NCBI RefSeq assembly: GCF_003130255.1
Contig: NZ_NRCN01000001.1
Location: forward strand, 372,001-436,000
Reading direction: 5' to 3'
DNA length: 64,000 bases
From: Aggregatibacter kilianii
GTDB lineage: Bacteria > Pseudomonadota > Gammaproteobacteria > Enterobacterales > Pasteurellaceae
Shown: positions 1-64,000 of the stretch, one piece after another
How the letters are laid out: the number at the start of each line of letters is the position of its first letter
Position numbering within the stretch: position 1 is the stretch's first letter
Notes under the pieces: generated by a model
What the model was told of the DNA's origin: nothing
The model's database searches: none
The model's input: only the letters and a program-made list of their open reading frames with translations
Program-made: the position numbers and the translations under genes

Positions 1-292
1 AATTAATTACAAAAGAATGCCAACCAAACTGGCGCACCGTTTGCTCAATCCCTAATAAGATTTCAACTGAAAAAGGGGTTGTGGCGGTTCCCAAAGATAA
101 CACACCGATGGTTTTGGCAGAGCTTCCTCGAATACTTTGCGCGGCAAGACTCGGCACATAATGTAATTCATCAATTGCTTTTTTGACTACGTCATAGGTT
201 TTTTTAGATAACTTTTCCGGGTTGTTGAGTGCTCTTGATACTGTCATCAGAGAAACACCGGCTAATTGTGCTACGTCTTTTAAGGATGTCAT
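1..292 (-). CDS. LacI-family transcriptional repressor, N-terminal part (runs off window start)
   Basis: The gene starts at 292 on the minus strand and leaves the window at base 1, so only about 97 codons are visible. The N-terminus reads MTSLKDVAQLAGVSLMTVSR, the classic LacI/GalR helix-turn-helix. A hinge with YVPSLAAQSI follows, and then the first strand of the periplasmic-binding-like domain (TIGVLSLGT). It is divergent from lacY, and three operator-like palindromes lie between the two genes. It is therefore the likely lactose or galactoside repressor; the ligand itself cannot be read from this fragment. The start has only a weak ribosome-binding site. Confidence 0.88.
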   Translation of the reverse strand, partial: MTSLKDVAQLAGVSLMTVSRALNNPEKLSKKTYDVVKKAIDELHYVPSLAAQSIRGSSAKTIGVLSLGTATTPFSVEILLGIEQTVRQFGWHSFVIN

Positions 293-348
293 TTTTTCTC
301 GAATCATTGGTGAATTTATTGCTTATCATAAAATTTTTTGCGATTTTA

Positions 349-360
349 GTTAACGTTAAC
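349..360. promoter_or_regulatory. LacI-type operator O1
   Basis: GTTAACGTTAAC is a perfect 12-bp palindrome with the central CG typical of LacI/GalR operators. With flanking A and T it extends to 14 bp (348-361). It is the copy nearest the repressor gene. Two one-mismatch copies lie at 396-407 and 458-469. Confidence 0.7.
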
Positions 361-369
361 TTTTTATTT

Positions 370-385
370 TGTGATCTGTATCACA
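370..385. promoter_or_regulatory. CRP-cAMP binding site 1 of the lac region
   Basis: TGTGA-N6-TCACA matches the CRP half-sites perfectly. It lies between operators O1 and O2 in the intergenic region shared by the repressor gene and lacY. Confidence 0.8.
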
Positions 386-395
386 AAAAACAAAT

Positions 396-407
396 GTTAA
401 TGTTAAC
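396..407. promoter_or_regulatory. LacI-type operator O2
   Basis: GTTAATGTTAAC differs from O1 at one position. It lies between the two CRP sites, 47 bp from O1 and 62 bp from O3, measured start to start. Confidence 0.6.
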
Positions 408-410
408 ATT

Positions 411-426
411 TGTGACTTGCTTCACA
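411..426. promoter_or_regulatory. CRP-cAMP binding site 2 of the lac region
   Basis: TGTGA-N6-TCACA is a second perfect site. Its centre is about 60 bp upstream of the start point predicted from the promoter at 444-471. That is the class I activation geometry known from the E. coli lac promoter. Confidence 0.8.
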
Positions 427-443
427 TTTTCATCATAAATGTG

Positions 444-471
444 TTTACATTATGAGTGATAACGTTAACAT
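444..471 (+). promoter_or_regulatory. Predicted lacYZ promoter
   Basis: A TTTACA -35 (444-449) is followed after 16 bp by TAACAT (466-471) as a -10. The -10 overlaps operator O3, so a bound repressor would block RNA polymerase directly. The -10 match is modest and the exact start point is inferred. Confidence 0.5.
458..469. promoter_or_regulatory. LacI-type operator O3, overlapping the promoter
   Basis: GATAACGTTAAC has one mismatch to the O1 palindrome. It overlaps the predicted -10 box and lies 41 bp before the lacY start codon. Confidence 0.65.
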
Positions 472-510
472 TTTAGCCAATTTAATGTTAAATAGACACA
501 GAGGTGTGAG

Positions 511-1767
511 ATGAGCAATCAAACTTCATCTAAATCGCAATACTTAACCAATAGTAATTATTGGATTTTTAGTGCGTATTTTTTTGCTTTTTTCTTCATT
601 ATGGCGACCTGTCATCCTTTTTTAGGGATTTGGCTCGGTGATATTCACGGATTAAAAGGGGAGAAAATTGGCTACGTCTTTTCGTTCATTTCTCTTTTTG
701 CTTTACTCTTTCAGCCTATTTTAGGATTTTTATCTGATAAATTAGGTATTCGAAAACATCTGCTTTGGCTACTTGCGATATTACTTCTTTTCTATGCACC
801 ATTCTTTATTTATGTTTTTGCTCCGTTATTGAAAACCAATTTATGGTTGGGGGTTATTGCCGGAGGTGCATATATGGGATTTGTGTTCCAAGCAGGCGCA
901 CCAGCATCAGAAGCCTACATTGAGCGTATCAGCCATTTAAACGGGTTTGAATATGGAAGAACACGGCTATTCGGGATGTTAGGTTGGGCAATCTGTGCCT
1001 CTATTGCAGGCAATTTGTATAGTTCTCAACCGAATGCGGTTTTCTGCCTTGGTTCCGCCACTGCCGTTGTGTTATTGGTTCTGATTTTCCTTGCAAAAAC
1101 AGATGGTAATAATACAGTTCAAGTAGTGGAACAATTAGGTGTAAATAAAAGTCCAATTACACTAAAACAAGCCTTAAAGCTCTTTTCTCTACCTCGTTTC
1201 TGGGCATTATTAACTTATGTTGTTGGAGTGGCTTGTGTTTATGACATTTTTGACCAGCAATTTGGTAATTTCTTCAATACGTTTTTTGAATCTAAAGAAC
1301 AAGGAATGAAATTCTTTGGTTATGTAACAACGGGAGGAGAGCTATTAAATGCAACAATTATGTTTTTCGTGCCTTTATTGATTAATCGTATTGGGGCAAA
1401 GAATGCGTTATTGATTGCAGGAACAATTATGAGTATTCGCATTATGGGCTCATCTTTTGCAACAGAAGCATGGCATGTGATTGTATTAAAAACATTACAT
1501 ATGTTTGAAGTACCATTCTATTTGGTTGGAGTATTTAAATATATTACTGATGTTTTTGAAGTCCGTTTCTCCGCAACCATTTATTTAGTCTCTTGTCACT
1601 TTTCAAAGCAGATTGGTAATATGATTTTATCGCCTGCCGTAGGGACTTTATATGACATGTATGGTTTTCAATCTACCTATTTTATCTTAGGTTGTATTGC
1701 TCTTGCATTTACATCAGTTTCTGTATTTACTTTAGTAAATACCAAGAAATTAGTGAACAACGCTTAA
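511..1767 (+). CDS. lacY: Lactose permease (LacY, oligosaccharide:H+ symporter)
   Basis: This inner-membrane MFS symporter of 418 residues is a full-length LacY (E. coli 417) and takes up lactose with a proton. The functional residues of E. coli LacY align: the Glu in EAYIE (sugar, E126), the second Arg of GRTR (R144), the Glu of GGELLNA (E269), the Arg in MSIRIMGSS (R302), and His/Glu in LHMFEVPF (H322, E325). The DIFDQQF segment of helix VII is also kept. The start is preceded by an AGAGG-like ribosome site. It is the first gene of a lacY-lacZ operon, the reverse of the E. coli order, and is controlled by the repressor and CRP sites upstream. Confidence 0.96.
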   Translation: MSNQTSSKSQYLTNSNYWIFSAYFFAFFFIMATCHPFLGIWLGDIHGLKGEKIGYVFSFISLFALLFQPILGFLSDKLGIRKHLLWLLAILLLFYAPFFIYVFAPLLKTNLWLGVIAGGAYMGFVFQAGAPASEAYIERISHLNGFEYGRTRLFGMLGWAICASIAGNLYSSQPNAVFCLGSATAVVLLVLIFLAKTDGNNTVQVVEQLGVNKSPITLKQALKLFSLPRFWALLTYVVGVACVYDIFDQQFGNFFNTFFESKEQGMKFFGYVTTGGELLNATIMFFVPLLINRIGAKNALLIAGTIMSIRIMGSSFATEAWHVIVLKTLHMFEVPFYLVGVFKYITDVFEVRFSATIYLVSCHFSKQIGNMILSPAVGTLYDMYGFQSTYFILGCIALAFTSVSVFTLVNTKKLVNNA

Positions 1768-4824
<3,057 letters not shown>

Positions 4825-4852
4825 AGAGACAATATATCAAATTAACTACAAC

Positions 4853-4881
4853 AAAAACCGCCTTCAGTGAAGGCGGTTTTT
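4853..4881. terminator. Intrinsic terminator after lacZ
   Basis: A 12-bp stem (AAAACCGCCTTC-type arms) closes a short loop, with A-rich flank on the left and a T run on the right. It can stop transcription from both sides, ending lacYZ. A weaker CCCTG/CAGGG hairpin follows at 4918-4933. Confidence 0.85.
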
Positions 4882-5006
4882 CATTAGAGCGAGACAAAGT
4901 CTGGCTATAATGAAAAACCCTGTATTATCAGGGCTTTTCTATTTCATCATATTTCAAAGGCATTGTACGACTTCATAAATGTTACAATATCTGACCGCAC
5001 TTTTTA

Positions 5007-5036
5007 GATTAAAGGCTCGCCTAAGAAACGCGAGCC
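5007..5036 (-). terminator. Terminator of the ABC transporter operon
   Basis: GGCTCGC/GCGAGCC forms a 7-bp stem with a 9-nt loop, 28 bp beyond the stop codon of the binding-protein gene. A T-rich stretch follows on the minus strand. Confidence 0.65.
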
Positions 5037-5063
5037 AATATTTCATATCATATTTTCATCAAC

Positions 5064-6155
5064 TTAACGTGAAATCACCTCTTTTGTGAAAGATTCCATT
5101 TCTGCTTTGCGCCATGGCGTTGAGAAGAAAATAGTGTCTTTCAAGCCGGATTGGTTATCCAGCGGGCGTACACCAAATTCTTCGCTTAATTTTTGTTGCA
5201 CTTCAGGCGAAGTAATCCAATGGACGAAAACAAGCGATGCAGCCAGATTCGGGGCATTTTTTGCTACGGTCACAACATTACCACCACCCGGCATACCAAA
5301 TTTTGGTACATAGAATTTCAAGCGGTCAGTAATCGCACCTTGTTTTTGCAAACTGAATAAGTGATCTTGCCATGCGGAAACAATCACCAATTCACCGTCA
5401 TTTAAGCGGGTTAAACTATCAGCATTGGAGGCTGTGCGGATTAACGCATCTTTTTTACTGCTAAACCAATCCCAAGTTTTCTTCCAACTGGCGATTTGGG
5501 CTTCATCAATTTTATCGGTGCGGTAGTCATAGTCGCCGTTGATATACACTAAAGCGCGCTGAATAAATGCATTACCGGAACTGCCGCCGTTCGGATCAGA
5601 ATAACCGAATTTTTTCGGATTTTTATCAATATAATTTTCCATATCAGCCCAAGATTGTGGCAACTCCTCTTCTTTAATTCGCAGCGGATCATATGCCAAA
5701 CCCGTTTGGTTACCCCAATAACCTACTGCCACATCACCTAATTCTACCCCTTGCAAATGATGGTTCAGTTTATCGAAATTCGGTAAATTGTTGAGTTTGA
5801 CAAGAATGTCATTTTTCGCCACGTTACCGAGTCTATCTGCATTCAGAACGATAACGTCCATTTTTCCGGTTTCCAAGTTTTTCTCGGCAATCAGTTTATT
5901 AATATTGCCGTCCAATGTACCTTCCGGCACCTTGACTTTAATGCCGTATTGACTTTCAAATGCTTTGACGAAATTACGAAATTGCGGCTGTAAATACCAC
6001 ACACTGACCGTGACCTTTCCCTCTTTTTTCGCCAGTTCTTCAATTTCAGCCCAAGATTTTCCGCTTAAATCCGTCGCGGCTGAGGCAAGCGTGCTTACAG
6101 CCAATGCTGTAGCGGTAAGACCAATAGAAATGAGTTTACGAATATTTTTTTGCAT
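5064..6155 (-). CDS. ABC transporter periplasmic substrate-binding protein
   Basis: This 363-residue protein has a clear Sec signal peptide (positive MQKNIRK, hydrophobic core, AxA-type cleavage after LASAA), so it is periplasmic. The mature part looks like the binding proteins that serve ferric iron, polyamines, thiamine or phosphonates (opening with GKVTVSVWY). It is the last gene of a four-gene importer operon, 19 bp after the second permease. The ligand cannot be assigned from sequence alone. The transporter resembles the Pot/Afu type, but PotD hallmark residues were not verified. Confidence 0.75.
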   Translation of the reverse strand: MQKNIRKLISIGLTATALAVSTLASAATDLSGKSWAEIEELAKKEGKVTVSVWYLQPQFRNFVKAFESQYGIKVKVPEGTLDGNINKLIAEKNLETGKMDVIVLNADRLGNVAKNDILVKLNNLPNFDKLNHHLQGVELGDVAVGYWGNQTGLAYDPLRIKEEELPQSWADMENYIDKNPKKFGYSDPNGGSSGNAFIQRALVYINGDYDYRTDKIDEAQIASWKKTWDWFSSKKDALIRTASNADSLTRLNDGELVIVSAWQDHLFSLQKQGAITDRLKFYVPKFGMPGGGNVVTVAKNAPNLAASLVFVHWITSPEVQQKLSEEFGVRPLDNQSGLKDTIFFSTPWRKAEMESFTKEVISR

Positions 6156-6174
6156 AAGTTTCTCCTTTTTAAAA

Positions 6175-7026
6175 TTATGCTTTTCCTGTGGATTGAGAGA
6201 GATAATTCCCTTTCAGTAATTTTTCGATAATCATCATTAAAATGATGTTCGGCACCAACAAGATGATAGACACCACGGCCGCATTTGGGCGAATGAAAGA
6301 ATAGCCTAGGAAGGAATATAAAATCGTTGGCACAGTGATGAAATCCGGTGAGCCGATAACGAAGGCGATAGCAAATTCTTCGATACTTTTCACCAAACAG
6401 AAAATAATCGATGCCAAAAAACTTGGTTTTAACATCGGCATATACACGTCTTTGAATACGGTAAATTTAGATGCCCCCAAGTCACGACTGGCATCAATCA
6501 GGTCTTGCGGAACAGAAGAAAAACCCGCGGATAAAATCCGAATAGCGTAAGGTAAAGTGAGCACGACGTGGCCGATAACAATGCCGATAAACGGATTATT
6601 AATATTTAAATCCAATAACATACGGCTGAAAAACAACGCGATAATCATGCCCGGAATAACCAAGGGAATTAGCGTTAATAATTCCGCTAATTTTTTGCCT
6701 CTAAACTCCATGCGACCAAAAGCATAGGCTGTTGGTAGAGAAAGCAAAATGGTGATCAAAGAAACCGTGGGCGCGATGGTATAACTGTTAAACATAGCCT
6801 CCGGTAAAGACGTGGTTTCCCATACGATTTTCCAACGTTCAAAAGATAAGGATTGTGGGAAAATATCCGGATAACTCCAAGGCTTTGCCGGATCCACCAA
6901 TGACCACAGGCCCGCCATCAAAAACGGTAAAAACAACCAAATAAAATTGGCAAGAATAAAGAAGGTTAAGGAAATACGTGCGATTAATCGACCATTTTTC
7001 GTTGTGATTTGTGCGGAACTGCTCAT
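6175..7026 (-). CDS. ABC transporter permease (PotC-like)
   Basis: This 283-residue inner-membrane permease has about six hydrophobic helices. Its cytoplasmic EAA loop, DASRDLGASKFTVFKD, contacts the ATPase. Its start overlaps the stop of the preceding permease by 4 bp, indicating translational coupling. Together with the partner at 7023-7892 it forms the heterodimeric channel of the importer. Confidence 0.85.
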   Translation of the reverse strand: MSSSAQITTKNGRLIARISLTFFILANFIWLFLPFLMAGLWSLVDPAKPWSYPDIFPQSLSFERWKIVWETTSLPEAMFNSYTIAPTVSLITILLSLPTAYAFGRMEFRGKKLAELLTLIPLVIPGMIIALFFSRMLLDLNINNPFIGIVIGHVVLTLPYAIRILSAGFSSVPQDLIDASRDLGASKFTVFKDVYMPMLKPSFLASIIFCLVKSIEEFAIAFVIGSPDFITVPTILYSFLGYSFIRPNAAVVSIILLVPNIILMMIIEKLLKGNYLSQSTGKA

Positions 7027-7892
7027 TTTACTTCTCCACGTTTGACGGCTAATGGTTTAATCAGTAATGACACTAAAATGGTGAAAAAGGCTGAGGTTAG
7101 CATAATGGTTAATGCCATGACCGCACTTTGATTCCACTCTTCAAATTCATAGGCGGACATTTGCATTAAACGCGCTAAAGAATAAGTGCTACGCGGACCG
7201 GCGATGCTATAAAAGGCAAAATCGCCCAATGCGCCGATAAAGATCAAAATAAAAGAAACTTGCACCGCACCTAAGGTCAGCGGAAAGATCACATAACGAA
7301 AACGTTGCCAAGGGCTCGAACCTAAATTTGCAGCGGCATCTAATAAATCGGTTTTCAACGAATTGACCGCCCCACCAATAAGAATTAAAGCAAAAGGAAT
7401 GTTTTTCCACATTTGTAAAATCACTACCCCCCAGCCAAATTCGTCATTTTGGAGGGTTTTCGGTTCGTCCCAAATGCCCAAATAAACGAATACTTCGTTA
7501 AGAATGCCGTGGTAAGAAATCATATTGACGAACAAAAAGGCGGCCACCAATCCCGGTACCAACATAGGTGCCCGCAAGATGGTGATGATCGTTACCTTGG
7601 CAGGCAATTTTTTACGCAACCACATGGCAATAGGATAAGCCACGATGATGGATAAAATCGCCCCTAATAAGGATACTTTTACGGAATAAATATACGAATT
7701 TTGAAATACGGGACTGTTTAATACCGCCTGCCAATATTCCAGGCTAAATTGGCTTTCCTCACCGCCCATGCTGTACAAACCGAGGCTTTGTGAAACCACA
7801 ATATAGAATGTGGATCCCATTAAAAATAAGATCGTACCCAGGCCACTACACAGCAAGAGCCATGCTTTCAGATCATTTTTCAGATTTTTCAT
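7023..7892 (-). CDS. ABC transporter permease (PotB-like)
   Basis: This 289-residue membrane protein carries an N-terminal helix and the usual binding-protein-dependent transport domain. The EAA motif is DAAANLGSSPWQRFRY. It overlaps both neighbours by 4 bp, so ATPase, permease and permease are translationally coupled. The substrate is unknown. Confidence 0.85.
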   Translation of the reverse strand: MKNLKNDLKAWLLLCSGLGTILFLMGSTFYIVVSQSLGLYSMGGEESQFSLEYWQAVLNSPVFQNSYIYSVKVSLLGAILSIIVAYPIAMWLRKKLPAKVTIITILRAPMLVPGLVAAFLFVNMISYHGILNEVFVYLGIWDEPKTLQNDEFGWGVVILQMWKNIPFALILIGGAVNSLKTDLLDAAANLGSSPWQRFRYVIFPLTLGAVQVSFILIFIGALGDFAFYSIAGPRSTYSLARLMQMSAYEFEEWNQSAVMALTIMLTSAFFTILVSLLIKPLAVKRGEVK

Positions 7893-8959
7893 TTTACGGA
7901 CTCCAAAAATTTAATTGCGTGGCGAGGAATCGTAAAGGTGAGTTTATTGCTAAAACTCGGGCATTTCGTCAGTTGCAAACGTAATTTTTTCTCCTCATCA
8001 TTACGTTTAATAACACCTTGCACTTCCGTGATATTGCCCATAAAAGCCGTGTTGACAATATCCACGGTAATTTGGTTTTCCACTTCCGTTTGGGCGTTTG
8101 GTAACAATTCAATGTCTTCCGGTCGGAAGCAAATATAAATCCGTTCCGATTCCGGCTTTTTCTCAGAAAACACGGTGAAATCACCAAAAATAGAACTGAC
8201 CGCATACAGGTTCTCACCGATATTTTTTACATTAGCTTCTGTAATATTCGCGATACCGATAAAATCGGCCACAAAGCGATTTTTCGGGTGATGATAAATA
8301 TCTTGCGGAGAACCGATTTGCTCAATCGCCCCTTTATTTAGCACGATAATTTTATCGGACATGGTTAAGGCTTCCGCCTGATCGTGAGTCACATAAATAC
8401 TGGTTAAATTATATTGCTTGGAAAGTTGCTTAATTTCAAAACGTACACTTTCGCGCAATTTGGCGTCTAAATTCGAAAGCGGCTCATCAAACAAAATCAC
8501 ATCCGGACGGGTTACCATAGCACGGGCTAAGGCGACACGTTGTTGTTGCCCTCCGGAAAGCTCACTGGGTAATTTCAGTTTATGAAACTCTAAATCCATT
8601 TGTTTCAAGGCGAGGTTTAAACGCTGTTTTTGTTCTTCAATATCAATGGAACGTTGTTTTAAACCATAGCAAATATTGTGAGAGACGTTAAGGTGAGGGA
8701 AAAGGGCGTAAGATTGGAAGCACATGGCGGTATTGCGTTTTTCCGGCGGAACATCATTGACATTTTTTCCGCCGATCAGAATTTCACCTTCGTCTGCCAC
8801 ATGAAAGCCGGCAATGAGTTTCAACAACGAGGTTTTACCACAGCCACTAGGCCCCAATAAGGTGACAAACTCGCCTTCTTCGGCAGTAAAAGTAATATTA
8901 TTCGCCGCGTAAAAATCACCAAATTTTTTTGTGATATTTTTAATTTCTAACTTTGCCAT
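7889..8959 (-). CDS. ABC transporter ATP-binding protein (PotA/FbpC-like)
   Basis: This 356-residue cytoplasmic ATPase powers the importer. Walker [10 protein letters not shown], signature LSGGQQQR, Walker [13 protein letters not shown] and the switch His in VTHDQAE are all present. A C-terminal TOBE-type regulatory domain follows (about residues 240-356). I place the start at 8959 (MAKLEIKN) because AGGAAGG lies just upstream; a reading frame extended to 9031 lacks a ribosome site. It is the first gene of the operon. Confidence 0.88.
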
Positions 8960-9002
8960 GTTGACATCCTTCCTGCTTGGCTTATTTGAATTTATTGATG
9001 TA

Positions 9003-9031
9003 TTAATAAACTTGCAAGAATGGGGTGTCAA
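9003..9031 (-). promoter_or_regulatory. Promoter of the ABC transporter operon
   Basis: TTGACA (9026-9031 on the complement) is separated by exactly 17 bp from TATTAA (9003-9008). The predicted start is near 8996, leaving a leader of about 37 nt. Confidence 0.7.
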
Positions 9032-9057
9032 TTAAATAGGCTGGAGAATCTTGGATT

Positions 9058-9073
9058 CGTGATAAGGATCACA
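9058..9073. promoter_or_regulatory. CRP-like site upstream of the ABC transporter operon
   Basis: CGTGA-N6-TCACA has one mismatch to the CRP consensus. Its centre is about 70 bp upstream of the predicted start, a position used for class I activation. This suggests catabolite control and hints at a carbon-containing ligand. Confidence 0.6.
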
Positions 9074-9103
9074 TTATAAAAATGGCGATGTTGAGAAAGG
9101 AAA

Positions 9104-9150
9104 AAATAAAAGTGCGGTCATAAAATCTATCAAATTTTTTGACCGCACTT
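9104..9150 (-). terminator. Terminator after selD made of paired uptake signals
   Basis: AAGTGCGGTCA (9110-9120) pairs with TGACCGCACTT (9140-9150). A T-rich tract follows on the minus strand. It lies 18 bp downstream of the selD stop. Confidence 0.75.
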
Positions 9151-9167
9151 CTATAAGAAAATTAACG

Positions 9168-10250
9168 CTATTTCACCACAATAAATTCCGGTGTTGCTTG
9201 TCTTTCGATTAATTTACCTACCGGAGAAAGCTCCACGCCGGCTTTTTGTGCCACGGTGAACATTTCGCTTTCTGCTTCCGGTTTAACGGCAATCAGTAAG
9301 CCGCCGGAAGTTTGTGGGTCACATAACACGGCTTTTTGTAGATCGGTTATCGCTGCGATTTTGTGTCCGTAGCTGTCGAAATTGCGGTTAGTGCCACCCG
9401 GAATGCAACCTTGAGCGATATAATCATACACGCCGTCTAAGGTTTTAACATTGACGAAATCCACTTCGGCATTGAGGTTGGAACCTTCACAAATTTCGGC
9501 TAAATGGCCTAACAAGCCGAACCCCGTCACGTCAGTCATGGCGGTAACGCCCTCAATGTTTGAGAATTCGCTTCCTACCAGATTCATTTGGCACATCCAT
9601 TGGGTTGCTAAGCCCTTGTGTTCTGCTTTTAATTTACCTTTTTTCTCGGCGGTAGTAAGCACGCCAATGCCTAACGGTTTGGTTAAATACAGATTACAGC
9701 CTGCTTGTGCCGTTGCATTTCGTTTCACTTTTTCCGTGTCAATAATACCAGTGACCGCTAAGCCAAAAATCGGCTCGGGAGAATCAATGGAATGTCCGCC
9801 GGCAAGGGCAATACCCGCTTCCTGACAAGCAAATCGACCGCCTTCGATAATACGTTGCGCCACACCGGCAGGTAATTTATTAATCGGAAAACCAAACACC
9901 GCAATCGCCATAATCGGCTTGCCGCCCATAGCAAAAATATCACTCACGGCATTGGTTGCCGCAATGCGTCCGAAATCAAAAGGATCGTCCACAATCGGCA
10001 TGAAAAAGTCCGTGGTACTGATAATCGATGTACCATTACCTAAATCATAAACTGCCGCGTCATCTTTGGTGTCATTACCCACCAACAAATTCGGATCAAT
10101 AAACGGTGCCATTTCGGTATGCAAAATTTCCTCTAAAACCTTAGGCGATATTTTGCAACCTCAACCTGCGCCGTGACTATATTGGGTCAGTCGAATGTCA
10201 TCCGTTACAACGCATTCATCTTGCACGCCGTGCAAAGCCAGTTCTGTCAT
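9168..10250 (-). CDS. selD: Selenide, water dikinase (selenophosphate synthase), selenocysteine-containing
   Basis: SelD makes selenophosphate from selenide and ATP for selenocysteine and selenouridine synthesis. The true gene starts at 10250 behind a GGAG site and reads [12 protein letters not shown]. It continues through an in-frame TGA at codon 30 (10161-10163) to 9168, giving 360 residues. The context [15 protein letters not shown] aligns with [15 protein letters not shown] of Cys-type SelD, so TGA replaces the catalytic Cys (E. coli C17). Lys of GCK and the [23 protein letters not shown] and [11 protein letters not shown] motifs are present. A conventional gene finder would truncate it to 318 residues starting at 10124. 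Selenoprotein SelD is known from H. influenzae. Confidence 0.93.
10120..10163 (-). promoter_or_regulatory. Bacterial SECIS element in selD
   Basis: Immediately 3' of the UGA (10161-10163), TGCAAAAT (10157-10150) pairs with ATTTTGCA (10127-10120), an 8-bp stem. Inside it CTAA/TTAG closes a GGUU tetraloop (10140-10137), with CC/GG pairs around a bulged A. A stem with an apical G/U-containing loop this far from UGA fits the SelB-binding hairpins of bacterial selenoprotein mRNAs. Confidence 0.75.
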
Positions 10251-10337
10251 GTTTACTCCATTTTTATCAAAAACGGGGAAATTATAGCCTCATTACACAT
10301 GAGATTCATTATTTGAAATCAATTTATAACAAGAATA

Positions 10338-10372
10338 AAAAATGCGGCCAAAATTGACCGCACTTTGTTGTA
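10338..10372 (-). terminator. Probable terminator after pntB
   Basis: An imperfect inverted pair of uptake-signal-like sequences (TGCGGcCAA/TTGaCCGCA) lies 22 bp beyond the pntB stop, followed by TTTTTTATTC on the minus strand. Confidence 0.55.
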
Positions 10373-10393
10373 ATTTGTGAATTCAAACGCAAA

Positions 10394-11818
10394 TTACAAT
10401 GCTTTTAAGATGTCATCCACACGTTCTTTGGCGTCACCAAACAGCATTTGGGTGTTTTCTTTGAAGAAGAGCGGATTTTGTACGCCTGCGTAGCCGGTAT
10501 TCATTGAGCGTTTGAATACCACCACGTTAGCCGCTTTCCACACTTCTAATACCGGCATGCCGGCGATTGGGCTGTTCGGGTCATCCATAGCGGCCGGGTT
10601 CACGGTGTCGTTCGCACCGATAACCAAAACGGTGTCGGTGTCGGCGAAATCGTCGTTGATTTCATCCATTTCTAACACGATATCGTAAGGCACTTTTGCT
10701 TCCGCTAATAACACGTTCATGTGGCCCGGCAAACGTCCGGCAACCGGATGGATACCGAAACGCACGTTCACGCCACGTTCACGTAATTTTTGCGTGATTT
10801 CCGCCACCGGATATTGCGCTTGCGCCACCGCCATGCCGTACCCCGGGGTGATGATCACAGAGCTAGAATTTTTCAATAATTCCGCCACTTCTTCTGCGGT
10901 TGTTTCACGGTGTTCGCCTTGTTCCGTATCAGAAGACACTTGAACGTCATTACCGAATCCACCTGCAATAACGCTGATGAAAGAACGGTTCATGGCTTTA
11001 CACATGATGTAAGATAAGATCGCACCGGAAGAACCGACAAGCGCACCGGTCACGATTAACAAGTCATTGCTAAGCATGAAACCTGCCGCCGCAGCCGCCC
11101 AACCGGAATAGGAGTTCAACATGGAAACCACTACCGGCATGTCAGCACCACCAATAGATGCGACCAAGTGCCAACCGAATGCAAGGGCAATTACCGTCAT
11201 GAGCAATACCGGGAAGATATTGTCCGGATTATTTAAGAACGACACCATTAATAACGCAGAAACCACAAGCGCCGCTAAGTTTAATTTGTGGCGGTGTGGC
11301 AACATTAAGGCTTTAGAATCAATTTTTCCGCTTAATTTACCGAATGCCACCACCGATCCGGTGAACGTCACCGCACCAATGAAGATACCTAGGAATACTT
11401 CTACGTTATGCACGCTGGCAAGTGCGGCTTGTTCTGCAAGGAATTTCACCTGTTCCGTATCACTTAAACCGCCCGGCATGGTTGGAATGTCGTGCAAGCC
11501 GTAGCTGTTATAACCTACCAATACGGCAGCCAAACCCACGAAGCTGTGCAAGATAGCGACCAATTCCGGCATTTCGGTCATTTCGACTTTTAATGCACGT
11601 TGAATACCGATCGCACCACCGATGATCATGGCGATGATGATCCACAATGTGCCTTCGGATTTCGGTCCGAAAATGGTAGCGACAAGTGCGATACCCATCC
11701 CGATAATACCGTACCAACAACCCGCTTTTGCAGTTTCATGTTTAGAAAGACCGGCTAAGCTCATAATGAAGAGCAACGCTGCCACAATATATGCAGCTTG
11801 TACAAAACCTTCTGACAT
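10394..11818 (-). CDS. pntB: NAD(P) transhydrogenase subunit beta
   Basis: PntB is the membrane and NADP(H)-binding subunit of the proton-translocating transhydrogenase, which makes NADPH from NADH using the proton gradient. The 474 residues (E. coli 462) contain about nine membrane helices. The C-terminal NADP domain shows [29 protein letters not shown] and [12 protein letters not shown] choose the start at 11818 (MSEGFVQ), which follows TAAGGAG; the longer frame to 11878 overlaps pntA and has no site. It lies 10 bp after pntA in one operon. Confidence 0.95.
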
Positions 11819-11828
11819 CGTTTTCTCC

Positions 11829-13361
11829 TTAGCCTTTTCTAAACATAGAAAGCATACGTTGGGTGACACGGAAGCCACCGAAAATGTTGATACTTGCCAC
11901 TAAAATAGCAATGAATGCCAACACGCTGATAAAAACCTTACCTTGTGAAATTTGCAATAATGCGCCTACGATGATAATCCCCGAGATCGCATTAGTTACC
12001 GCCATGAGTGGTGTGTGCAACGCGTGGCTGACGTTCCAAACGACGTAGTAACCCACCACACAAGCCAAGACGAATACGGTTAAGTGAGAAAGGAAAGCTG
12101 CCGGTGCAATAGACGTAAGCCACAAGAACAGGATACCAACCGCAGCCATGATGCCGTATTTCTTACGCGGATCTGTCGGTTTTTTATCTTCTTTTTTGAC
12201 CGCACTTGCCGCTTTGGTTTGTTGCGGTTGGGCAGAAACCTGGATTGGCGGTGCCGGCCACGTGATTTCACCTTCACGAATCACGGTCACGCCGCGTAAT
12301 ACCACGTCTTCGAAATTGATGTCGATTTGACCATCTTTATTTTTACAAAGTAATTTCAATAAGTTGACAAGGTTGGTACCGTAAAGTTGGGAAGATTGCG
12401 TTGGTAAGCGGCTTGGTAAGTCGGTGTAACCAATGATTTTGACTTGATTGTCAGTAACCACCACTTCGCCCGCTTTGCTGAGTTCGCAGTTACCGCCGGT
12501 CGCTGCCGCTAAATCAACGATCACGCTACCCGGTTTCATGGATTCCACCATTTCTTTGGTAATCAAACGTGGCGCCGGTTTACCCGGAATTAACGCAGTG
12601 GTGATGATAATATCCACTTCTTTTGCTTGTTCGGCATAAAGGGCGAGAGCACGACGGTTAAACTCCTCGGACATCACTTTCGCATAACCGTCACCGCTAC
12701 CGCCTTCTTCTTTGAAATCGATTTCAAGGAAGCTGGCGCCCATACTTTCTACTTGTTCTTTTACTTCCGGACGGGAGTCAAAGGCTCGTACAATGGCGCC
12801 AAGGCTGTTTGCCGCACCAATCGCCGCAAGACCTGCTACACCGGCACCAATCACTAATACTTTCGCCGGCGGCACTTTACCTGCCGCGGTAATTTGTCCG
12901 GTGAAGAAACTACCGAACTCATGCGCCGCTTCCACCACCGCACGATAACCGGCAATATTCGCCATAGAACTTAATGCATCTAGGGCTTGTGCACGAGAAA
13001 TACGTGGCACGGCATCCATGGCCAGCACATTGATTTTCTTGGCCGATAATTTTTCCATTAATTGCGGATTTTGAGCCGGCCAAATAAAGCTGACCAAGGT
13101 TGCGCCTTCTTTTATTAAGGCAATTTCCTCATCAGTCGGCGCATTGACTTTAAAAATAATATCCGCCTGCCAAACTTGTGCCGCATCGCCGATTTTCGCA
13201 CCGGCAGCCGCAAAGGCCTGATCTTCAAAACTTGCTTTAAAACCCGCATCATGTTCAACAATCACGTCAAAGCCAAGCTTCAAAATTTGCTGAACCGTTT
13301 TCGGCGTTGCCGCCACACGACTTTCATTATCAAGCAGTTCTCTAGGTACACCAATTAACAT
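11829..13361 (-). CDS. pntA: NAD(P) transhydrogenase subunit alpha
   Basis: PntA has exactly the E. coli length of 510 residues. The NAD(H)-binding domain begins [20 protein letters not shown] and contains the dinucleotide fold [17 protein letters not shown] and the RQD-loop region. Residues from about 400 onwards form the four C-terminal membrane helices that pair with PntB. It heads the pntAB operon on the minus strand. Confidence 0.96.
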
Positions 13362-13731
13362 AATGATTCCCTTTGATTGATTAAAACTTAGGTAAAAATT
13401 TACCCGCCCGAAATGACGCCTTTAAGCTGTCAAATTAGTCGTCACTCTACCATTGTTCCATTAAAAACTGAAAAATTTTTTCTGCTTTTTATGTAATATG
13501 TGATCCCTATTGTAATTTGTGATAGCACATAAAAAATTAGAAATTCATTGCGCGCTTTGCTATCTTAACGCGCAAATCTTTTACCGCCGTTTCACATTCG
13601 GCAGATTAGAAACACTGAAAATGATGAGTCATCACTTCAGCGATGACTTCCCCTGCGGGGCAGTCGGCATAGCCGATGTTCAAAATCCGTTGGATTTTGT
13701 CAACCGCACTTTGATGCATAAGGGCAATACA
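13362..13731. other. pntA-sfsA divergent intergenic region
   Basis: These 370 bases hold the upstream regions of the divergent pntA and sfsA genes. No confident promoter is visible. A GGTAAA/TTTACC palindrome lies near 13391-13404 and a four-hairpin cluster at 13628-13699 (separate entry). An open frame runs through from 13519, but it lacks homology to SfsA and is treated as noncoding. Confidence 0.6.
13628..13711. repeat. Cluster of four perfect hairpins ending in an uptake signal
   Basis: Four short perfect inverted repeats follow one another: GTCATC/GATGAC (13628-13647), CCCC/GGGG (13650-13660), TCGGC/GCCGA (13664-13676) and CAAAATCC/GGATTTTG (13681-13699). An uptake signal ACCGCACTT follows at 13703-13711. 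Such dense palindromes are typical of REP- or MITE-like dispersed elements; no second copy was seen in this window. Confidence 0.55.
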
Positions 13732-14454
13732 ATGCAATTACCACCTCTACAATCCGCCACCTTAATCCGTCGTTACAAACGCTTTTTAGCTGATGTACAA
13801 CTGCCTAACAGCGACATCACGACGCTACACTGCGCCAATACCGGCGCCATGATCGGCTGTGGCGCGGAAAGCGACACGGTTTGGTATTCCACCTCCGACA
13901 GCACTACGCGTAAATATCCAAGTTCTTGGGAATTGACTCAGTTGAAAAATGGCAGCTTGGTTTGTATTAACACACACCGCTCTAATCAGCTTACCTTGGA
14001 TGCCTTGCAGAAAAAACAAATCCTTGAACTTGCCATGTATGATGAGATTTATCCGGAAGTGAAATATGGGGAAGAAAATAGCCGTATTGATTTCCTGCTA
14101 AAAGGCAAAGATCTGCCCGATTGCTATGTGGAAGTAAAATCCATCACTTATGTAGATAACGACAAAAAGCTCGGTATGTTTCCCGATGCCGTCACCACCC
14201 GCGGGCAAAAACACTTACGGGAACTCATCGCCATGAAAAAAGCCGGCCATCGTGCCGTCATTTTTTTCTGTGGCTTACATGATGGTTTTGACCATTTCCA
14301 AATCGCCAAGCATATTGACCCGAAATATAACGAACTCTTTCTCCACGCGCTAAGCGAAGGCGTTGAGGCTTACGCCTATGCTACCGAATTTGAAAAAACA
14401 GATAAAATTCCGACCGCACTTAACCTGACGAAGGTCGTACCACTGTATAAATAG
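13732..14454 (+). CDS. sfsA: Sugar fermentation stimulation protein A
   Basis: SfsA is a DNA-binding protein with a nuclease-like fold, named for stimulating maltose fermentation in E. coli; its precise role is unclear. The start at 13732 gives 240 residues (E. coli 234), beginning [20 protein letters not shown]. Conserved blocks [19 protein letters not shown] and [16 protein letters not shown] are present. AAGGGCAATACA provides the ribosome site. The frame is open upstream to 13519, but that part is hairpin-rich DNA. Confidence 0.92.
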
Positions 14455-14558
14455 CGGCTAAACTATTGTATTGGATGTGTAAATAAACACTGATGAATAG
14501 CGATTCCGCAACAAAAAATAAACCTTATCTATTTGAAAATAATTTTTATAAAAAAATT

Positions 14559-14587
14559 TTGACATTAATTATGATAACTATTATCAT
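14559..14587 (+). promoter_or_regulatory. Strong promoter overlapped by a Fur box
   Basis: TTGACA (14559-14564), 17 bp, then TATCAT (14582-14587) make a near-consensus sigma-70 promoter. ATGATAA-CTA-TTATCAT (14571-14587) is a perfect 7-3-7 palindrome matching the Fur box core and covers the spacer and -10. No coding region follows before a terminator at 14629, so this promoter drives a short RNA. Confidence 0.75.
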
Positions 14588-14593
14588 TTTCAA

Positions 14594-14662
14594 CATTAAA
14601 TAACTATAGATAATCACTCCAACATTTGACGCCTCCTCCCCCACAAAGAGGCGTTTTTTTTT
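14594..14662 (+). ncRNA. Candidate Fur-repressed small RNA (about 69 nt)
   Basis: The unit runs from the predicted start about 7 nt after the -10 to an intrinsic terminator: ACGCCTC (14629-14635), 12-nt loop, GAGGCGT (14648-14654) and a nine-T tract. The loop and 5' stem are C-rich (CCTCCTCCCCC), a sequence able to pair with Shine-Dalgarno regions. No ORF of note is inside. Architecture and size resemble iron-responsive RNAs such as RyhB and, in this family, HrrF of H. influenzae; identity with HrrF is a guess. Confidence 0.65.
14629..14662 (+). terminator. Intrinsic terminator of the Fur-box small RNA
   Basis: A 7-bp GC-rich stem (ACGCCTC/GAGGCGT) is followed by a run of nine T residues. 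It lies about 100 bp before tyrS and 175 bp after sfsA, too far to belong obviously to sfsA. Confidence 0.85.
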
Positions 14663-14693
14663 GCCTAAAATTTGCTACTCCCCTTAAAAATAA

Positions 14694-14721
14694 TTCAAAT
14701 TTATCGAATAACCTCTATAAT
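14694..14721 (+). promoter_or_regulatory. Probable tyrS promoter
   Basis: TTCAAA (14694-14699) and a consensus TATAAT (14716-14721) are 16 bp apart. The start would fall about 33 bp upstream of the tyrS start codon, downstream of the small RNA terminator. Confidence 0.6.
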
Positions 14722-14760
14722 GTAGCCTTTACTACAGATTGAATAACATTAGGAAAATAC

Positions 14761-15948
14761 ATGACTGATATGAATACCGTTCTCGCGGAACTAAAGCGCG
14801 GTGTAGATGAAATTCTTTCCGAGCAGGATTTAATTGAAAAACTTAAAGAAAATCGTCCATTACGCGTGAAACTCGGCGCCGACCCGACCGCACCGGATAT
14901 TCATTTAGGTCATACAGTTGTATTAAACAAATTACGTCAGTTCCAACAATTTGGTCATGAAGTGATTTTCTTAATCGGTGACTTCACCGGTATGGTGGGC
15001 GATCCGTCCGGCAAAAACACCACCCGTCCACCGCTTAGTCGCGAAGACGTATTACGCAATGCTGAAACCTACAAACAACAAATCTACAAAATTCTGGATC
15101 CGCAAAAAACCCGCATCGTATTCAACTCCGACTGGTTGGGTAAATTGGGCACCGAAGGCATGATTCGTTTGGCGAGCAACTACACCGTTGCCCGTATGCT
15201 GGAACGTGATGATTTCAAAAAACGCTTTACCAATAATCAACCAATCGCCATTCATGAATTTATTTACCCGCTCTTGCAAGGTCACGACTCCGTTGCGTTG
15301 GAAGCCGATGTTGAGTTAGGCGGTACCGACCAAAAATTCAACTTGTTAGTGGGGCGTGAATTACAAAAATCTGCCGGTCAAAAACCGCAAGTAGCCATTA
15401 CTCTACCGTTATTGGTGGGCTTAGATGGCGAGAAAAAAATGTCCAAATCCCTTGGCAACTATATCGGTGTTACCGAAGCTCCGGGCGAGATGTTCGGCAA
15501 AATTATGTCCATCTCCGATGACTTAATGTGGGACTGGTACAACTTACTTTCTTTCCGTCCATTAACTGAAATCGCCCAATTGAAAGAAGATGTGGCGAAC
15601 GGCAAAAACCCACGTGATGTGAAGATTTTATTAGCCAAAGAAATCATCGCACGTTTCCATGATGAAGCGGCTGCCGATGCTGCCGAACAAGAATTTATCA
15701 ACCGCTTCCAAAAAGGGGCGATGCCGGATGAGATGCCGGAATTTACTTTTGAAGGCGAAATCGGGCTTGCCAACTTATTAAAAGAAGCCGGCTTGGTTGC
15801 TTCCACTTCAGAGGCTAACCGCATGGTGCAGCAAGGCGGCGTAAAAATTGACGGCGAAAAAGTCGAAGACGCCAAACTCGTTATCACCGCCTCCACGGCG
15901 GTTTACCAAGTAGGTAAACGCAAGTTCGCCAAGGTAACAGTGAGATAA
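14761..15948 (+). CDS. tyrS: Tyrosine--tRNA ligase
   Basis: This 395-residue cytoplasmic class I synthetase charges tRNA-Tyr. The HIGH-type motif is PDIHLGHT (about residues 46-53) and the KMSKS loop is KKMSKS. An S4-like RNA-binding domain occupies the C-terminus ([16 protein letters not shown]). The length matches the Haemophilus branch of TyrRS, shorter than E. coli TyrS (424). An AGGAAA site precedes the start, and a hairpin of paired uptake signals follows. Confidence 0.96.
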
Positions 15949-15964
15949 AACATCACAAAAATCG

Positions 15965-16000
15965 ACCGCACTTATGGCTTCATAAAGTGCGGTTATTTTT
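15965..16000 (+). terminator. Terminator after tyrS made of paired uptake signals
   Basis: ACCGCACTT..TG and CA..AAAGTGCGGT form the stem around a GCTT loop, followed by TATTTTT. It separates tyrS from the gene at 16019. Confidence 0.75.
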
Positions 16001-16018
16001 AACTGTATTTTTGATGAT

Positions 16019-16600
16019 ATGCCTAAAATTGTTCTTATCAGACATGCAACACCATTAGTCGATGGTAGTAAATGCGACTCTACCGTTGCTCAAAACCGTT
16101 TGATTAATTATAACCAAACCGAACATTTGGCATTGGATGAATTAAATTCATTTAAACAAAGCTCAGCATATCAAGACATTTTATTAATTGAAAAAGTCTT
16201 TGTTTCTCCCCTAATTAGGGCACAAAAAACGGCAGAAGCATTATTCCCGAATAATAAACGAATTACACTGGAAGATTTAAAGGAATTTGATCTAAAAATA
16301 ATAAATATTCCAAAAATAAAGCTAACGCTTAATTTATGGTTTATTCTTTCTAGGATACTGTGGTTGCTAGGATTAAATAAAACGCAAAATAGCATTCACA
16401 AAGAAAAAAAACGCGTTGAAAAATTAATACCAACTTTGCTACAACAAGATTGCTGTATTGTCGGTCATGGTTTTATTCAGCATGAAATAAAAAAATATTT
16501 GAGAAAGTATCATTTCGTAAAATCATTTCATGAAAAAAATGGGTGTTTTTGTGTAGAAATTTTTCAAAATCCTACATATCAACAGAATTCAAGTTTATAA
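16019..16600 (+). CDS. Histidine phosphatase family protein
   Basis: This 193-residue protein starts with the phosphohistidine motif LIRHATP (catalytic His at residue 9). It has an Arg-containing FVSPLIRAQKTAE block and a second catalytic His in IVGHGFIQHE. It belongs to the phosphoglycerate-mutase-like superfamily, but the substrate is unknown. No clear ribosome site precedes the ATG. The gene is markedly AT-rich (long A/T runs around 16290-16420) compared with tyrS and the fructokinase, which may reflect acquisition. It ends 18 bp before the fructokinase gene and may be co-transcribed with it. Confidence 0.78.
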   Translation: MPKIVLIRHATPLVDGSKCDSTVAQNRLINYNQTEHLALDELNSFKQSSAYQDILLIEKVFVSPLIRAQKTAEALFPNNKRITLEDLKEFDLKIINIPKIKLTLNLWFILSRILWLLGLNKTQNSIHKEKKRVEKLIPTLLQQDCCIVGHGFIQHEIKKYLRKYHFVKSFHEKNGCFCVEIFQNPTYQQNSSL

Positions 16601-16618
16601 GTCTGATAACGGGAGAGC

Positions 16619-17548
16619 ATGATGAATCAAAAAATCTGGGTACTGGGTGATGCCGTGGTGGATCTAATTCCGGACGGAGAAAATCATTATTTGCGTTGTG
16701 CGGGCGGTGCGCCGGCAAATGTGGCGGTAGGTATTGCCCGTTTAGGCGGTGAAAGTGCGTTTATTGGTCGTGTAGGCAAAGATCCATTGGGCGAATTTAT
16801 GCAACAAACCCTGCAACAGGAAAATGTGCAAACGAACCATATGATTCTCGATCCACAGCAACGCACTTCTACCGTCGTGGTCGGTTTAGACAACGGCGAA
16901 CGAAGCTTTACCTTTATGGTAAACCCAAGTGCGGATCAGTTTTTGCAGGTAGCCGATTTACCGAATTTCCAAGCTAACGAATGGTTGCATTGCTGTTCCA
17001 TTGCATTAATCAATAACCCTTCCCGCGAAACGACTTTTGAAGCGATTCGTCGTATTAAAGCCGCCGGCGGATTTTTCTCTTTCGATCCCAATTTGCGCGA
17101 ATCTCTGTGGCCAAGTTTTGAAGACATGAAAGAAACGGTGATGCAGGCGGTGGCATTGGCAGACGTATTGAAATTTTCGGAAGAAGAATTGACGCTACTC
17201 ACGGATACGCAAACCTTAACTGAAGCATTTGAAAAAATCACCGCACTTTATCAGGAAAAATTGATTATCGTGACCTTGGGCAAACACGGTGCGCTCTATC
17301 ATTTAGCCGGTAAAAAAGATGTCATTACCGGCAAAGCCTTACAACCGGTTGATACCACAGGTGCAGGCGATGCGTTCGTAGGCGGTCTCCTTTCCGGTCT
17401 TTCACAACATTCAAATTGGAAAGAAATATCTGTGCTTGAGCAAATTATCCGCCAAGCCAATGCCAGCGGTGCCTTGGCGACAACGGCAAAAGGGGCAATG
17501 TCTGCCCTGCCGAATAAAGCACAGTTAGCAGAATTTTTGGCAAACTAA
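16619..17548 (+). CDS. scrK: Fructokinase (PfkB family)
   Basis: This cytoplasmic 309-residue ribokinase-family enzyme phosphorylates fructose at the 6 position. The PfkB signatures are GGAPANVAVGIARLGG near the N-terminus and DTTGAGDAFVGG with catalytic Asp at codon 251. Two adjacent ATGs (16619, 16622) follow a GGGAG site; either could be used. It lies 73 bp before the sucrose-6-phosphate hydrolase gene, so it most likely handles the fructose released from sucrose-6-phosphate. No scrA PTS permease or ScrR regulator is next to it. Confidence 0.87.
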   Translation: MMNQKIWVLGDAVVDLIPDGENHYLRCAGGAPANVAVGIARLGGESAFIGRVGKDPLGEFMQQTLQQENVQTNHMILDPQQRTSTVVVGLDNGERSFTFMVNPSADQFLQVADLPNFQANEWLHCCSIALINNPSRETTFEAIRRIKAAGGFFSFDPNLRESLWPSFEDMKETVMQAVALADVLKFSEEELTLLTDTQTLTEAFEKITALYQEKLIIVTLGKHGALYHLAGKKDVITGKALQPVDTTGAGDAFVGGLLSGLSQHSNWKEISVLEQIIRQANASGALATTAKGAMSALPNKAQLAEFLAN

Positions 17549-17621
17549 TCCCATTGATTCAATTTGATAGCGCGCGTCTCCTGACGCGTGCTCACTGCCC
17601 AAACACGGAGGGAGAAACCTT

Positions 17622-19076
17622 ATGCATATTTTCAACAACGGGAAATACAAAAGCATCCTTGCGGCAGAATCCGGTGAGCTTGCGGAAATTGCTCAAACCG
17701 TGCAAAAAGACAAGGATTTTCGACCGCACTTTCATATTGCGCCTCCAACCGGACTGATGAACGATCCTAACGGTCTCATCTTTGATGGCGAGAAATATCA
17801 CCTTTTTTATCAATGGTTTCCTTTTGATGCCATACACGGTATGAAACATTGGAAGCATTTAATCACTAAAGATTTCCAACATTATCAATCTGCTGACGAT
17901 CTCATTCCTTGTGAGCTTTTTGAATCTCACGGCTGTTATTCCGGTGGCGCGTTAAAAGTCGGTGATAAATTAGCCATGTTCTACACGGGCAACACCCGTC
18001 GCCCAAGTGATAATCAACGTGTGCCTTATCAAAATTTAGCGATCTTCGATCTTGATGGAAAATTGTTAAACAAACGTCCGTTAATTGAAAATGCGCCTGA
18101 AGGCTATACGGAACACGTTCGCGACCCGAAACCTTATTTCACCGAAAACGGTAAAATCCGTTTTATCTGCGGTGCACAACGGGAAAATCTCACCGGCACG
18201 GCGATTATTTTTGAAATGGACAATCTTGAAGATACGCCGCGTCTGCTGGGTGAGCTTTCCTTGCCGGCGTTTGATAATACCAATGTGTTTATGTGGGAAT
18301 GCCCTGATTTGTTGAAACTGGGCGATAAAGATGTGTTTATTTGGTCACCTCAAGGCAAAGATCGTGAAGCTCATCAATTCCAAAATAATTACCATGCGAC
18401 TTATGCTGTGGGGAAATTAACGGATTTAACCTTTAAAGCGGAATATATCGGCGAGTTGGATCAAGGCTTTGATTTCTACGCCCCACAAACCTTCGGCGGT
18501 TTGGATAATAAAACCCACGCAGTGCTTTTCGCTTGGATCGGTTTGCCGGATTTAACTTATCCGACAGACAAATTCAAATGGCATTCGGCCTTAACCCTGC
18601 CGAGAGAACTACGTTTAGAAGGCACCAAAATCTATCAACGCCCGATTGCAAAAACGTATGAAAATCTGACCGCACTTTCGATGCTTCATCTTGATGGAAA
18701 AGCCGAGATTGCGGATTTAGATCGTGCTTATGTAAAATTTGAGGCAAATAACCGGGCCTTTAATTTGACTTTCTTCCAAAACGAAAAAGGACAATCATTG
18801 CGCCTTTCTTATGAAAACGGATTGGTTTGCTTAGATCGTAGCCAAAGCGAGCAAACCGAATTAATGGAAAAATTCGATAGCAAACGTTTCTGTGAAATTG
18901 ACAATCTACAAACGGTGGAAATTTTCTTTGATCGTTCCATTGTGGAAATTTTCTTCAATCATGGTGAAAAAGCCATGACATCCCGATTCTTTATTGCCAA
19001 TAGAAGCAATATAATCACAACGCATCATCCATTAGATTTAATTCTTGGCTATTTGCCGAATATTCACTTTTGTTAA
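17622..19076 (+). CDS. scrB: Sucrose-6-phosphate hydrolase (GH32)
   Basis: This 484-residue cytoplasmic enzyme cleaves sucrose-6-phosphate to glucose-6-phosphate and fructose. The GH32 hallmarks are MNDPNGLIF with the nucleophile Asp (about residue 46), the HVRDPKPY block, and WECPDLL with the acid/base Glu. A C-terminal beta-sandwich follows (FFDRSIVEIFFN). A strong GGAGGGAG site precedes the start at 17622. It is paired with fructokinase; the sugar transporter must be encoded elsewhere. Confidence 0.93.
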   Translation: MHIFNNGKYKSILAAESGELAEIAQTVQKDKDFRPHFHIAPPTGLMNDPNGLIFDGEKYHLFYQWFPFDAIHGMKHWKHLITKDFQHYQSADDLIPCELFESHGCYSGGALKVGDKLAMFYTGNTRRPSDNQRVPYQNLAIFDLDGKLLNKRPLIENAPEGYTEHVRDPKPYFTENGKIRFICGAQRENLTGTAIIFEMDNLEDTPRLLGELSLPAFDNTNVFMWECPDLLKLGDKDVFIWSPQGKDREAHQFQNNYHATYAVGKLTDLTFKAEYIGELDQGFDFYAPQTFGGLDNKTHAVLFAWIGLPDLTYPTDKFKWHSALTLPRELRLEGTKIYQRPIAKTYENLTALSMLHLDGKAEIADLDRAYVKFEANNRAFNLTFFQNEKGQSLRLSYENGLVCLDRSQSEQTELMEKFDSKRFCEIDNLQTVEIFFDRSIVEIFFNHGEKAMTSRFFIANRSNIITTHHPLDLILGYLPNIHFC

Positions 19077-19088
19077 TTAAGGATCTTT

Positions 19089-19703
19089 ATGCAAAAAAAT
19101 TTTCCCGCTTTTCCCCTAAGGTCAATCTGTAAACACTCGCTTTTTGCGTTAACCGCATTCGCTTTGGTTGCTTGTAGCACAACTGCTCCCGGCGAACCAC
19201 CTACCAACACGGAACACTGGGCAACGGTAATCAGTGAAAATGAAAATTTGTATCGCATTGACGATAATTTTTATCGTAGCGAACAATTAGATCGCCAGGC
19301 GGAACCGCTGTTAGACAAACTAAATATTAAAACAATTGTCAATTTGCGTTTTTTTGATCGTAATAATGACGTACAGGCATTCGGACATAAAAATATCAAT
19401 TTGATTAATACGCCGCTATTAACGTGGTCAATTAATACACGGGAAGTGGCGGATATTTTATGGCAAATTCGCCAACATCAGAAAGATGGTCCGGTATTAG
19501 TGCACTGTTATCACGGCGCCGATCGTACCGGTTTAATCGTGGCAATGTATCGTGTGATTTATCAAAATTGGGACTTAAACGAAGCCAAATGGGAAATGCA
19601 ACAAGCACCTTATGGCTATCATTCGATTTGGAAAAATATTGATAATTTCTTTACGGAAGAGAATGTTGCCAAGATTAAAGTTCGCTTGAATGAACTTTCA
19701 TAA
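19089..19703 (+). CDS. Tyrosine/dual-specificity phosphatase-like lipoprotein
   Basis: This 204-residue protein has a lipoprotein signal with lipobox LVAC (Cys near residue 29), so it is probably anchored on the periplasmic side. It carries the cysteine-phosphatase P-loop HCYHGADRTG (H-C-x5-R-T/S pattern) near residue 140 and an NLRFFDRN segment. The natural substrate is unknown. It begins 12 bp after scrB and could share its transcript. A perfect 30-bp palindromic terminator follows. Confidence 0.8.
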   Translation: MQKNFPAFPLRSICKHSLFALTAFALVACSTTAPGEPPTNTEHWATVISENENLYRIDDNFYRSEQLDRQAEPLLDKLNIKTIVNLRFFDRNNDVQAFGHKNINLINTPLLTWSINTREVADILWQIRQHQKDGPVLVHCYHGADRTGLIVAMYRVIYQNWDLNEAKWEMQQAPYGYHSIWKNIDNFFTEENVAKIKVRLNELS

Positions 19704-19720
19704 GAATTAACACAGAAACA

Positions 19721-19754
19721 AAAAGTGCGGTGAAATTTCACCGCACTTTTTATT
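19721..19754. terminator. Bidirectional terminator between convergent genes
   Basis: AAAAGTGCGGTGAAA and its complement form a perfect 30-bp palindrome (19721-19750) built from two uptake signals. It ends the lipoprotein transcript and, overlapping the truB stop codon, the translation operon from the other side. Confidence 0.85.
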
Positions 19755-20670
19755 CATACACCACTAATCGCTGTGGACGAATCACGTTATTTTCATCAAT
19801 CACCGCCACACCAAGAAAGCGATTTTCATGGGAAAATAACCGCACTTGTCCTTGTAGACTATTAGGATTATCGAATTTTATACGTTGACCAAATCCGATA
19901 CCTTGTGTTTGGCTTTCATCTAAGGTTAACGTCGGCAACTTCGCCACGGCAGTATCTATAGGCAATAACAAAGCATCTAACAAACTCAAATCTTGTGATT
20001 CTGCCAAAGCTTGCAACGCATTCCAATCCAACATTTTTTCTGTCGGATAATCCGCCACTGCCGTTCGACGTAACATCGTTACATGGGCGCCACAGCCCAA
20101 CGCCTCTCCTAAATCATCCACCAAAGTGCGAATGTAAGTGCCTTTAGAACAATGTACCTCAAGGGTTAAATAGGGCGCATTGTATTCGATGAAGCTCAGT
20201 TCAAAGATCGTAATAGGACGCGCTTCCCGCTCCACCGTAATACCTTGACGGGCGTATTCATAAAGCGGTTTACCATTGTGTTTCAACGCCGAAAACATCG
20301 TCGGCACTTGCAAAATATCCCCACGAAATTGTTCAAGTGCGGTCAAAATTTCAGGCGTTTTGACCTTCACTTCATGGGTTTCGACAATCTGTCCTTCTGC
20401 ATCGGATGTGTCCGTGCGTTCTCCCAGTTTTGCCGTCACTAAATAACGTTTATCGGCATCCAACAAGAACTGCGAAAACTTGGTGGCTTCGCCCAAACAG
20501 ATAGGCAACATTCCGGTGGCAAGCGGATCTAACGCGCCGGTATGCCCTGCTTTGTTCGCCTGAAAAATACGTTTCACTTTCTGCATGATGTCATTGGAAG
20601 ACATACCTTGCGGCTTATCCAACAAAAACACGCCGTGAATATCACGCCCACGTTTACGCGGTTTGGACAT
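19750..20670 (-). CDS. truB: tRNA pseudouridine(55) synthase
   Basis: TruB converts U55 of the T-loop in tRNAs to pseudouridine. Its 306 residues include [15 protein letters not shown] and the catalytic block [15 protein letters not shown] with Asp48, the same number as in E. coli. It overlaps the rbfA stop by one base and is the last gene of the rimP-nusA-infB-rbfA-truB operon. Confidence 0.96.
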
Positions 20671-21056
20671 TAGTCTTTGTCCTCAACGTGTTTTTTCTCA
20701 TCTTCGCGCACAACATTTGTCACCAAGTTAGACATGCGCATACCTTCAACCAAAGATTGATCGTAAATAAAACGAATCTCCGGCACGATACGCAGACGCA
20801 TGGCTTTGCCTAACAGCGTACGAATATAAGGTGCAGCTTTTTCCAAGCCTTTCATGCCCTGCGCAATCGCCTGTTCATCGTGATCAAATAAGAAGGTGAC
20901 GAAAACTTTTGCATAAGCCAAATCACTGGACACTTCCACGTCAGACACCGTCACCATGCCAATACGCGGATCTTTCACTTCGCGTTGTAAAATCACCGCG
21001 ATTTCTTTTTGGATTTCTTGTGCGACACGGTCGCTACGTTTGAATTCTCGAGCCAT
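20670..21056 (-). CDS. rbfA: Ribosome-binding factor A
   Basis: RbfA is a small KH-fold protein (128 residues) that helps mature the 5' end of 16S rRNA and is needed for growth in the cold. The N-terminus [18 protein letters not shown] and block [18 protein letters not shown] are typical. It lies 170 bp downstream of infB, with a perfect palindromic hairpin between them. Confidence 0.95.
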
Positions 21057-21187
21057 TTTATTTCTCTTTTATTTATCCGTGGGTAAATATACCCGCGGTT
21101 AAGCATAATTATTCCCTTTTGGAGAAGTTTGTATGCCGCCCTAAAGGGCAAGCTATATGTAACCTATAGTAACACGTTACCTTAGGC

Positions 21188-21217
21188 AAAAAGTGCGGTC
21201 AAATTTGACCGCACTTT
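21188..21217 (-). terminator. Palindromic hairpin between infB and rbfA
   Basis: AAAGTGCGGTCAAA and its complement form a perfect 28-bp palindrome (21190-21217) with five T residues after it on the minus strand. It looks like an intrinsic terminator or attenuator that lowers rbfA-truB expression relative to infB. Confidence 0.7.
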
Positions 21218-21226
21218 CTTTCAAGA

Positions 21227-23704
21227 TTAAATCGAGCGTTTAATCTCAACCACTTCGAACACCTCAATCTGGTCGCCGACCTTCACATCGTTGTAGTTCT
21301 TCACGCCAATACCACATTCCATACCATTACGTACTTCAGATACGTCGTCTTTAAAGCGGCGGAGAGATTCCAACTCGCCTTCGAAGATCACGATGTTGTC
21401 GCGTAATACGCGGATTGGGTTGTGACGTTTCACTAGGCCTTCGGTCACCATACACCCTGCGATGGCGCCAAATTTCGGATGACGGAACACATCGCGTACT
21501 TCGGCCAAACCGATGATTTCTTGTTTGAATTCAGGTTGCAACATACCGCTCATCGCCGCTTTAATTTCGTTAAGCAATTCGTAAATGATGGAATAGTAAC
21601 GTAAATCGATATTTTCGGTTTCGATAACGCGGCGGGCGGATCCGTCCGCACGGACGTTAAAGCCAACGATAATCGCGTTAGAAGCGGCGGCCAAGGTGGC
21701 GTCGGTTTCAGTAATACCGCCCACACCGGAGCCCACTACTTTCACTTTCACTTCGTTGGTTGAAAGTTCCATTAAAGACTGAACAATGGCTTCTACAGAA
21801 CCTTGTACGTCTGCTTTCACAATGACATTGAGCTCTGCCACATCGCCTTCCGCCATGTTGCTGAACATATTTTCCAGTTTAGCTTTTTGTTGACGGGCAA
21901 GTTTCACATCACGGAATTTACCTTGGCGATATAACGCCACTTCACGTGCTTTTTTCTCATCACGCACTACTGTGGCTTCATCACCTGCAGCCGGTACACC
22001 GGAAAGACCTAACACTTCCACCGGAATGGCCGGGCCTGCCGCATCGATATCTTTACCGTTTTCATTGCGCATTGCGCGCACGCGACCATATTCAAAACCA
22101 CAAAGCAGAATATCACCTTTGTTTAAAGTACCCGATTGAACCAAAATGGTGGCTACCGGGCCGCGGCCTTTATCCAAATAGGACTCGATCACCACACCGG
22201 TTGCCATGCCGTTTTTCACAGCGGTGAGTTCAAGCACTTCCGATTGCAATAAGATAGCTTCAAGCAATTCGTCCACACCGGTTCCTTTTTTCGCGGAAAC
22301 ATAGACAAATTGCACATCACCACCGAATTTTTCGGCAATAACATCATATTGCAATAATTCTTGCTCAACACGTTCCGGATTGGCTTCCGGCTTATCAATT
22401 TTGTTCACCGCAACGACAATCGGCACGCCCGCCGCTTTAGCATGTTGGATCGCTTCAATAGTTTGTGGCATCACGCCGTCATCCGCTGCAACAACCAACA
22501 CCACGATGTCCGTCGCTTTTGCACCACGAGCACGCATGGAAGTAAACGCCGCGTGTCCCGGGGTATCCAAGAAGGTGATCATTTTGCCATCATCGGTTTT
22601 AACGTGATACGCACCGATATGTTGCGTAATCCCACCTGCTTCGCCGGAAGCGACTTTGGCTTTACGAATATAGTCAAGCAAAGAGGTTTTACCGTGGTCA
22701 ACGTGACCCATGATGGTTACTACCGGCGCACGGGTGACTAATTCGGCATCCACGTCACGGTCGCTCATCACTGCTTCTTCTAACTCATTTTCTTTGCGTA
22801 CGATGACTTTGTGCCCCATTTCTTCCGCCACTAATTGTGCGGTTTCTTGGTCAATCACTTGGTTAATGGTCGCCATCGCGCCCATTTTCATCATAGTTTT
22901 AATCACTTCGGTCGCCTTCACCGCCATTTTACCGGCAAGCTCGGCAACAGTAATGGTTTCGCCGATAACAACATCACGATTCACTGCTTGAGTCGGTTTA
23001 GTGAAAGCTTGTTGCAATGCGCTACCTTTCTTCGCTTGTTTGCCTTTGCCGCCTTTCACATCTTTTTGATTGCGACGGTTAGACTCGCGCTCGTTTTTAT
23101 TGCTTTCATCATCACGGCCGCTTTTTTTCGCTTTGGCAACTTTATTTTTACCACGACCACGATTTTCGTTACGACGCTCTTCCTCATCTTCCGCCTCAAG
23201 CGCATAGCTTGAAGTTAAATTGTAGTCGGAATAATCATCAGCATTACTGAGAGATTCATCATCAGAATGTTCTGCATAACGTTTTGCTTCTTCCGCAGCT
23301 TTGCGGGCTTGTTCTTCCGCTTTTTGACGGGCTAACTCTTCCGCTTTACGACGCAATTCCGCTTCTTCAGCCTTACGTTTTTCTTTTTCCGAATCGACAG
23401 ATTTAACTGCATTATTGACCGCACTTTGCTCTTGTTTCGCTTTTTCAGCGGCTTCTTTTTCTTTCGCAGCCTTCTCTTTTTGTGCTCTTTCTTCCGCAGC
23501 TTTTTGCTCGGCTTCTTGTTTTGCCTTTAATTTTGCCGCTTCTTCCGCTTTTAGGGCGGCTTCGGTTGGGATAGTACGTTTTTTACGCACTTCAACCTGA
23601 ACTTCTTTGCTTTTACCTGAAGCACTGGTACCGCTCACAGTGGTTTTCGTACGCGGCTTTAAACTAAGTTTTTTGGGTGCATTCGTTTTTAATTCTTCAG
23701 TCAT
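21227..23704 (-). CDS. infB: Translation initiation factor IF-2
   Basis: IF-2 is the GTPase that places initiator tRNA on the 30S subunit and promotes subunit joining. Its 825 residues start with an IF2-associated domain and a long Lys/Glu/Ala-rich linker (about 60-230). The G domain has GHVDHGKTS (G1), DTPGH (G3) and NKID (G4), followed by the two C-terminal beta-barrel domains. It starts 15 bp after nusA. Internal starts producing shorter isoforms, as in E. coli, were not resolved. Confidence 0.96.
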
Positions 23705-23719
23705 CTTTTCACTCCCTTA

Positions 23720-25216
23720 TTACTCAGTGAACCAACAAATATTTCTGGCAGCCATAATTAAATCCGCAGCCTGTTCCGCACTGAGTTCTTCAATATCGCT
23801 TAAATCATCAACGCCTTGCTCGGCTAATTCTTCCAATGTAGTAATTTGTTTTTCCGCCAATTTAAATGCAATATGGCGATTCATGCCTTCAAGGTTTAAT
23901 AAACGATCTTCAATTTTCGCTTGTTTTAAGGCTTCTTCTTCTGCTAACGCTTTCGCCGTAATGGCATTTTTCGCACGAGTTTGTAACTCTTCTACCAAAT
24001 CCTCATCTTCCAAACCGTCGATAGCCGTTAACTCACGAACCGGCACATAAGCCAATTCTTCCAATGTTGAGAAACCTTCATCAATTAATAATTGAGCGAA
24101 TTCTTCATCAATTTCTAACGCATTAATAAATAAATTTAAAACTTTATTATCTTCTGCTTGATGTTTTTCACTTAATTCTTCCGTGGTCATCACATTTAAT
24201 GTCCAACCGGTTAATTGCGTTGCCAAACGTACGTTTTGACCGTTACGACCGATAGCTTGCGCTAAATTAGCTTCTTCCACGGCAATGTCCATAGCGTGTT
24301 TGTCTTCATCTACCACGATAGAACTCACATCAGCCGGTGCCATAGCGTTAATCACGAATTGTGCCGGATTATCATCCCAAAGCACGATGTCTACTCGTTC
24401 ACCGCCCAATTCGTTAGTAATCGCCTGCACACGTGCACCACGCATACCGACACACGCACCCACCGGGTCAATGCGTTTATCATTGCTTTTCACGGCAATT
24501 TTTGCACGAGAACCCGGATCGCGGGCTGCACTTTTAATTTCGATTAATTCTTCGCCGATTTCAGGCACTTCCAAACGGAACAATTCAATCAGCATTTCAG
24601 GTTTGGCACGGGTAACGAATAGTTGGGTGCCTTTGCTTTCCGGACTGACTTTGTATAACACCCCACGAACACGGTCGCCGGGACGGAAGTTTTCACGTGG
24701 CAACATATCTTCACGCAACATGACCGCTTCCGCTTTATTACCGTCTTCACCGTTGACATCTAAAATAATGCTGTCACGGTTGCTTTTCTTCACAGTCGCG
24801 GTCACGATTTGACCTTCTTTAGCACGGAATTGATCTACGATTTTGCTACGTTCCGCTTCACGAATTTTGGTGCTGATGACCTGACGTGCAGTTTGCATGG
24901 CAATACGATCAAAGGCGATCGATTCGATTTGATCTTCGACATAATCACCTAACTGGATATCCGGGTTTTCAAAACGCGCCGCTTCTAAGGTGATTTCTTT
25001 GGTTGGGCTCATTACATTTTCCACCACAGCCCAACGACGGAATGTATCAAACTCTCCGGTTTTCGGATTAATCGTTACGCGCACATCAACTTCATATTCG
25101 TATTTTTTCTTAGTAGAAAGCGCAATCGCACTTTCTAAAGCTTCAAAAATTTTCTCACGTGGTAATAATTTTTCATTGGATACGGCTTCGGCCGCTAATA
25201 GAATCTCTTTACTCAT
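23720..25216 (-). CDS. nusA: Transcription termination/antitermination factor NusA
   Basis: NusA binds RNA polymerase and nascent RNA to modulate pausing, termination and antitermination. The 498 residues match E. coli (495). They comprise the N-terminal polymerase-binding domain, S1, two KH domains ([14 protein letters not shown], and [13 protein letters not shown]) and two C-terminal acidic repeats rich in LEELA. It lies between rimP and infB in the conserved operon. Confidence 0.96.
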
Positions 25217-25240
25217 GTCTGCTTTAATCCTTCTCTAAAT

Positions 25241-25696
25241 TTAAAATTTCGGTACGACGTTAGCCTTTTGAATATTTCCAAACGCTAACACTTGTTCTTT
25301 TCCATCCACAATCAGCGTTATCATGTCATTTTCAATTTTCGCTAATTGCCCTTGCCATTTACGACGATCCGCCACAGGAATGCGCAAATGCAATAAAATT
25401 TCTTGTCCGAGATAGCGCTCAAATTGATTCAAGGTAAATAGCGGACGATCCAACCCCGGTGAAGACACCTCTAAGTTATATTTATCGGCAATCGGATCTT
25501 CAACATCCAACACCGCACTTACCTGACGGCTCACATTGGCACAATCTTCTACGGTGACTCCGCCCTCTTTATCAATAAACAAACGCACCGTAAGATAACG
25601 ACCAACGCGTTGGCATTCAATGCCCCAAAGCTCACAGCCAAGATCTTCTACCGAGCCTTGCAATAATTCTTGTAATTTTTGTTCCAAAGTTGCCAA
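25241..25696 (-). CDS. rimP: Ribosome maturation factor RimP (TTG start)
   Basis: RimP assists 30S subunit assembly. I place the start at a TTG codon at 25696, which follows GAGGAGG by 5 nt and gives [12 protein letters not shown], 151 residues, the usual family length. A frame extended upstream to 25750 has no ribosome site and crosses into non-conserved sequence. Motifs [23 protein letters not shown] and [12 protein letters not shown] are typical. It is the first protein gene of the operon, downstream of the tRNA-fMet terminator. Confidence 0.92.
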
Positions 25697-25807
25697 AACA
25701 ACCTCCTCAAACAATAGACGTAAAAAAAGGGCGTAAAGCCCAGTTTTCAATAAATATCAAATAATTCACTATCCCTATCTGATATTCAAACAGCAAATTT
25801 ATCGTAT

Positions 25808-25834
25808 AAAAAAACCCCAAAATTGGGGTTCTTT
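25808..25834 (-). terminator. Terminator between tRNA-fMet and rimP
   Basis: AACCCCAA/TTGGGGTT (25813-25830) is followed by seven T residues on the minus strand. It separates the tRNA from rimP, so part of the transcription stops here and part reads through, as at E. coli metY-rimP. Confidence 0.8.
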
Positions 25835-25850
25835 TTACTGAACTTGTGAT

Positions 25851-25927
25851 TGGTTGCGGGGGCCGGATTTGAACCGACGGCCTTCGGGTTATGAGCCCGA
25901 CGAGCTACCAAGCTGCTCCACCCCGCG
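25851..25927 (-). tRNA. metY: tRNA-fMet (CAU), initiator
   Basis: This 77-nt tRNA has an encoded CCA. It carries the initiator hallmarks: unpaired C1-A72 (CGCGGGG...CCCCGCAACCA) and three consecutive GC pairs in the anticodon stem (GGG CTCATAA CCC). It precedes rimP, the metY position in E. coli. It differs from the copy at 62648-62724 at a single base, linear position 48 (C here, T there). Confidence 0.97.
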
Positions 25928-25944
25928 TCCGAAATATGTGGCGC

Positions 25945-25973
25945 ATTATAGACGCTTGCTATCAAAATAGCAA
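25945..25973 (-). promoter_or_regulatory. Promoter of the tRNA-fMet/nusA operon
   Basis: TTGCTA and consensus TATAAT on the minus strand are 17 bp apart. A GC-rich discriminator (GCGCCAC) follows, a feature of stringently controlled stable-RNA promoters. Confidence 0.75.
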
Positions 25974-26108
25974 GATTTAATTACGCAAAAGCCTACGAGG
26001 AAAAAGGCCATGAAAAATGACTTATAAATCACTGACGTTATTTACTCTCTCCTCTGGTGCCATTAGCTTTGCCTACATTGAAAAACATTTCTTTTTTTGA
26101 CCGCACTT

Positions 26109-26360
26109 TTAAAGACTAAACAACCAATCGTCTTTCTTCGGTGTTTGCAAATAAAAACCCCGCTCCCGAATTTGCCGTAGCACATCCAGTTTATCCGCGT
26201 TCACTAAGGGCTTATTACCTGCCAAATTGAATAACATTACAAATATCGGCTTACCAAATACCTTGAGTAATGCCTCCGGCACAGCAGCAAATTGATCACG
26301 TTTTTCAATGTATAAATACATGCCCGCTTCTTTTGGGCTTTTATAAATGGCACATAGCAT
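26109..26360 (-). CDS. ycgL: YcgL domain protein (DUF709)
   Basis: This small cytoplasmic protein of 83 residues has unknown function. It starts [17 protein letters not shown] and contains [12 protein letters not shown] and [13 protein letters not shown], the YcgL signature. I start at ATG 26360 with GAGGAAC upstream; a TTG-started extension to 26375 overlaps this site. It is divergent from minC, the same arrangement as in E. coli. Confidence 0.88.
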
Positions 26361-26445
26361 AAAATTGTTCCTCAATAAGGTTCAAGTTGCCGATTTTGCA
26401 ATAATTCATTATCATTAAGCAACTATTTTCATCGGAATTTTGCTT

Positions 26446-27108
26446 ATGGCTCAGGATATTATTGAACTACGCACAGGCCAATTTTCAGCCGTTTTTATCA
26501 GCATAAACAGTTCAAGTTTAACCGCGATTAAACGGGCATTGACAAAAAAAACCAAAAACACCCCCTCATTATTTCACAATATTGAGGTGATTTTGCAGTT
26601 CAATCCTATGTTGGAAAAAGTCAATCTAATTGCATTGAAAGACTTATTAGCAGAATACAACATTCACCTTATCGGTGTAGCCGATTGGCAAAATAATCTA
26701 CAAAGAGAACTTATTCTTGCCGCCAATTTACCAATTCTGGGCAAAGTTGATAACGTCTCCGAAATACTTCCCGAACCACGCTATTTACCCACCAAAATTG
26801 TGTCGCATAATGTCATCGACAAACAGGTAATTTACGCCAAAAATAGTGATCTGATTATTCATGGTGATGTAGAACATGGTGCTGAAGTGGCTGCTGATGG
26901 CAACATTCATATTTACGGCGAATTATTAGGCCGCGCAATGGCAGGCGTAAACAGCAGTTCAGGTTCAATTTACACACAATATTTAGATGCCGAATTTGTG
27001 GCAGTAAATAGCCGTTTTTTATACAAAGAAAAAATCCCGACTGAATTTTTATATCGTTCAGTCAGGATTTTTGCGGAAAAGGATAAATTAATTTTTACCC
27101 CCTTCTAA
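26446..27108 (+). CDS. minC: Septum site-determining protein MinC, without adjacent minD/minE
   Basis: MinC inhibits FtsZ assembly away from midcell. The 220 residues comprise an N-terminal MinC_N domain and a C-terminal beta-helix with GAEVAADGNIHIYGELLGRAMAG, which is diagnostic. The start MAQDIIEL at 26446 is preferred over a TTG at 26440. The usual minD and minE do not follow; a terminator and a convergent lipoprotein gene do. The family RSGQ motif used for MinD binding reads IDKQ here (in NVIDKQVIYA), and the conserved Gly10 region (ELKGSSF) reads ELRTGQF. The protein may work without MinD or have a changed role. Confidence 0.88.
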   Translation: MAQDIIELRTGQFSAVFISINSSSLTAIKRALTKKTKNTPSLFHNIEVILQFNPMLEKVNLIALKDLLAEYNIHLIGVADWQNNLQRELILAANLPILGKVDNVSEILPEPRYLPTKIVSHNVIDKQVIYAKNSDLIIHGDVEHGAEVAADGNIHIYGELLGRAMAGVNSSSGSIYTQYLDAEFVAVNSRFLYKEKIPTEFLYRSVRIFAEKDKLIFTPF

Positions 27109-27129
27109 AAAGCAGCTTTGTCTGCTTTT
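27108..27129. terminator. Bidirectional terminator between minC and the repeat lipoprotein gene
   Basis: AAAAGCAG/CTGCTTTT with a 6-nt loop, plus an extended T run, directly follows the minC stop and precedes the stop of the convergent gene. Confidence 0.75.
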
Positions 27130-27741
27130 TTATTTGCTTTCAGTTTCGCTTTTTACAGCGTCTTTCACTTCTGCAGCTTTCTGAGATACGGCATCAGCAG
27201 CTTGACCAACTTTTTCTGCCGCCGCATCTTTCATTTCGCCTGCTTTTTCTGCTGCAGCATCTTTCATTTCACTGACTTTTGTTGCCATAGCATCCATCTT
27301 TTGAGATGCGGCCTCTTTTGCGTCTTTAGCAGCTTCAACTGTAGCATCTTTCATTTCGCCGGCTTTTTCTGTTGCCGCATCTTTCATTTCGCCAGCTTTC
27401 GTCGCCATAGCATCCATTTTTTGAGATGTAGCCTCTTTTGCGTCTTTAGCAGCTTGAACTGTAGCATCTTTCATTTCGCCAGCTTTCTCTGCTACTGCAT
27501 CTTTCATTTCACCGGCTTTCGTCGCCATAGCATCCATCTTTTGAGATGCAGCCTCTTTTGCATCTTTAGCAGCTTCAGCTGTAGCATCTTTCACATCTTT
27601 TGCAGCGTTTACGACAGCATCTTTAGCATCAGAAACACTTGCTTTCGCCTGTTCGGTTTTCGGAGATGTTTTACCATCGTCACAACCGGTTACACATAAA
27701 GTTACGCCTAATACTAATGCGGCTAAAACTGATTTTTTCAT
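27130..27741 (-). CDS. Alanine/lysine-rich lipoprotein with three 40-residue repeats
   Basis: This 203-residue protein has a lipoprotein signal (MKKSVLAALVLGVTLCVTGC). The mature part is almost wholly helical and built on 11-residue-like motifs such as AAKDAKEA and KAGEMKDA. Three near-identical 40-residue units (120 bp each) make up its centre. The composition resembles LEA/apolipoprotein-like amphipathic helices. Function is unknown; a role as a periplasmic or outer-membrane-attached coil is inference. Two adjacent ATGs exist (27744, 27741); the second is better spaced from TAGGAG. Confidence 0.8.
   Translation of the reverse strand: MKKSVLAALVLGVTLCVTGCDDGKTSPKTEQAKASVSDAKDAVVNAAKDVKDATAEAAKDAKEAASQKMDAMATKAGEMKDAVAEKAGEMKDATVQAAKDAKEATSQKMDAMATKAGEMKDAATEKAGEMKDATVEAAKDAKEAASQKMDAMATKVSEMKDAAAEKAGEMKDAAAEKVGQAADAVSQKAAEVKDAVKSETESK
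27226..27585 (-). repeat. Three tandem 120-bp repeats inside the lipoprotein gene
   Basis: Units at 27585-27466, 27465-27346 and 27345-27226 each encode A-T-x-x-AAKDAKEA...MKD, 40 residues. They differ by only a few bases, so copy number could change by recombination or slippage while staying in frame. Confidence 0.9.
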
Positions 27742-27977
27742 CATTGCTCCTAAATTAACCATTAAAAAAATAAACGTCTTACAAATTAATTTAAGTAAGA
27801 CGTACCTACTATGTAACAAAACTTTAATAAAAGGAAATGATTTTTTTGTTTATTTTTGTAAAGTCCAACGTTTGAATTACGTCAAATTTAACTTAATCTA
27901 TTAAAATTAAATAAATTTATTTTAGTTTAGAATAGCCACAAAAAACTATTGGGAATTTATACCACACTGTTCATTGA

Positions 27978-28445
27978 TTAAAATTTATTCAAATATTTTA
28001 TTTCTTTTACCTCAGCCCGCTCATTATCCAGATGAATCTCCACAATGGTCGCTGGATAAAAACTCGCAGGATTTCGACCGCACAATTCTTTCACAATATC
28101 GCCCACTAAGGGCAAATGGGAAATAAGCAACACATTTTGCAGCCCGTCTTCCATCAACACGGAAAGATAATTCCCCACAACTCCCGAATCACCATAAGGC
28201 GTAATAGCATCCCAAATATCCAGCTTATCGGAAAGTGTTTGATCGTAAACGGAGTTCACCTGAGCGAATGTCTCTAACGCACGGGCATAAGGGCTAACAA
28301 GCACTTTATCAAATGAAAGTACGGTAGATTTTAGCCATGTTCCTTGCATTAAGGATTGTTCTTTGCCATTGGCATTGAGATGGCGCTCCTTATCGGAGTT
28401 CGCCATCAATTCTGCCTCCCCATGACGCATAACGAATAAGCGCAT
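27978..28445 (-). CDS. sixA: Phosphohistidine phosphatase SixA
   Basis: SixA removes phosphate from phosphohistidine (the HPt domain of ArcB and the nitrogen PTS in E. coli). The 155 residues begin MRLFVMRHGEAELMA with the RHG motif, and a second His lies in LLISHLPLVGDIV. ATG 28445 is preferred; a GTG at 28451 is in frame. It begins 12 bp after the glmM stop, so both are probably one transcript. Confidence 0.9.
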   Translation of the reverse strand: MRLFVMRHGEAELMANSDKERHLNANGKEQSLMQGTWLKSTVLSFDKVLVSPYARALETFAQVNSVYDQTLSDKLDIWDAITPYGDSGVVGNYLSVLMEDGLQNVLLISHLPLVGDIVKELCGRNPASFYPATIVEIHLDNERAEVKEIKYLNKF

Positions 28446-28457
28446 AACCACGTCAAC

Positions 28458-29795
28458 CTATCCGTTCGCTTTCACCGCATCGGCAATTTCTTCCGCACAT
28501 TTTTGTGCCAAGACACCGTCTTCACATTCCACCATCACGCGGATTAACGGTTCCGTACCGGATTTACGTAATAAAATACGGCCCTTGCCTGCCAAACGTT
28601 TTTCTACATCTGCTGCTACTGTTTTCACGGCATCGCTTTCTAACGGATTATCTCCACCGGCAAAACGCACGTTGATTAACACTTGTGGGAATAACTTCAC
28701 CGCATCGGCCAATTCATTTAAAGATAAACGATGTTTCGCCATGGCCGTTAAGACTGCTAATGAGGCGATAATACCGTCACCGGTGGTATTACGATCGGCA
28801 ATGATAATATGACCAGAATTTTCACCGCCTAAGCCCCAACCGCGCTCCTGCATTTGTTCCAACACATAACGGTCGCCCACATTCGCGCGCACAAATGGAA
28901 TGGCTAATTGTTTTAAGGCTAATTCCAAACTCATATTACTCATTAACGTTCCCACAACACCGCCGTTTAAACGTCCCTCACGTAAGGCTTCGCGAGCGAT
29001 AATAAATAATACTTGGTCGCCATCAACTTTATTCCCGAGATGATCCACCATAATTAGACGGTCACCATCACCATCGTAAGCCAAGCCTACATCCGCTTTA
29101 ACTTCCAGTACTTTTGCCTGCAATGCTTTAATATCGGTAGCGCCACATTTTTCATTAATATTCATGCCGTCCGGTTCCGTACCGATTTCGATCACTTCTG
29201 CACCTAATTCACGCATGACACTTGGCGCAATCTCATAGGTAGCACCGTTAGCACAATCCACAACGATTTTATAATTTTCCAAACTTAAATGTGCCGGGAA
29301 GGTACTTTTACAAAATTCAATATAACGTCCCGCTGCATCTTTAATTCGACTCGCACGCCCCAATTCGGCAGATTCCACACAATCCATTGGTTGTTCCAAC
29401 ATAGCTTCAATTGCTTCCTCTACCTCATCCGGCAATTTGGTACCTTGAGTGGAGAAAAATTTAATACCGTTGTCATAATACGGATTATGTGAGGCAGAAA
29501 TAACGATTCCCGCTTCAGCGCGGAAAGTGCGGGTTAAATAAGCCACTGCCGGCGTCGGCATCGGTCCGGTAAAAGCGGCCGACAAACCGGCTGCCGCCAA
29601 CCCTGCCTCAAGGGCGGATTCCAACATATAGCCGGAAATACGGGTATCCTTACCGATTAATACTACGCGGGAACCTTGTGTAGCCAATACTTTACCTGCT
29701 GCCCAACCGAGTTTTAACACAAAATCCGGTGTAATCGGATTGGTTCCTACTTTGCCTCGTACCCCATCGGTGCCAAAATACTTACGTTCAGCCAT
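28458..29795 (-). CDS. glmM: Phosphoglucosamine mutase
   Basis: GlmM interconverts glucosamine-6-phosphate and glucosamine-1-phosphate on the way to UDP-GlcNAc for peptidoglycan and LPS. Its 445 residues match E. coli. The catalytic Ser loop is [16 protein letters not shown] (about residue 102), the metal loop is [11 protein letters not shown], and the sugar-binding loop is GGENSGHII. It follows folP by 48 bp, the conserved folP-glmM arrangement. Confidence 0.96.
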
Positions 29796-29827
29796 GTTTC
29801 ATTCCTTCTAAATAAAAATATTTTTAT

Positions 29828-29844
29828 ATTGCGTAATACGCAAT
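29828..29844. promoter_or_regulatory. 17-bp palindrome between folP and glmM
   Basis: ATTGCGTA-A-TACGCAAT is a perfect palindrome with 8-bp arms overlapping the folP stop. It has no T tract, so it looks more like a protein-binding site than a terminator. The binding factor is unknown. Confidence 0.35.
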
Positions 29845-30671
29845 TATGCATTCACTGTTGCCTGCCAAATTTTCAACGCATCGGCAGTTTCGCCTACATC
29901 ATGTACGCGCAGGATACAGGCCCCCTTCATTGCAGCAATTAACGCGGCGGAAACACTCCCCACCATACGTTGTTCTACTGTTTTATCCAACACCGCACCA
30001 ATCATTGATTTACGGGAGATTCCGGCCAAAACAGGATAGCCTTGTTCACAGAAAACGGATAATTGTTGCAATAAACGATAGTTATGTTGAACACTTTTAC
30101 CGAATCCAAAACCCGGATCCCAAAGCAGGTTCTCTTTTTTGATTCCTGAAGTTAAACATTGTTCCGTTCTCTGTTGCATAAATTTTAAAACATCAGCCAC
30201 CACGTCATCATAATGCGGATTAAGTTGCATAGTACGCGGTTGCCCTTGCATATGCATAATGCATACCGGCAAGCCTAATTGTACTGCTGTTTGCAATGCG
30301 TTCGGCTCCCGCAAGGCACGAATATCATTAATCAAATCCATGCCTGCATTTGCTGCTTCCTGCATTACCCGTGCTTTTGAAGTATCCACCGAAATCCAAC
30401 AGTCAAACCGTTGACGCACCGCCTCTACCAAGGGAATGACCCGCTCAAGTTCTTGTTCAAGCGTTACTTCCTCCGCCATCGGGCGGGTGGACTCACCGCC
30501 AATATCAATGATTGACGCCCCTTGTTGCAACATGGTTTCCACTTGCACCAAGGCTTTATCTAACTGAAAAAATTGACCACTATCAGAAAAGGAGTCGGGG
30601 GTAAAATTAAGAATCCCCATAATTTGGGGAGAGGAAAGGTCCAGAGTTTTAGTCTTTGCTGTTAATTTCAT
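29844..30671 (-). CDS. folP: Dihydropteroate synthase
   Basis: FolP condenses p-aminobenzoate with dihydropterin pyrophosphate in folate synthesis and is the sulfonamide target. I start at 30671 (MKLTAKTKTLDL), giving 275 residues, the family length; the frame is open to 30695 but without support. Signature blocks are MGILNFTPDSFSDSG, GASIIDIGGESTRPM and DPGFGFGKS. The ribosome site is weak. Confidence 0.94.
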   Translation of the reverse strand: MKLTAKTKTLDLSSPQIMGILNFTPDSFSDSGQFFQLDKALVQVETMLQQGASIIDIGGESTRPMAEEVTLEQELERVIPLVEAVRQRFDCWISVDTSKARVMQEAANAGMDLINDIRALREPNALQTAVQLGLPVCIMHMQGQPRTMQLNPHYDDVVADVLKFMQQRTEQCLTSGIKKENLLWDPGFGFGKSVQHNYRLLQQLSVFCEQGYPVLAGISRKSMIGAVLDKTVEQRMVGSVSAALIAAMKGACILRVHDVGETADALKIWQATVNA

Positions 30672-30766
30672 AAGATATTTGTTTCGCATCCGCAAGCCAA
30701 TGAGGCCTAAAAGTGCGGTACATTATAAGCGAATTTTTTTGCACTTACCAAAAAATCCCCTTAGTC

Positions 30767-31672
30767 CTAGGCATGACGCAATCGCTGATTTGCACGCCAA
30801 GCATAAGCGCTATTTAACATTAACAACAGCAATCCGCTCCAAATGAAAAAATAGGTCAAATAGGCGGATTCGTTCACCGGCGTATGCAAAAACCAAATGG
30901 CAAATAAAAAAAGCAGGCTCGGTTCAAGATAACTCATCATTGAAAATAAACTTACCGGCAATAATAACGCCGATTTTAAATTCGCGGTTACAGAAACGGC
31001 GCTAATCAAGCCCAACAATGGCACCAACAACCAATAGCGCGAATCACTGACAATGATATCCGTCACATTCGGCTGAAACGCCAAATAAATAAAGCAGGGA
31101 ATCGAAATAAAAATAATATCTAGCGTCAATCCTTGTAACGCAGGCGTTTTCATAGCCCGACGACTTAAATAATAAGGAGGATAACCCAAGCAGACCCATA
31201 AACTGGTCCAAGAGAAGGTTTGAGTCGCCCACAGTTCATGAGCAACACCAAGTGCGGCTAAAAATAGCGCCATTTTTTGTAATAAGGTTAAGCGTTCTTT
31301 AAACCACAAATAACCGCCGAATGCCATCACTAAGGGAAATAAAAAGTAGCCAACGGCCACATTCACGCCTTCACCATTCACCGGCGCCCACATAAATAAC
31401 CAAAATTGACTGCCCGCCAAAGCGCTACCCATCAAAAAGATCAACCAACGTTTCCAGCTTGAGCCTAATTCGTTGCGAATAAATGTTTTCAAACCGGCTA
31501 AGCCCATTATCGGTAATAAGATGGCCAATATGGCAAATAATGAACCTATCATACGCAAGACAAAAACATCTGTGCCGCTTAAAGGTAGCATCCACGCGCT
31601 GAATAAATACATAATGCCAAATAAACTTTGCGACAAAATACACAGCCACACACCTTTGGATATCGGTTGCAT
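30767..31672 (-). CDS. EamA-family (RarD-like) membrane transporter
   Basis: This 301-residue inner-membrane protein has about ten hydrophobic helices arranged as two EamA repeats. Segments such as GYFLFPLVMAFGGYLWFKERL are typical of RarD-like drug/metabolite transporters. The substrate is unknown. The start at 31672 lies 8 nt after GGAG. It is divergent from an Lrp/AsnC regulator 139 bp away, an arrangement common for amino-acid exporters and their regulators. Confidence 0.8.
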   Translation of the reverse strand: MQPISKGVWLCILSQSLFGIMYLFSAWMLPLSGTDVFVLRMIGSLFAILAILLPIMGLAGLKTFIRNELGSSWKRWLIFLMGSALAGSQFWLFMWAPVNGEGVNVAVGYFLFPLVMAFGGYLWFKERLTLLQKMALFLAALGVAHELWATQTFSWTSLWVCLGYPPYYLSRRAMKTPALQGLTLDIIFISIPCFIYLAFQPNVTDIIVSDSRYWLLVPLLGLISAVSVTANLKSALLLPVSLFSMMSYLEPSLLFLFAIWFLHTPVNESAYLTYFFIWSGLLLLMLNSAYAWRANQRLRHA

Positions 31673-31811
31673 AACTATCACTCCACATCAGATTAACGCT
31701 ATGAGAATTATACTAAAAGCGCCAAATAACCAATTTCAATTAATCGCGAATAATGAGATAATTTCCCAAAATTCACATCATATTTGGTAAAACTTCTCAA
31801 ACGGTGAAATT

Positions 31812-32273
31812 ATGTACCACTTAGATAAACTCGATCGGGCAATTCTCAATGAATTACAAACCGACGCGACAATTCCGTTAAAAGAACTCGCTGATCGGGT
31901 CAACAGTACCATCGCCACCTGCCAACGTCGTATTCAGTTACTTAAACAACATCACGTCATCACCAAACAAGTTGCCATTGTCTCCCCTTCTGCCGTGGGC
32001 AAATCCATTAGTGTATTTGTGTTAGTGGAGTTAGATAATCAACAATCTCATTATCAAGATGAATTTGAACGCAAAATGCGCGGAGAAAAGGATGTGATCG
32101 CCTGTTATGAAATCTCCGGCGATTATGATTATTTGCTGTTGGTACATACGGAAGATATGACAAGCTACCACCGTTTTATTCATCAAGTGTTAATCGGTGG
32201 CGCCCACGTGAAAGGTTACAAAAGTCAGTTTGTGATGAATTTCTTTAAGGCGGAAAGCAAAATTATTCTGTAA
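31812..32273 (+). CDS. Lrp/AsnC-family transcriptional regulator
   Basis: This 153-residue protein has an N-terminal helix-turn-helix (LDRAILNELQTDATIPLKELADRVN) and a C-terminal RAM-type effector domain (ISGDYDYLLLVHTEDMTSYHRF). Such proteins sense amino acids. Its likely target is the divergent EamA transporter gene and itself; this is inferred from position. It converges with dinB, 6 bp away. Confidence 0.9.
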   Translation: MYHLDKLDRAILNELQTDATIPLKELADRVNSTIATCQRRIQLLKQHHVITKQVAIVSPSAVGKSISVFVLVELDNQQSHYQDEFERKMRGEKDVIACYEISGDYDYLLLVHTEDMTSYHRFIHQVLIGGAHVKGYKSQFVMNFFKAESKIIL

Positions 32274-32279
32274 CGTAAA

Positions 32280-33362
32280 TTACCAGAGGCTCATTTGTTC
32301 CGAGGCTTTTTCTTCCGGTAGCGTGACGTGCAAACCGATTAATCGAATGCTTCTTCCCTGCCGACGCGCCCAAATTTGACCAAGCAACTGTTGAAAATTT
32401 TCACTTGAAAATTCGACCGCACTTTTCTCCAATGTCGTCACTTGAAAATCTTCAAATTTGAGTTTCACACCAATTTTTCTTAATTGCGCCAAAGGCATTT
32501 CCGGGCAAGCACGTTGCACGCGCTTAACCAGTTGCGGATACAGGGTTGTCAACACTTCAACGCCTTCTTCCAACTGATGAATATTACTTAATAACGTGGT
32601 TTCCACTCCCACAGACTTGCGCTCACGGTGCGGCTGAATTTCCCGCTCATCAATACCATGACTATACTGCCAAATGCGTTGCCCCATTTTGCCGAATAAA
32701 TTTAGCAACAGGTGACGCTCCGTTTTCTGTACATCGGCACAGCACACCAATCCCATTTGTAGTAATTTTTCCGACGTCACTTTGCCAACACCGGGAATTT
32801 TCTTTAAGGGCAAATTAGCGACAAAATCGCTCACCTCTTTTGGCTCAATCACAAATTGTCCGTTAGGTTTATTTTGATCAGACGCGATTTTGGCGAGGAA
32901 TTTTAACGGCGCGATGCCGGCAGAAGCGGTAAGATGAAGTTCATTGAAAATCGCCTGACGAATTTCTTGCGCAATCCATGTGGCGGAACCTGCGCATTTA
33001 TCACAATCGGTCACGTCTAAATAAGCCTCATCAAGCGAAAGCGGCTCAATAATAGAAGTATAACGTTGAAATATTTCATGAATTTGTTGGGAAACCGCAC
33101 GATACAACGGCATATTAACCGGCAACAACACTAAATTAGGGCACAGTTTTAAGGCTTGCGCGGTTGACATCGCACTATGTAATCCAAATTTACGCGCAAT
33201 GTAGCTACAGGTGGTTAAGACGCCCCGCTGTTCGGCACGCCCACCGACCGCAACAGGTTTATCGGCCAACGCGGGGTTTTCACGAATTTCAATGGATGCA
33301 TAAAAACAATCCATGTCGATGTGAATAATTTTTCTGGGTTTAGTATTTAAGGTATCAGACAT
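32280..33362 (-). CDS. dinB: DNA polymerase IV
   Basis: DinB is a Y-family translesion polymerase. Its 360 residues contain the catalytic acids in HIDMDCFYAS and PLSLDEAYLDVT, the helix-hairpin-helix LKKIPGVGKVTSEKL and the C-terminal little-finger domain. No Shine-Dalgarno sequence is evident before the ATG, and a terminator hairpin begins directly upstream. No LexA box was seen in the 75 bp before it. A UmuD-like gene with a LexA box lies 2.3 kb away. Confidence 0.95.
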   Translation of the reverse strand: MSDTLNTKPRKIIHIDMDCFYASIEIRENPALADKPVAVGGRAEQRGVLTTCSYIARKFGLHSAMSTAQALKLCPNLVLLPVNMPLYRAVSQQIHEIFQRYTSIIEPLSLDEAYLDVTDCDKCAGSATWIAQEIRQAIFNELHLTASAGIAPLKFLAKIASDQNKPNGQFVIEPKEVSDFVANLPLKKIPGVGKVTSEKLLQMGLVCCADVQKTERHLLLNLFGKMGQRIWQYSHGIDEREIQPHRERKSVGVETTLLSNIHQLEEGVEVLTTLYPQLVKRVQRACPEMPLAQLRKIGVKLKFEDFQVTTLEKSAVEFSSENFQQLLGQIWARRQGRSIRLIGLHVTLPEEKASEQMSLW

Positions 33363-33407
33363 AAAAAAGTGCGGTCAAAATTTCATGTATTTTTTTAACC
33401 GCACTTT
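33363..33407 (-). terminator. Terminator upstream of dinB made of paired uptake signals
   Basis: AAAGTGCGGT (33366-33375) and ACCGCACTTT (33398-33407) pair, with T residues following on the minus strand. It ends the gene at 33438-33950 and abuts the dinB start codon. Confidence 0.7.
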
Positions 33408-33437
33408 AACACAAAAATCTGTATAAAAAAACAGTAT

Positions 33438-33950
33438 TTAATTAGCTACATTAATTTGTTGTCCATCCGCAAAAGTCACATTACGAGCCACAGAATACAC
33501 CTGAATTGGCTCCTGCAAATGCGTAAATAACGTGCGATATTGCTCCGGAATTTGATTAAACGGAATACGTAAATTCACAGTAATCTTTGCTTTAGGCGCC
33601 ATAGGTTGCGCAAAATTTAGCGGCACATCTTGTGAATAAATCATTTGTTGATCGTATAAATAGGCCGCAATCCAATACAAGGATTTAATGGATTTATTAC
33701 TTTTATTTTCAACGGAATATTTCACTAAAACATAAGCCTGATTGTCTTCATCCACCACTATATCACGCTCCTCAAAATGAATATCAACACTCTTTTTAAA
33801 TTGGGACAAGGCAGCCTCTTGGGTGTTTTTCGTTTTTGTCGATTGTTGTACAGGCTGTGTCGGTTTAGCTTTAGGCTCAGCTGCATTTGCCGAACTTAGC
33901 ACAAGAAAAGAAGACAATACCAGTGAGGTAAATAAATTAAAATATTTCAT
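33438..33950 (-). CDS. Secreted protein of unknown function
   Basis: This 170-residue protein has a Sec signal peptide (MKYFNLFTSLVLSSFLVLSS, cleavage after ANA). A Pro/Lys/Thr/Gln-rich linker follows, and then a compact domain of about 120 residues with beta-strand-like pattern (IVVDEDNQAYVLVKYSVENKS). It is probably periplasmic. I do not recognise the family. The start at 33950 fits the signal peptide; the longer frame to 34025 does not. Confidence 0.7.
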   Translation of the reverse strand: MKYFNLFTSLVLSSFLVLSSANAAEPKAKPTQPVQQSTKTKNTQEAALSQFKKSVDIHFEERDIVVDEDNQAYVLVKYSVENKSNKSIKSLYWIAAYLYDQQMIYSQDVPLNFAQPMAPKAKITVNLRIPFNQIPEQYRTLFTHLQEPIQVYSVARNVTFADGQQINVAN

Positions 33951-34091
33951 TGTGATACCTTTACAATAATGAATTTGTGGCAGAATTCTACTCGATCTCC
34001 CCCGGGGAAGAAACGGAATTTTCATTAACTTACATAAAACAAAAAAGGATAGACATTAAAATCTATCCTTTGCTCTATTAATAGCTAATTT

Positions 34092-35339
34092 TTAGCTGTT
34101 CACTTGTTTTTGCTCATCAGCCATACAAGCCGCTGCGGTAAATAATACGTCGGTTGAAGAGTTAAGTGCAGTCTCTGTGGAGTCTTGCAAAATACCGATA
34201 ATAAAGCCGACCCCGATCATTTGTGCCGCCACATCATCGGAAATGTTGAACAGGCTACAAGCCAATGGAATTAGCAATAAGGAGCCACCGGCCACACCGG
34301 ATGCACCACAGGCACACAGGCTTGCCACTACGCTTAATAAGATAGCTCTACCAAAGGAAACCTCAATACCCAATGTATGTACTGCAGCCAAGGTCAGGAT
34401 GGTAATAGTAATTGCCGCACCGGCCATGTTGATACTGGCGCCTAGTGGAATAGATACAGAATAGGTTTCTTCATCCAATCCAAGACGCTTCGCCAAGTTA
34501 ATATTCACCGGGATATTTGCTGCTGAGCTACGGGTAAAGAAGGCGGTTACGCCACTTTCACGCAAGCAAGTCCAAACTAATGGGAACGGATTACGGCGGA
34601 TTTTCCAATACACTAAAAGCGGGTTAACCACAAATGCCACAAATGCCATAGAACCGATTAAGACAGCTAATAATTCGGCATAACCGCGCAATGCCACTAA
34701 CCCTTTATCCGCTAAGGTTTCAGACACTAAACCAAATACGCCGATTGGTGCAAAAGAAATAATCACATAAACGATTTTAGATACGGCTTCGGAAAAATCG
34801 GAAATGACAATTTTTGTATTTTCAGAAGCATGGCGAAGCGCTAAACCTAAACCGATAGACCAAGTTAATACGCCGATAAAGTTTGCTTTAAATAGCGCAT
34901 TAAGTGGATTGTCCACCATATTAAAAATAAGATCCAACAAGACATTACCTACACCTTTTGGCGCGGAAGTAATATCTTCCTTAACGGATAGCGCAACTTC
35001 GATTGGGAACAAGAAGGAGGCGATAACCGCAACAACGGCGGCTAAAAAAGTGCCGAGTAGATATAAAACAAGGATTGGCTTCATGCTGGTTTTGGTGCCA
35101 ATTTTTTTATTGGCAATGGCTGCCATTACCAAAACAAAAATAAGCAACGGCGCTACCGCACGCAGTGAACGCACAAAAATTTGGCCCAACACACCGACTT
35201 TTTCCGCCAAGTTAAAATCTAAGACGGTTTGTAACATGGGGCTGACTTGCGCCACGATAATACCGAGCACCAAACCAATAGCAATGCGTTTAACCAAATT
35301 ACCTTGGAAAAACAAAGAAATTAAACGAGAAGTATTCAT
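34092..35339 (-). CDS. sstT: Serine/threonine:Na+ symporter SstT
   Basis: This 415-residue dicarboxylate/amino acid:cation symporter imports serine and threonine with sodium. The unwound-helix serine motif [11 protein letters not shown] and the conserved [17 protein letters not shown] are present. The start [14 protein letters not shown] at 35339 matches the family; no good ribosome site is visible there or at 35363. Confidence 0.94.
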
Positions 35340-35589
35340 AATGGGTTTAATCATGTTGTGCAAATAAACTTGCTGTTGATATTCGAATCAAAATTGATCC
35401 ACCTAAGGGGAAGTAAAGATAGCTTAAAATTTAGATAAAGAAAATATGAACTATGGAATTTTTTTAACTTTATAAAAGATTATGGGGTTTTATTTAGCTG
35501 TCATTTAAAAAAACATCCACTTTATTCTATTTAACCAACGCCATGATGCCGTCATCATGAAAGCCTTAAAAAATTTTTGTTTTTACTTG

Positions 35590-35619
35590 TTGACTTACTG
35601 GATATAACAACAGTATATT
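35590..35619 (+). promoter_or_regulatory. Promoter of the UmuD-like gene
   Basis: TTGACT (35590-35595) and TATATT (35614-35619) are separated by 18 bp. The predicted start falls inside the LexA box immediately downstream. Confidence 0.6.
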
Positions 35620-35623
35620 ATTA

Positions 35624-35639
35624 CTGTATAAAAATACAG
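35624..35639. promoter_or_regulatory. LexA (SOS) box
   Basis: CTGT-ATAAAAAT-ACAG matches the gamma-proteobacterial LexA consensus CTGT-N8-ACAG exactly, within TACTGTATAAAAATACAGTT. It covers the predicted start point, 20 bp before the start codon, so LexA would repress this gene. Confidence 0.82.
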
Positions 35640-35658
35640 TTAATTTAAGGAAATCAAT

Positions 35659-36108
35659 ATGAGCTACCAAAACCAAATTATCCCCCAACATCATCAAGCT
35701 TTTTCTTATCAGCCTATGCCTTTCTTTGAAGACATGAAAAAGGAAAAAACCAATTTTAAGAAAAAACTTGATCTTAATTTGTATTGCATCAGACGCCCGC
35801 AACAAACCTGTTTTATCCGAGTCACTAATCCGAATATGTTGGCTTGGGGCATTGAAGAAGGTGATATGCTGGTTGTGGAAGACAGTAACGAATTATTTGT
35901 GGAAGAGTTAGTTGTGCTAGAAATCAATAACGAATTCCATGTGTATGAGTTTATTGCCCACACCAATGGCGAATTTGTATTCTTATCCTTAGATTCCCAA
36001 ACACAAAATATTAAAACCGATAACTGGCGCAATTTGCCAATTATCGGCACAGTAACAAATGTGATTCATCAATTACATCGTAAAAACACAATGCGTTTCG
36101 CCGCATAA
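35659..36108 (+). CDS. UmuD-like S24-fold protein lacking catalytic residues
   Basis: The 149 residues align well with UmuD from about residue 36: KKLDLNLYCI...TCFIRVTNPNMLAWGIEEGDMLVVEDS versus UmuD RIDLNQLLI...[26 protein letters not shown]. The nucleophile Ser60 is Asn59 here (NPNM for GDSM), and the general-base Lys97 is Tyr96 (FHVYEF for FTVKKL). Self-cleavage is therefore not expected. No umuC is adjacent. The LexA box makes it an SOS gene. It might act like UmuD' or regulate a polymerase such as nearby DinB; this is inference. Confidence 0.75.
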   Translation: MSYQNQIIPQHHQAFSYQPMPFFEDMKKEKTNFKKKLDLNLYCIRRPQQTCFIRVTNPNMLAWGIEEGDMLVVEDSNELFVEELVVLEINNEFHVYEFIAHTNGEFVFLSLDSQTQNIKTDNWRNLPIIGTVTNVIHQLHRKNTMRFAA

Positions 36109-36137
36109 ATATTCTCAAATAGCCTATTGATTGTACA

Positions 36138-36181
36138 AAAAAGTGCGGTTAGAAATATAAAAATTTCTGACCGCACTTTTT
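36138..36181. terminator. Bidirectional terminator between convergent genes
   Basis: AAAAAGTGCGGT(T)AGAAAT pairs with ATTTCT(G)ACCGCACTTTTT around a 6-nt loop, using two uptake signals. It ends the UmuD-like gene and the NlpC/P60 gene. Confidence 0.85.
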
Positions 36182-36201
36182 GTTTTCTAAAAAAACTTAT
36201 C

Positions 36202-36708
36202 TTAAAGAACGCGACGGGATTGGGTGTAAGTTCTTGCCCAGTAATTATCACTCAAAGATTCAATAATTACACCACGACTTGTGCTGGAATGCATAAATTT
36301 GTCATCACCGATATAAACGCCTACATGATGGTTTTTGCGGAAGAAGACCAAATCACCCACTTTTAATTCGTGTTTCTTGATTTCCTTGCCAACATAACGT
36401 TGTTCGGAAGTAGAGCGTGGCAATGTAACCCCAAAAGCATCTAAGAATGTGGTTTGCATAAATCCGGAACAATCAATTCCTTTTTTCGTTAAACCGCCGA
36501 AACGATAACGAGTGCCGGCCCACTCCTGATAAACTTTAGAAAGGCGTTTATCCATAATGGCTGAATATTGATGAGGCTTGTTAGTTTTTAACTGTGCGGC
36601 AATTAATTGGTTAAGCTGGTGTTCATCTTGAGCTTGTTGGGAAGCAATGTTATTTGAACATGCCGTCAAGACAAAAAAAGGCGCGATAATCAATAATTTT
36701 CTGAACAT
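36202..36708 (-). CDS. NlpC/P60 family lipoprotein, probable murein endopeptidase (MepS/NlpC-like)
   Basis: This 168-residue protein has a lipobox LTAC (Cys about residue 17), so it is membrane-anchored in the periplasm. The C-terminal NlpC/P60 domain has the catalytic Cys in GIDCSGFMQTTF, His in HHVGVYIGD and the third polar residue in KFMHSST. Such enzymes cut peptidoglycan cross-links; E. coli MepS (Spr) and NlpC are the closest named relatives. Confidence 0.9.
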   Translation of the reverse strand: MFRKLLIIAPFFVLTACSNNIASQQAQDEHQLNQLIAAQLKTNKPHQYSAIMDKRLSKVYQEWAGTRYRFGGLTKKGIDCSGFMQTTFLDAFGVTLPRSTSEQRYVGKEIKKHELKVGDLVFFRKNHHVGVYIGDDKFMHSSTSRGVIIESLSDNYWARTYTQSRRVL

Positions 36709-36835
36709 AAATTTAAATTGTTATTTTAAATAAGGTTTTTAAGTCACATAATTGTGCCAAATACTATCGTAAATTTATGTAAAAATCTAGCTAAAATTGC
36801 TTTTAATTTGAAGAAAAATAGACTTTTTTTCGTAC

Positions 36836-36869
36836 ATATAGTGCATAAAGGAAAATTTATGCACTATAT
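36836..36869. repeat. 14-bp perfect hairpin downstream of kdsA
   Basis: ATATAGTGCATAAA (36836-36849), loop GGAAAA, TTTATGCACTATAT (36856-36869). On the minus strand it follows the kdsA stop by 21 bp but is not followed by a T tract. It could be a terminator of unusual form or an mRNA-stabilising hairpin. Confidence 0.6.
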
Positions 36870-36889
36870 ATTGTTGTTGCACGAACAAA

Positions 36890-37753
<864 letters not shown>

Positions 37754-38653
37754 TTATTTATCTGAAATGTTTGCCCAACGCCCTAGCGTAACACGCTCAT
37801 TATTTCCATAATCTCGGCATGTGTCGACATTTTGCCATAAATTCATCTGAAAAATCGACCGCACTTTTTCGCCTTGTTGCCATCCATGCTCCAATAACAA
37901 ATAGCCATTTTCCGTTAAATATTGCGGCGCCTGTTCAATAATATGCCGTAAATCTGCATAACCGCTTTCCTCTGCCACCAAAGCAGACAAGGGTTCAAAA
38001 CGCACATCGCCTCGCTGTAAATGTTCATCGTTACTATCAATGTAAGGCGGATTGCTCACGATTAAGTCAAATTTTCCCGTAACATTATCAAACCAATGAC
38101 TTTGCACAAAATGGACGTTTAATTGATTTTTTTCCGCATTTGTTCTTGCCAACTCAACTATTTCAGGCAAGAAATCCACGCCGATAATATCAAGTTGAAT
38201 GCGTTGTTTTTGTGTCACGGATTTTAATTCCGATGCCAACGCCAACGCGATCGCACCGGTTCCCGTACCAAGATCTAAAATGCGAAAACAGGGTGAATGT
38301 TGATCGCACTTTTGTAGCTTTTCAATAGCAATCTCCACCGCCTTTTCCACCAAAATCTCCGTATCCGGGCGCGGGATTAACGTTTTTTCCGACACTGCCA
38401 ACGGCAACGACCAAAATTCTTTTTCACCAAGAAGATAAGCAATAGGTTCGCCTTTCAAACGACGGGATAAAAGTGCGGTCAGTTTTTCCAACGTTTTTTT
38501 CTCTAACGCCGTTTCGCCAAAGGCTAAAATAAAGGCGCGAGATTTTTGTGTAACGGATTGTAATAATGCCAAGGCATCAATTCTGCCGTTTTCGGAGGAA
38601 TTTGCCTGATTTAAGGTTTGCGTGGCTTGTTGTAGCCATTGTTGATAGTTCAT
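37754..38653 (-). CDS. prmC: Peptide chain release factor N5-glutamine methyltransferase
   Basis: PrmC methylates the Gln of the GGQ motif in RF1 and RF2 using S-adenosylmethionine. Its 299 residues contain the SAM loop ILDLGTGTGAIALALA and the catalytic NPPY in IVSNPPYID. ATG 38653 is chosen over a TTG at 38662. It sits directly downstream of prfA, the gene for its substrate. Confidence 0.94.
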   Translation of the reverse strand: MNYQQWLQQATQTLNQANSSENGRIDALALLQSVTQKSRAFILAFGETALEKKTLEKLTALLSRRLKGEPIAYLLGEKEFWSLPLAVSEKTLIPRPDTEILVEKAVEIAIEKLQKCDQHSPCFRILDLGTGTGAIALALASELKSVTQKQRIQLDIIGVDFLPEIVELARTNAEKNQLNVHFVQSHWFDNVTGKFDLIVSNPPYIDSNDEHLQRGDVRFEPLSALVAEESGYADLRHIIEQAPQYLTENGYLLLEHGWQQGEKVRSIFQMNLWQNVDTCRDYGNNERVTLGRWANISDK

Positions 38654-38661
38654 TTTTGTCA

Positions 38662-38691
38662 ATAAAAATGAACGAGCCGTTAAGCTCGTTC
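38662..38691 (-). terminator. Hairpin between prfA and prmC
   Basis: GAACGAGC/GCTCGTTC (38670-38691) with a 6-nt loop is followed by ATTTTTATT on the minus strand. It looks like an attenuating terminator that lowers prmC-kdsA expression. Confidence 0.6.
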
Positions 38692-38697
38692 GAATAG

Positions 38698-39780
38698 TTA
38701 ATTCTGTTCAGACAGCGTGGCCAATTGATCGGCCTGATACTCGGTGATAATCGGCTGAATGAGTTCATCAATTTTGCCGTTCATGACTTCATCCAAGCGA
38801 TAAATTGTGAGGTTAATGCGATGATCGGTTACGCGGCCTTGCGGGTAATTGTAAGTGCGGATTTTGTCGGAACGGTCACCCGAACCTAATAAATTGCGGC
38901 GGGTATCTGCCTGCTCTTGCGCCAATTTTTCCTGTTCTTGCTGAACCAAGCGGGAAGCTAACACGGACAACGCTTTGGCTTTGTTTTTATGTTGCGAACG
39001 TTCATCCTGACATTCCACCACCATACCGGTAGGAATATGGGTAATACGCACGGCAGAGTCGGTTTTATTGATGTGCTGTCCACCTGCACCGGATGCCCGA
39101 TAAGTATCAATACGCAAATCTGACGGATTAATTTCCGGCATTTCGGATTCCGGTAACTCAGGCATCACCGCAACGGTACAAGCAGAAGTATGAATACGCC
39201 CCTGTGATTCGGTTTTCGGCACACGTTGAACACGATGACCGCCTGATTCAAATTTTAATTGCCCATATACGCCATCACCGCTAACAAGCGCAATAATTTC
39301 TTTAAATCCACCCTGTTCACTTTCATTTTCACTGAGCACTTCCACGCGCCAACGTTTGAGTTCGGCATAACGGCTATACATACGGAAAAGATCACCGGCA
39401 AAAATGCCTGCTTCATCACCGCCTGTTCCTGCACGGATTTCTAAATAGCAGTTATATTCATCATTTGGATCTTTCGGTAATAATAAAATCTGTAATTGCT
39501 GTTCAACCTCTGTAAGTTCGGCTTCGGATTCTTCAATTTCCATTTGTGCCATCTCTTTCATTTCAGGGTCATTCAGCAACATTTTTGCTTCTTCAAGGTT
39601 AGAATTAAGTTGATTCCAACGACTAAAACATTTCACAACATCTTCAAGTTGTGAATATTCTTTGGAATAGGCTCTAAATTTATCTTGATCGCTAATCACA
39701 GAAGCATCGCCCAATAACGCTTCTAACTCTTCATAACGCTCTTTTAAGCTCTCTAATTTGGTAATAATAGATGGTTTCAT
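38698..39780 (-). CDS. prfA: Peptide chain release factor 1
   Basis: RF1 terminates translation at UAA and UAG. The 360 residues include the GGQ motif in [16 protein letters not shown] (Gln methylated by PrmC) and the anticodon-like PxT in the [12 protein letters not shown] region. It heads the prfA-prmC-kdsA cluster; hemA is not adjacent. Confidence 0.96.
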
Positions 39781-39876
39781 TGCTTAACCTTGAAAAGAAA
39801 TTGAAAAAAGAAAATTAAACTAAAAAATCGGGGCATTCTAGCACAGAATAGGGATTTTGTTGAAGTTCACACAAAG

Positions 39877-39906
39877 AAAAAGGCTTCCGAATTCTCGAAA
39901 GCCTTT
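39877..39906 (-). terminator. Terminator after the SlyB-like gene
   Basis: AAAGGCTT/AAGCCTTT arms with an inner CGA/TCG pair, followed by T residues on the minus strand, end the lipoprotein gene. Confidence 0.7.
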
Positions 39907-39924
39907 CCTTTTTATGGATAAAAA

Positions 39925-40380
39925 TTAAAGTGCGGATACATTCAAACGTGAACCACCAACGATACGCACACGTGCACCTGGCACAAGATTAGGTTCGGCT
40001 TTTTGCACTACCACAATTTCTTTGCCGTCATCTTTACGGATAACCATTTCCAAACTACTCACTTGGCTGGCTTTTTCTTCTACTTTACTACCGATTACCG
40101 CGCCGGCTACAGCACCAATAGCACTGGCAAGCACTTGGCCTGTACCTCCGCCGATACCGGAAGCTGCAATACCACCGATAGCACCGCCACCAACAGTCCC
40201 AATCACGCCTTGGTTATCTGCCTGAATTTTCACCGGACGGGTAGAAACAATCGTGCCATAACTAATTGAACGTGCTTCTTTGGCTTGTTCGGAAGAATAA
40301 ACGTCACCGCCATAAATATCTTGGTTAGCACAACCAACCATGCCCAATGCCATTAATACGGCAACTGCGATTTTTTTCAT
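39925..40380 (-). CDS. Outer membrane lipoprotein, SlyB/Pcp-like
   Basis: This 151-residue protein has a lipoprotein signal with lipobox GMVGC. The middle contains glycine-zipper segments (GTVGGGAIGGIAASGIGGGTG, described as two hydrophobic Gly-rich stretches) that insert in the outer membrane. The C-terminal beta-domain ends VRIVGGSRLNV. It belongs to the SlyB/Pcp family associated with envelope integrity. Confidence 0.88.
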   Translation of the reverse strand: MKKIAVAVLMALGMVGCANQDIYGGDVYSSEQAKEARSISYGTIVSTRPVKIQADNQGVIGTVGGGAIGGIAASGIGGGTGQVLASAIGAVAGAVIGSKVEEKASQVSSLEMVIRKDDGKEIVVVQKAEPNLVPGARVRIVGGSRLNVSAL

Positions 40381-40457
40381 AAATGCTCCTTAAACGATAA
40401 ATGAAATTATCATGACTATATTAGCCCAAACCTAGGGGAATAAACCACCAATTTACA

Positions 40458-41045
40458 CTACACCGCCTCAATAATTTGTTTGATGCTGTATGGGTGAACT
40501 TTAATACAGGTATGATTATGATTCTGGTCCGAAAAACTGATGGCCACCGATAAATTGACCAGTTTTTCACCATCAGCTTTCGGTTCGCTCGTTTTGACTT
40601 TCAAACCTTCGGATTGGTTCCGCAAAAACAAATTTTTTATACGGGCTAACCATTCCGCCTCGGTTTCTCCGGTTAAAAACGGCACAACCACTTCAATATG
40701 TTCCCACGTTTCTTGCGGATAATGTTTATTCTTCGGGAACGGCAACTCAACTACGTCAATTGCCTGTCCGGCAAGGTATAACGGTTGAGTTAAGGCAATT
40801 AAATAAATCACCCTACCATTCACCGAATTATCGCTTAACACGGAGCCATAGTTTAACAATAATGCCAACCATTCACGAGCCTTCTGCTCTGAATTAACAC
40901 GCAACGAAAGATGATCGATTTCATATTTGGTTAGATCTAAATGAATCGCTTCCGCAAGCGCCTGAATTTTTTGCTCGAAATCCTGAAAATCCGCTAAAAG
41001 TGCGGTCTGATTTTGAAACATTTCGTGGGGCAAATGAAACGACAT
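40458..41045 (-). CDS. yecM: YecM-like protein (VOC fold)
   Basis: This 195-residue cytoplasmic protein has no established function. Putative metal ligands of the vicinal-oxygen-chelate fold are His in EIDHLSLR, the WEHIEVV segment and His in IKVHPYSI. It is divergent from argS; yecM is also next to argS in E. coli. A ribosome site is present before the ATG at 41045. Confidence 0.85.
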   Translation of the reverse strand: MSFHLPHEMFQNQTALLADFQDFEQKIQALAEAIHLDLTKYEIDHLSLRVNSEQKAREWLALLLNYGSVLSDNSVNGRVIYLIALTQPLYLAGQAIDVVELPFPKNKHYPQETWEHIEVVVPFLTGETEAEWLARIKNLFLRNQSEGLKVKTSEPKADGEKLVNLSVAISFSDQNHNHTCIKVHPYSIKQIIEAV

Positions 41046-41133
41046 AAATTTCCCTTTTTGGCTTTTCTGAAACGTGAAACAACGGTATTATATCCAGCTG
41101 TTTTTATCCCTCAAAAGAATTTAAGGTTCAACC

Positions 41134-42867
41134 GTGAATATTCAATCTATTTTATCCGAAAAAATCAAACACGCGATGCTTTCTGCCGGTGCAGATTCGC
41201 AATGTGAAGCGTTGGTACGTCAATCGGGCAAAGTACAATTTGGTGACTATCAAGCTAACGGCATAATGCCTGCCGCAAAAAAATTAGGATTAAATCCGCG
41301 TGAATTTGCGCAAAAAGTCTTAGAAAAAGCCGAATTACAAGATATCGCAGAAAAAACGGAAATTGCCGGTCCGGGATTTATTAACATTTTCCTGAAAAAT
41401 GCTTGGCTTGCGGAAAATATCAATAACGCTGTAAAAGATCCAAAATTAGGCATACACAACCACGATAAACAAACCGTTGTTGCAGATTATTCCTCCCCGA
41501 ACGTTGCCAAAGAAATGCACGTTGGCCATTTACGCTCTACCATCATTGGCGATGCTGTAGTTCGTACACTTGAATTTTTAGGCAACCATGTTATCCGCGC
41601 CAACCATGTCGGTGACTGGGGAACCCAATTCGGTATGCTGATTGCTTATTTGGAAAAAATGGAAAATGAACATGCCAGCGAAATGGAATTGAGTGATTTA
41701 GAAGCCTTTTATCGTGCGGCTAAGAAACATTACGATGAAGATCCGGTATTTGCCGAAAAAGCCCGTAATTACGTGGTGAAATTACAAAGTGGCGATGAAT
41801 ACTGTCGCACTATGTGGAAAAAATTGGTGCATATCACTATGCAACAAAACCAACACAACTACGATCGTCTAAATGTCACCTTAACGGATAAAGATGTCAT
41901 GGGCGAAAGCCTTTATAACCCGATGTTGCCGGGGATTGTCGAAGATCTGAAAAAACAAGGTTTAGCCGTTGAAGATGACGGTGCGTTAGTGGTTTATTTG
42001 GACGAGTTTAAAAACAAAGACGGCGACCCTATGGGGGTTATCGTGCAGAAAAAAGACGGTGGTTTCCTTTACACCACCACCGACATTGCTGCCGCCAAAT
42101 ATCGTTATGAAACCTTAAAAGCCGACCGTGCGTTAGTGTTCTCCGATACGCGTCAAAGCCAACACATGCAACAAGCATGGCTCATCACCCGTAAAGCAGG
42201 CTATGTGCCGGACAGCTTCCAGTTGGAACACAAAAATTTCGGCATGATGTTAGGTAAAGACGGCAAGCCATTCAAAACCCGTAGTGGAGACACCGTAAAA
42301 CTGGCGGATTTATTAGATGAAGCGATTGAACGGGCGGGCGTATTAATTTCACAAAAATCCACCGCACTTTCTGATCAAGAAAAAGCGGATGTCATTGAGG
42401 CTGTCGGTATCGGCTCGGTGAAATATGCAGATTTATCCAAAAACCGCACCACGGATTATGTGTTCGATTGGGACAATATGTTGAGCTTTGAAGGCAACAC
42501 TGCGCCTTATATGCAATATGCCTACACCCGTATTCGTTCGATTTTCAATCGTAGTCAAATTGCTCTAAGCGAAGTGGAACAAGCCCAATTAAGCATTACA
42601 GATGAAAAAGAACGTGCTTTAGCAATCAAATTATTACAATTTGAAGAAGCTATTCAAATAGTAGCAAAAGACGGCACACCACACGTGCTTTGTGCTTATT
42701 TGTATGAGTTGGCAGGCGTGTTCTCTTCTTTCTATGAGCATTGCCCGATTTTAAATAACGAAGATCAACAGGTGAAATTAAGCCGTTTGAAATTGGCTTT
42801 ATTAACAGAACGAACCTTAAAACAAGGATTGGATTTACTCGGCATTAAAACCGTTGAGAAAATGTAA
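41134..42867 (+). CDS. argS: Arginine--tRNA ligase (GTG start)
   Basis: This 577-residue class I synthetase charges tRNA-Arg. It starts at a GTG codon with AAGG 7 nt upstream. The N-terminal tRNA D-loop-binding domain is followed by the HIGH-type motif in [17 protein letters not shown]. The FKTRSG loop takes the place of KMSKS, and the C-terminal domain has CPIL..E and [11 protein letters not shown]. The length equals that of E. coli ArgS. Confidence 0.96.
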
Positions 42868-42880
42868 TCTGACGCCCAAA

Positions 42881-42913
42881 CAATATCCCGTTCATTTGAG
42901 CGGGATTTTTTTT
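42881..42913 (+). terminator. Terminator after argS
   Basis: ATCCCG/CGGGAT arms around TTCATTTGAG are followed by eight T residues, 15 bp past the argS stop. Confidence 0.85.
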
Positions 42914-42955
42914 ATTTGTTAACAAACCGAATTGTCGATTCTAAGAAAATAGGCC

Positions 42956-42982
42956 AAAAAAAGTGCCTCAATAAGAGGCACT
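42956..42982 (-). terminator. Intrinsic terminator of the candidate CRP-controlled RNA
   Basis: An 8-bp stem AGTGCCTC/GAGGCACT with a 5-nt loop is followed by seven T residues on the minus strand. No minus-strand protein gene precedes it between here and 43226, and ydgA has its own terminator at 43147-43195. Confidence 0.85.
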
Positions 42983-43033
42983 ACTCGGAAAGCAAAATAT
43001 GTTTGGCTATTGATATAGCACTTATTTTTATTA
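42956..43033 (-). ncRNA. Candidate CRP-controlled small RNA (about 78 nt)
   Basis: On the minus strand a promoter (TTGCTT, 17 bp, TATCCT) is followed by about 78 nt and a strong terminator, with no ORF. The RNA begins with a GCACT/AGTGC hairpin (possibly extended by TTGGC/GCCAA). A single-stranded stretch with TTTTGCTTTCC follows, then the AGTGCCTC/GAGGCACT terminator with seven T residues. A CRP-like site is centred about 60 bp before the start. I do not recognise a known RNA family. Confidence 0.62.
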
Positions 43034-43039
43034 GTGCCA

Positions 43040-43068
43040 AGGATACTGAATAAACCATCATAAAGCAA
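43040..43068 (-). promoter_or_regulatory. Promoter of the candidate CRP-controlled RNA
   Basis: TTGCTT (43063-43068) and TATCCT (43040-43045) on the minus strand are 17 bp apart. The predicted start is near 43033. Confidence 0.55.
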
Positions 43069-43085
43069 ATGGTTATAGGTTAATT

Positions 43086-43101
43086 TGTGAGCTAAATCAC
43101 G
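43086..43101. promoter_or_regulatory. CRP-like site before the candidate small RNA
   Basis: CGTGA-N6-TCACA on the minus strand has one mismatch to consensus. Its centre at 43093.5 is about 60 bp upstream of the predicted RNA start, the class I spacing seen at lac. Confidence 0.65.
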
Positions 43102-43146
43102 GTTTTACATAAAATTTACCCTACTCCAAAATTAACTTTACAAATA

Positions 43147-43195
43147 AAAAAGTGCAGTCGATTTTCAAAACATTTAAAAATCTCACCGCACTTTT
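43147..43195 (-). terminator. Terminator after ydgA
   Basis: AAAAGTGC(A)GT pairs with AC(C)GCACTTTT, an imperfect uptake-signal pair, followed by T residues on the minus strand. Confidence 0.55.
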
Positions 43196-43225
43196 AATCC
43201 ATTAATGGGAATAGATTAATCTAAA

Positions 43226-44659
43226 TTATTGCCCCATCGACATCATGGCTAAAAACAGGATAGAAACCACTTGCTCTTCCGGAATCACTTGACCGTTTAA
43301 TTTCAACTCGCCTTTTTCCAACACAAGATCCAATTTCACTTGTTTGCCGTCATCCACTAAGATGCCTTGTTGAACGCCTTGTTTTATGTCTTGTTCAATC
43401 TCCGTAGCTGCCATTTTGGTTGCTTGTTCTTTATCTAAACTTGGTGACTGCAATCCGGTGGCAACCTGTTCAACCAACGCTTCTTTATTAACATCCACTT
43501 TAAAAATAAAGTGATTGAATAAGTTGAAGATTTTACCTTCTGCCAATAAGTTCTCAAAATCGGAATTAGCAATGGAAAAATCTAAATTACCGACCAGTTT
43601 ACCTTTTTTATTGGTTAAGGTTGGTGTAAAAATAAATTGAGGTTGGGTATTAAGGAATTTTTTGACCGCTGCGATTTCCTCATCACTTAAGTCTTCTTTT
43701 TTCTGTTTAGCTGCTTCGGTAAAAATATGCATTAATTGGTTGAAGGTTTCACCATCAACATGATTAAAAGCCGAATCAATGTTTAAATCGCCAAACTCCG
43801 CTTGATTATAAGTAAAGCCGTTAGCAACTATTTTAGCGGCGGAATCTAGGAACTTCTCTTTTCGCACCGTATTGAAATCCATTTTCCAATCTTTAATGCC
43901 AAAGTGGTTTACCTTGCCTTCAGTATCCGTGTCGGTAATTTTAACCGCACCTCCGGAAACAAATTGCTTGCCGGTGGTCACATAGTCCCACTCCGGAATC
44001 CGCCCATAATTAGCGTCAATTTTCACGTTCTCAAGTTCAAAACCGCTTTTTTTAGTAGCTTCGTTGTACACAAGTTTAGAAAGGGCCAAATCAAGTTTAT
44101 TAATCCCCTCACGTACAAAACCGAATTTTAGTTCAAAACCGTTGATGGCTAATGTACCATCTTTCATGGTAGCCTCAAATGGCACCAACTCCAGTTTGGA
44201 ATCGCCGCTTTGGGTATAGCTAACAGAGGTGGTGACCGTAATCGGTGTTTTGCCTTTAGTAGCATCAAACCAAGGCGCCGTTGTGTCGTTTTTGGTGATT
44301 TGATCGATACTGGAGAACATACTTGGCGCAAAATTAAAACGACTAAGCTGATTTAACGGCAATGGGCCATGATATAGCGTGCCTTCAAATGGTAACACCC
44401 AAGTTTTACTTGAATCATTAAGTGAACTCACAAGAACTTCATATTTGGTTTTTGAACTGAACAAACCACGTTCAAAAGAAACGTTATCAAATCGAATATC
44501 CAAGCCTAAAGAATAGGCGGATTTATTAATATCGTTATTGGCAAGATTAATTTGACGGGCAAATTCCGTTTCGGCAACTTTACCGGTGTACCAAGCACCA
44601 CCGCCCCAAGCGGCGCCTAATGCAATAACGATTCCTAAAGCTAACGCTGATTTTTTCAT
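43226..44659 (-). CDS. ydgA: YdgA family protein (DUF945)
   Basis: This 477-residue protein has an uncleaved-looking N-terminal membrane segment (LALGIVIALGAAWGGGAWYTG) followed by a long periplasmic domain. The blocks RGLFSSKTKYEV, FEGTLYHGPLP and LTNKKGKLVGNLDFSI are typical of DUF945. YdgA-type proteins of E. coli are inner-membrane-anchored and of poorly known function. The gene is monocistronic on the minus strand. Confidence 0.87.
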   Translation of the reverse strand: MKKSALALGIVIALGAAWGGGAWYTGKVAETEFARQINLANNDINKSAYSLGLDIRFDNVSFERGLFSSKTKYEVLVSSLNDSSKTWVLPFEGTLYHGPLPLNQLSRFNFAPSMFSSIDQITKNDTTAPWFDATKGKTPITVTTSVSYTQSGDSKLELVPFEATMKDGTLAINGFELKFGFVREGINKLDLALSKLVYNEATKKSGFELENVKIDANYGRIPEWDYVTTGKQFVSGGAVKITDTDTEGKVNHFGIKDWKMDFNTVRKEKFLDSAAKIVANGFTYNQAEFGDLNIDSAFNHVDGETFNQLMHIFTEAAKQKKEDLSDEEIAAVKKFLNTQPQFIFTPTLTNKKGKLVGNLDFSIANSDFENLLAEGKIFNLFNHFIFKVDVNKEALVEQVATGLQSPSLDKEQATKMAATEIEQDIKQGVQQGILVDDGKQVKLDLVLEKGELKLNGQVIPEEQVVSILFLAMMSMGQ

Positions 44660-44772
44660 GATATGTCCTTAACAAAGTGATAGGTATTAAAAATAATCCG
44701 AGTAATCTAGCATAAATTAAAAAGGGATCAATTCATCAACAAAATAAAAATGAAAAAATTTTAATTTTCTCC

Positions 44773-44800
44773 CTTGAAGTTCACCTTTTTAACCTTATTT
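44773..44800 (+). promoter_or_regulatory. Candidate heat-shock (sigma-32) promoter of dnaK
   Basis: CTTGAA (44773-44778) and CCTTATTT (44793-44800) are 14 bp apart, close to the sigma-32 consensus CTTGAAA and CCCCATNT. It lies about 140 bp before dnaK. Confidence 0.5.
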
Positions 44801-44942
44801 TACAGAAACGAATCAGGATTTGACCGCACTTTAGGTTCATTGAAAAAAATTTAAAAATAAACTTGAAATGCGAAATTCAATCCACATCTTACAATCCGTA
44901 AACCATTACACCGAATTTAAAATTTCACTTAGGAGAAAACAA

Positions 44943-46844
44943 ATGGGAAAAATTATTGGTATTGACTTAGGTACAACAAACTCTTGCGTCGCCGTGATGG
45001 ATGGCGATAAACCACGCGTGATTGAAAACGCAGAAGGCGATCGTACCACCCCGTCAATCATTGCTTATACAAACGATAACGAAATTTTAGTAGGCCAACC
45101 GGCAAAACGCCAAGCGGTCACCAACCCGAAAAACACCTTATTTGCGATCAAACGTTTAATCGGTCGTCGTTTTGAAGATGCTGAAGTAAAACGTGATATC
45201 GACATCATGCCATTTACTATTACAAAAGCCGATAATGGCGACGCATGGGTTGAAGTGAAAGGCGACAAATTAGCACCTCCGCAAATTTCTGCCGAAGTGT
45301 TGAAAAAAATGAAAAAAACCGCCGAAGATTTCTTGGGCGAACCGGTTACTGAAGCGGTTATTACCGTGCCTGCCTACTTTAACGATGCGCAACGTCAAGC
45401 AACCAAAGATGCAGGTCGTATCGCAGGCCTAGAAGTTAAACGTATCATCAACGAGCCTACTGCAGCCGCACTAGCTTACGGCTTAGATAAAGGTCAAGGT
45501 AACAAAACTATCGCGGTTTACGACTTAGGGGGCGGTACATTCGACTTATCTATCATCGAAATTGATGAAGTGGGTGGCGAAAAAACCTTTGAAGTATTGG
45601 CAACCAACGGTGATACTCACTTAGGGGGGGAAGACTTCGATAACCGTGTGATCAACTATTTAGTCGATGAATTCCAAAAAGAACAAGGCATTGACTTACG
45701 CAAAGATCCGCTTGCAATGCAACGTTTAAAAGAAGCCGGTGAAAAAGCAAAAATTGAGCTTTCTTCCGCCCAACAAACCGATGTAAATCTTCCTTACATC
45801 ACAGCGGATGCAACCGGTCCTAAACACTTAAACATCAAGTTGACTCGTGCGAAATTAGAATCCTTAGTGGAAGATTTAGTGGCGAAATCCCTTGAGCCGG
45901 TAAAAGTTGCATTAAACGATGCCGGATTAACAGCGTCTCAAATTGATGATGTTATTCTCGTGGGCGGTCAAACCCGTATGCCATTAGTACAACAAAAAGT
46001 AGAAGAATTCTTCGGCAAAGCACCACGTAAAGACGTGAACCCGGATGAAGCTGTTGCAATTGGTGCAGCGGTACAAGGTGGTGTGTTAGCCGGTGATGTG
46101 AAAGACGTATTGTTGTTAGACGTTACCCCATTATCATTGGGTATCGAAACCATGGGCGGTGTGATGACCACCTTAATTGAGAAAAACACGACGATTCCAA
46201 CCAAAAAATCGCAAGTGTTCTCAACGGCGGAAGATAACCAAAGTGCGGTAACCATTCATGTGTTACAAGGTGAACGTAAACAGGCTTCTGCCAATAAATC
46301 TTTAGGTCAATTCAACCTTGAAGGCATCAACCCTGCTCCGCGTGGTATGCCACAAATTGAAGTGACCTTCGACATCGACGCAGACGGTATCATCCATGTT
46401 TCTGCGAAAGACAAAGGCACCGGTAAAGAACAACAAATCACCATTAAAGCGTCTTCCGGTTTAAGTGATGAAGAAATTCAACAAATGGTACGTGATGCCG
46501 AAGCGAACGCAGAGTCTGACCGTAAATTTGAAGAATTAGTACAAGCCCGCAACCAAGCAGATCACCTTGTACACAGCACCCGCAAACAATTAAGTGAAGC
46601 CGGTGACAATGTGCCAGCCGCAGATCGTGCAGCTATCGAAAGCGCATTAAGCGACTTAGAAACTGCCGCAAAAGGCGAAGACAAAGCAGTGATTGAAGCC
46701 AAACTTCAAGCCCTTGCCGAAGTTGCACAAAAACTTGCACAAACTGCTCAACCGCAAGGCGAGCCACAACAAGCTCAAAGCAACAGCAAACCAAATGATG
46801 ATGTTGTTGATGCTGAGTTTGAAGAAGTGAAAGATAATAAGTAA
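44943..46844 (+). CDS. dnaK: Chaperone DnaK (Hsp70)
   Basis: DnaK is the main Hsp70 chaperone. The start [14 protein letters not shown] at 44943 follows AGGAG and gives 633 residues; an in-frame ATG at 44868 is upstream of this site and is not used. Phosphate loops IDLGTTNSC and [12 protein letters not shown], the linker [19 protein letters not shown] and the acidic tail [12 protein letters not shown] are intact. Unusually for the group, dnaJ is not directly downstream: two unrelated genes intervene. Confidence 0.97.
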
Positions 46845-46964
46845 TTTCACTCTCACTAAAATAGAAGGGCGTAGCAATACGCCCTTTTGGTGTATTCATC
46901 AACCACAATTTTTCCTGACTTTATTTAAAAAAGTGAAGTCAGGAAAAATAAACCAGGAGGACAA

Positions 46965-47363
46965 ATGGCGTTAAAACTCTACCCAATCGTACAACAACGC
47001 TTAAATAACAACATAGCAAATGAGATAATCCCAACCCTTTGGCAAAATAATCTCGATAAACTACCACAAGGTCACTATTGTTATGGCATTTATTTTAATT
47101 ATGCTACGAATCACCAAGCAGACTATGATTTTGCGATTGCAAGTGAAGCAGTATTAGAGACAGATATCCCGGCGATTGAAATTGAAGATTTGAGTTTCTA
47201 CGAAGTTTTTCGTTGCAAAGTAGATGAAATTTATCAAACATGGCAACTGATCTGGAAAAAAGAACAACAAGGTTTACTTAAGCGGGCTTATTCGGTGGAT
47301 GTTGAAAAATACCACCCTGATGGTCTGGTAGAAATTTATATCGCTGTTGTACCACATTGCTAA
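46965..47363 (+). CDS. GyrI-like effector-binding domain protein
   Basis: This 132-residue cytoplasmic protein shows the pattern of the AraC effector-binding/GyrI-like fold. The C-terminal half reads IYQTWQLIWKKEQQG...YSVDVEKYHPDGLVEIYIAVVP, with the conserved aromatic, Glu and YIAV strand. It has no DNA-binding domain. An AGGAGGA site precedes the start. It lies between dnaK and an O-acetylhomoserine sulfhydrylase-like gene; its ligand is unknown. Confidence 0.72.
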   Translation: MALKLYPIVQQRLNNNIANEIIPTLWQNNLDKLPQGHYCYGIYFNYATNHQADYDFAIASEAVLETDIPAIEIEDLSFYEVFRCKVDEIYQTWQLIWKKEQQGLLKRAYSVDVEKYHPDGLVEIYIAVVPHC

Positions 47364-47366
47364 GCT

Positions 47367-47405
47367 CAAAGTGCGTAAAATTTTATAAAAAATGACCGCA
47401 CTTTA
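47367..47405 (+). terminator. Terminator after the GyrI-like gene
   Basis: AAAGTGCG and CGCACTTT arms from two uptake signals surround an AT-rich loop; the following tract is TACTT, so it is moderate. Confidence 0.5.
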
Positions 47406-47440
47406 CTTCCCCAAAACCAACGCAACCCAAGGAAAACATA

Positions 47441-48709
47441 ATGGAATTTGCAACAAAATGTCTCCATGCCGGATACACCCCTAAAAATGGTGAGCCTCGC
47501 GTTCAACCCATCGTACAAAGCACGACTTACACTTATGACTCTGCGGAAGAAATCGGTAAATTATTTGATTTGCAAGCGACTGGCTATTTCTATACTCGCC
47601 TGGCAAATCCAACCACGAATGCCGCAGAAGAAAAACTTACCGCACTTGAAGGTGGCGTGGCGACAATGTGTACGGCTTCAGGACAATCTGCGGTTTTTTA
47701 TGCAATGCTGAATATTTTAGAAGCCGGCGATCACTTTATTTCCTCTTCTTATGTATACGGTGGTACTTATAATTTATTTGCACACACCTTCAAAAAAATG
47801 GGGATTGAAGTGAGCTTTGTGGATCAAGATTTACCGCTCGAAGAACTCAAAAAAGCCATTCGTCCAAATACCAAAGCCATCTTCGCTGAAACCATTGCAA
47901 ACCCGGCATTACGCGTATTGGATATTGAAAAGTTTGCCGCCTTAGCGAAAACTGCGCAAGCACCGTTATTAATTGACAATACCTTTGCAACCCCGTATTT
48001 TTGTCGTCCAATCGAATTTGGTGCAAACGTGGTAATTCACAGCACGTCCAAATATTTAGATGGTCATGCTATTGCGCTTGGCGGCTCCATTACAGATGGC
48101 GGAAATTTTGATTGGAACAACGGAAAATATCCACAATTAAGCACTCCGGACCACACTTACCACGGCTTGGTTTATACGGAAACTTTTGGTCCTGCAGCGT
48201 ATATTGTTAAAGCTCGTGTGCAATTAATGCGTGATTTAGGCGCAACGCCTGCACCGCAAAACAGTTTCCTACTCAATGTAGGCATGGAAACCCTCGCACT
48301 GCGTATGCAACGTCATTATGAAAATGCGCAAGCTGTAGCCGAGTTTTTAGAAAAACATCCACAAGTGACAAAAGTCAATTATCCCGGCTTGGCCGGTGCC
48401 CCTGATTACACACTCAAACAAAAGTACTTACCAAACGGTTTATGTGGCGTAATCTCTTTTGAAATTAAAGGTGGTAAAGAAACCGCGGCAAAATGGTTAA
48501 ATGCCTTACAACTGGTATCACGCGAGGTACACGTGGCAGATATTCGCACTTGTGCGTTACACCCTGCAACCTCAACACACCGCCAATTAAGCGAGACAGA
48601 GTTAGAAAAAACAGGCATTTCCACAGGATTAATCCGTCTTTCTTGTGGCATTGAAAGTATTCAAGATATTTTGGCTGACTTAGAACAAGCATTCAAGGCT
48701 GCAAAATGA
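47441..48709 (+). CDS. O-acetylhomoserine aminocarboxypropyltransferase/cysteine synthase family
   Basis: This 422-residue PLP enzyme of the Cys/Met-metabolism family adds sulfide to O-acetyl-homoserine (or -serine) to form homocysteine. The PLP Lys is codon 204 in HSTSKYLDGHAIALGG. The substrate loop YFYTRLANPTTNAAEEKLTALE and C-terminal RLSCGIESIQDILADLEQAF are typical. It stands between dnaK and dnaJ. Together with metC at 51504-52697 the region offers two routes to homocysteine. Confidence 0.9.
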   Translation: MEFATKCLHAGYTPKNGEPRVQPIVQSTTYTYDSAEEIGKLFDLQATGYFYTRLANPTTNAAEEKLTALEGGVATMCTASGQSAVFYAMLNILEAGDHFISSSYVYGGTYNLFAHTFKKMGIEVSFVDQDLPLEELKKAIRPNTKAIFAETIANPALRVLDIEKFAALAKTAQAPLLIDNTFATPYFCRPIEFGANVVIHSTSKYLDGHAIALGGSITDGGNFDWNNGKYPQLSTPDHTYHGLVYTETFGPAAYIVKARVQLMRDLGATPAPQNSFLLNVGMETLALRMQRHYENAQAVAEFLEKHPQVTKVNYPGLAGAPDYTLKQKYLPNGLCGVISFEIKGGKETAAKWLNALQLVSREVHVADIRTCALHPATSTHRQLSETELEKTGISTGLIRLSCGIESIQDILADLEQAFKAAK

Positions 48710-48718
48710 CGATCGTCA

Positions 48719-48741
48719 AGGCAGGCAATTTTGTCTGCCTC
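48719..48741 (+). terminator. Hairpin after the sulfhydrylase gene
   Basis: AGGCAG/CTGCCT arms with a 10-nt loop lie 10 bp past the stop, followed by only a short T-rich tract. Confidence 0.5.
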
Positions 48742-48780
48742 TTTGAACGACGACAAAATAATATCGCAAAGGAAATATAG

Positions 48781-48813
48781 ATGACTCGTTTTGGTTTGTT
48801 GACTTTATTTTAG
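48781..48813 (+). CDS. Possible 10-residue leader peptide before dnaJ
   Basis: ATG at 48781 follows AAAGGA by about 8 nt and encodes MTRFGLLTLF before a stop at 48811-48813. GTTTTGGTTTGTT (48788-48800) inside it can pair with AACAAACGAAAAC (48819-48831). Whether it is translated is unknown; it could also be a chance ORF. Confidence 0.25.
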   Translation: MTRFGLLTLF

Positions 48814-48975
48814 CTGTAAACAAACGAAAACAAGCCAGGTCACGTTTTATAAATTAATGTGTTGACTCTTGATATTTCGGCCTTTCGGCATCATTTTTGT
48901 CTTTAAATATGTTGTTCACACAATACATAATCACAAAAGTAGAATTTTATATCTTAAACGGAAAACTGAGACATT

Positions 48976-50100
48976 ATGGCAAAAAAAGATTATTACGACG
49001 TTCTTGGTGTTGAACGTGGTGCGGATGAAAAAGAAATTAAACGTGCTTACAAAAAGCTCGCAATGCAATATCACCCGGACAGAACCAAAGGGGATAAAGA
49101 AAAAGAAGAGAAATTCAAGGAAATTCAAGAAGCCTATGAAATTCTAAGTGATAAGCAAAAGCGCGCTAATTATGACCAATACGGCCACGCTGCATTCGAA
49201 CAAGGCTTTGGTGCCGGCGGTGGTTTTGGTGGTGCAGATTTTGGTGATATTTTTGGAGATATGTTCGGTGACATCTTTGGTAGCGGCGGACGCGGACGCC
49301 AACGCGTCGTGCGTGGTGATGACTTACGTTACGACCTTGAAGTCACACTTGAAGAAGCCGTAAAAGGCACAACCAAAGACATCAAAATCCATACTTTGGC
49401 TCCTTGTGAAACTTGTCATGGCACCGGTGCTGAAGCAGGCTCTAAAGTAGAAACCTGCCCACATTGTCATGGTTCCGGCCGCTTACGTCGCCAACAAGGT
49501 TTCTTTGTGACTGAACAACCTTGTCATTTCTGTCATGGCAGCGGTAAGAAAATTGAAAAACCATGTAAAACCTGCCACGGTGATGGCAGAGTGAATAAAC
49601 CGAAAAACCTTTCCGTAAAAATCCCGGCAGGCGTGGATACAGGAAATCAATTACGGTTATCAGGCGAAGGCGCAGCAGGTGAAAATGGCGCACCGGCAGG
49701 CGATTTATACGTAGTTATTCACGTTAAAGAGCACCATATTTTTGAGCGTGACGGTAGCAATCTTTATTGCGAAGTGCCGATCAGTTTCACTATGGCAGCG
49801 CTTGGTGGTGAAATTGAAGTACCAACCTTAGACGGCAGAGTAAAACTGCGTATTCCGGAAGAAACCCAAACCGGCAAATTATTCCGTATGCGTGGAAAAG
49901 GCGTTACTTCAACCCGTAGCGGTTATGCCGGTGATTTAATTTGTCGCATCATTGTAGAAACACCGGTAAAACTCAGTGAAGAGCAGAAAGAATTATTACG
50001 TAAGCTCGAAGAAAGCCTAGAAGGACAAAGCAAACAGCGTCCAAAATCTTCTAGCTTTTTAGACGGCGTAAAACGTTTCTTTGATGATTTGACAAAGTAA
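48976..50100 (+). CDS. dnaJ: Chaperone protein DnaJ (Hsp40)
   Basis: DnaJ stimulates the DnaK ATPase. The 374 residues include the J domain with HPD (YHPDRTKG), a Gly/Phe-rich linker, four zinc-binding CxxCxGxG repeats ([32 protein letters not shown]) and the C-terminal substrate domains. It is 2.1 kb from dnaK. A CTTGAT sequence at 48868 could belong to its own heat-shock promoter, but the -10 is poor. Confidence 0.97.
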
Positions 50101-50122
50101 GATTAATAAAATATTTGAAAGC

Positions 50123-50165
50123 AAAGTGCGGTAGAAATTCTTAGTATTTCTACCGCACTTTTTTT
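50123..50165 (+). terminator. Terminator after dnaJ made of paired uptake signals
   Basis: AAAGTGCGGTAGAAAT and its complement form a perfect 16-bp stem with a 7-nt loop, followed by T residues. Confidence 0.88.
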
Positions 50166-50192
50166 GTTAAAGCTCAAGAAGTTAGACAAAAA

Positions 50193-50219
50193 AAAAGACC
50201 GACATAATGTCGGTCTTTT
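50193..50219 (-). terminator. Terminator after the porin gene
   Basis: GACCGACA/TGTCGGTC with flanking A and T tracts; on the minus strand it follows the porin stop by about 20 bp. Confidence 0.85.
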
Positions 50220-50238
50220 CAATGAGAATTAACTCAAA

Positions 50239-51300
50239 TTAGAAGTGTACGCGTAAACCTGCACCGTAGATATTTTCGTTGGTACGTTCACCAAGATTAT
50301 CTTTAGCTGTTGCACGAGTATATTGTACATAAGGAACTACATTTTTGTGAAGTTTGTAATCAACAACCGCAATATAGTGGTTTTTGATAGTTTTACCGTC
50401 ATCTTGCGCTGTCGCTGCAGTATCATATTTCTTGCTCAAACGTTCCCATTGTAAACCAAACGTTGTAGGAATACCTGTAAGACCATTTAAGTCATATTTA
50501 GCTTCTAAGAAAATATATTTTGATCTATTTTCACTAGCTTCAGATCTATATTTTTGAACGCCCTGGCCATAAGCAGCGCCTAATTTCAAGTCTTGCAATT
50601 GATAATGAGTTGCTAAGACCCAAGTATGATTCTTCTGATTAGTTTCAGAGCTTGCTTGTGTATCAAATTGATCTACTGTATAAACTGCAGCGGCATCAAA
50701 TTTGTGGTTGTCAGCGATTTCATAGTTATAGAATGCACCAACTTGGTAACCACTTTTATAATTGTTTGTAGTGTGTTTCTGAGCATTACCAAACAAGTAA
50801 TCTACGCCGAAGCTAAAACCGCTAAATTCAGCAGAGCGGAAGCTAATGGACTTATCTGCACGAGTAATTAATGGGTTTAACGCACCAGAATCATAGTATA
50901 AGCTATCGCCTACAACGTCATCAGCTGTAGTTGATTGGCGGCCAAAACTTAATTTACCGACATTTTCAAAACCTAAACCAACAAATAATTTACGGGTCGT
51001 AGGATCGCCAAAGTCATTGTCAGCTTTTTGTTTGTTTTTGAGAGCATCTCTTTCAAAACGCAATTCATAACCTGCAAATGCAGATAAACCATTGTCTAAC
51101 TCTTGAGATGCATTAATTTTGATACGGGACCCATCATTAATTAGGTTACCACGCTCATTTTTGCCTAATTTACCTAAGAAGATACGTAATGAACCACCAA
51201 GTTCAACTTTTGTACCATCTTGATTATAAACTGTTGCAGCACTTGCTGTGCCAGTTGCTGCTAATGCAGCGATTGCTAATGCGATTACTGTCTTTTTCAT
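50239..51300 (-). CDS. P2-like outer membrane porin
   Basis: This 353-residue protein has a signal peptide (MKKTVIALAIAALAATGTASA) and the repeating amphipathic strands of a 16-stranded general porin. The SLRIFLGKLG, YELRFER and FGRQSTTADDVVGDS blocks and the terminal Phe of LRVHF are typical of OmpP2-like porins of Haemophilus. It forms the channel for small solutes. The second of two ATGs (51300) is preferred because AAGGAA is correctly spaced. A promoter and CRP-like site lie upstream. Confidence 0.9.
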   Translation of the reverse strand: MKKTVIALAIAALAATGTASAATVYNQDGTKVELGGSLRIFLGKLGKNERGNLINDGSRIKINASQELDNGLSAFAGYELRFERDALKNKQKADNDFGDPTTRKLFVGLGFENVGKLSFGRQSTTADDVVGDSLYYDSGALNPLITRADKSISFRSAEFSGFSFGVDYLFGNAQKHTTNNYKSGYQVGAFYNYEIADNHKFDAAAVYTVDQFDTQASSETNQKNHTWVLATHYQLQDLKLGAAYGQGVQKYRSEASENRSKYIFLEAKYDLNGLTGIPTTFGLQWERLSKKYDTAATAQDDGKTIKNHYIAVVDYKLHKNVVPYVQYTRATAKDNLGERTNENIYGAGLRVHF

Positions 51301-51396
51301 AATCTTCATTCCTTTTCAGAAATCATTTGTTATTAGGGTAAAATTGAACTCTTCAATAAAATGAATAGCCCAAGCTACTTCTTTTGAAGCATGGCA

Positions 51397-51425
51397 ATCT
51401 TGGCAAAGAAAAACTGGAGTGTCAA
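51397..51425 (-). promoter_or_regulatory. Porin promoter
   Basis: TTGACA (51420-51425) and CAAGAT (51397-51402) on the minus strand are 17 bp apart. The predicted start near 51390 leaves a leader of about 90 nt. Confidence 0.55.
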
Positions 51426-51453
51426 CTGAAACTTCGTTTTTTTCTCTCTATTT

Positions 51454-51469
51454 TCTGATATAGATCACA
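51454..51469. promoter_or_regulatory. CRP-like site upstream of the porin gene
   Basis: TCTGA-N6-TCACA has one mismatch. Its centre is about 71 bp before the predicted start, consistent with class I activation. Confidence 0.55.
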
Positions 51470-51503
51470 CTTTATGATGAAAAATGTATAATAAATGCAC
51501 ACT

Positions 51504-52697
51504 TTAATTTTGATTTAAACGCTTAAACCCTGCACTTAAATCTTCAATTAAATCATCCACATTCTCTAAACCAATATGTACCCGAATTAAGGTGCCTTCT
51601 AATTTTCGTTGTATATTCGGGCGAATTTTCGCGACTTCTTCCGGTTGATTATATAAAATTAAGGATTCAAAACCGCCCCATGAATAGGCCATCGTGAATA
51701 ATTCGAAATGATTCATAAATGCTTCAAGCTGCTGTTGCGTCAATTTTTGCTTTAATTCGAAGGAAAATAAACCGCTTGAACCGCTAAAATCCCGTTTAAA
51801 AAATGTATTGCCGGGACAACTTGGCAATGCAGGATGATACACCACCTTAACATCCGGTTGTTGCGCCAACCATTGTGCTACTTTTATGCTACTTTCTTCG
51901 TGTTGTTTCAAACGAATGTTAAGAGTACGTAGCCCACGCGCGGTAGTATATGCGCTGTCGGCATCCACCATTTGCCCCATTAAATAAGAATGTTCACGCA
52001 ATTTGTCCCAGCAACGGGCGTTGGCTACTGCTGTGCCGATCATAATATCGGAATGACCAACTAAATATTTCGTGCCTGCCTGAATAGAAATATCAATGCC
52101 ATGCTCCAAGGCTTTGAACAATACGCCGGCAGCCCATGTATTATCTATCATAATGACGATTTCCGGATTAATGTTGCGCACAGCAGAAACAATTGCCGGA
52201 ATGTCGGCGACTTCCATGGTGAGAGAGCTTGGCGCTTCGAGAAATAAAACCTTTGTATTCGGTTGCACTAAATCGGCAATTTTGTCGCCAAGCATCGGAT
52301 CATAAAATGTTGTACTTACGCCTAATTTTTTTAATACCACATTGCAAAAATCCTGCGTTGGCTCATACGCAGCACCTGTCATTAGCACATGATCGCCATT
52401 TTCCACAAAAGAAAGAATACTATTCGTCACCGCCGCAGCACCACAAGGATATAAATAGCAACCTGCGCCTCCTTCTAATTCTGTCATCGCATCTTGTAAG
52501 GCGAAATGGGTTAAGGTTCCGCGACGTCCATAAAAAAGCTCACCTTTGGCTCGATTAATCGTGGCGTGCTTTTTGTCTTCCAAACAATCAAACACGAGAG
52601 AAGATGCCCGTTGTACAACCGGGTTGACAGAGCCTTGGGTGTAACGTTTTTTTCTTCCGGCATGAACTAAGGTGGTGGCTAATGATTTTGGGAGCAT
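51504..52697 (-). CDS. metC: Cystathionine beta-lyase
   Basis: MetC cleaves cystathionine to homocysteine, pyruvate and ammonia. The 397 residues (E. coli 395) include the PLP Lys in [16 protein letters not shown], the [15 protein letters not shown] block and the C-terminal [17 protein letters not shown]. It is monocistronic on the minus strand, divergent from pgsA. Confidence 0.93.
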
Positions 52698-52886
52698 AAT
52701 TATATCCTATTAAAAATTGAGAAAAATTTACTGAAAAGTGCGGTCATTTTTTCGGATAAAAATATTAACGCTAATTTTATCTCGGTACTAGTTTCTTTTT
52801 ATGCAAATTTACGCATTAGGCATTTAAAAATCACTAAATCTGAGCTAGAATAACCCCACAATTCACCCTTAGCTAGAACGCGAATC

Positions 52887-53444
52887 ATGAAATTAAACAT
52901 CCCTATTTTTCTGACGATATTTCGAGTTATTTTAATTCCTTTTTTCATTATTGCTTTCTATCTTCCCTTTGATTGGGCTCCTTTTTTAACCACGTTTATT
53001 TTTTTCATTGCCGGTGTCACAGACTGGCTTGACGGCTATCTTGCCCGCAAATGGAAGCAAACCACCAGTTTTGGCGCATTTTTAGACCCGGTAGCTGATA
53101 AAGTGATGGTTGTGGCGGGGTTGGTGTTAGTGGTGGAATATAATCACACCTTTTGGATTACGTTGCCCGCTATTGTGGTGATTTCCCGGGAAATTATCAT
53201 TTCCGCCTTGCGTGAATGGATGGCTGAATTAGGCAGTCGTAGTAAAGTAGCAGTGTCTTGGTTGGGCAAGGTCAAAACTACATCACAAATGTTAGCGCTG
53301 GGTGGCTTATTGTGGCGTTATAACATCTACATGGAAGTGGCCGCCATTGTCCTACTTTATATCGCAGCTATTCTGACAATTTGGTCTATGTTGCAATACT
53401 TAACCGCCGCTAAAGAGAGCCTGTTAGAAGACTTACGCAAATAA
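52887..53444 (+). CDS. pgsA: CDP-diacylglycerol--glycerol-3-phosphate 3-phosphatidyltransferase
   Basis: PgsA makes phosphatidylglycerophosphate, the precursor of phosphatidylglycerol and cardiolipin. The 185-residue membrane protein has the CDP-alcohol phosphotransferase signature in [27 protein letters not shown] (D-G-AR-G-D-D). It starts [13 protein letters not shown], the usual N-terminus. Confidence 0.95.
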
Positions 53445-53542
53445 GTGCGGTGGCTTTGCAATGTGTTTTTAAATGTTTCACAAGTGAGTCGGCTTGAATT
53501 GAATTTTTTTTAAGCAATTAAATAAATTTTTAAAATTTCCGT

Positions 53543-53570
53543 TTGACTCGCCATAATAAATCAGTAAAAT
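53543..53570 (+). promoter_or_regulatory. Promoter of the tRNA-Gly/tRNA-Leu operon
   Basis: TTGACT (53543-53548) and TAAAAT (53565-53570) are 16 bp apart, about 34 bp before the first tRNA. Confidence 0.7.
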
Positions 53571-53603
53571 GCACCACGTTGTTTAGCACTGCTAAATGAT
53601 GAT

Positions 53604-53679
<76 letters not shown>

Positions 53680-53680
53680 A

Positions 53681-53767
53681 GCCCGAGTGGTGGAATCGGT
53701 AGACACAAGGGATTTAAAATCCCTCGCCTTTCGAGGCGTGCCAGTTCAAGTCTGGCCTCGGGCACCA
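53681..53767 (+). tRNA. leuZ: tRNA-Leu (UAA)
   Basis: The 87-nt class II tRNA has encoded CCA, acceptor GCCCGAG/CTCGGGC, anticodon loop TTTAAAA and a long variable arm (CGCCTTTCGAGGCG). It begins one base after tRNA-Gly. Confidence 0.97.
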
Positions 53768-53945
53768 TTTAATACTTAACAAAACTAGGAATATTCTCAA
53801 AATGACTTGGGGTAATGAGTTTTACCATGCATGCTATTTTTATTGTAGGTGAATCCATAAGAAGTCCGGATACTCATTGGCAGAATATTTTGAAAATCGG
53901 CCTAATTTTCATCCCTTCCAACATTATGATATTCAAGAAAAAATA

Positions 53946-53990
53946 ACCGCACTTTAATGTTACAAATTCAAAGTGCGGTCATATTTTTTA
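53946..53990. terminator. Terminator after lysC made of paired uptake signals
   Basis: ACCGCACTTT (53946-53955) pairs with AAAGTGCGGT (53970-53979), with a T run on the right side. It lies between the tRNA operon and the convergent lysC. The stretch 53768-53945 before it holds only an unsupported 39-codon ORF at 53827. Confidence 0.7.
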
Positions 53991-53996
53991 TCGTTT

Positions 53997-55349
53997 TTAT
54001 TCGAACAATGATTTATGCAAAGCGCATACGATTTCATCAGCTTTGTCGCTATCAGCCAATAAACAAACGTTATTAGTGCTGGCGCCGTAGCAGATCATAC
54101 GGATATTATAGGCCTCTAAGGTGTCAAAAATACGTTTTGCAGTACCTGAAGTTGTATGTAACGCATTGCCGATCAACGCGATCAAGGATAAATCGGTATC
54201 CACTTTGACCATGCAGAACTCGCTCAACTCACTAATCAATTCGTTAGACAATAATGTTGCTCCGGAAGAAGCAGAACCTGTTTTATCTAGGGTTATCGCC
54301 ACACTCACTTCTGAGGTGGTGATGGTATCTACAGAAATTTTGTATTTTGCTAAAATAGTAAAAATATTGGCCAAGAAACCTTGAGCGTGCAACATATTGA
54401 GACTGGATAACGTTAATAATGTTTGATCACGGCGTAGTGCAATAGCGCGGAAAGTCGGACGCGGTTGAGGATCGCGGGTGACCCAAGTACCTCCATCTTG
54501 CGGGGCTTTACTAGAACCGACATACACCGGAATATTGCTACGCACCGCCGGTAATAAGGTTGCAGGATGCAACACTTTCGCACCAAAGGTCGCCATTTCC
54601 GCGGCTTCAGAGAAACTCATAGTATCAATACGTTGTGCATTTGGCACAATGCGTGGATCCGTCGTATAAATACCGGCTACATCCGTCCAAATAAGCACAT
54701 CTTCCGCATCAAGCACTTCTGCCAACAAGGCTGCAGAATAGTCACTACCACCACGACCTAATGTCGTCGTTTTGCCTTGTTCATCACGGCCGATAAACCC
54801 TTGCGTAATCACCAGTTCACCACGATCAATTAACGGCTTTAACACCCGCTCACTATTGGCGCGGGTTTGTTCATCATTAGGTGCGGCTTTGCCAAAATGG
54901 CTGTTAGTGGCTACGATTTGACGTACATCCAACCAAGTGGCTTGAACTTCAAACTCACGCAAAACTTCCACAAAAATCAGTGAAGACATCATTTCGCCAT
55001 GGCTAATGAGTTCATCGGTTAATGCGAGTGACGTCGCAAGATTAGCGGCTTCTGCAAGGGAAGTAATGTTGTCTAATAAGGCTTCAATCTTTGGACGAAC
55101 AGTGCTGTCATCTTTTAATTCATTCAAAATATTTTCTTGAATTTGACGCACTTCGCCTAATAATTTACTACGTTCAGGCTCTTCGCAACCGTTTGCTAAG
55201 GCAACCAATAAATTGGTGACGCCGGCGGAAGCGGAAAGCACCACAACGCGGGTGTTCGGATCAGCAATAACGATTTTGGCGCAAGACTGCATGGCAGGAT
55301 AGTTGGCAACACTACTGCCACCAAATTTAGCAACTGACAGATAGGACAT
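53997..55349 (-). CDS. lysC: Lysine-sensitive aspartokinase III
   Basis: LysC phosphorylates aspartate, the first step to lysine, threonine and methionine. The 450 residues match E. coli LysC (449). The kinase motif is VAKFGGSS and the GRGGSDYSAALLAEVL block is conserved; two C-terminal ACT domains bind lysine. It follows proA by 118 bp. The classic lysine riboswitch is not visible; a hairpin that buries the ribosome site is present instead. Confidence 0.95.
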   Translation of the reverse strand: MSYLSVAKFGGSSVANYPAMQSCAKIVIADPNTRVVVLSASAGVTNLLVALANGCEEPERSKLLGEVRQIQENILNELKDDSTVRPKIEALLDNITSLAEAANLATSLALTDELISHGEMMSSLIFVEVLREFEVQATWLDVRQIVATNSHFGKAAPNDEQTRANSERVLKPLIDRGELVITQGFIGRDEQGKTTTLGRGGSDYSAALLAEVLDAEDVLIWTDVAGIYTTDPRIVPNAQRIDTMSFSEAAEMATFGAKVLHPATLLPAVRSNIPVYVGSSKAPQDGGTWVTRDPQPRPTFRAIALRRDQTLLTLSSLNMLHAQGFLANIFTILAKYKISVDTITTSEVSVAITLDKTGSASSGATLLSNELISELSEFCMVKVDTDLSLIALIGNALHTTSGTAKRIFDTLEAYNIRMICYGASTNNVCLLADSDKADEIVCALHKSLFE

Positions 55350-55352
55350 AAT

Positions 55353-55414
55353 AAACTCCGATTAATAAGTATGAATTGTATTTTTACCATACAATTACTC
55401 ATTTATCGGAGTTT
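55353..55414 (-). promoter_or_regulatory. Leader hairpin burying the lysC ribosome-binding site
   Basis: AAACTCCGAT (55414-55405 in transcript order) pairs perfectly over 10 bp with ATCGGAGTTT (55362-55353), which contains the GGAG Shine-Dalgarno 3 nt before the ATG region. The 42-nt loop can form AATTGTA/TACAATT (55374-55380 with 55390-55396) or the exclusive GTATG/CATAC (55369-55373 with 55388-55392). A TTGACA at 55415-55420 could place a start inside the hairpin, which would remove one arm. Confidence 0.5.
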
Positions 55415-55467
55415 TGTCAAACAATTAATTTATAATTTTAGATAATTTATAAATTTTAATGAAAAAA

Positions 55468-56730
55468 TCAAGATCTAATCAAATAATCACCAACACAAAC
55501 CCATTTATAGGTGGTGAGCGCCTCCAACCCCATAGGGCCGCGGGCATGGAGTTTTTGCGTACTCACAGCAACTTCCGCCCCCAAGCCGAATTGCCCCCCA
55601 TCGGTAAAACGCGTACTGGCATTGACATAAACTGCTGCAGAATCCACTTGAGCAATGAATTGTTGGGCCAATTTTTGCGAGGAGGTCAAAATACTGTCGG
55701 AATGTTGGCTACCATATTGGCGAATATGTGCCACCGCTTGTGTCAAATCATCCACGATAACGACATTTAAATCTAGCGACAACCATTCTTGCTTAAGCGA
55801 CTCTTCCCGTAGCTGCACAACATTCGCCCCGGCTTTTTGTAAGAGGAAAAGTGCGGTCGAATCGGCGTGCAATTTTACATTTTTCTCCTTCAATACCTCC
55901 GCCAGTTTTGGTAAAAATGCATCCGCAATACTGCGTTGCACTAAAAGGGTTTCCAATGTATTACATGTACTTGGGCGTTGGGTTTTAGCATTTAAAATCA
56001 CCGGTAGGGCTTTTTCCAAATCAGCACTTTCTTCAACAAACATGTGACAAACACCGATCCCACCCACAATTACTGGAATCGTGGAGTGTTCCTTGGCTAA
56101 TTGATGTAGTGCTGCGCCACCGCGAGGAATAATCATGTCTACATATTGATCTAACTTTAACAATTCCATCACTAGCGCACGATCCGGATCAGTAATCGCC
56201 TGTACCGCGGTTTTTGGTAAGCCTGCTTGGGATAAGGCATTTTGTACAACTTCCACCAGCACCTGATTGGAATGTTGTGTTTCTTTTCCACCGCGCAAAA
56301 TCACCGCATTACCGGTTTTTAAGCATAGGCTCGCCACATCAATAGTAACATTCGGGCGCGCCTCATAAATGGTGCCAATCACCCCTAACGGTACCCTAAC
56401 CCGCTCAATTTTCACGCCACTATCCAGTAAACCACCATCAATAATTTTACCTACCGGATCCGCTAAAGAAATCACATGACGTACATCATTCGCAATGCCC
56501 TGTAAACGTGCTGGCGTTAACAGCAAGCGATCGATAATCGCATCTGACAAGCCATTTTGCTTGGCTGCCGCAATATCTTGCGCATTGGCGGCTAAAATAC
56601 ATTCTTGTTCTTGTTCCAATTGATCGGCTATCAATGCCAAGGCGTTATTTTTTTCACATTGGGAAAGTTGGGAAAGCACAAAAGCGGCTTGTTTAGCCTG
56701 TTTTCCCATTTCAATTAAATTCACGGACAT
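55468..56730 (-). CDS. proA: Gamma-glutamyl phosphate reductase
   Basis: ProA reduces gamma-glutamyl phosphate to glutamate semialdehyde in proline synthesis. The 420 residues (E. coli 417) have the catalytic Cys in [14 protein letters not shown], the NADPH-binding block [10 protein letters not shown] and [18 protein letters not shown]. proB is not adjacent in this window. Confidence 0.95.
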
Positions 56731-56894
56731 ATTTTCTCCTATTTGTTGATGGCGTTATTTTAGAAAGAGAAGAATCAAAATACTATATTTAACGCATAAA
56801 AAACAGCCGGATTTTCCACCGCACTTTTGACCCCTTCCGTGAATTCTTGCATAATGCACCACAAAATTGACTCTGTTCATGTCTAGGAAACATT

Positions 56895-57701
56895 ATGTCC
56901 GAACAACAACCCAAATTTTTAACCGCACTTGCCTCTTTATTTCCTGTTTTATTATTGCTCGTCATTGATATTTTCGCTTTATGGCTACAACCACAATCAA
57001 AAGCCATTTCACACTTAGCTCTTGGTGTATTAACGGCACAACTGATTTGTCTGATTGTCTTTCTTAAAGGCGAAATTTGTAACGGACAACGCTCCCGCCT
57101 CAGTTTGGTAAATATGTATTTTGCTATCTTTTGGGTAGTTTGGTTTTTACTGAGTTTTTGGTCAAATTATCATTATATTCTGACAGACTTTGTAAGCGTT
57201 TGTGGTTTAGCATTGGCTCTCACCACGTGGAGACAACCGCAGGAAGAGGAATTACGTGATAGTTTACTTAAAATAGCCGGTTTGATCGGCACCTTAGGCG
57301 TAATATGTTATGGCATAGTTCTCTTTGACACGGAAAATTTAATCCAATTTAACCCTGTAGCACAAATCCTGTTAAGCATTATTTTAGCCAATTTAGCATT
57401 AGTTATTTCCCGTAATCGACTGCAAGGTTTTATCGCATTGTTAATGTTGTCGGCCATCGTTATCCTTGCTTTGAATGCGATTTTTGTAGTGGCAAATTTG
57501 TTCTATTTTGCCCAACAAAGTGCGGTCATTTTTTACAATGAATTTGCCTTATTGCTGTATGTTTTACTGCACTTTGTCATTGCCGCCATGCTTACCGTAC
57601 ATATTTTTAAACAGTGGAAACTCTCTTATAACACTTTAATTATTTTGTTATTTATTAGTGCAAGCCTGCCACTATGGGCAAACTTTGCTTATACCCTCTA
57701 A
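56895..57701 (+). CDS. Membrane protein of unknown function
   Basis: This 268-residue inner-membrane protein has about eight hydrophobic helices (for example FPVLLLLVIDIFALWL, NMYFAIFWVVWFLLSF and ILLSIILANLALVI). Short cytoplasmic loops include RQPQEEELRDSLLK. I do not recognise a functional family. It starts behind AGGAAAC and is followed by a strong terminator. Confidence 0.8.
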   Translation: MSEQQPKFLTALASLFPVLLLLVIDIFALWLQPQSKAISHLALGVLTAQLICLIVFLKGEICNGQRSRLSLVNMYFAIFWVVWFLLSFWSNYHYILTDFVSVCGLALALTTWRQPQEEELRDSLLKIAGLIGTLGVICYGIVLFDTENLIQFNPVAQILLSIILANLALVISRNRLQGFIALLMLSAIVILALNAIFVVANLFYFAQQSAVIFYNEFALLLYVLLHFVIAAMLTVHIFKQWKLSYNTLIILLFISASLPLWANFAYTL

Positions 57702-57712
57702 GCTTAGGAATA

Positions 57713-57745
57713 AAAAAACCTCCTCAATGCTGAGGAGGTTTTTTT
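57713..57745. terminator. Bidirectional terminator between convergent genes
   Basis: AAAAACCTCCTCA/TGAGGAGGTTTTT with a 4-nt loop ends the membrane-protein gene and, from the other side, the adhesin pseudogene. Confidence 0.9.
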
Positions 57746-57769
57746 ATTTTCTGCATAGGTAAATTTATC

Positions 57770-59580
57770 TTACCATTGATAGCCTGCACCAACAGAGCCA
57801 CCGAAATCACCACGTGTATTAACGTTACCGGTTAATTTCAAAATGACTTTTCCGTTGTCGGTAATGCGGGAAGCGCCTACCGCTAACGCACTTTGGTCGC
57901 GATAGCCACCCACAGCAGCAGCTACCATGCTTTTACCTGGCGTATAAGCCTGTGGTAAACCAGCATCCCCGCACGTAAGCGTTTGTCTTCTCTATCCATT
58001 TTGTTTTCTAATCTATTAATATGATAAGTCGTATTATTATTAATAGTTGTCGTATTTCTTTCTAATGCCGCATAGAGCTGTGAGCCATTAATGGCATCTG
58101 TGGAAGTTTTGTTAATTCGGCCTGCAGCGACGTTAGTAATGGTTCTTTCTTTACCTTCAGAACCCACACTCACAGTTGCGATTGGGTTATTGCCAGCAAA
58201 ACCACCATAGGTTACGCCATTTACAGTCGCTTCATTTGTACCTACAGCAGCTGCCGTTGTTGAACCGCTACCAAGCGCAACAGAGTTTAATTCTGACGCA
58301 GTTGCACCAGTACCCATAGCAACAGAGTAACCACCACTCGCATTAGAGCCGCGACCTGCTGCAACAGCATTTCGACCTGAAGCTGTAGATAGCGCACCGG
58401 CAGCTAAAGAACTATAGCCTTCAGCTTTTGCACCTAGACCGACCGCTGTACCAACAGCACCTGTAGAGGTAGCGGTATAACCAAGAGCGGTACCACCGTT
58501 AGTAGTTGCAATTGCTTTATAACCTACAGCTGTGCTGTTTTCGCCGCTTGCCTGTGAAGCTGAACCAACAGCAACGGTACGATCAGCAGAAGCTGTTGCA
58601 TGAGAACCTGTGGCTAATGAGCCCACGCCACTCGCATTAGCATCGCCACCTACTGCCGTTGCATTTGTGCCACTAGCTTGAGAATTTGTACCTGCCGCTA
58701 AAGAACGATCACCGGTAGCATTTGCCGAGTTACCAAACGCGTTGCTATCGGAACCTTCAGCATTTGAGTGATAGCCTACAGCACTTGTTCCGTAACCTTT
58801 AGCCACAGCCTGAACCCCCACTGCAGTAGCTCTTAAACCTTCCGCCTGTGTAGCAACACCTAGTGCAGTACTAGACGCGCCTGAAGCATTTGCTCCAACT
58901 CCGGCGGCTAAAGCGCTCGCACCACTTGCAGTACTTTTATAACCTAAAGTTGTTGCTTGGGAACCTGTAGCGTTAGAACGTCCACCAATAGAAATGGAAT
59001 GGTCACCGGAAGCATTAGCCACCTCACCGTGGGCAATGGCTGCTTCCCCGGTTGCTCTTGCATTATAGCCGGTAGCAATAGCATTATTTGTTGTTGTTTC
59101 CGCTTTATGACCAATTGCAACAGAATACCCACCTGAAGCATTTGTTTTAACACCAACTGCAATCGCTTTCTCAGCAGAACTAGACTCTGTACCTACAGTG
59201 ACTGAAGAGTTTTTAGAGGTGGATGAAGTACCAATCACGGTGCTACTATCAGAATTAGCATGTGCATTATTACCAATCGCAATAGATGCATGCCCATAAC
59301 GATTAGCACCATCTTCTTTCGTTACCTTTGAACCATTACCAATAGCCATTGCGTTGTTAGCTTCAGCTCGAATTTCGCCAGCAACAATTTGATACGATTC
59401 AGCGTTAGCAAAAAGTGAAACAGAAGAAAGCAATGTAGCTACTGCACTAAGTTTAAAGATTTTAGAAAAGGTTGAGTGCGCTGTGGTTGAACTGGATTTA
59501 GCATGACTTCTTGATAACTCCGAGGCAACCGAACAGGTTTGTTTGGAACTGTTCCAAATAACTTTAAAAGTCTTATTCAT
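57770..59580 (-). pseudogene. YadA-like trimeric autotransporter adhesin, frameshifted in the membrane anchor
   Basis: The product starts at 59580 with an extended signal peptide (MNKTFKVIWNSS... SELSR). A head of about 30 YadA-type 14-residue repeats (SVAIGHKAE, AVAGGxNS-like) follows, then a neck and a short coiled stalk ending KMDREDKRLRAG. The frame then shifts and stops at 57922 after MLVYHRLIRQVKAW. In the next frame the family anchor continues as GLPQAYTPGKSMVAAA to GAGYQW and stops at 57770. Only 5 nt separate RAG and GLPQ where the family has about 8 codons, so about 19 nt are lost. Without the beta-barrel the protein should not reach the surface. Confidence 0.82.
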
Positions 59581-60058
59581 AAAAATATCCTTACAATAAG
59601 TGGGATTAAAATAATAAAAAGAATCATCTAAATACAACATAGATTACTCCAATACGAATTATAAATAATATTTTAGTATAAAAATAGACCTATTTTTGTT
59701 TTTTTCTTGAACTAAAAACAAAAGTACCTGTCAGCATGTCATCAAATACATGTAAAACCCCAGTAAAACCGTCGGATAATTTTCTTATATGTCAAAACAC
59801 TAAAACCATTTAATAAACATTAAAATACAAATTAATACAGGTTATCGGATAAAAATTTTTCATAAAAAAATTCCTCCACAAATTAAAACCTGAGGAGGAA
59901 CTGGTCATTTGATAATTATTACGCTAAATTTTTATGAAGAAAAATGATATTTTTATTCATAGACCAAACAAGTGCACTAAAAGCTCCAAATGGAGAGAAT
60001 AAGTGAGCAAGAATAATATAAAAAAATACCTATTTTTCTAACCGCACTTTAATATCCA
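59581..60058. other. AT-rich region upstream of the adhesin and downstream of fbp
   Basis: These 478 bases hold no convincing gene. An AAAAATAG/CTATTTTT hairpin with a T run lies at 59682-59706. A TTCCTCC/GGAGGAA hairpin with T run on the minus strand lies at 59863-59899 and may be the fbp terminator. The same GGAGGAA would serve as a ribosome site for a 17-codon minus-strand ORF. The adhesin promoter should be here but is not distinct. Confidence 0.5.
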
Positions 60059-61066
60059 TTATTGATCTTTAAAATCACGCATTAACTGCTCGGCTTTTTT
60101 AACCATTTCTTTGGAACCAATGAATAAAGGCACCCTTTGGTGTAAAGCTGTTGGTTGGATATCTAAGATCCTATTATAGCCGTCACTTGCCACACCACCC
60201 GCTTGTTCCGCCAAGAACGCCATCGGATTGCCTTCATACAACAAACGTAATTTACCATCAGGGTAGTTAGTGGCACTTGGATAAATGTAAATACCACCTT
60301 TTAACATGTTGCGGTGGAAATCGGATACCAAGGATCCGATGTAACGGGATGTATATGGGCGTTGGGTTTCCTTGTCTTCCTCTTGACAGTATTTCAAATA
60401 TTTTTTTACACCCATTGGGAATTTGAGATATTGCCCTTCATTAATGGAATAAATTTTGCCTGTTTGTGGGATTTTGATGTTTTCATGAGAAAGACAGAAC
60501 ACACCAAGAGAAGGATCGTAAGTGAAACCGTTAACACCATGGCCGGTAGTGTAAACTAACATAGTGGAAGAACCATACACGATATAACCTGCCGCAACCT
60601 GACGATTGCCCGGCTGCATGAAGTCTTCCAGTGTTACCGGTGTACCAATAGGTGATACACGACGATAAATGGAGAAAATTGTTCCCACTGCAACGTTTAC
60701 ATCAATATTTGATGAACCATCTAATGGATCAGTTAAAATCACATATTTGGCATTACGACCACGTTCCGTATCAAATGCAATGAAATTTTCTTCTTCTTCA
60801 GAAGCGAACCCGGCGACTTCTTCACGACTCATAAGTGCTTGTTTCATCGTGTTATGGGCGAATAAATCCAACTTCATCTGCGCCTCGCCCTGCACGTTCT
60901 CCACTCCGCTGTTACCGATAATATTATTGGTCAGCCCCGCTTTATTAATATCACGATGGATCACTTTTGCCACTAATCGAATAGAAGATAAGATGCCGCT
61001 CAACTCACCTTTAGCATTGGGATATTCAGCTTGTCGTTCTACAATAAATTCGCCTAACGTTTTCAT
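60059..61066 (-). CDS. fbp: Fructose-1,6-bisphosphatase class 1
   Basis: Fbp makes fructose-6-phosphate in gluconeogenesis. The 335 residues (E. coli 332) include the metal-binding block [28 protein letters not shown] and the C-terminal substrate block [21 protein letters not shown]. It is monocistronic, divergent from mpl, with AAGGAA before the start. Confidence 0.96.
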
Positions 61067-61224
61067 GTTTTATTCCTTGTTTGATTAATGAATTTACTCA
61101 ATTCCGAACATACTTTATTATAACAGCTTAGATTCTAGCTGATAGAAAAGATTCCTATTTCTGTGATTCACAACACATTTTTTCATATCAAGCGGCAAAT
61201 AATGCAATATTAAAAGGATTCAAG

Positions 61225-62598
61225 ATGATAACTAAACACATTCATATTTTAGGTATTTGTGGCACATTCATGGGCGGTATAGCAATGATTGCAAAACAAA
61301 TGGGCTATCATGTAACGGGCTCTGACACAAATGTTTACCCACCAATGAGCACCTTCCTCGCAGAAAATCACATCGAAATCATACCGCACTTTGAGCCGAG
61401 CCAACTGCAACCTGCACCTGATATGATCATTGTGGGCAATGCTATGAAACGCGGTAATCCTTGCATTGAATATATGCTGGCAAATAACATTCCTTACACC
61501 TCCGGCCCACAATGGTTACATGATCATTTATTGCGTGATCGCTGGGTCTTGGCAGTGTCCGGCACACACGGTAAAACCACCACTACCGGTATGCTCACTT
61601 GGATTTTAGAACAAAATGATTTAGAACCGGGTTTCTTAATCGGCGGTATCGCAGGGAATTTCGGCATTTCTGCACGTTTAGGAAAAAGTCCCTATTTCGT
61701 CATTGAAGCGGATGAATATGACACCGCGTTTTTCGATAAACGTTCAAAATTCGTACATTACAACCCGCGCACGTTGATTATTAATAACATTGGTTTCGAT
61801 CACGCAGATATTTTTGAGGATTTAAAAGCCATTCAGCGCCAATTCCATCATATGATTCGCACGATTCCAAATAATGGCCGCATTTTGTCTTTTGCCGGTG
61901 AACAAAGCGTGGAACAAACCCTCGCCATGGGCTGTTGGTCAGAATGCCAATATGTAGGCAAAGATCAGGAATGGTATGCTGAACGCATTACCCATGATTG
62001 CACAGAATTTGCGGTGTTCCACAAAGGTGAAAAAGTCGCTGAAGTACACTGGAATATTGTGGGCGAACACAATATGCGTAACGGTTTAATGGCCATTGCC
62101 GCAGCCCATCATGCAGGCGTGAGCATTCAAAAAGCCTGCGAGGCCTTGGGAACATTTATCAATGCCAAACGTCGTTTGGAAGTCAAAGGCAACATACATG
62201 ACATTACCGTTTACGATGATTTTGCCCATCACCCTACAGAAATACGCGCAACATTGACCGCACTTCGCGACAAAGTCAGTGCCAATGCCCGCATTTTAGC
62301 GGTGCTGGAACCTCGTTCTAACACGATGAAAATGGGAGTACATAAAGATGAAATCGCTCCGGCATTGGAAAAAGCCGATGTGGTATTTTTGTTCCAGCCG
62401 GAAACTATTCCATGGAAAGTAGCAGACATTGCAGACGCACTAACACAACCTGCTGCACATAGTGATGAATTGGCGGCATTGGTCAATATGATCGCAACCG
62501 AAGCGAAACCAACCGACCATATTTTGGTAATGTCCAACGGTAGCTTTGGCGGTATTCATCAGAAAATTTTAGACGCGTTGCGAAAGAAAAGCATTTAA
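61225..62598 (+). CDS. mpl: UDP-N-acetylmuramate:L-alanyl-gamma-D-glutamyl-meso-diaminopimelate ligase
   Basis: Mpl recycles cell-wall tripeptide by joining it to UDP-MurNAc in the cytoplasm. Its 457 residues equal E. coli Mpl. The Mur-ligase ATP loop is SGTHGKTTTTGM, with EADEYDTAFFDKRSKFVHY and DDFAHHPTEIRATL further on. The N-terminus ILGICGTFMGG is typical of Mpl rather than MurC. Confidence 0.95.
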   Translation: MITKHIHILGICGTFMGGIAMIAKQMGYHVTGSDTNVYPPMSTFLAENHIEIIPHFEPSQLQPAPDMIIVGNAMKRGNPCIEYMLANNIPYTSGPQWLHDHLLRDRWVLAVSGTHGKTTTTGMLTWILEQNDLEPGFLIGGIAGNFGISARLGKSPYFVIEADEYDTAFFDKRSKFVHYNPRTLIINNIGFDHADIFEDLKAIQRQFHHMIRTIPNNGRILSFAGEQSVEQTLAMGCWSECQYVGKDQEWYAERITHDCTEFAVFHKGEKVAEVHWNIVGEHNMRNGLMAIAAAHHAGVSIQKACEALGTFINAKRRLEVKGNIHDITVYDDFAHHPTEIRATLTALRDKVSANARILAVLEPRSNTMKMGVHKDEIAPALEKADVVFLFQPETIPWKVADIADALTQPAAHSDELAALVNMIATEAKPTDHILVMSNGSFGGIHQKILDALRKKSI

Positions 62599-62609
62599 TA
62601 GATAAGAAA

Positions 62610-62638
62610 AAAGGCATTCGTTTATAACGAATGCCTTT
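62610..62638. terminator. Bidirectional terminator between mpl and tRNA-fMet
   Basis: AAAGGCATTCGT/ACGAATGCCTTT with a 5-nt loop, A-rich to the left and T-rich to the right, ends mpl and the convergent tRNA. Confidence 0.85.
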
Positions 62639-62647
62639 CTTAAAATT

Positions 62648-62724
<77 letters not shown>

Positions 62725-62737
62725 TTCGAGGGCGCCT

Positions 62738-62765
62738 AATATACCCGTTTGAAAATCAATTGCAA
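62738..62765 (-). promoter_or_regulatory. Promoter of the second tRNA-fMet
   Basis: TTGCAA (62760-62765) and TATATT (62738-62743) on the minus strand are 16 bp apart, with the GC-rich discriminator AGGCGCC. Confidence 0.65.
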
Positions 62766-62972
62766 GTTTAAGTGTAAAAATTTTGTTTATTCGTTGTAAA
62801 AATAAACGATACGTTGTTTTTTTAAACATAAAACCCATAATACTTAACACAAAAAACACCATTATTTATGACCGCACTTGATGCCAACGAGCATGAATTT
62901 CATATTCATCCACAGTAAATTGGTGTAAAATTCGCCTTTCTTTGTTTTATCCACTCTTTCTTAGGACGTTGT

Positions 62973-64000
62973 ATGCTACTGAATCGAACCTCCCTTTATA
63001 AATTTCTGACCCTTTCCGCCATGGCGGTTTTAACAGCTTGTTCTTCGAACACCAATAAAAATACCGTAACGCCAAGTAGCAGTCCGAACGCAACCGATGC
63101 CGATCCGCAAAAATTCGGTGCGGTGTATAACGGACGCAATTATCAACAGGCTATTTTTACCCCGGTAACTCGCGTCGAGAACCAAAGTGCGGTCATAAAT
63201 CAAGGTGATTTTTTAACACAACTTTCTAATGTGAACACTTACTCCAGTAAACTCAGTAGCAATTTTGCGCCCACTTATGAAAAAATTACAGCGTGGGTAT
63301 TAGCCGGAGCGAATGTAGGCGAGCTTGCCAATTTCGGCATTAATCCGCAAGTAATGAAAGGTTTTGACGGCTATCAAAACGTGTTAATGACTGGTTACTA
63401 TTCACCGGTCATTCATGCCCGCCGCACACCACAAGGTCAATATAACCAACCTATTTATGCCTTACCGGCCCAAAAACGTTTCTCTCGTGCAGAAATTTAC
63501 GCAGGCGCATTGAAAGGTAAAGGCTTGGAACTGGCTTACAGCGACTCCATGATTGATAACTTCTTATTGGGCGTGCAAGGGAGCGGTTATGTGGATTTTG
63601 GTGAAGGCAATTTAAACTATTTCGCCTATGCCGGCCAAAACGGTTATAAATATCAATCGGTAGGCCGTTTGTTGGTAGAAGACGGTGAAATTCCAAAAGA
63701 GAAAATGTCTATTCAGGCTATTCGAGAATGGGTCAAAGCGAATCCATCCCGCGCCCAAGGCCTATTAGAACGTAACCCATCTTATGTTTTCTTTAAAAAT
63801 GATCCTTACGGCAAAGTGAAAGGCGCCGCCGGCGTACCGTTGGTGCCAATGGCTTCCGTAGCATCGGATCGCAGTGTCATTCCGATGGGCAGCGTATTAT
63901 TGGTAGAAGTGCCACAAATTGATAATGAGGGCAATTGGACAAAACAACATCAGCTACATTTGATGGTAGCATTAGATGTGGGGGGCGCCGTGAACGGACA
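62973..64000 (+). CDS. mltA: Membrane-bound lytic murein transglycosylase A, partial (runs off window end)
   Basis: MltA cleaves the MurNAc-GlcNAc bond of peptidoglycan, leaving anhydro-MurNAc. The start at 62973 follows TAGGA. A lipoprotein signal ends in lipobox LTAC (Cys about residue 23). The 3D and MltA barrel domains are visible up to residue 342: MTGYYSPVIHARR, QGSGYVDFGEG, NPSYVFFK and the 3D-domain segment MVALDVGGAVNG. The C-terminus, with the last catalytic residues, is outside the window. Confidence 0.93.
   Translation, partial: MLLNRTSLYKFLTLSAMAVLTACSSNTNKNTVTPSSSPNATDADPQKFGAVYNGRNYQQAIFTPVTRVENQSAVINQGDFLTQLSNVNTYSSKLSSNFAPTYEKITAWVLAGANVGELANFGINPQVMKGFDGYQNVLMTGYYSPVIHARRTPQGQYNQPIYALPAQKRFSRAEIYAGALKGKGLELAYSDSMIDNFLLGVQGSGYVDFGEGNLNYFAYAGQNGYKYQSVGRLLVEDGEIPKEKMSIQAIREWVKANPSRAQGLLERNPSYVFFKNDPYGKVKGAAGVPLVPMASVASDRSVIPMGSVLLVEVPQIDNEGNWTKQHQLHLMVALDVGGAVNG

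Follow-up and report, generated by a model that had tools for sequence, protein, structure and literature searches.

CyaR is a small RNA with an anti-ribosome-site pairing region. In the accessible part of PMC8672173, CyaR is described as CRP-activated and Hfq-linked, and Spot 42 and VcdRP as repressed by CRP, which in the case of VcdRP acts at a site upstream of the -35 element (PMC8672173). The VcdRP RNA also encodes a 29-aa protein. Within the Pasteurellaceae, the A. pleuropneumoniae RNA Rna02 (81 bp), a homologue of the RNA studied here, was co-purified with Hfq and confirmed by Northern blotting, was one of four RNAs that were undetected or lower in an hfq mutant, was expressed largely or exclusively in air, and belongs to a family, RF02898, described as still poorly characterized (PMC9577009, accessible part). 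By RT-PCR, Rna02 was positive in aerobic cells and not in anaerobic cells or vesicles (PMC10708910, accessible part). The terms "CRP" and "argS" are absent from the main text of PMC9577009, the accessible parts of PMC10204968, PMC3439734, PMC4986893 and PMC4144887, which deal with other Pasteurellaceae, contain nothing on the RF02898 RNA, and a CRP link of Rna02/RF02898 was not found in the open-licence literature searched.

The window analysed here is a 64,000-nt stretch of the Aggregatibacter kilianii genome (contig NZ_NRCN01000001.1, positions 372,001 to 436,000). An earlier note on this DNA had proposed a CRP-activated small RNA gene on its minus strand, marked by a CRP-like site, a promoter with 17-bp spacing and a terminator with seven T residues; every element that it named is present, and the small RNA interval contains no ORF of at least 60 aa, with frames of only a few codons seen by eye. 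The features are as follows.

43226-44659, minus strand: DUF945 gene
43140..43205, minus strand: terminator-like hairpin belonging to the upstream DUF945 gene, with a T tract after it (fold -21.5 kcal/mol, z -5.43)
43086..43101, minus strand: CRP-like site CGTGATTTAGCTCACA, 9/10 consensus positions, centre at 43093.5
43063..43068, minus strand: -35 element TTGCTT, read from the sequence and aligned across homologues; weak, under the promoter-scan threshold
43040..43045, minus strand: -10 element TATCCT, read from the sequence; a TAnnCT-type hexamer in most homologues
42951..43032, minus strand: small RNA RF02898 (AaHKsRNA20 / Rna02 family), Rfam match 42951-43028, start assumed at 43032
43006..43019, minus strand: 5' hairpin with stem GCUAU/AUAGC, which covaries to GUUGU/ACAAC in other genera
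42983..42996, minus strand: conserved core UUUGCUUUCCGAGU, the likely (candidate) target-pairing region
42956..42982, minus strand: intrinsic terminator, 8-pair stem and seven T
42885..42906, plus strand: argS terminator, converging on the small RNA
41134-42867, plus strand: argS

The terminator stem (42962-42982) contains five G-C pairs among its eight, with the seven T at 42956-42962, and terminator-like hairpins on either side set the DUF945 gene and argS apart from the small RNA unit. The -35 and -10 elements are separated by a 17-bp spacer, and the CRP centre lies 25.5 bp from the -35 and 48.5 bp from the -10 element at this locus (L011), corresponding to -61.5 if the RNA starts at 43032, as assumed. 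For the 82-nt RNA, a fold of -23.2 kcal/mol (z -3.84) was predicted, in which the linker's UUUU is paired to the 5' AAAAUA, leaving only the middle of the linker clearly free in this species; the single-stranded linker proposed earlier therefore holds for the middle of the stretch and not for its UUUU end. The small RNA promoter is absent from the output of a sigma-70 scan of the window (5 sites, compared with 4.1 in shuffles) because its -35 element is poor, and CRP-like sites with at most one mismatch numbered 6 in the whole window against 1.9 expected. Taken alone, these window statistics for the CRP site and the promoter are weak; it is the conservation across homologues, described below, that carries the unit beyond chance. 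Elsewhere in the window, two perfect TGTGA-N6-TCACA sites 41 bp apart (370-385 and 411-426) sit between a LacI-type regulator gene and sugar permease-/beta-galactosidase-like genes, as read from the translations, and the genes next to 370-426 are likely to form a CRP-controlled lac-type operon. A separate Rfam small RNA, RF02902 (AaHKsRNA22), is located at 13611-13709 on the minus strand (55.1 bits, cut-off 39.8).

The small RNA matches Rfam RF02898 (AaHKsRNA20) with 86 bits (cut-off 43) over model positions 1-77 of 77, and the 2018 small-RNA repertoire paper on A. actinomycetemcomitans is said to be the original report of AaHKsRNA20. The RNA is thus already catalogued rather than a new candidate, and the CRP site and its spacing are what is added here; conservation strongly supports the part of the earlier proposal that concerned CRP control. 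Relative to Rna02, it belongs to the same family, matches over the whole model and is of similar size, with nothing different in kind. Covariance models of CyaR (RF00112) and Spot 42 (RF00021) each matched 0/41 Pasteurellaceae genomes, including our own, and among 14 controls only E. coli, which rules out that the RF02898 RNA is CyaR or Spot 42 and agrees with the earlier statement that its sequence is unrelated to either. With CyaR it shares the Hfq link and, as proposed for RF02898, a CRP-activated input and a pairing region directed at ribosome sites, but no relation in sequence was seen. A tie to cAMP-CRP, as proposed for the RF02898 RNA, is also known for Spot 42 and VcdRP, which are concerned with carbon uptake, but they are repressed by CRP (PMC8672173, accessible part), and no counterpart of the 29-aa frame of VcdRP was seen in the RF02898 RNA. 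Since Spot 42 and VcdRP are CRP-repressed, CyaR is the closer input analogue; of the two functional analogues that had been suggested, Spot 42 and CyaR, only the latter fits activation.

The Rfam model found the RNA in 33/61 genomes, namely 33/37 Pasteurellaceae (our own included) and 0/24 genomes from other families of the order, and in 0/14 control genomes. A covariance model built here from 63 sequences (R1), whose search filters are able to lose weak matches, detected it in 127/140 Pasteurellaceae genomes. Among the 13/140 family genomes without a match, one of which is 81% complete, were all sampled species of two genera, g63 (4/4) and g9 (3/3), which suggests loss or strong divergence by lineage in these genera. 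An order-wide draw of 197 genomes gave 14 matches at E <=0.01, 12 of them in Pasteurellaceae; the two outside the family (E 0.003 and 0.007) had neither the core nor a CRP site and were set aside as chance, as was a second match in genome G062, leaving no convincing RF02898 homologue outside the Pasteurellaceae in this draw. When named genomes were scanned for exact copies of the extended core, 63 stretches were returned, 62 of them from Pasteurellaceae by title. The 63rd (L065) comes from a record titled Pseudomonas stutzeri NCTC11607. This record contains the RF02898 RNA, shares about 77% identity with Rodentibacter loci across 3.5 kb and is probably a mislabelled genome.

To these 63 named loci, in which the core is constant by construction because they were chosen for its exact sequence, the 33 genome loci found by the Rfam model (L001-L033) were added, giving 96 loci with 66 distinct RNAs and the rest duplicates. 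The core UUUGCUUUCCGAGU, which may resemble the 5' end of RydC, was exact in 32/33 of the Rfam-found loci, with L030 departing within it, and in 16/17 of the true homologues among 20 further model matches that were fetched, with L192 departing inside it. Two loci without an end (L041 and L068) and one without a recognised 5' hairpin (L056) were not extracted, and the irregular L026, L030 and L082 were left out of the alignment, which comprised 63 RNAs. One of these irregular sequences, L026 (1470-1574), is an RNA copy in which about 30 nt are inserted into the 5' hairpin, in its loop region. In the alignment, thirteen pairs were formed in 98.7% of cells, and 113 double-change cells were counted, whereas shuffles gave 33.1 +/- 4.1 and slid controls no more than 15; one of five covariation measures (further pair types) was no higher than in shuffles, and independent events are fewer than cells because much of the covariation follows a single two-lineage split. 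When only the 29 distinct rows found by Rfam were counted, pairing held in 97.9% of cells and 68 were double-change. The architecture of 5' hairpin, linker and terminator is backed by this covariation.

The CRP site was scored in the 78 distinct upstream regions of the 96 loci, of which 77 were used (L068 being too short), as the best 16-mer against TGTGA-N6-TCACA over 10 positions, with expectations taken from 100 shuffles of each. Sites matching at least 9/10 positions were found in 65/77 upstreams (0.14 expected) and sites matching at least 8/10 in 72/77 (2.6 expected), the five below 8/10 being L001, L002, L025, L066 and L067. Restricted to Rfam-found loci, the counts were 26/33 and 30/33, respectively, and among the 17 further homologues, which include some species counted already, 15 and 17. 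When upstreams were collapsed to less similar ones, starting from the 72 and thus leaving out the five failures, at least 9/10 positions were matched in 40/45; in a 400-kb sample of our own genome, such sites occurred at 0.0375 per kb. The consensus of the site across homologues, AAAAnnGTGAnnTAGnTCACAAATTT, resembles the E. coli CRP consensus. The distance from the CRP centre to the -10 element (n = 72) was 46.5-48.5 bp in 47 cases, 57.5 bp in 2 and 67.5-69.5 bp in 20, the longer spacings exceeding that of our own locus by about 9 and 20 bp; the three odd spacings (L056, L058 and L082) probably reflect a mis-assigned site or promoter, and the weak sites of L066 and L067 also lie 57.5 bp from the -10 element. 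If every start is placed like the one assumed at 43032, the CRP centres come to lie at about -61.5, -70.5 and -81.5. Since class I CRP promoters function at intervals of roughly one helical turn, the series is the pattern expected of activation. With the assumed start, the site thus lies at the class I distance that had been claimed for it, and its spacing is regular across homologues. CRP control with class I geometry is, as a reading of these sequences, strongly supported.

In two strains of A. actinomycetemcomitans, DSM 8324 and HK_961 (L001 and L002), the CRP site is eroded in its left half (7/10), and in a third, SL7469 (L003), a 9/10 site is kept; CRP control may be weak in this species, after which the RNA is named. 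Immediately ahead of the -10 element, an additional conserved TTGACGTA or similar sequence is present in L016, L019, L020, L024, L027-L029, L031, L033 and similar loci, and most promoters of this lineage have the longer CRP spacing.

The genes next to the RNA differ widely between lineages. Under a near-neighbour rule, and with some flanks missing at contig or record ends, the 63 named loci displayed 35 flank combinations, with mdh (19), pheT (11), the DUF945 gene (5) and others upstream, and argS (16), prsA (5), sucA (5) and others downstream (names other than argS and DUF945 being our own reading of translations). The position downstream of argS given for the RNA is correct here and incidental to the family, as the RNA has argS for a neighbour at only some loci (those of Aggregatibacter, the H. 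influenzae group, Necropsobacter and certain others). Since site, promoter and RNA stay together through these neighbourhoods, the CRP site belongs to the RNA, and the alternative that it serves a neighbouring gene is ruled out by the 35 flank combinations in 63 loci. The case for CRP control of the RF02898 RNA, drawn from comparative evidence, is strong, and such control is apparently unreported.

The best explanation, to which we assign a probability of roughly three in four, is that the RF02898 RNA is CRP-activated and Hfq-dependent and blocks ribosome-binding sites through its core UUUGCUUUCCGAGU. At high cAMP, under poor carbon supply, CRP would bind at about -61.5 and recruit RNA polymerase in class I fashion to the weak sigma-70 promoter; the resulting transcript of about 80 nt would consist of a 5' hairpin, the conserved linker and a terminator. 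Hfq would stabilise this RNA, as reported for the homologue Rna02, and the core would pair in trans with GGAAAG-type ribosome-binding sites and lower the translation of several mRNAs. We infer that CRP would be activating rather than repressing and that the core would repress mRNAs. Against this explanation stands the restriction of Rna02 expression largely or wholly to air, for which CRP by itself gives no account. The five upstreams below 8/10, the three odd spacings, the 13 family genomes lacking a match, the departures of L030 and L192 within the core and the failure of every target in the conservation tests also count against it. That CRP binds and represses, or acts together with another (e.g. 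oxygen) regulator, is unlikely in our view, given that the distances to the -10 element (48.5, 57.5 and 68.5 bp) match activating CRP positions, and that the -35 element was too weak to be picked up by the scan, as would be expected where a promoter depends on an activator. Such a role would be like that of Spot 42 and VcdRP, both CRP-repressed, VcdRP via a site upstream of its -35 element (PMC8672173, accessible part), and it would accommodate the oxygen dependence of Rna02 (PMC9577009 and PMC10708910, accessible parts) and the extra conserved TTGACGTA beside the -10 element in promoters with long spacing.

The proposed pairing of the linker with GGAAAG-type ribosome sites fits the conserved core, and target searches, which were partial, yielded candidate pairings. 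In 37 genomes searched for the 10-mer GGAAAGCAAA before an ATG, 30 and 40 further loci among the matches listed were inspected: strings common to G000, G005 and G026 looked internal to coding sequences, a DAHP-synthase-like start with the 10-mer occurred in two genomes (L106 and L162), and no start with the 10-mer was common to more than two genomes among the matches listed. An 8-mer search of 5 genomes led to 20 loci of our own genome (G000) being viewed among the matches listed, and the core with at most two mismatches had 25 matches in this genome, the RNA itself included. Directly before the start of hypF (L195, G000 C1 1819856-1820671), two tandem CTCGGAAA sites complementary to the core pair with the RNA at -20.1 kcal/mol; hypF was rejected as a conserved target, the tandem CTCGGAAA being absent from 18 other loci viewed. 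The best pairing in our own genome involves CGGAGAGCAAAATATG (L261, G000 C1 near 1385110), which lies in the overlap of two ABC permease genes of amino-acid type (only the general model HEQRo_perm_3TM scored above its cut-off), spans the ribosome site and start codon of the second, and forms 16 contiguous pairs with the RNA (-26.3 kcal/mol). This value, for a pairing picked from a whole-genome pattern search, is lower than those of all 414 sampled start regions, among which the minimum was -23.0 for what we judged to be 16S rRNA and -20.8 otherwise. Among 30 loci viewed, many permease orthologues with overlapping genes keep the pairing and non-overlapping ones lose it. Under a null that keeps the protein and the ATG, 0.1% of 14,491 draws paired as well as the permease site; under one that also keeps GGAG, the mean was -24.5 and 22% of 60 draws were as good. 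Because the GGAG-keeping null does nearly as well, conservation of the permease site is no evidence of selection for pairing, and the pairing is largely explained by coding and ribosome-site constraints. In H. influenzae, competence is about 10-fold lower in an hfq mutant, with no small RNA known to be responsible according to the accessible part of PMC3739930; sxy leaders paired with the RNA at background level (mean -13.1 against -13.0 in control windows) in a set of 30 loci that includes some other TfoX-like genes or uncertain starts. No target among permease, hypF and sxy was thus supported by the conservation tests in these partial searches, and the target prediction that had been suggested as a check gave no pairing backed by conservation beyond other constraints.

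These results bear on a second alternative, quite unlikely in our estimate, in which the RNA is a regulator whose conserved core serves chiefly as a sponge for a different RNA or for a protein and not for pairing with mRNA ribosome sites. In its favour, the core exceeds a usual seed in length and has hardly changed within the family, and no conserved mRNA target was found; against it, the searches were partial, the core is complementary to the ribosome-site-like GGAAAG, and the Hfq binding of Rna02 fits mRNA pairing (PMC9577009, accessible part). It is extremely improbable that CRP-like, promoter-like and terminator-like parts fell together by chance between two convergent genes where no small RNA gene exists, a reading that has the window counts given above on its side and is contradicted by the Rfam match, family-wide conservation, covariation, terminators on both sides and a Northern-confirmed homologue.

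A CRP-activated, Hfq-dependent RNA would likely act as a regulator reporting carbon status. In a broader proposal, which we hold with about as much doubt as conviction, RF02898 would be a family-wide cAMP-CRP riboregulator occupying the place of CyaR/Spot 42, with one almost invariant core directed at many ribosome-binding sites and a CRP site that moved in approximately helical-turn steps (-61.5, -70.5, -81.5) as its neighbourhoods changed. To our knowledge, few small RNAs of the Pasteurellaceae have a known input signal, and CRP control gives a widely conserved, Hfq-linked RNA a signal that is testable. The natural series of CRP sites before one RNA is a ready set for studies of class I spacing. 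CRP control of the RNA would tie carbon status to post-transcriptional control in the family of Haemophilus, Pasteurella, Actinobacillus and Aggregatibacter.
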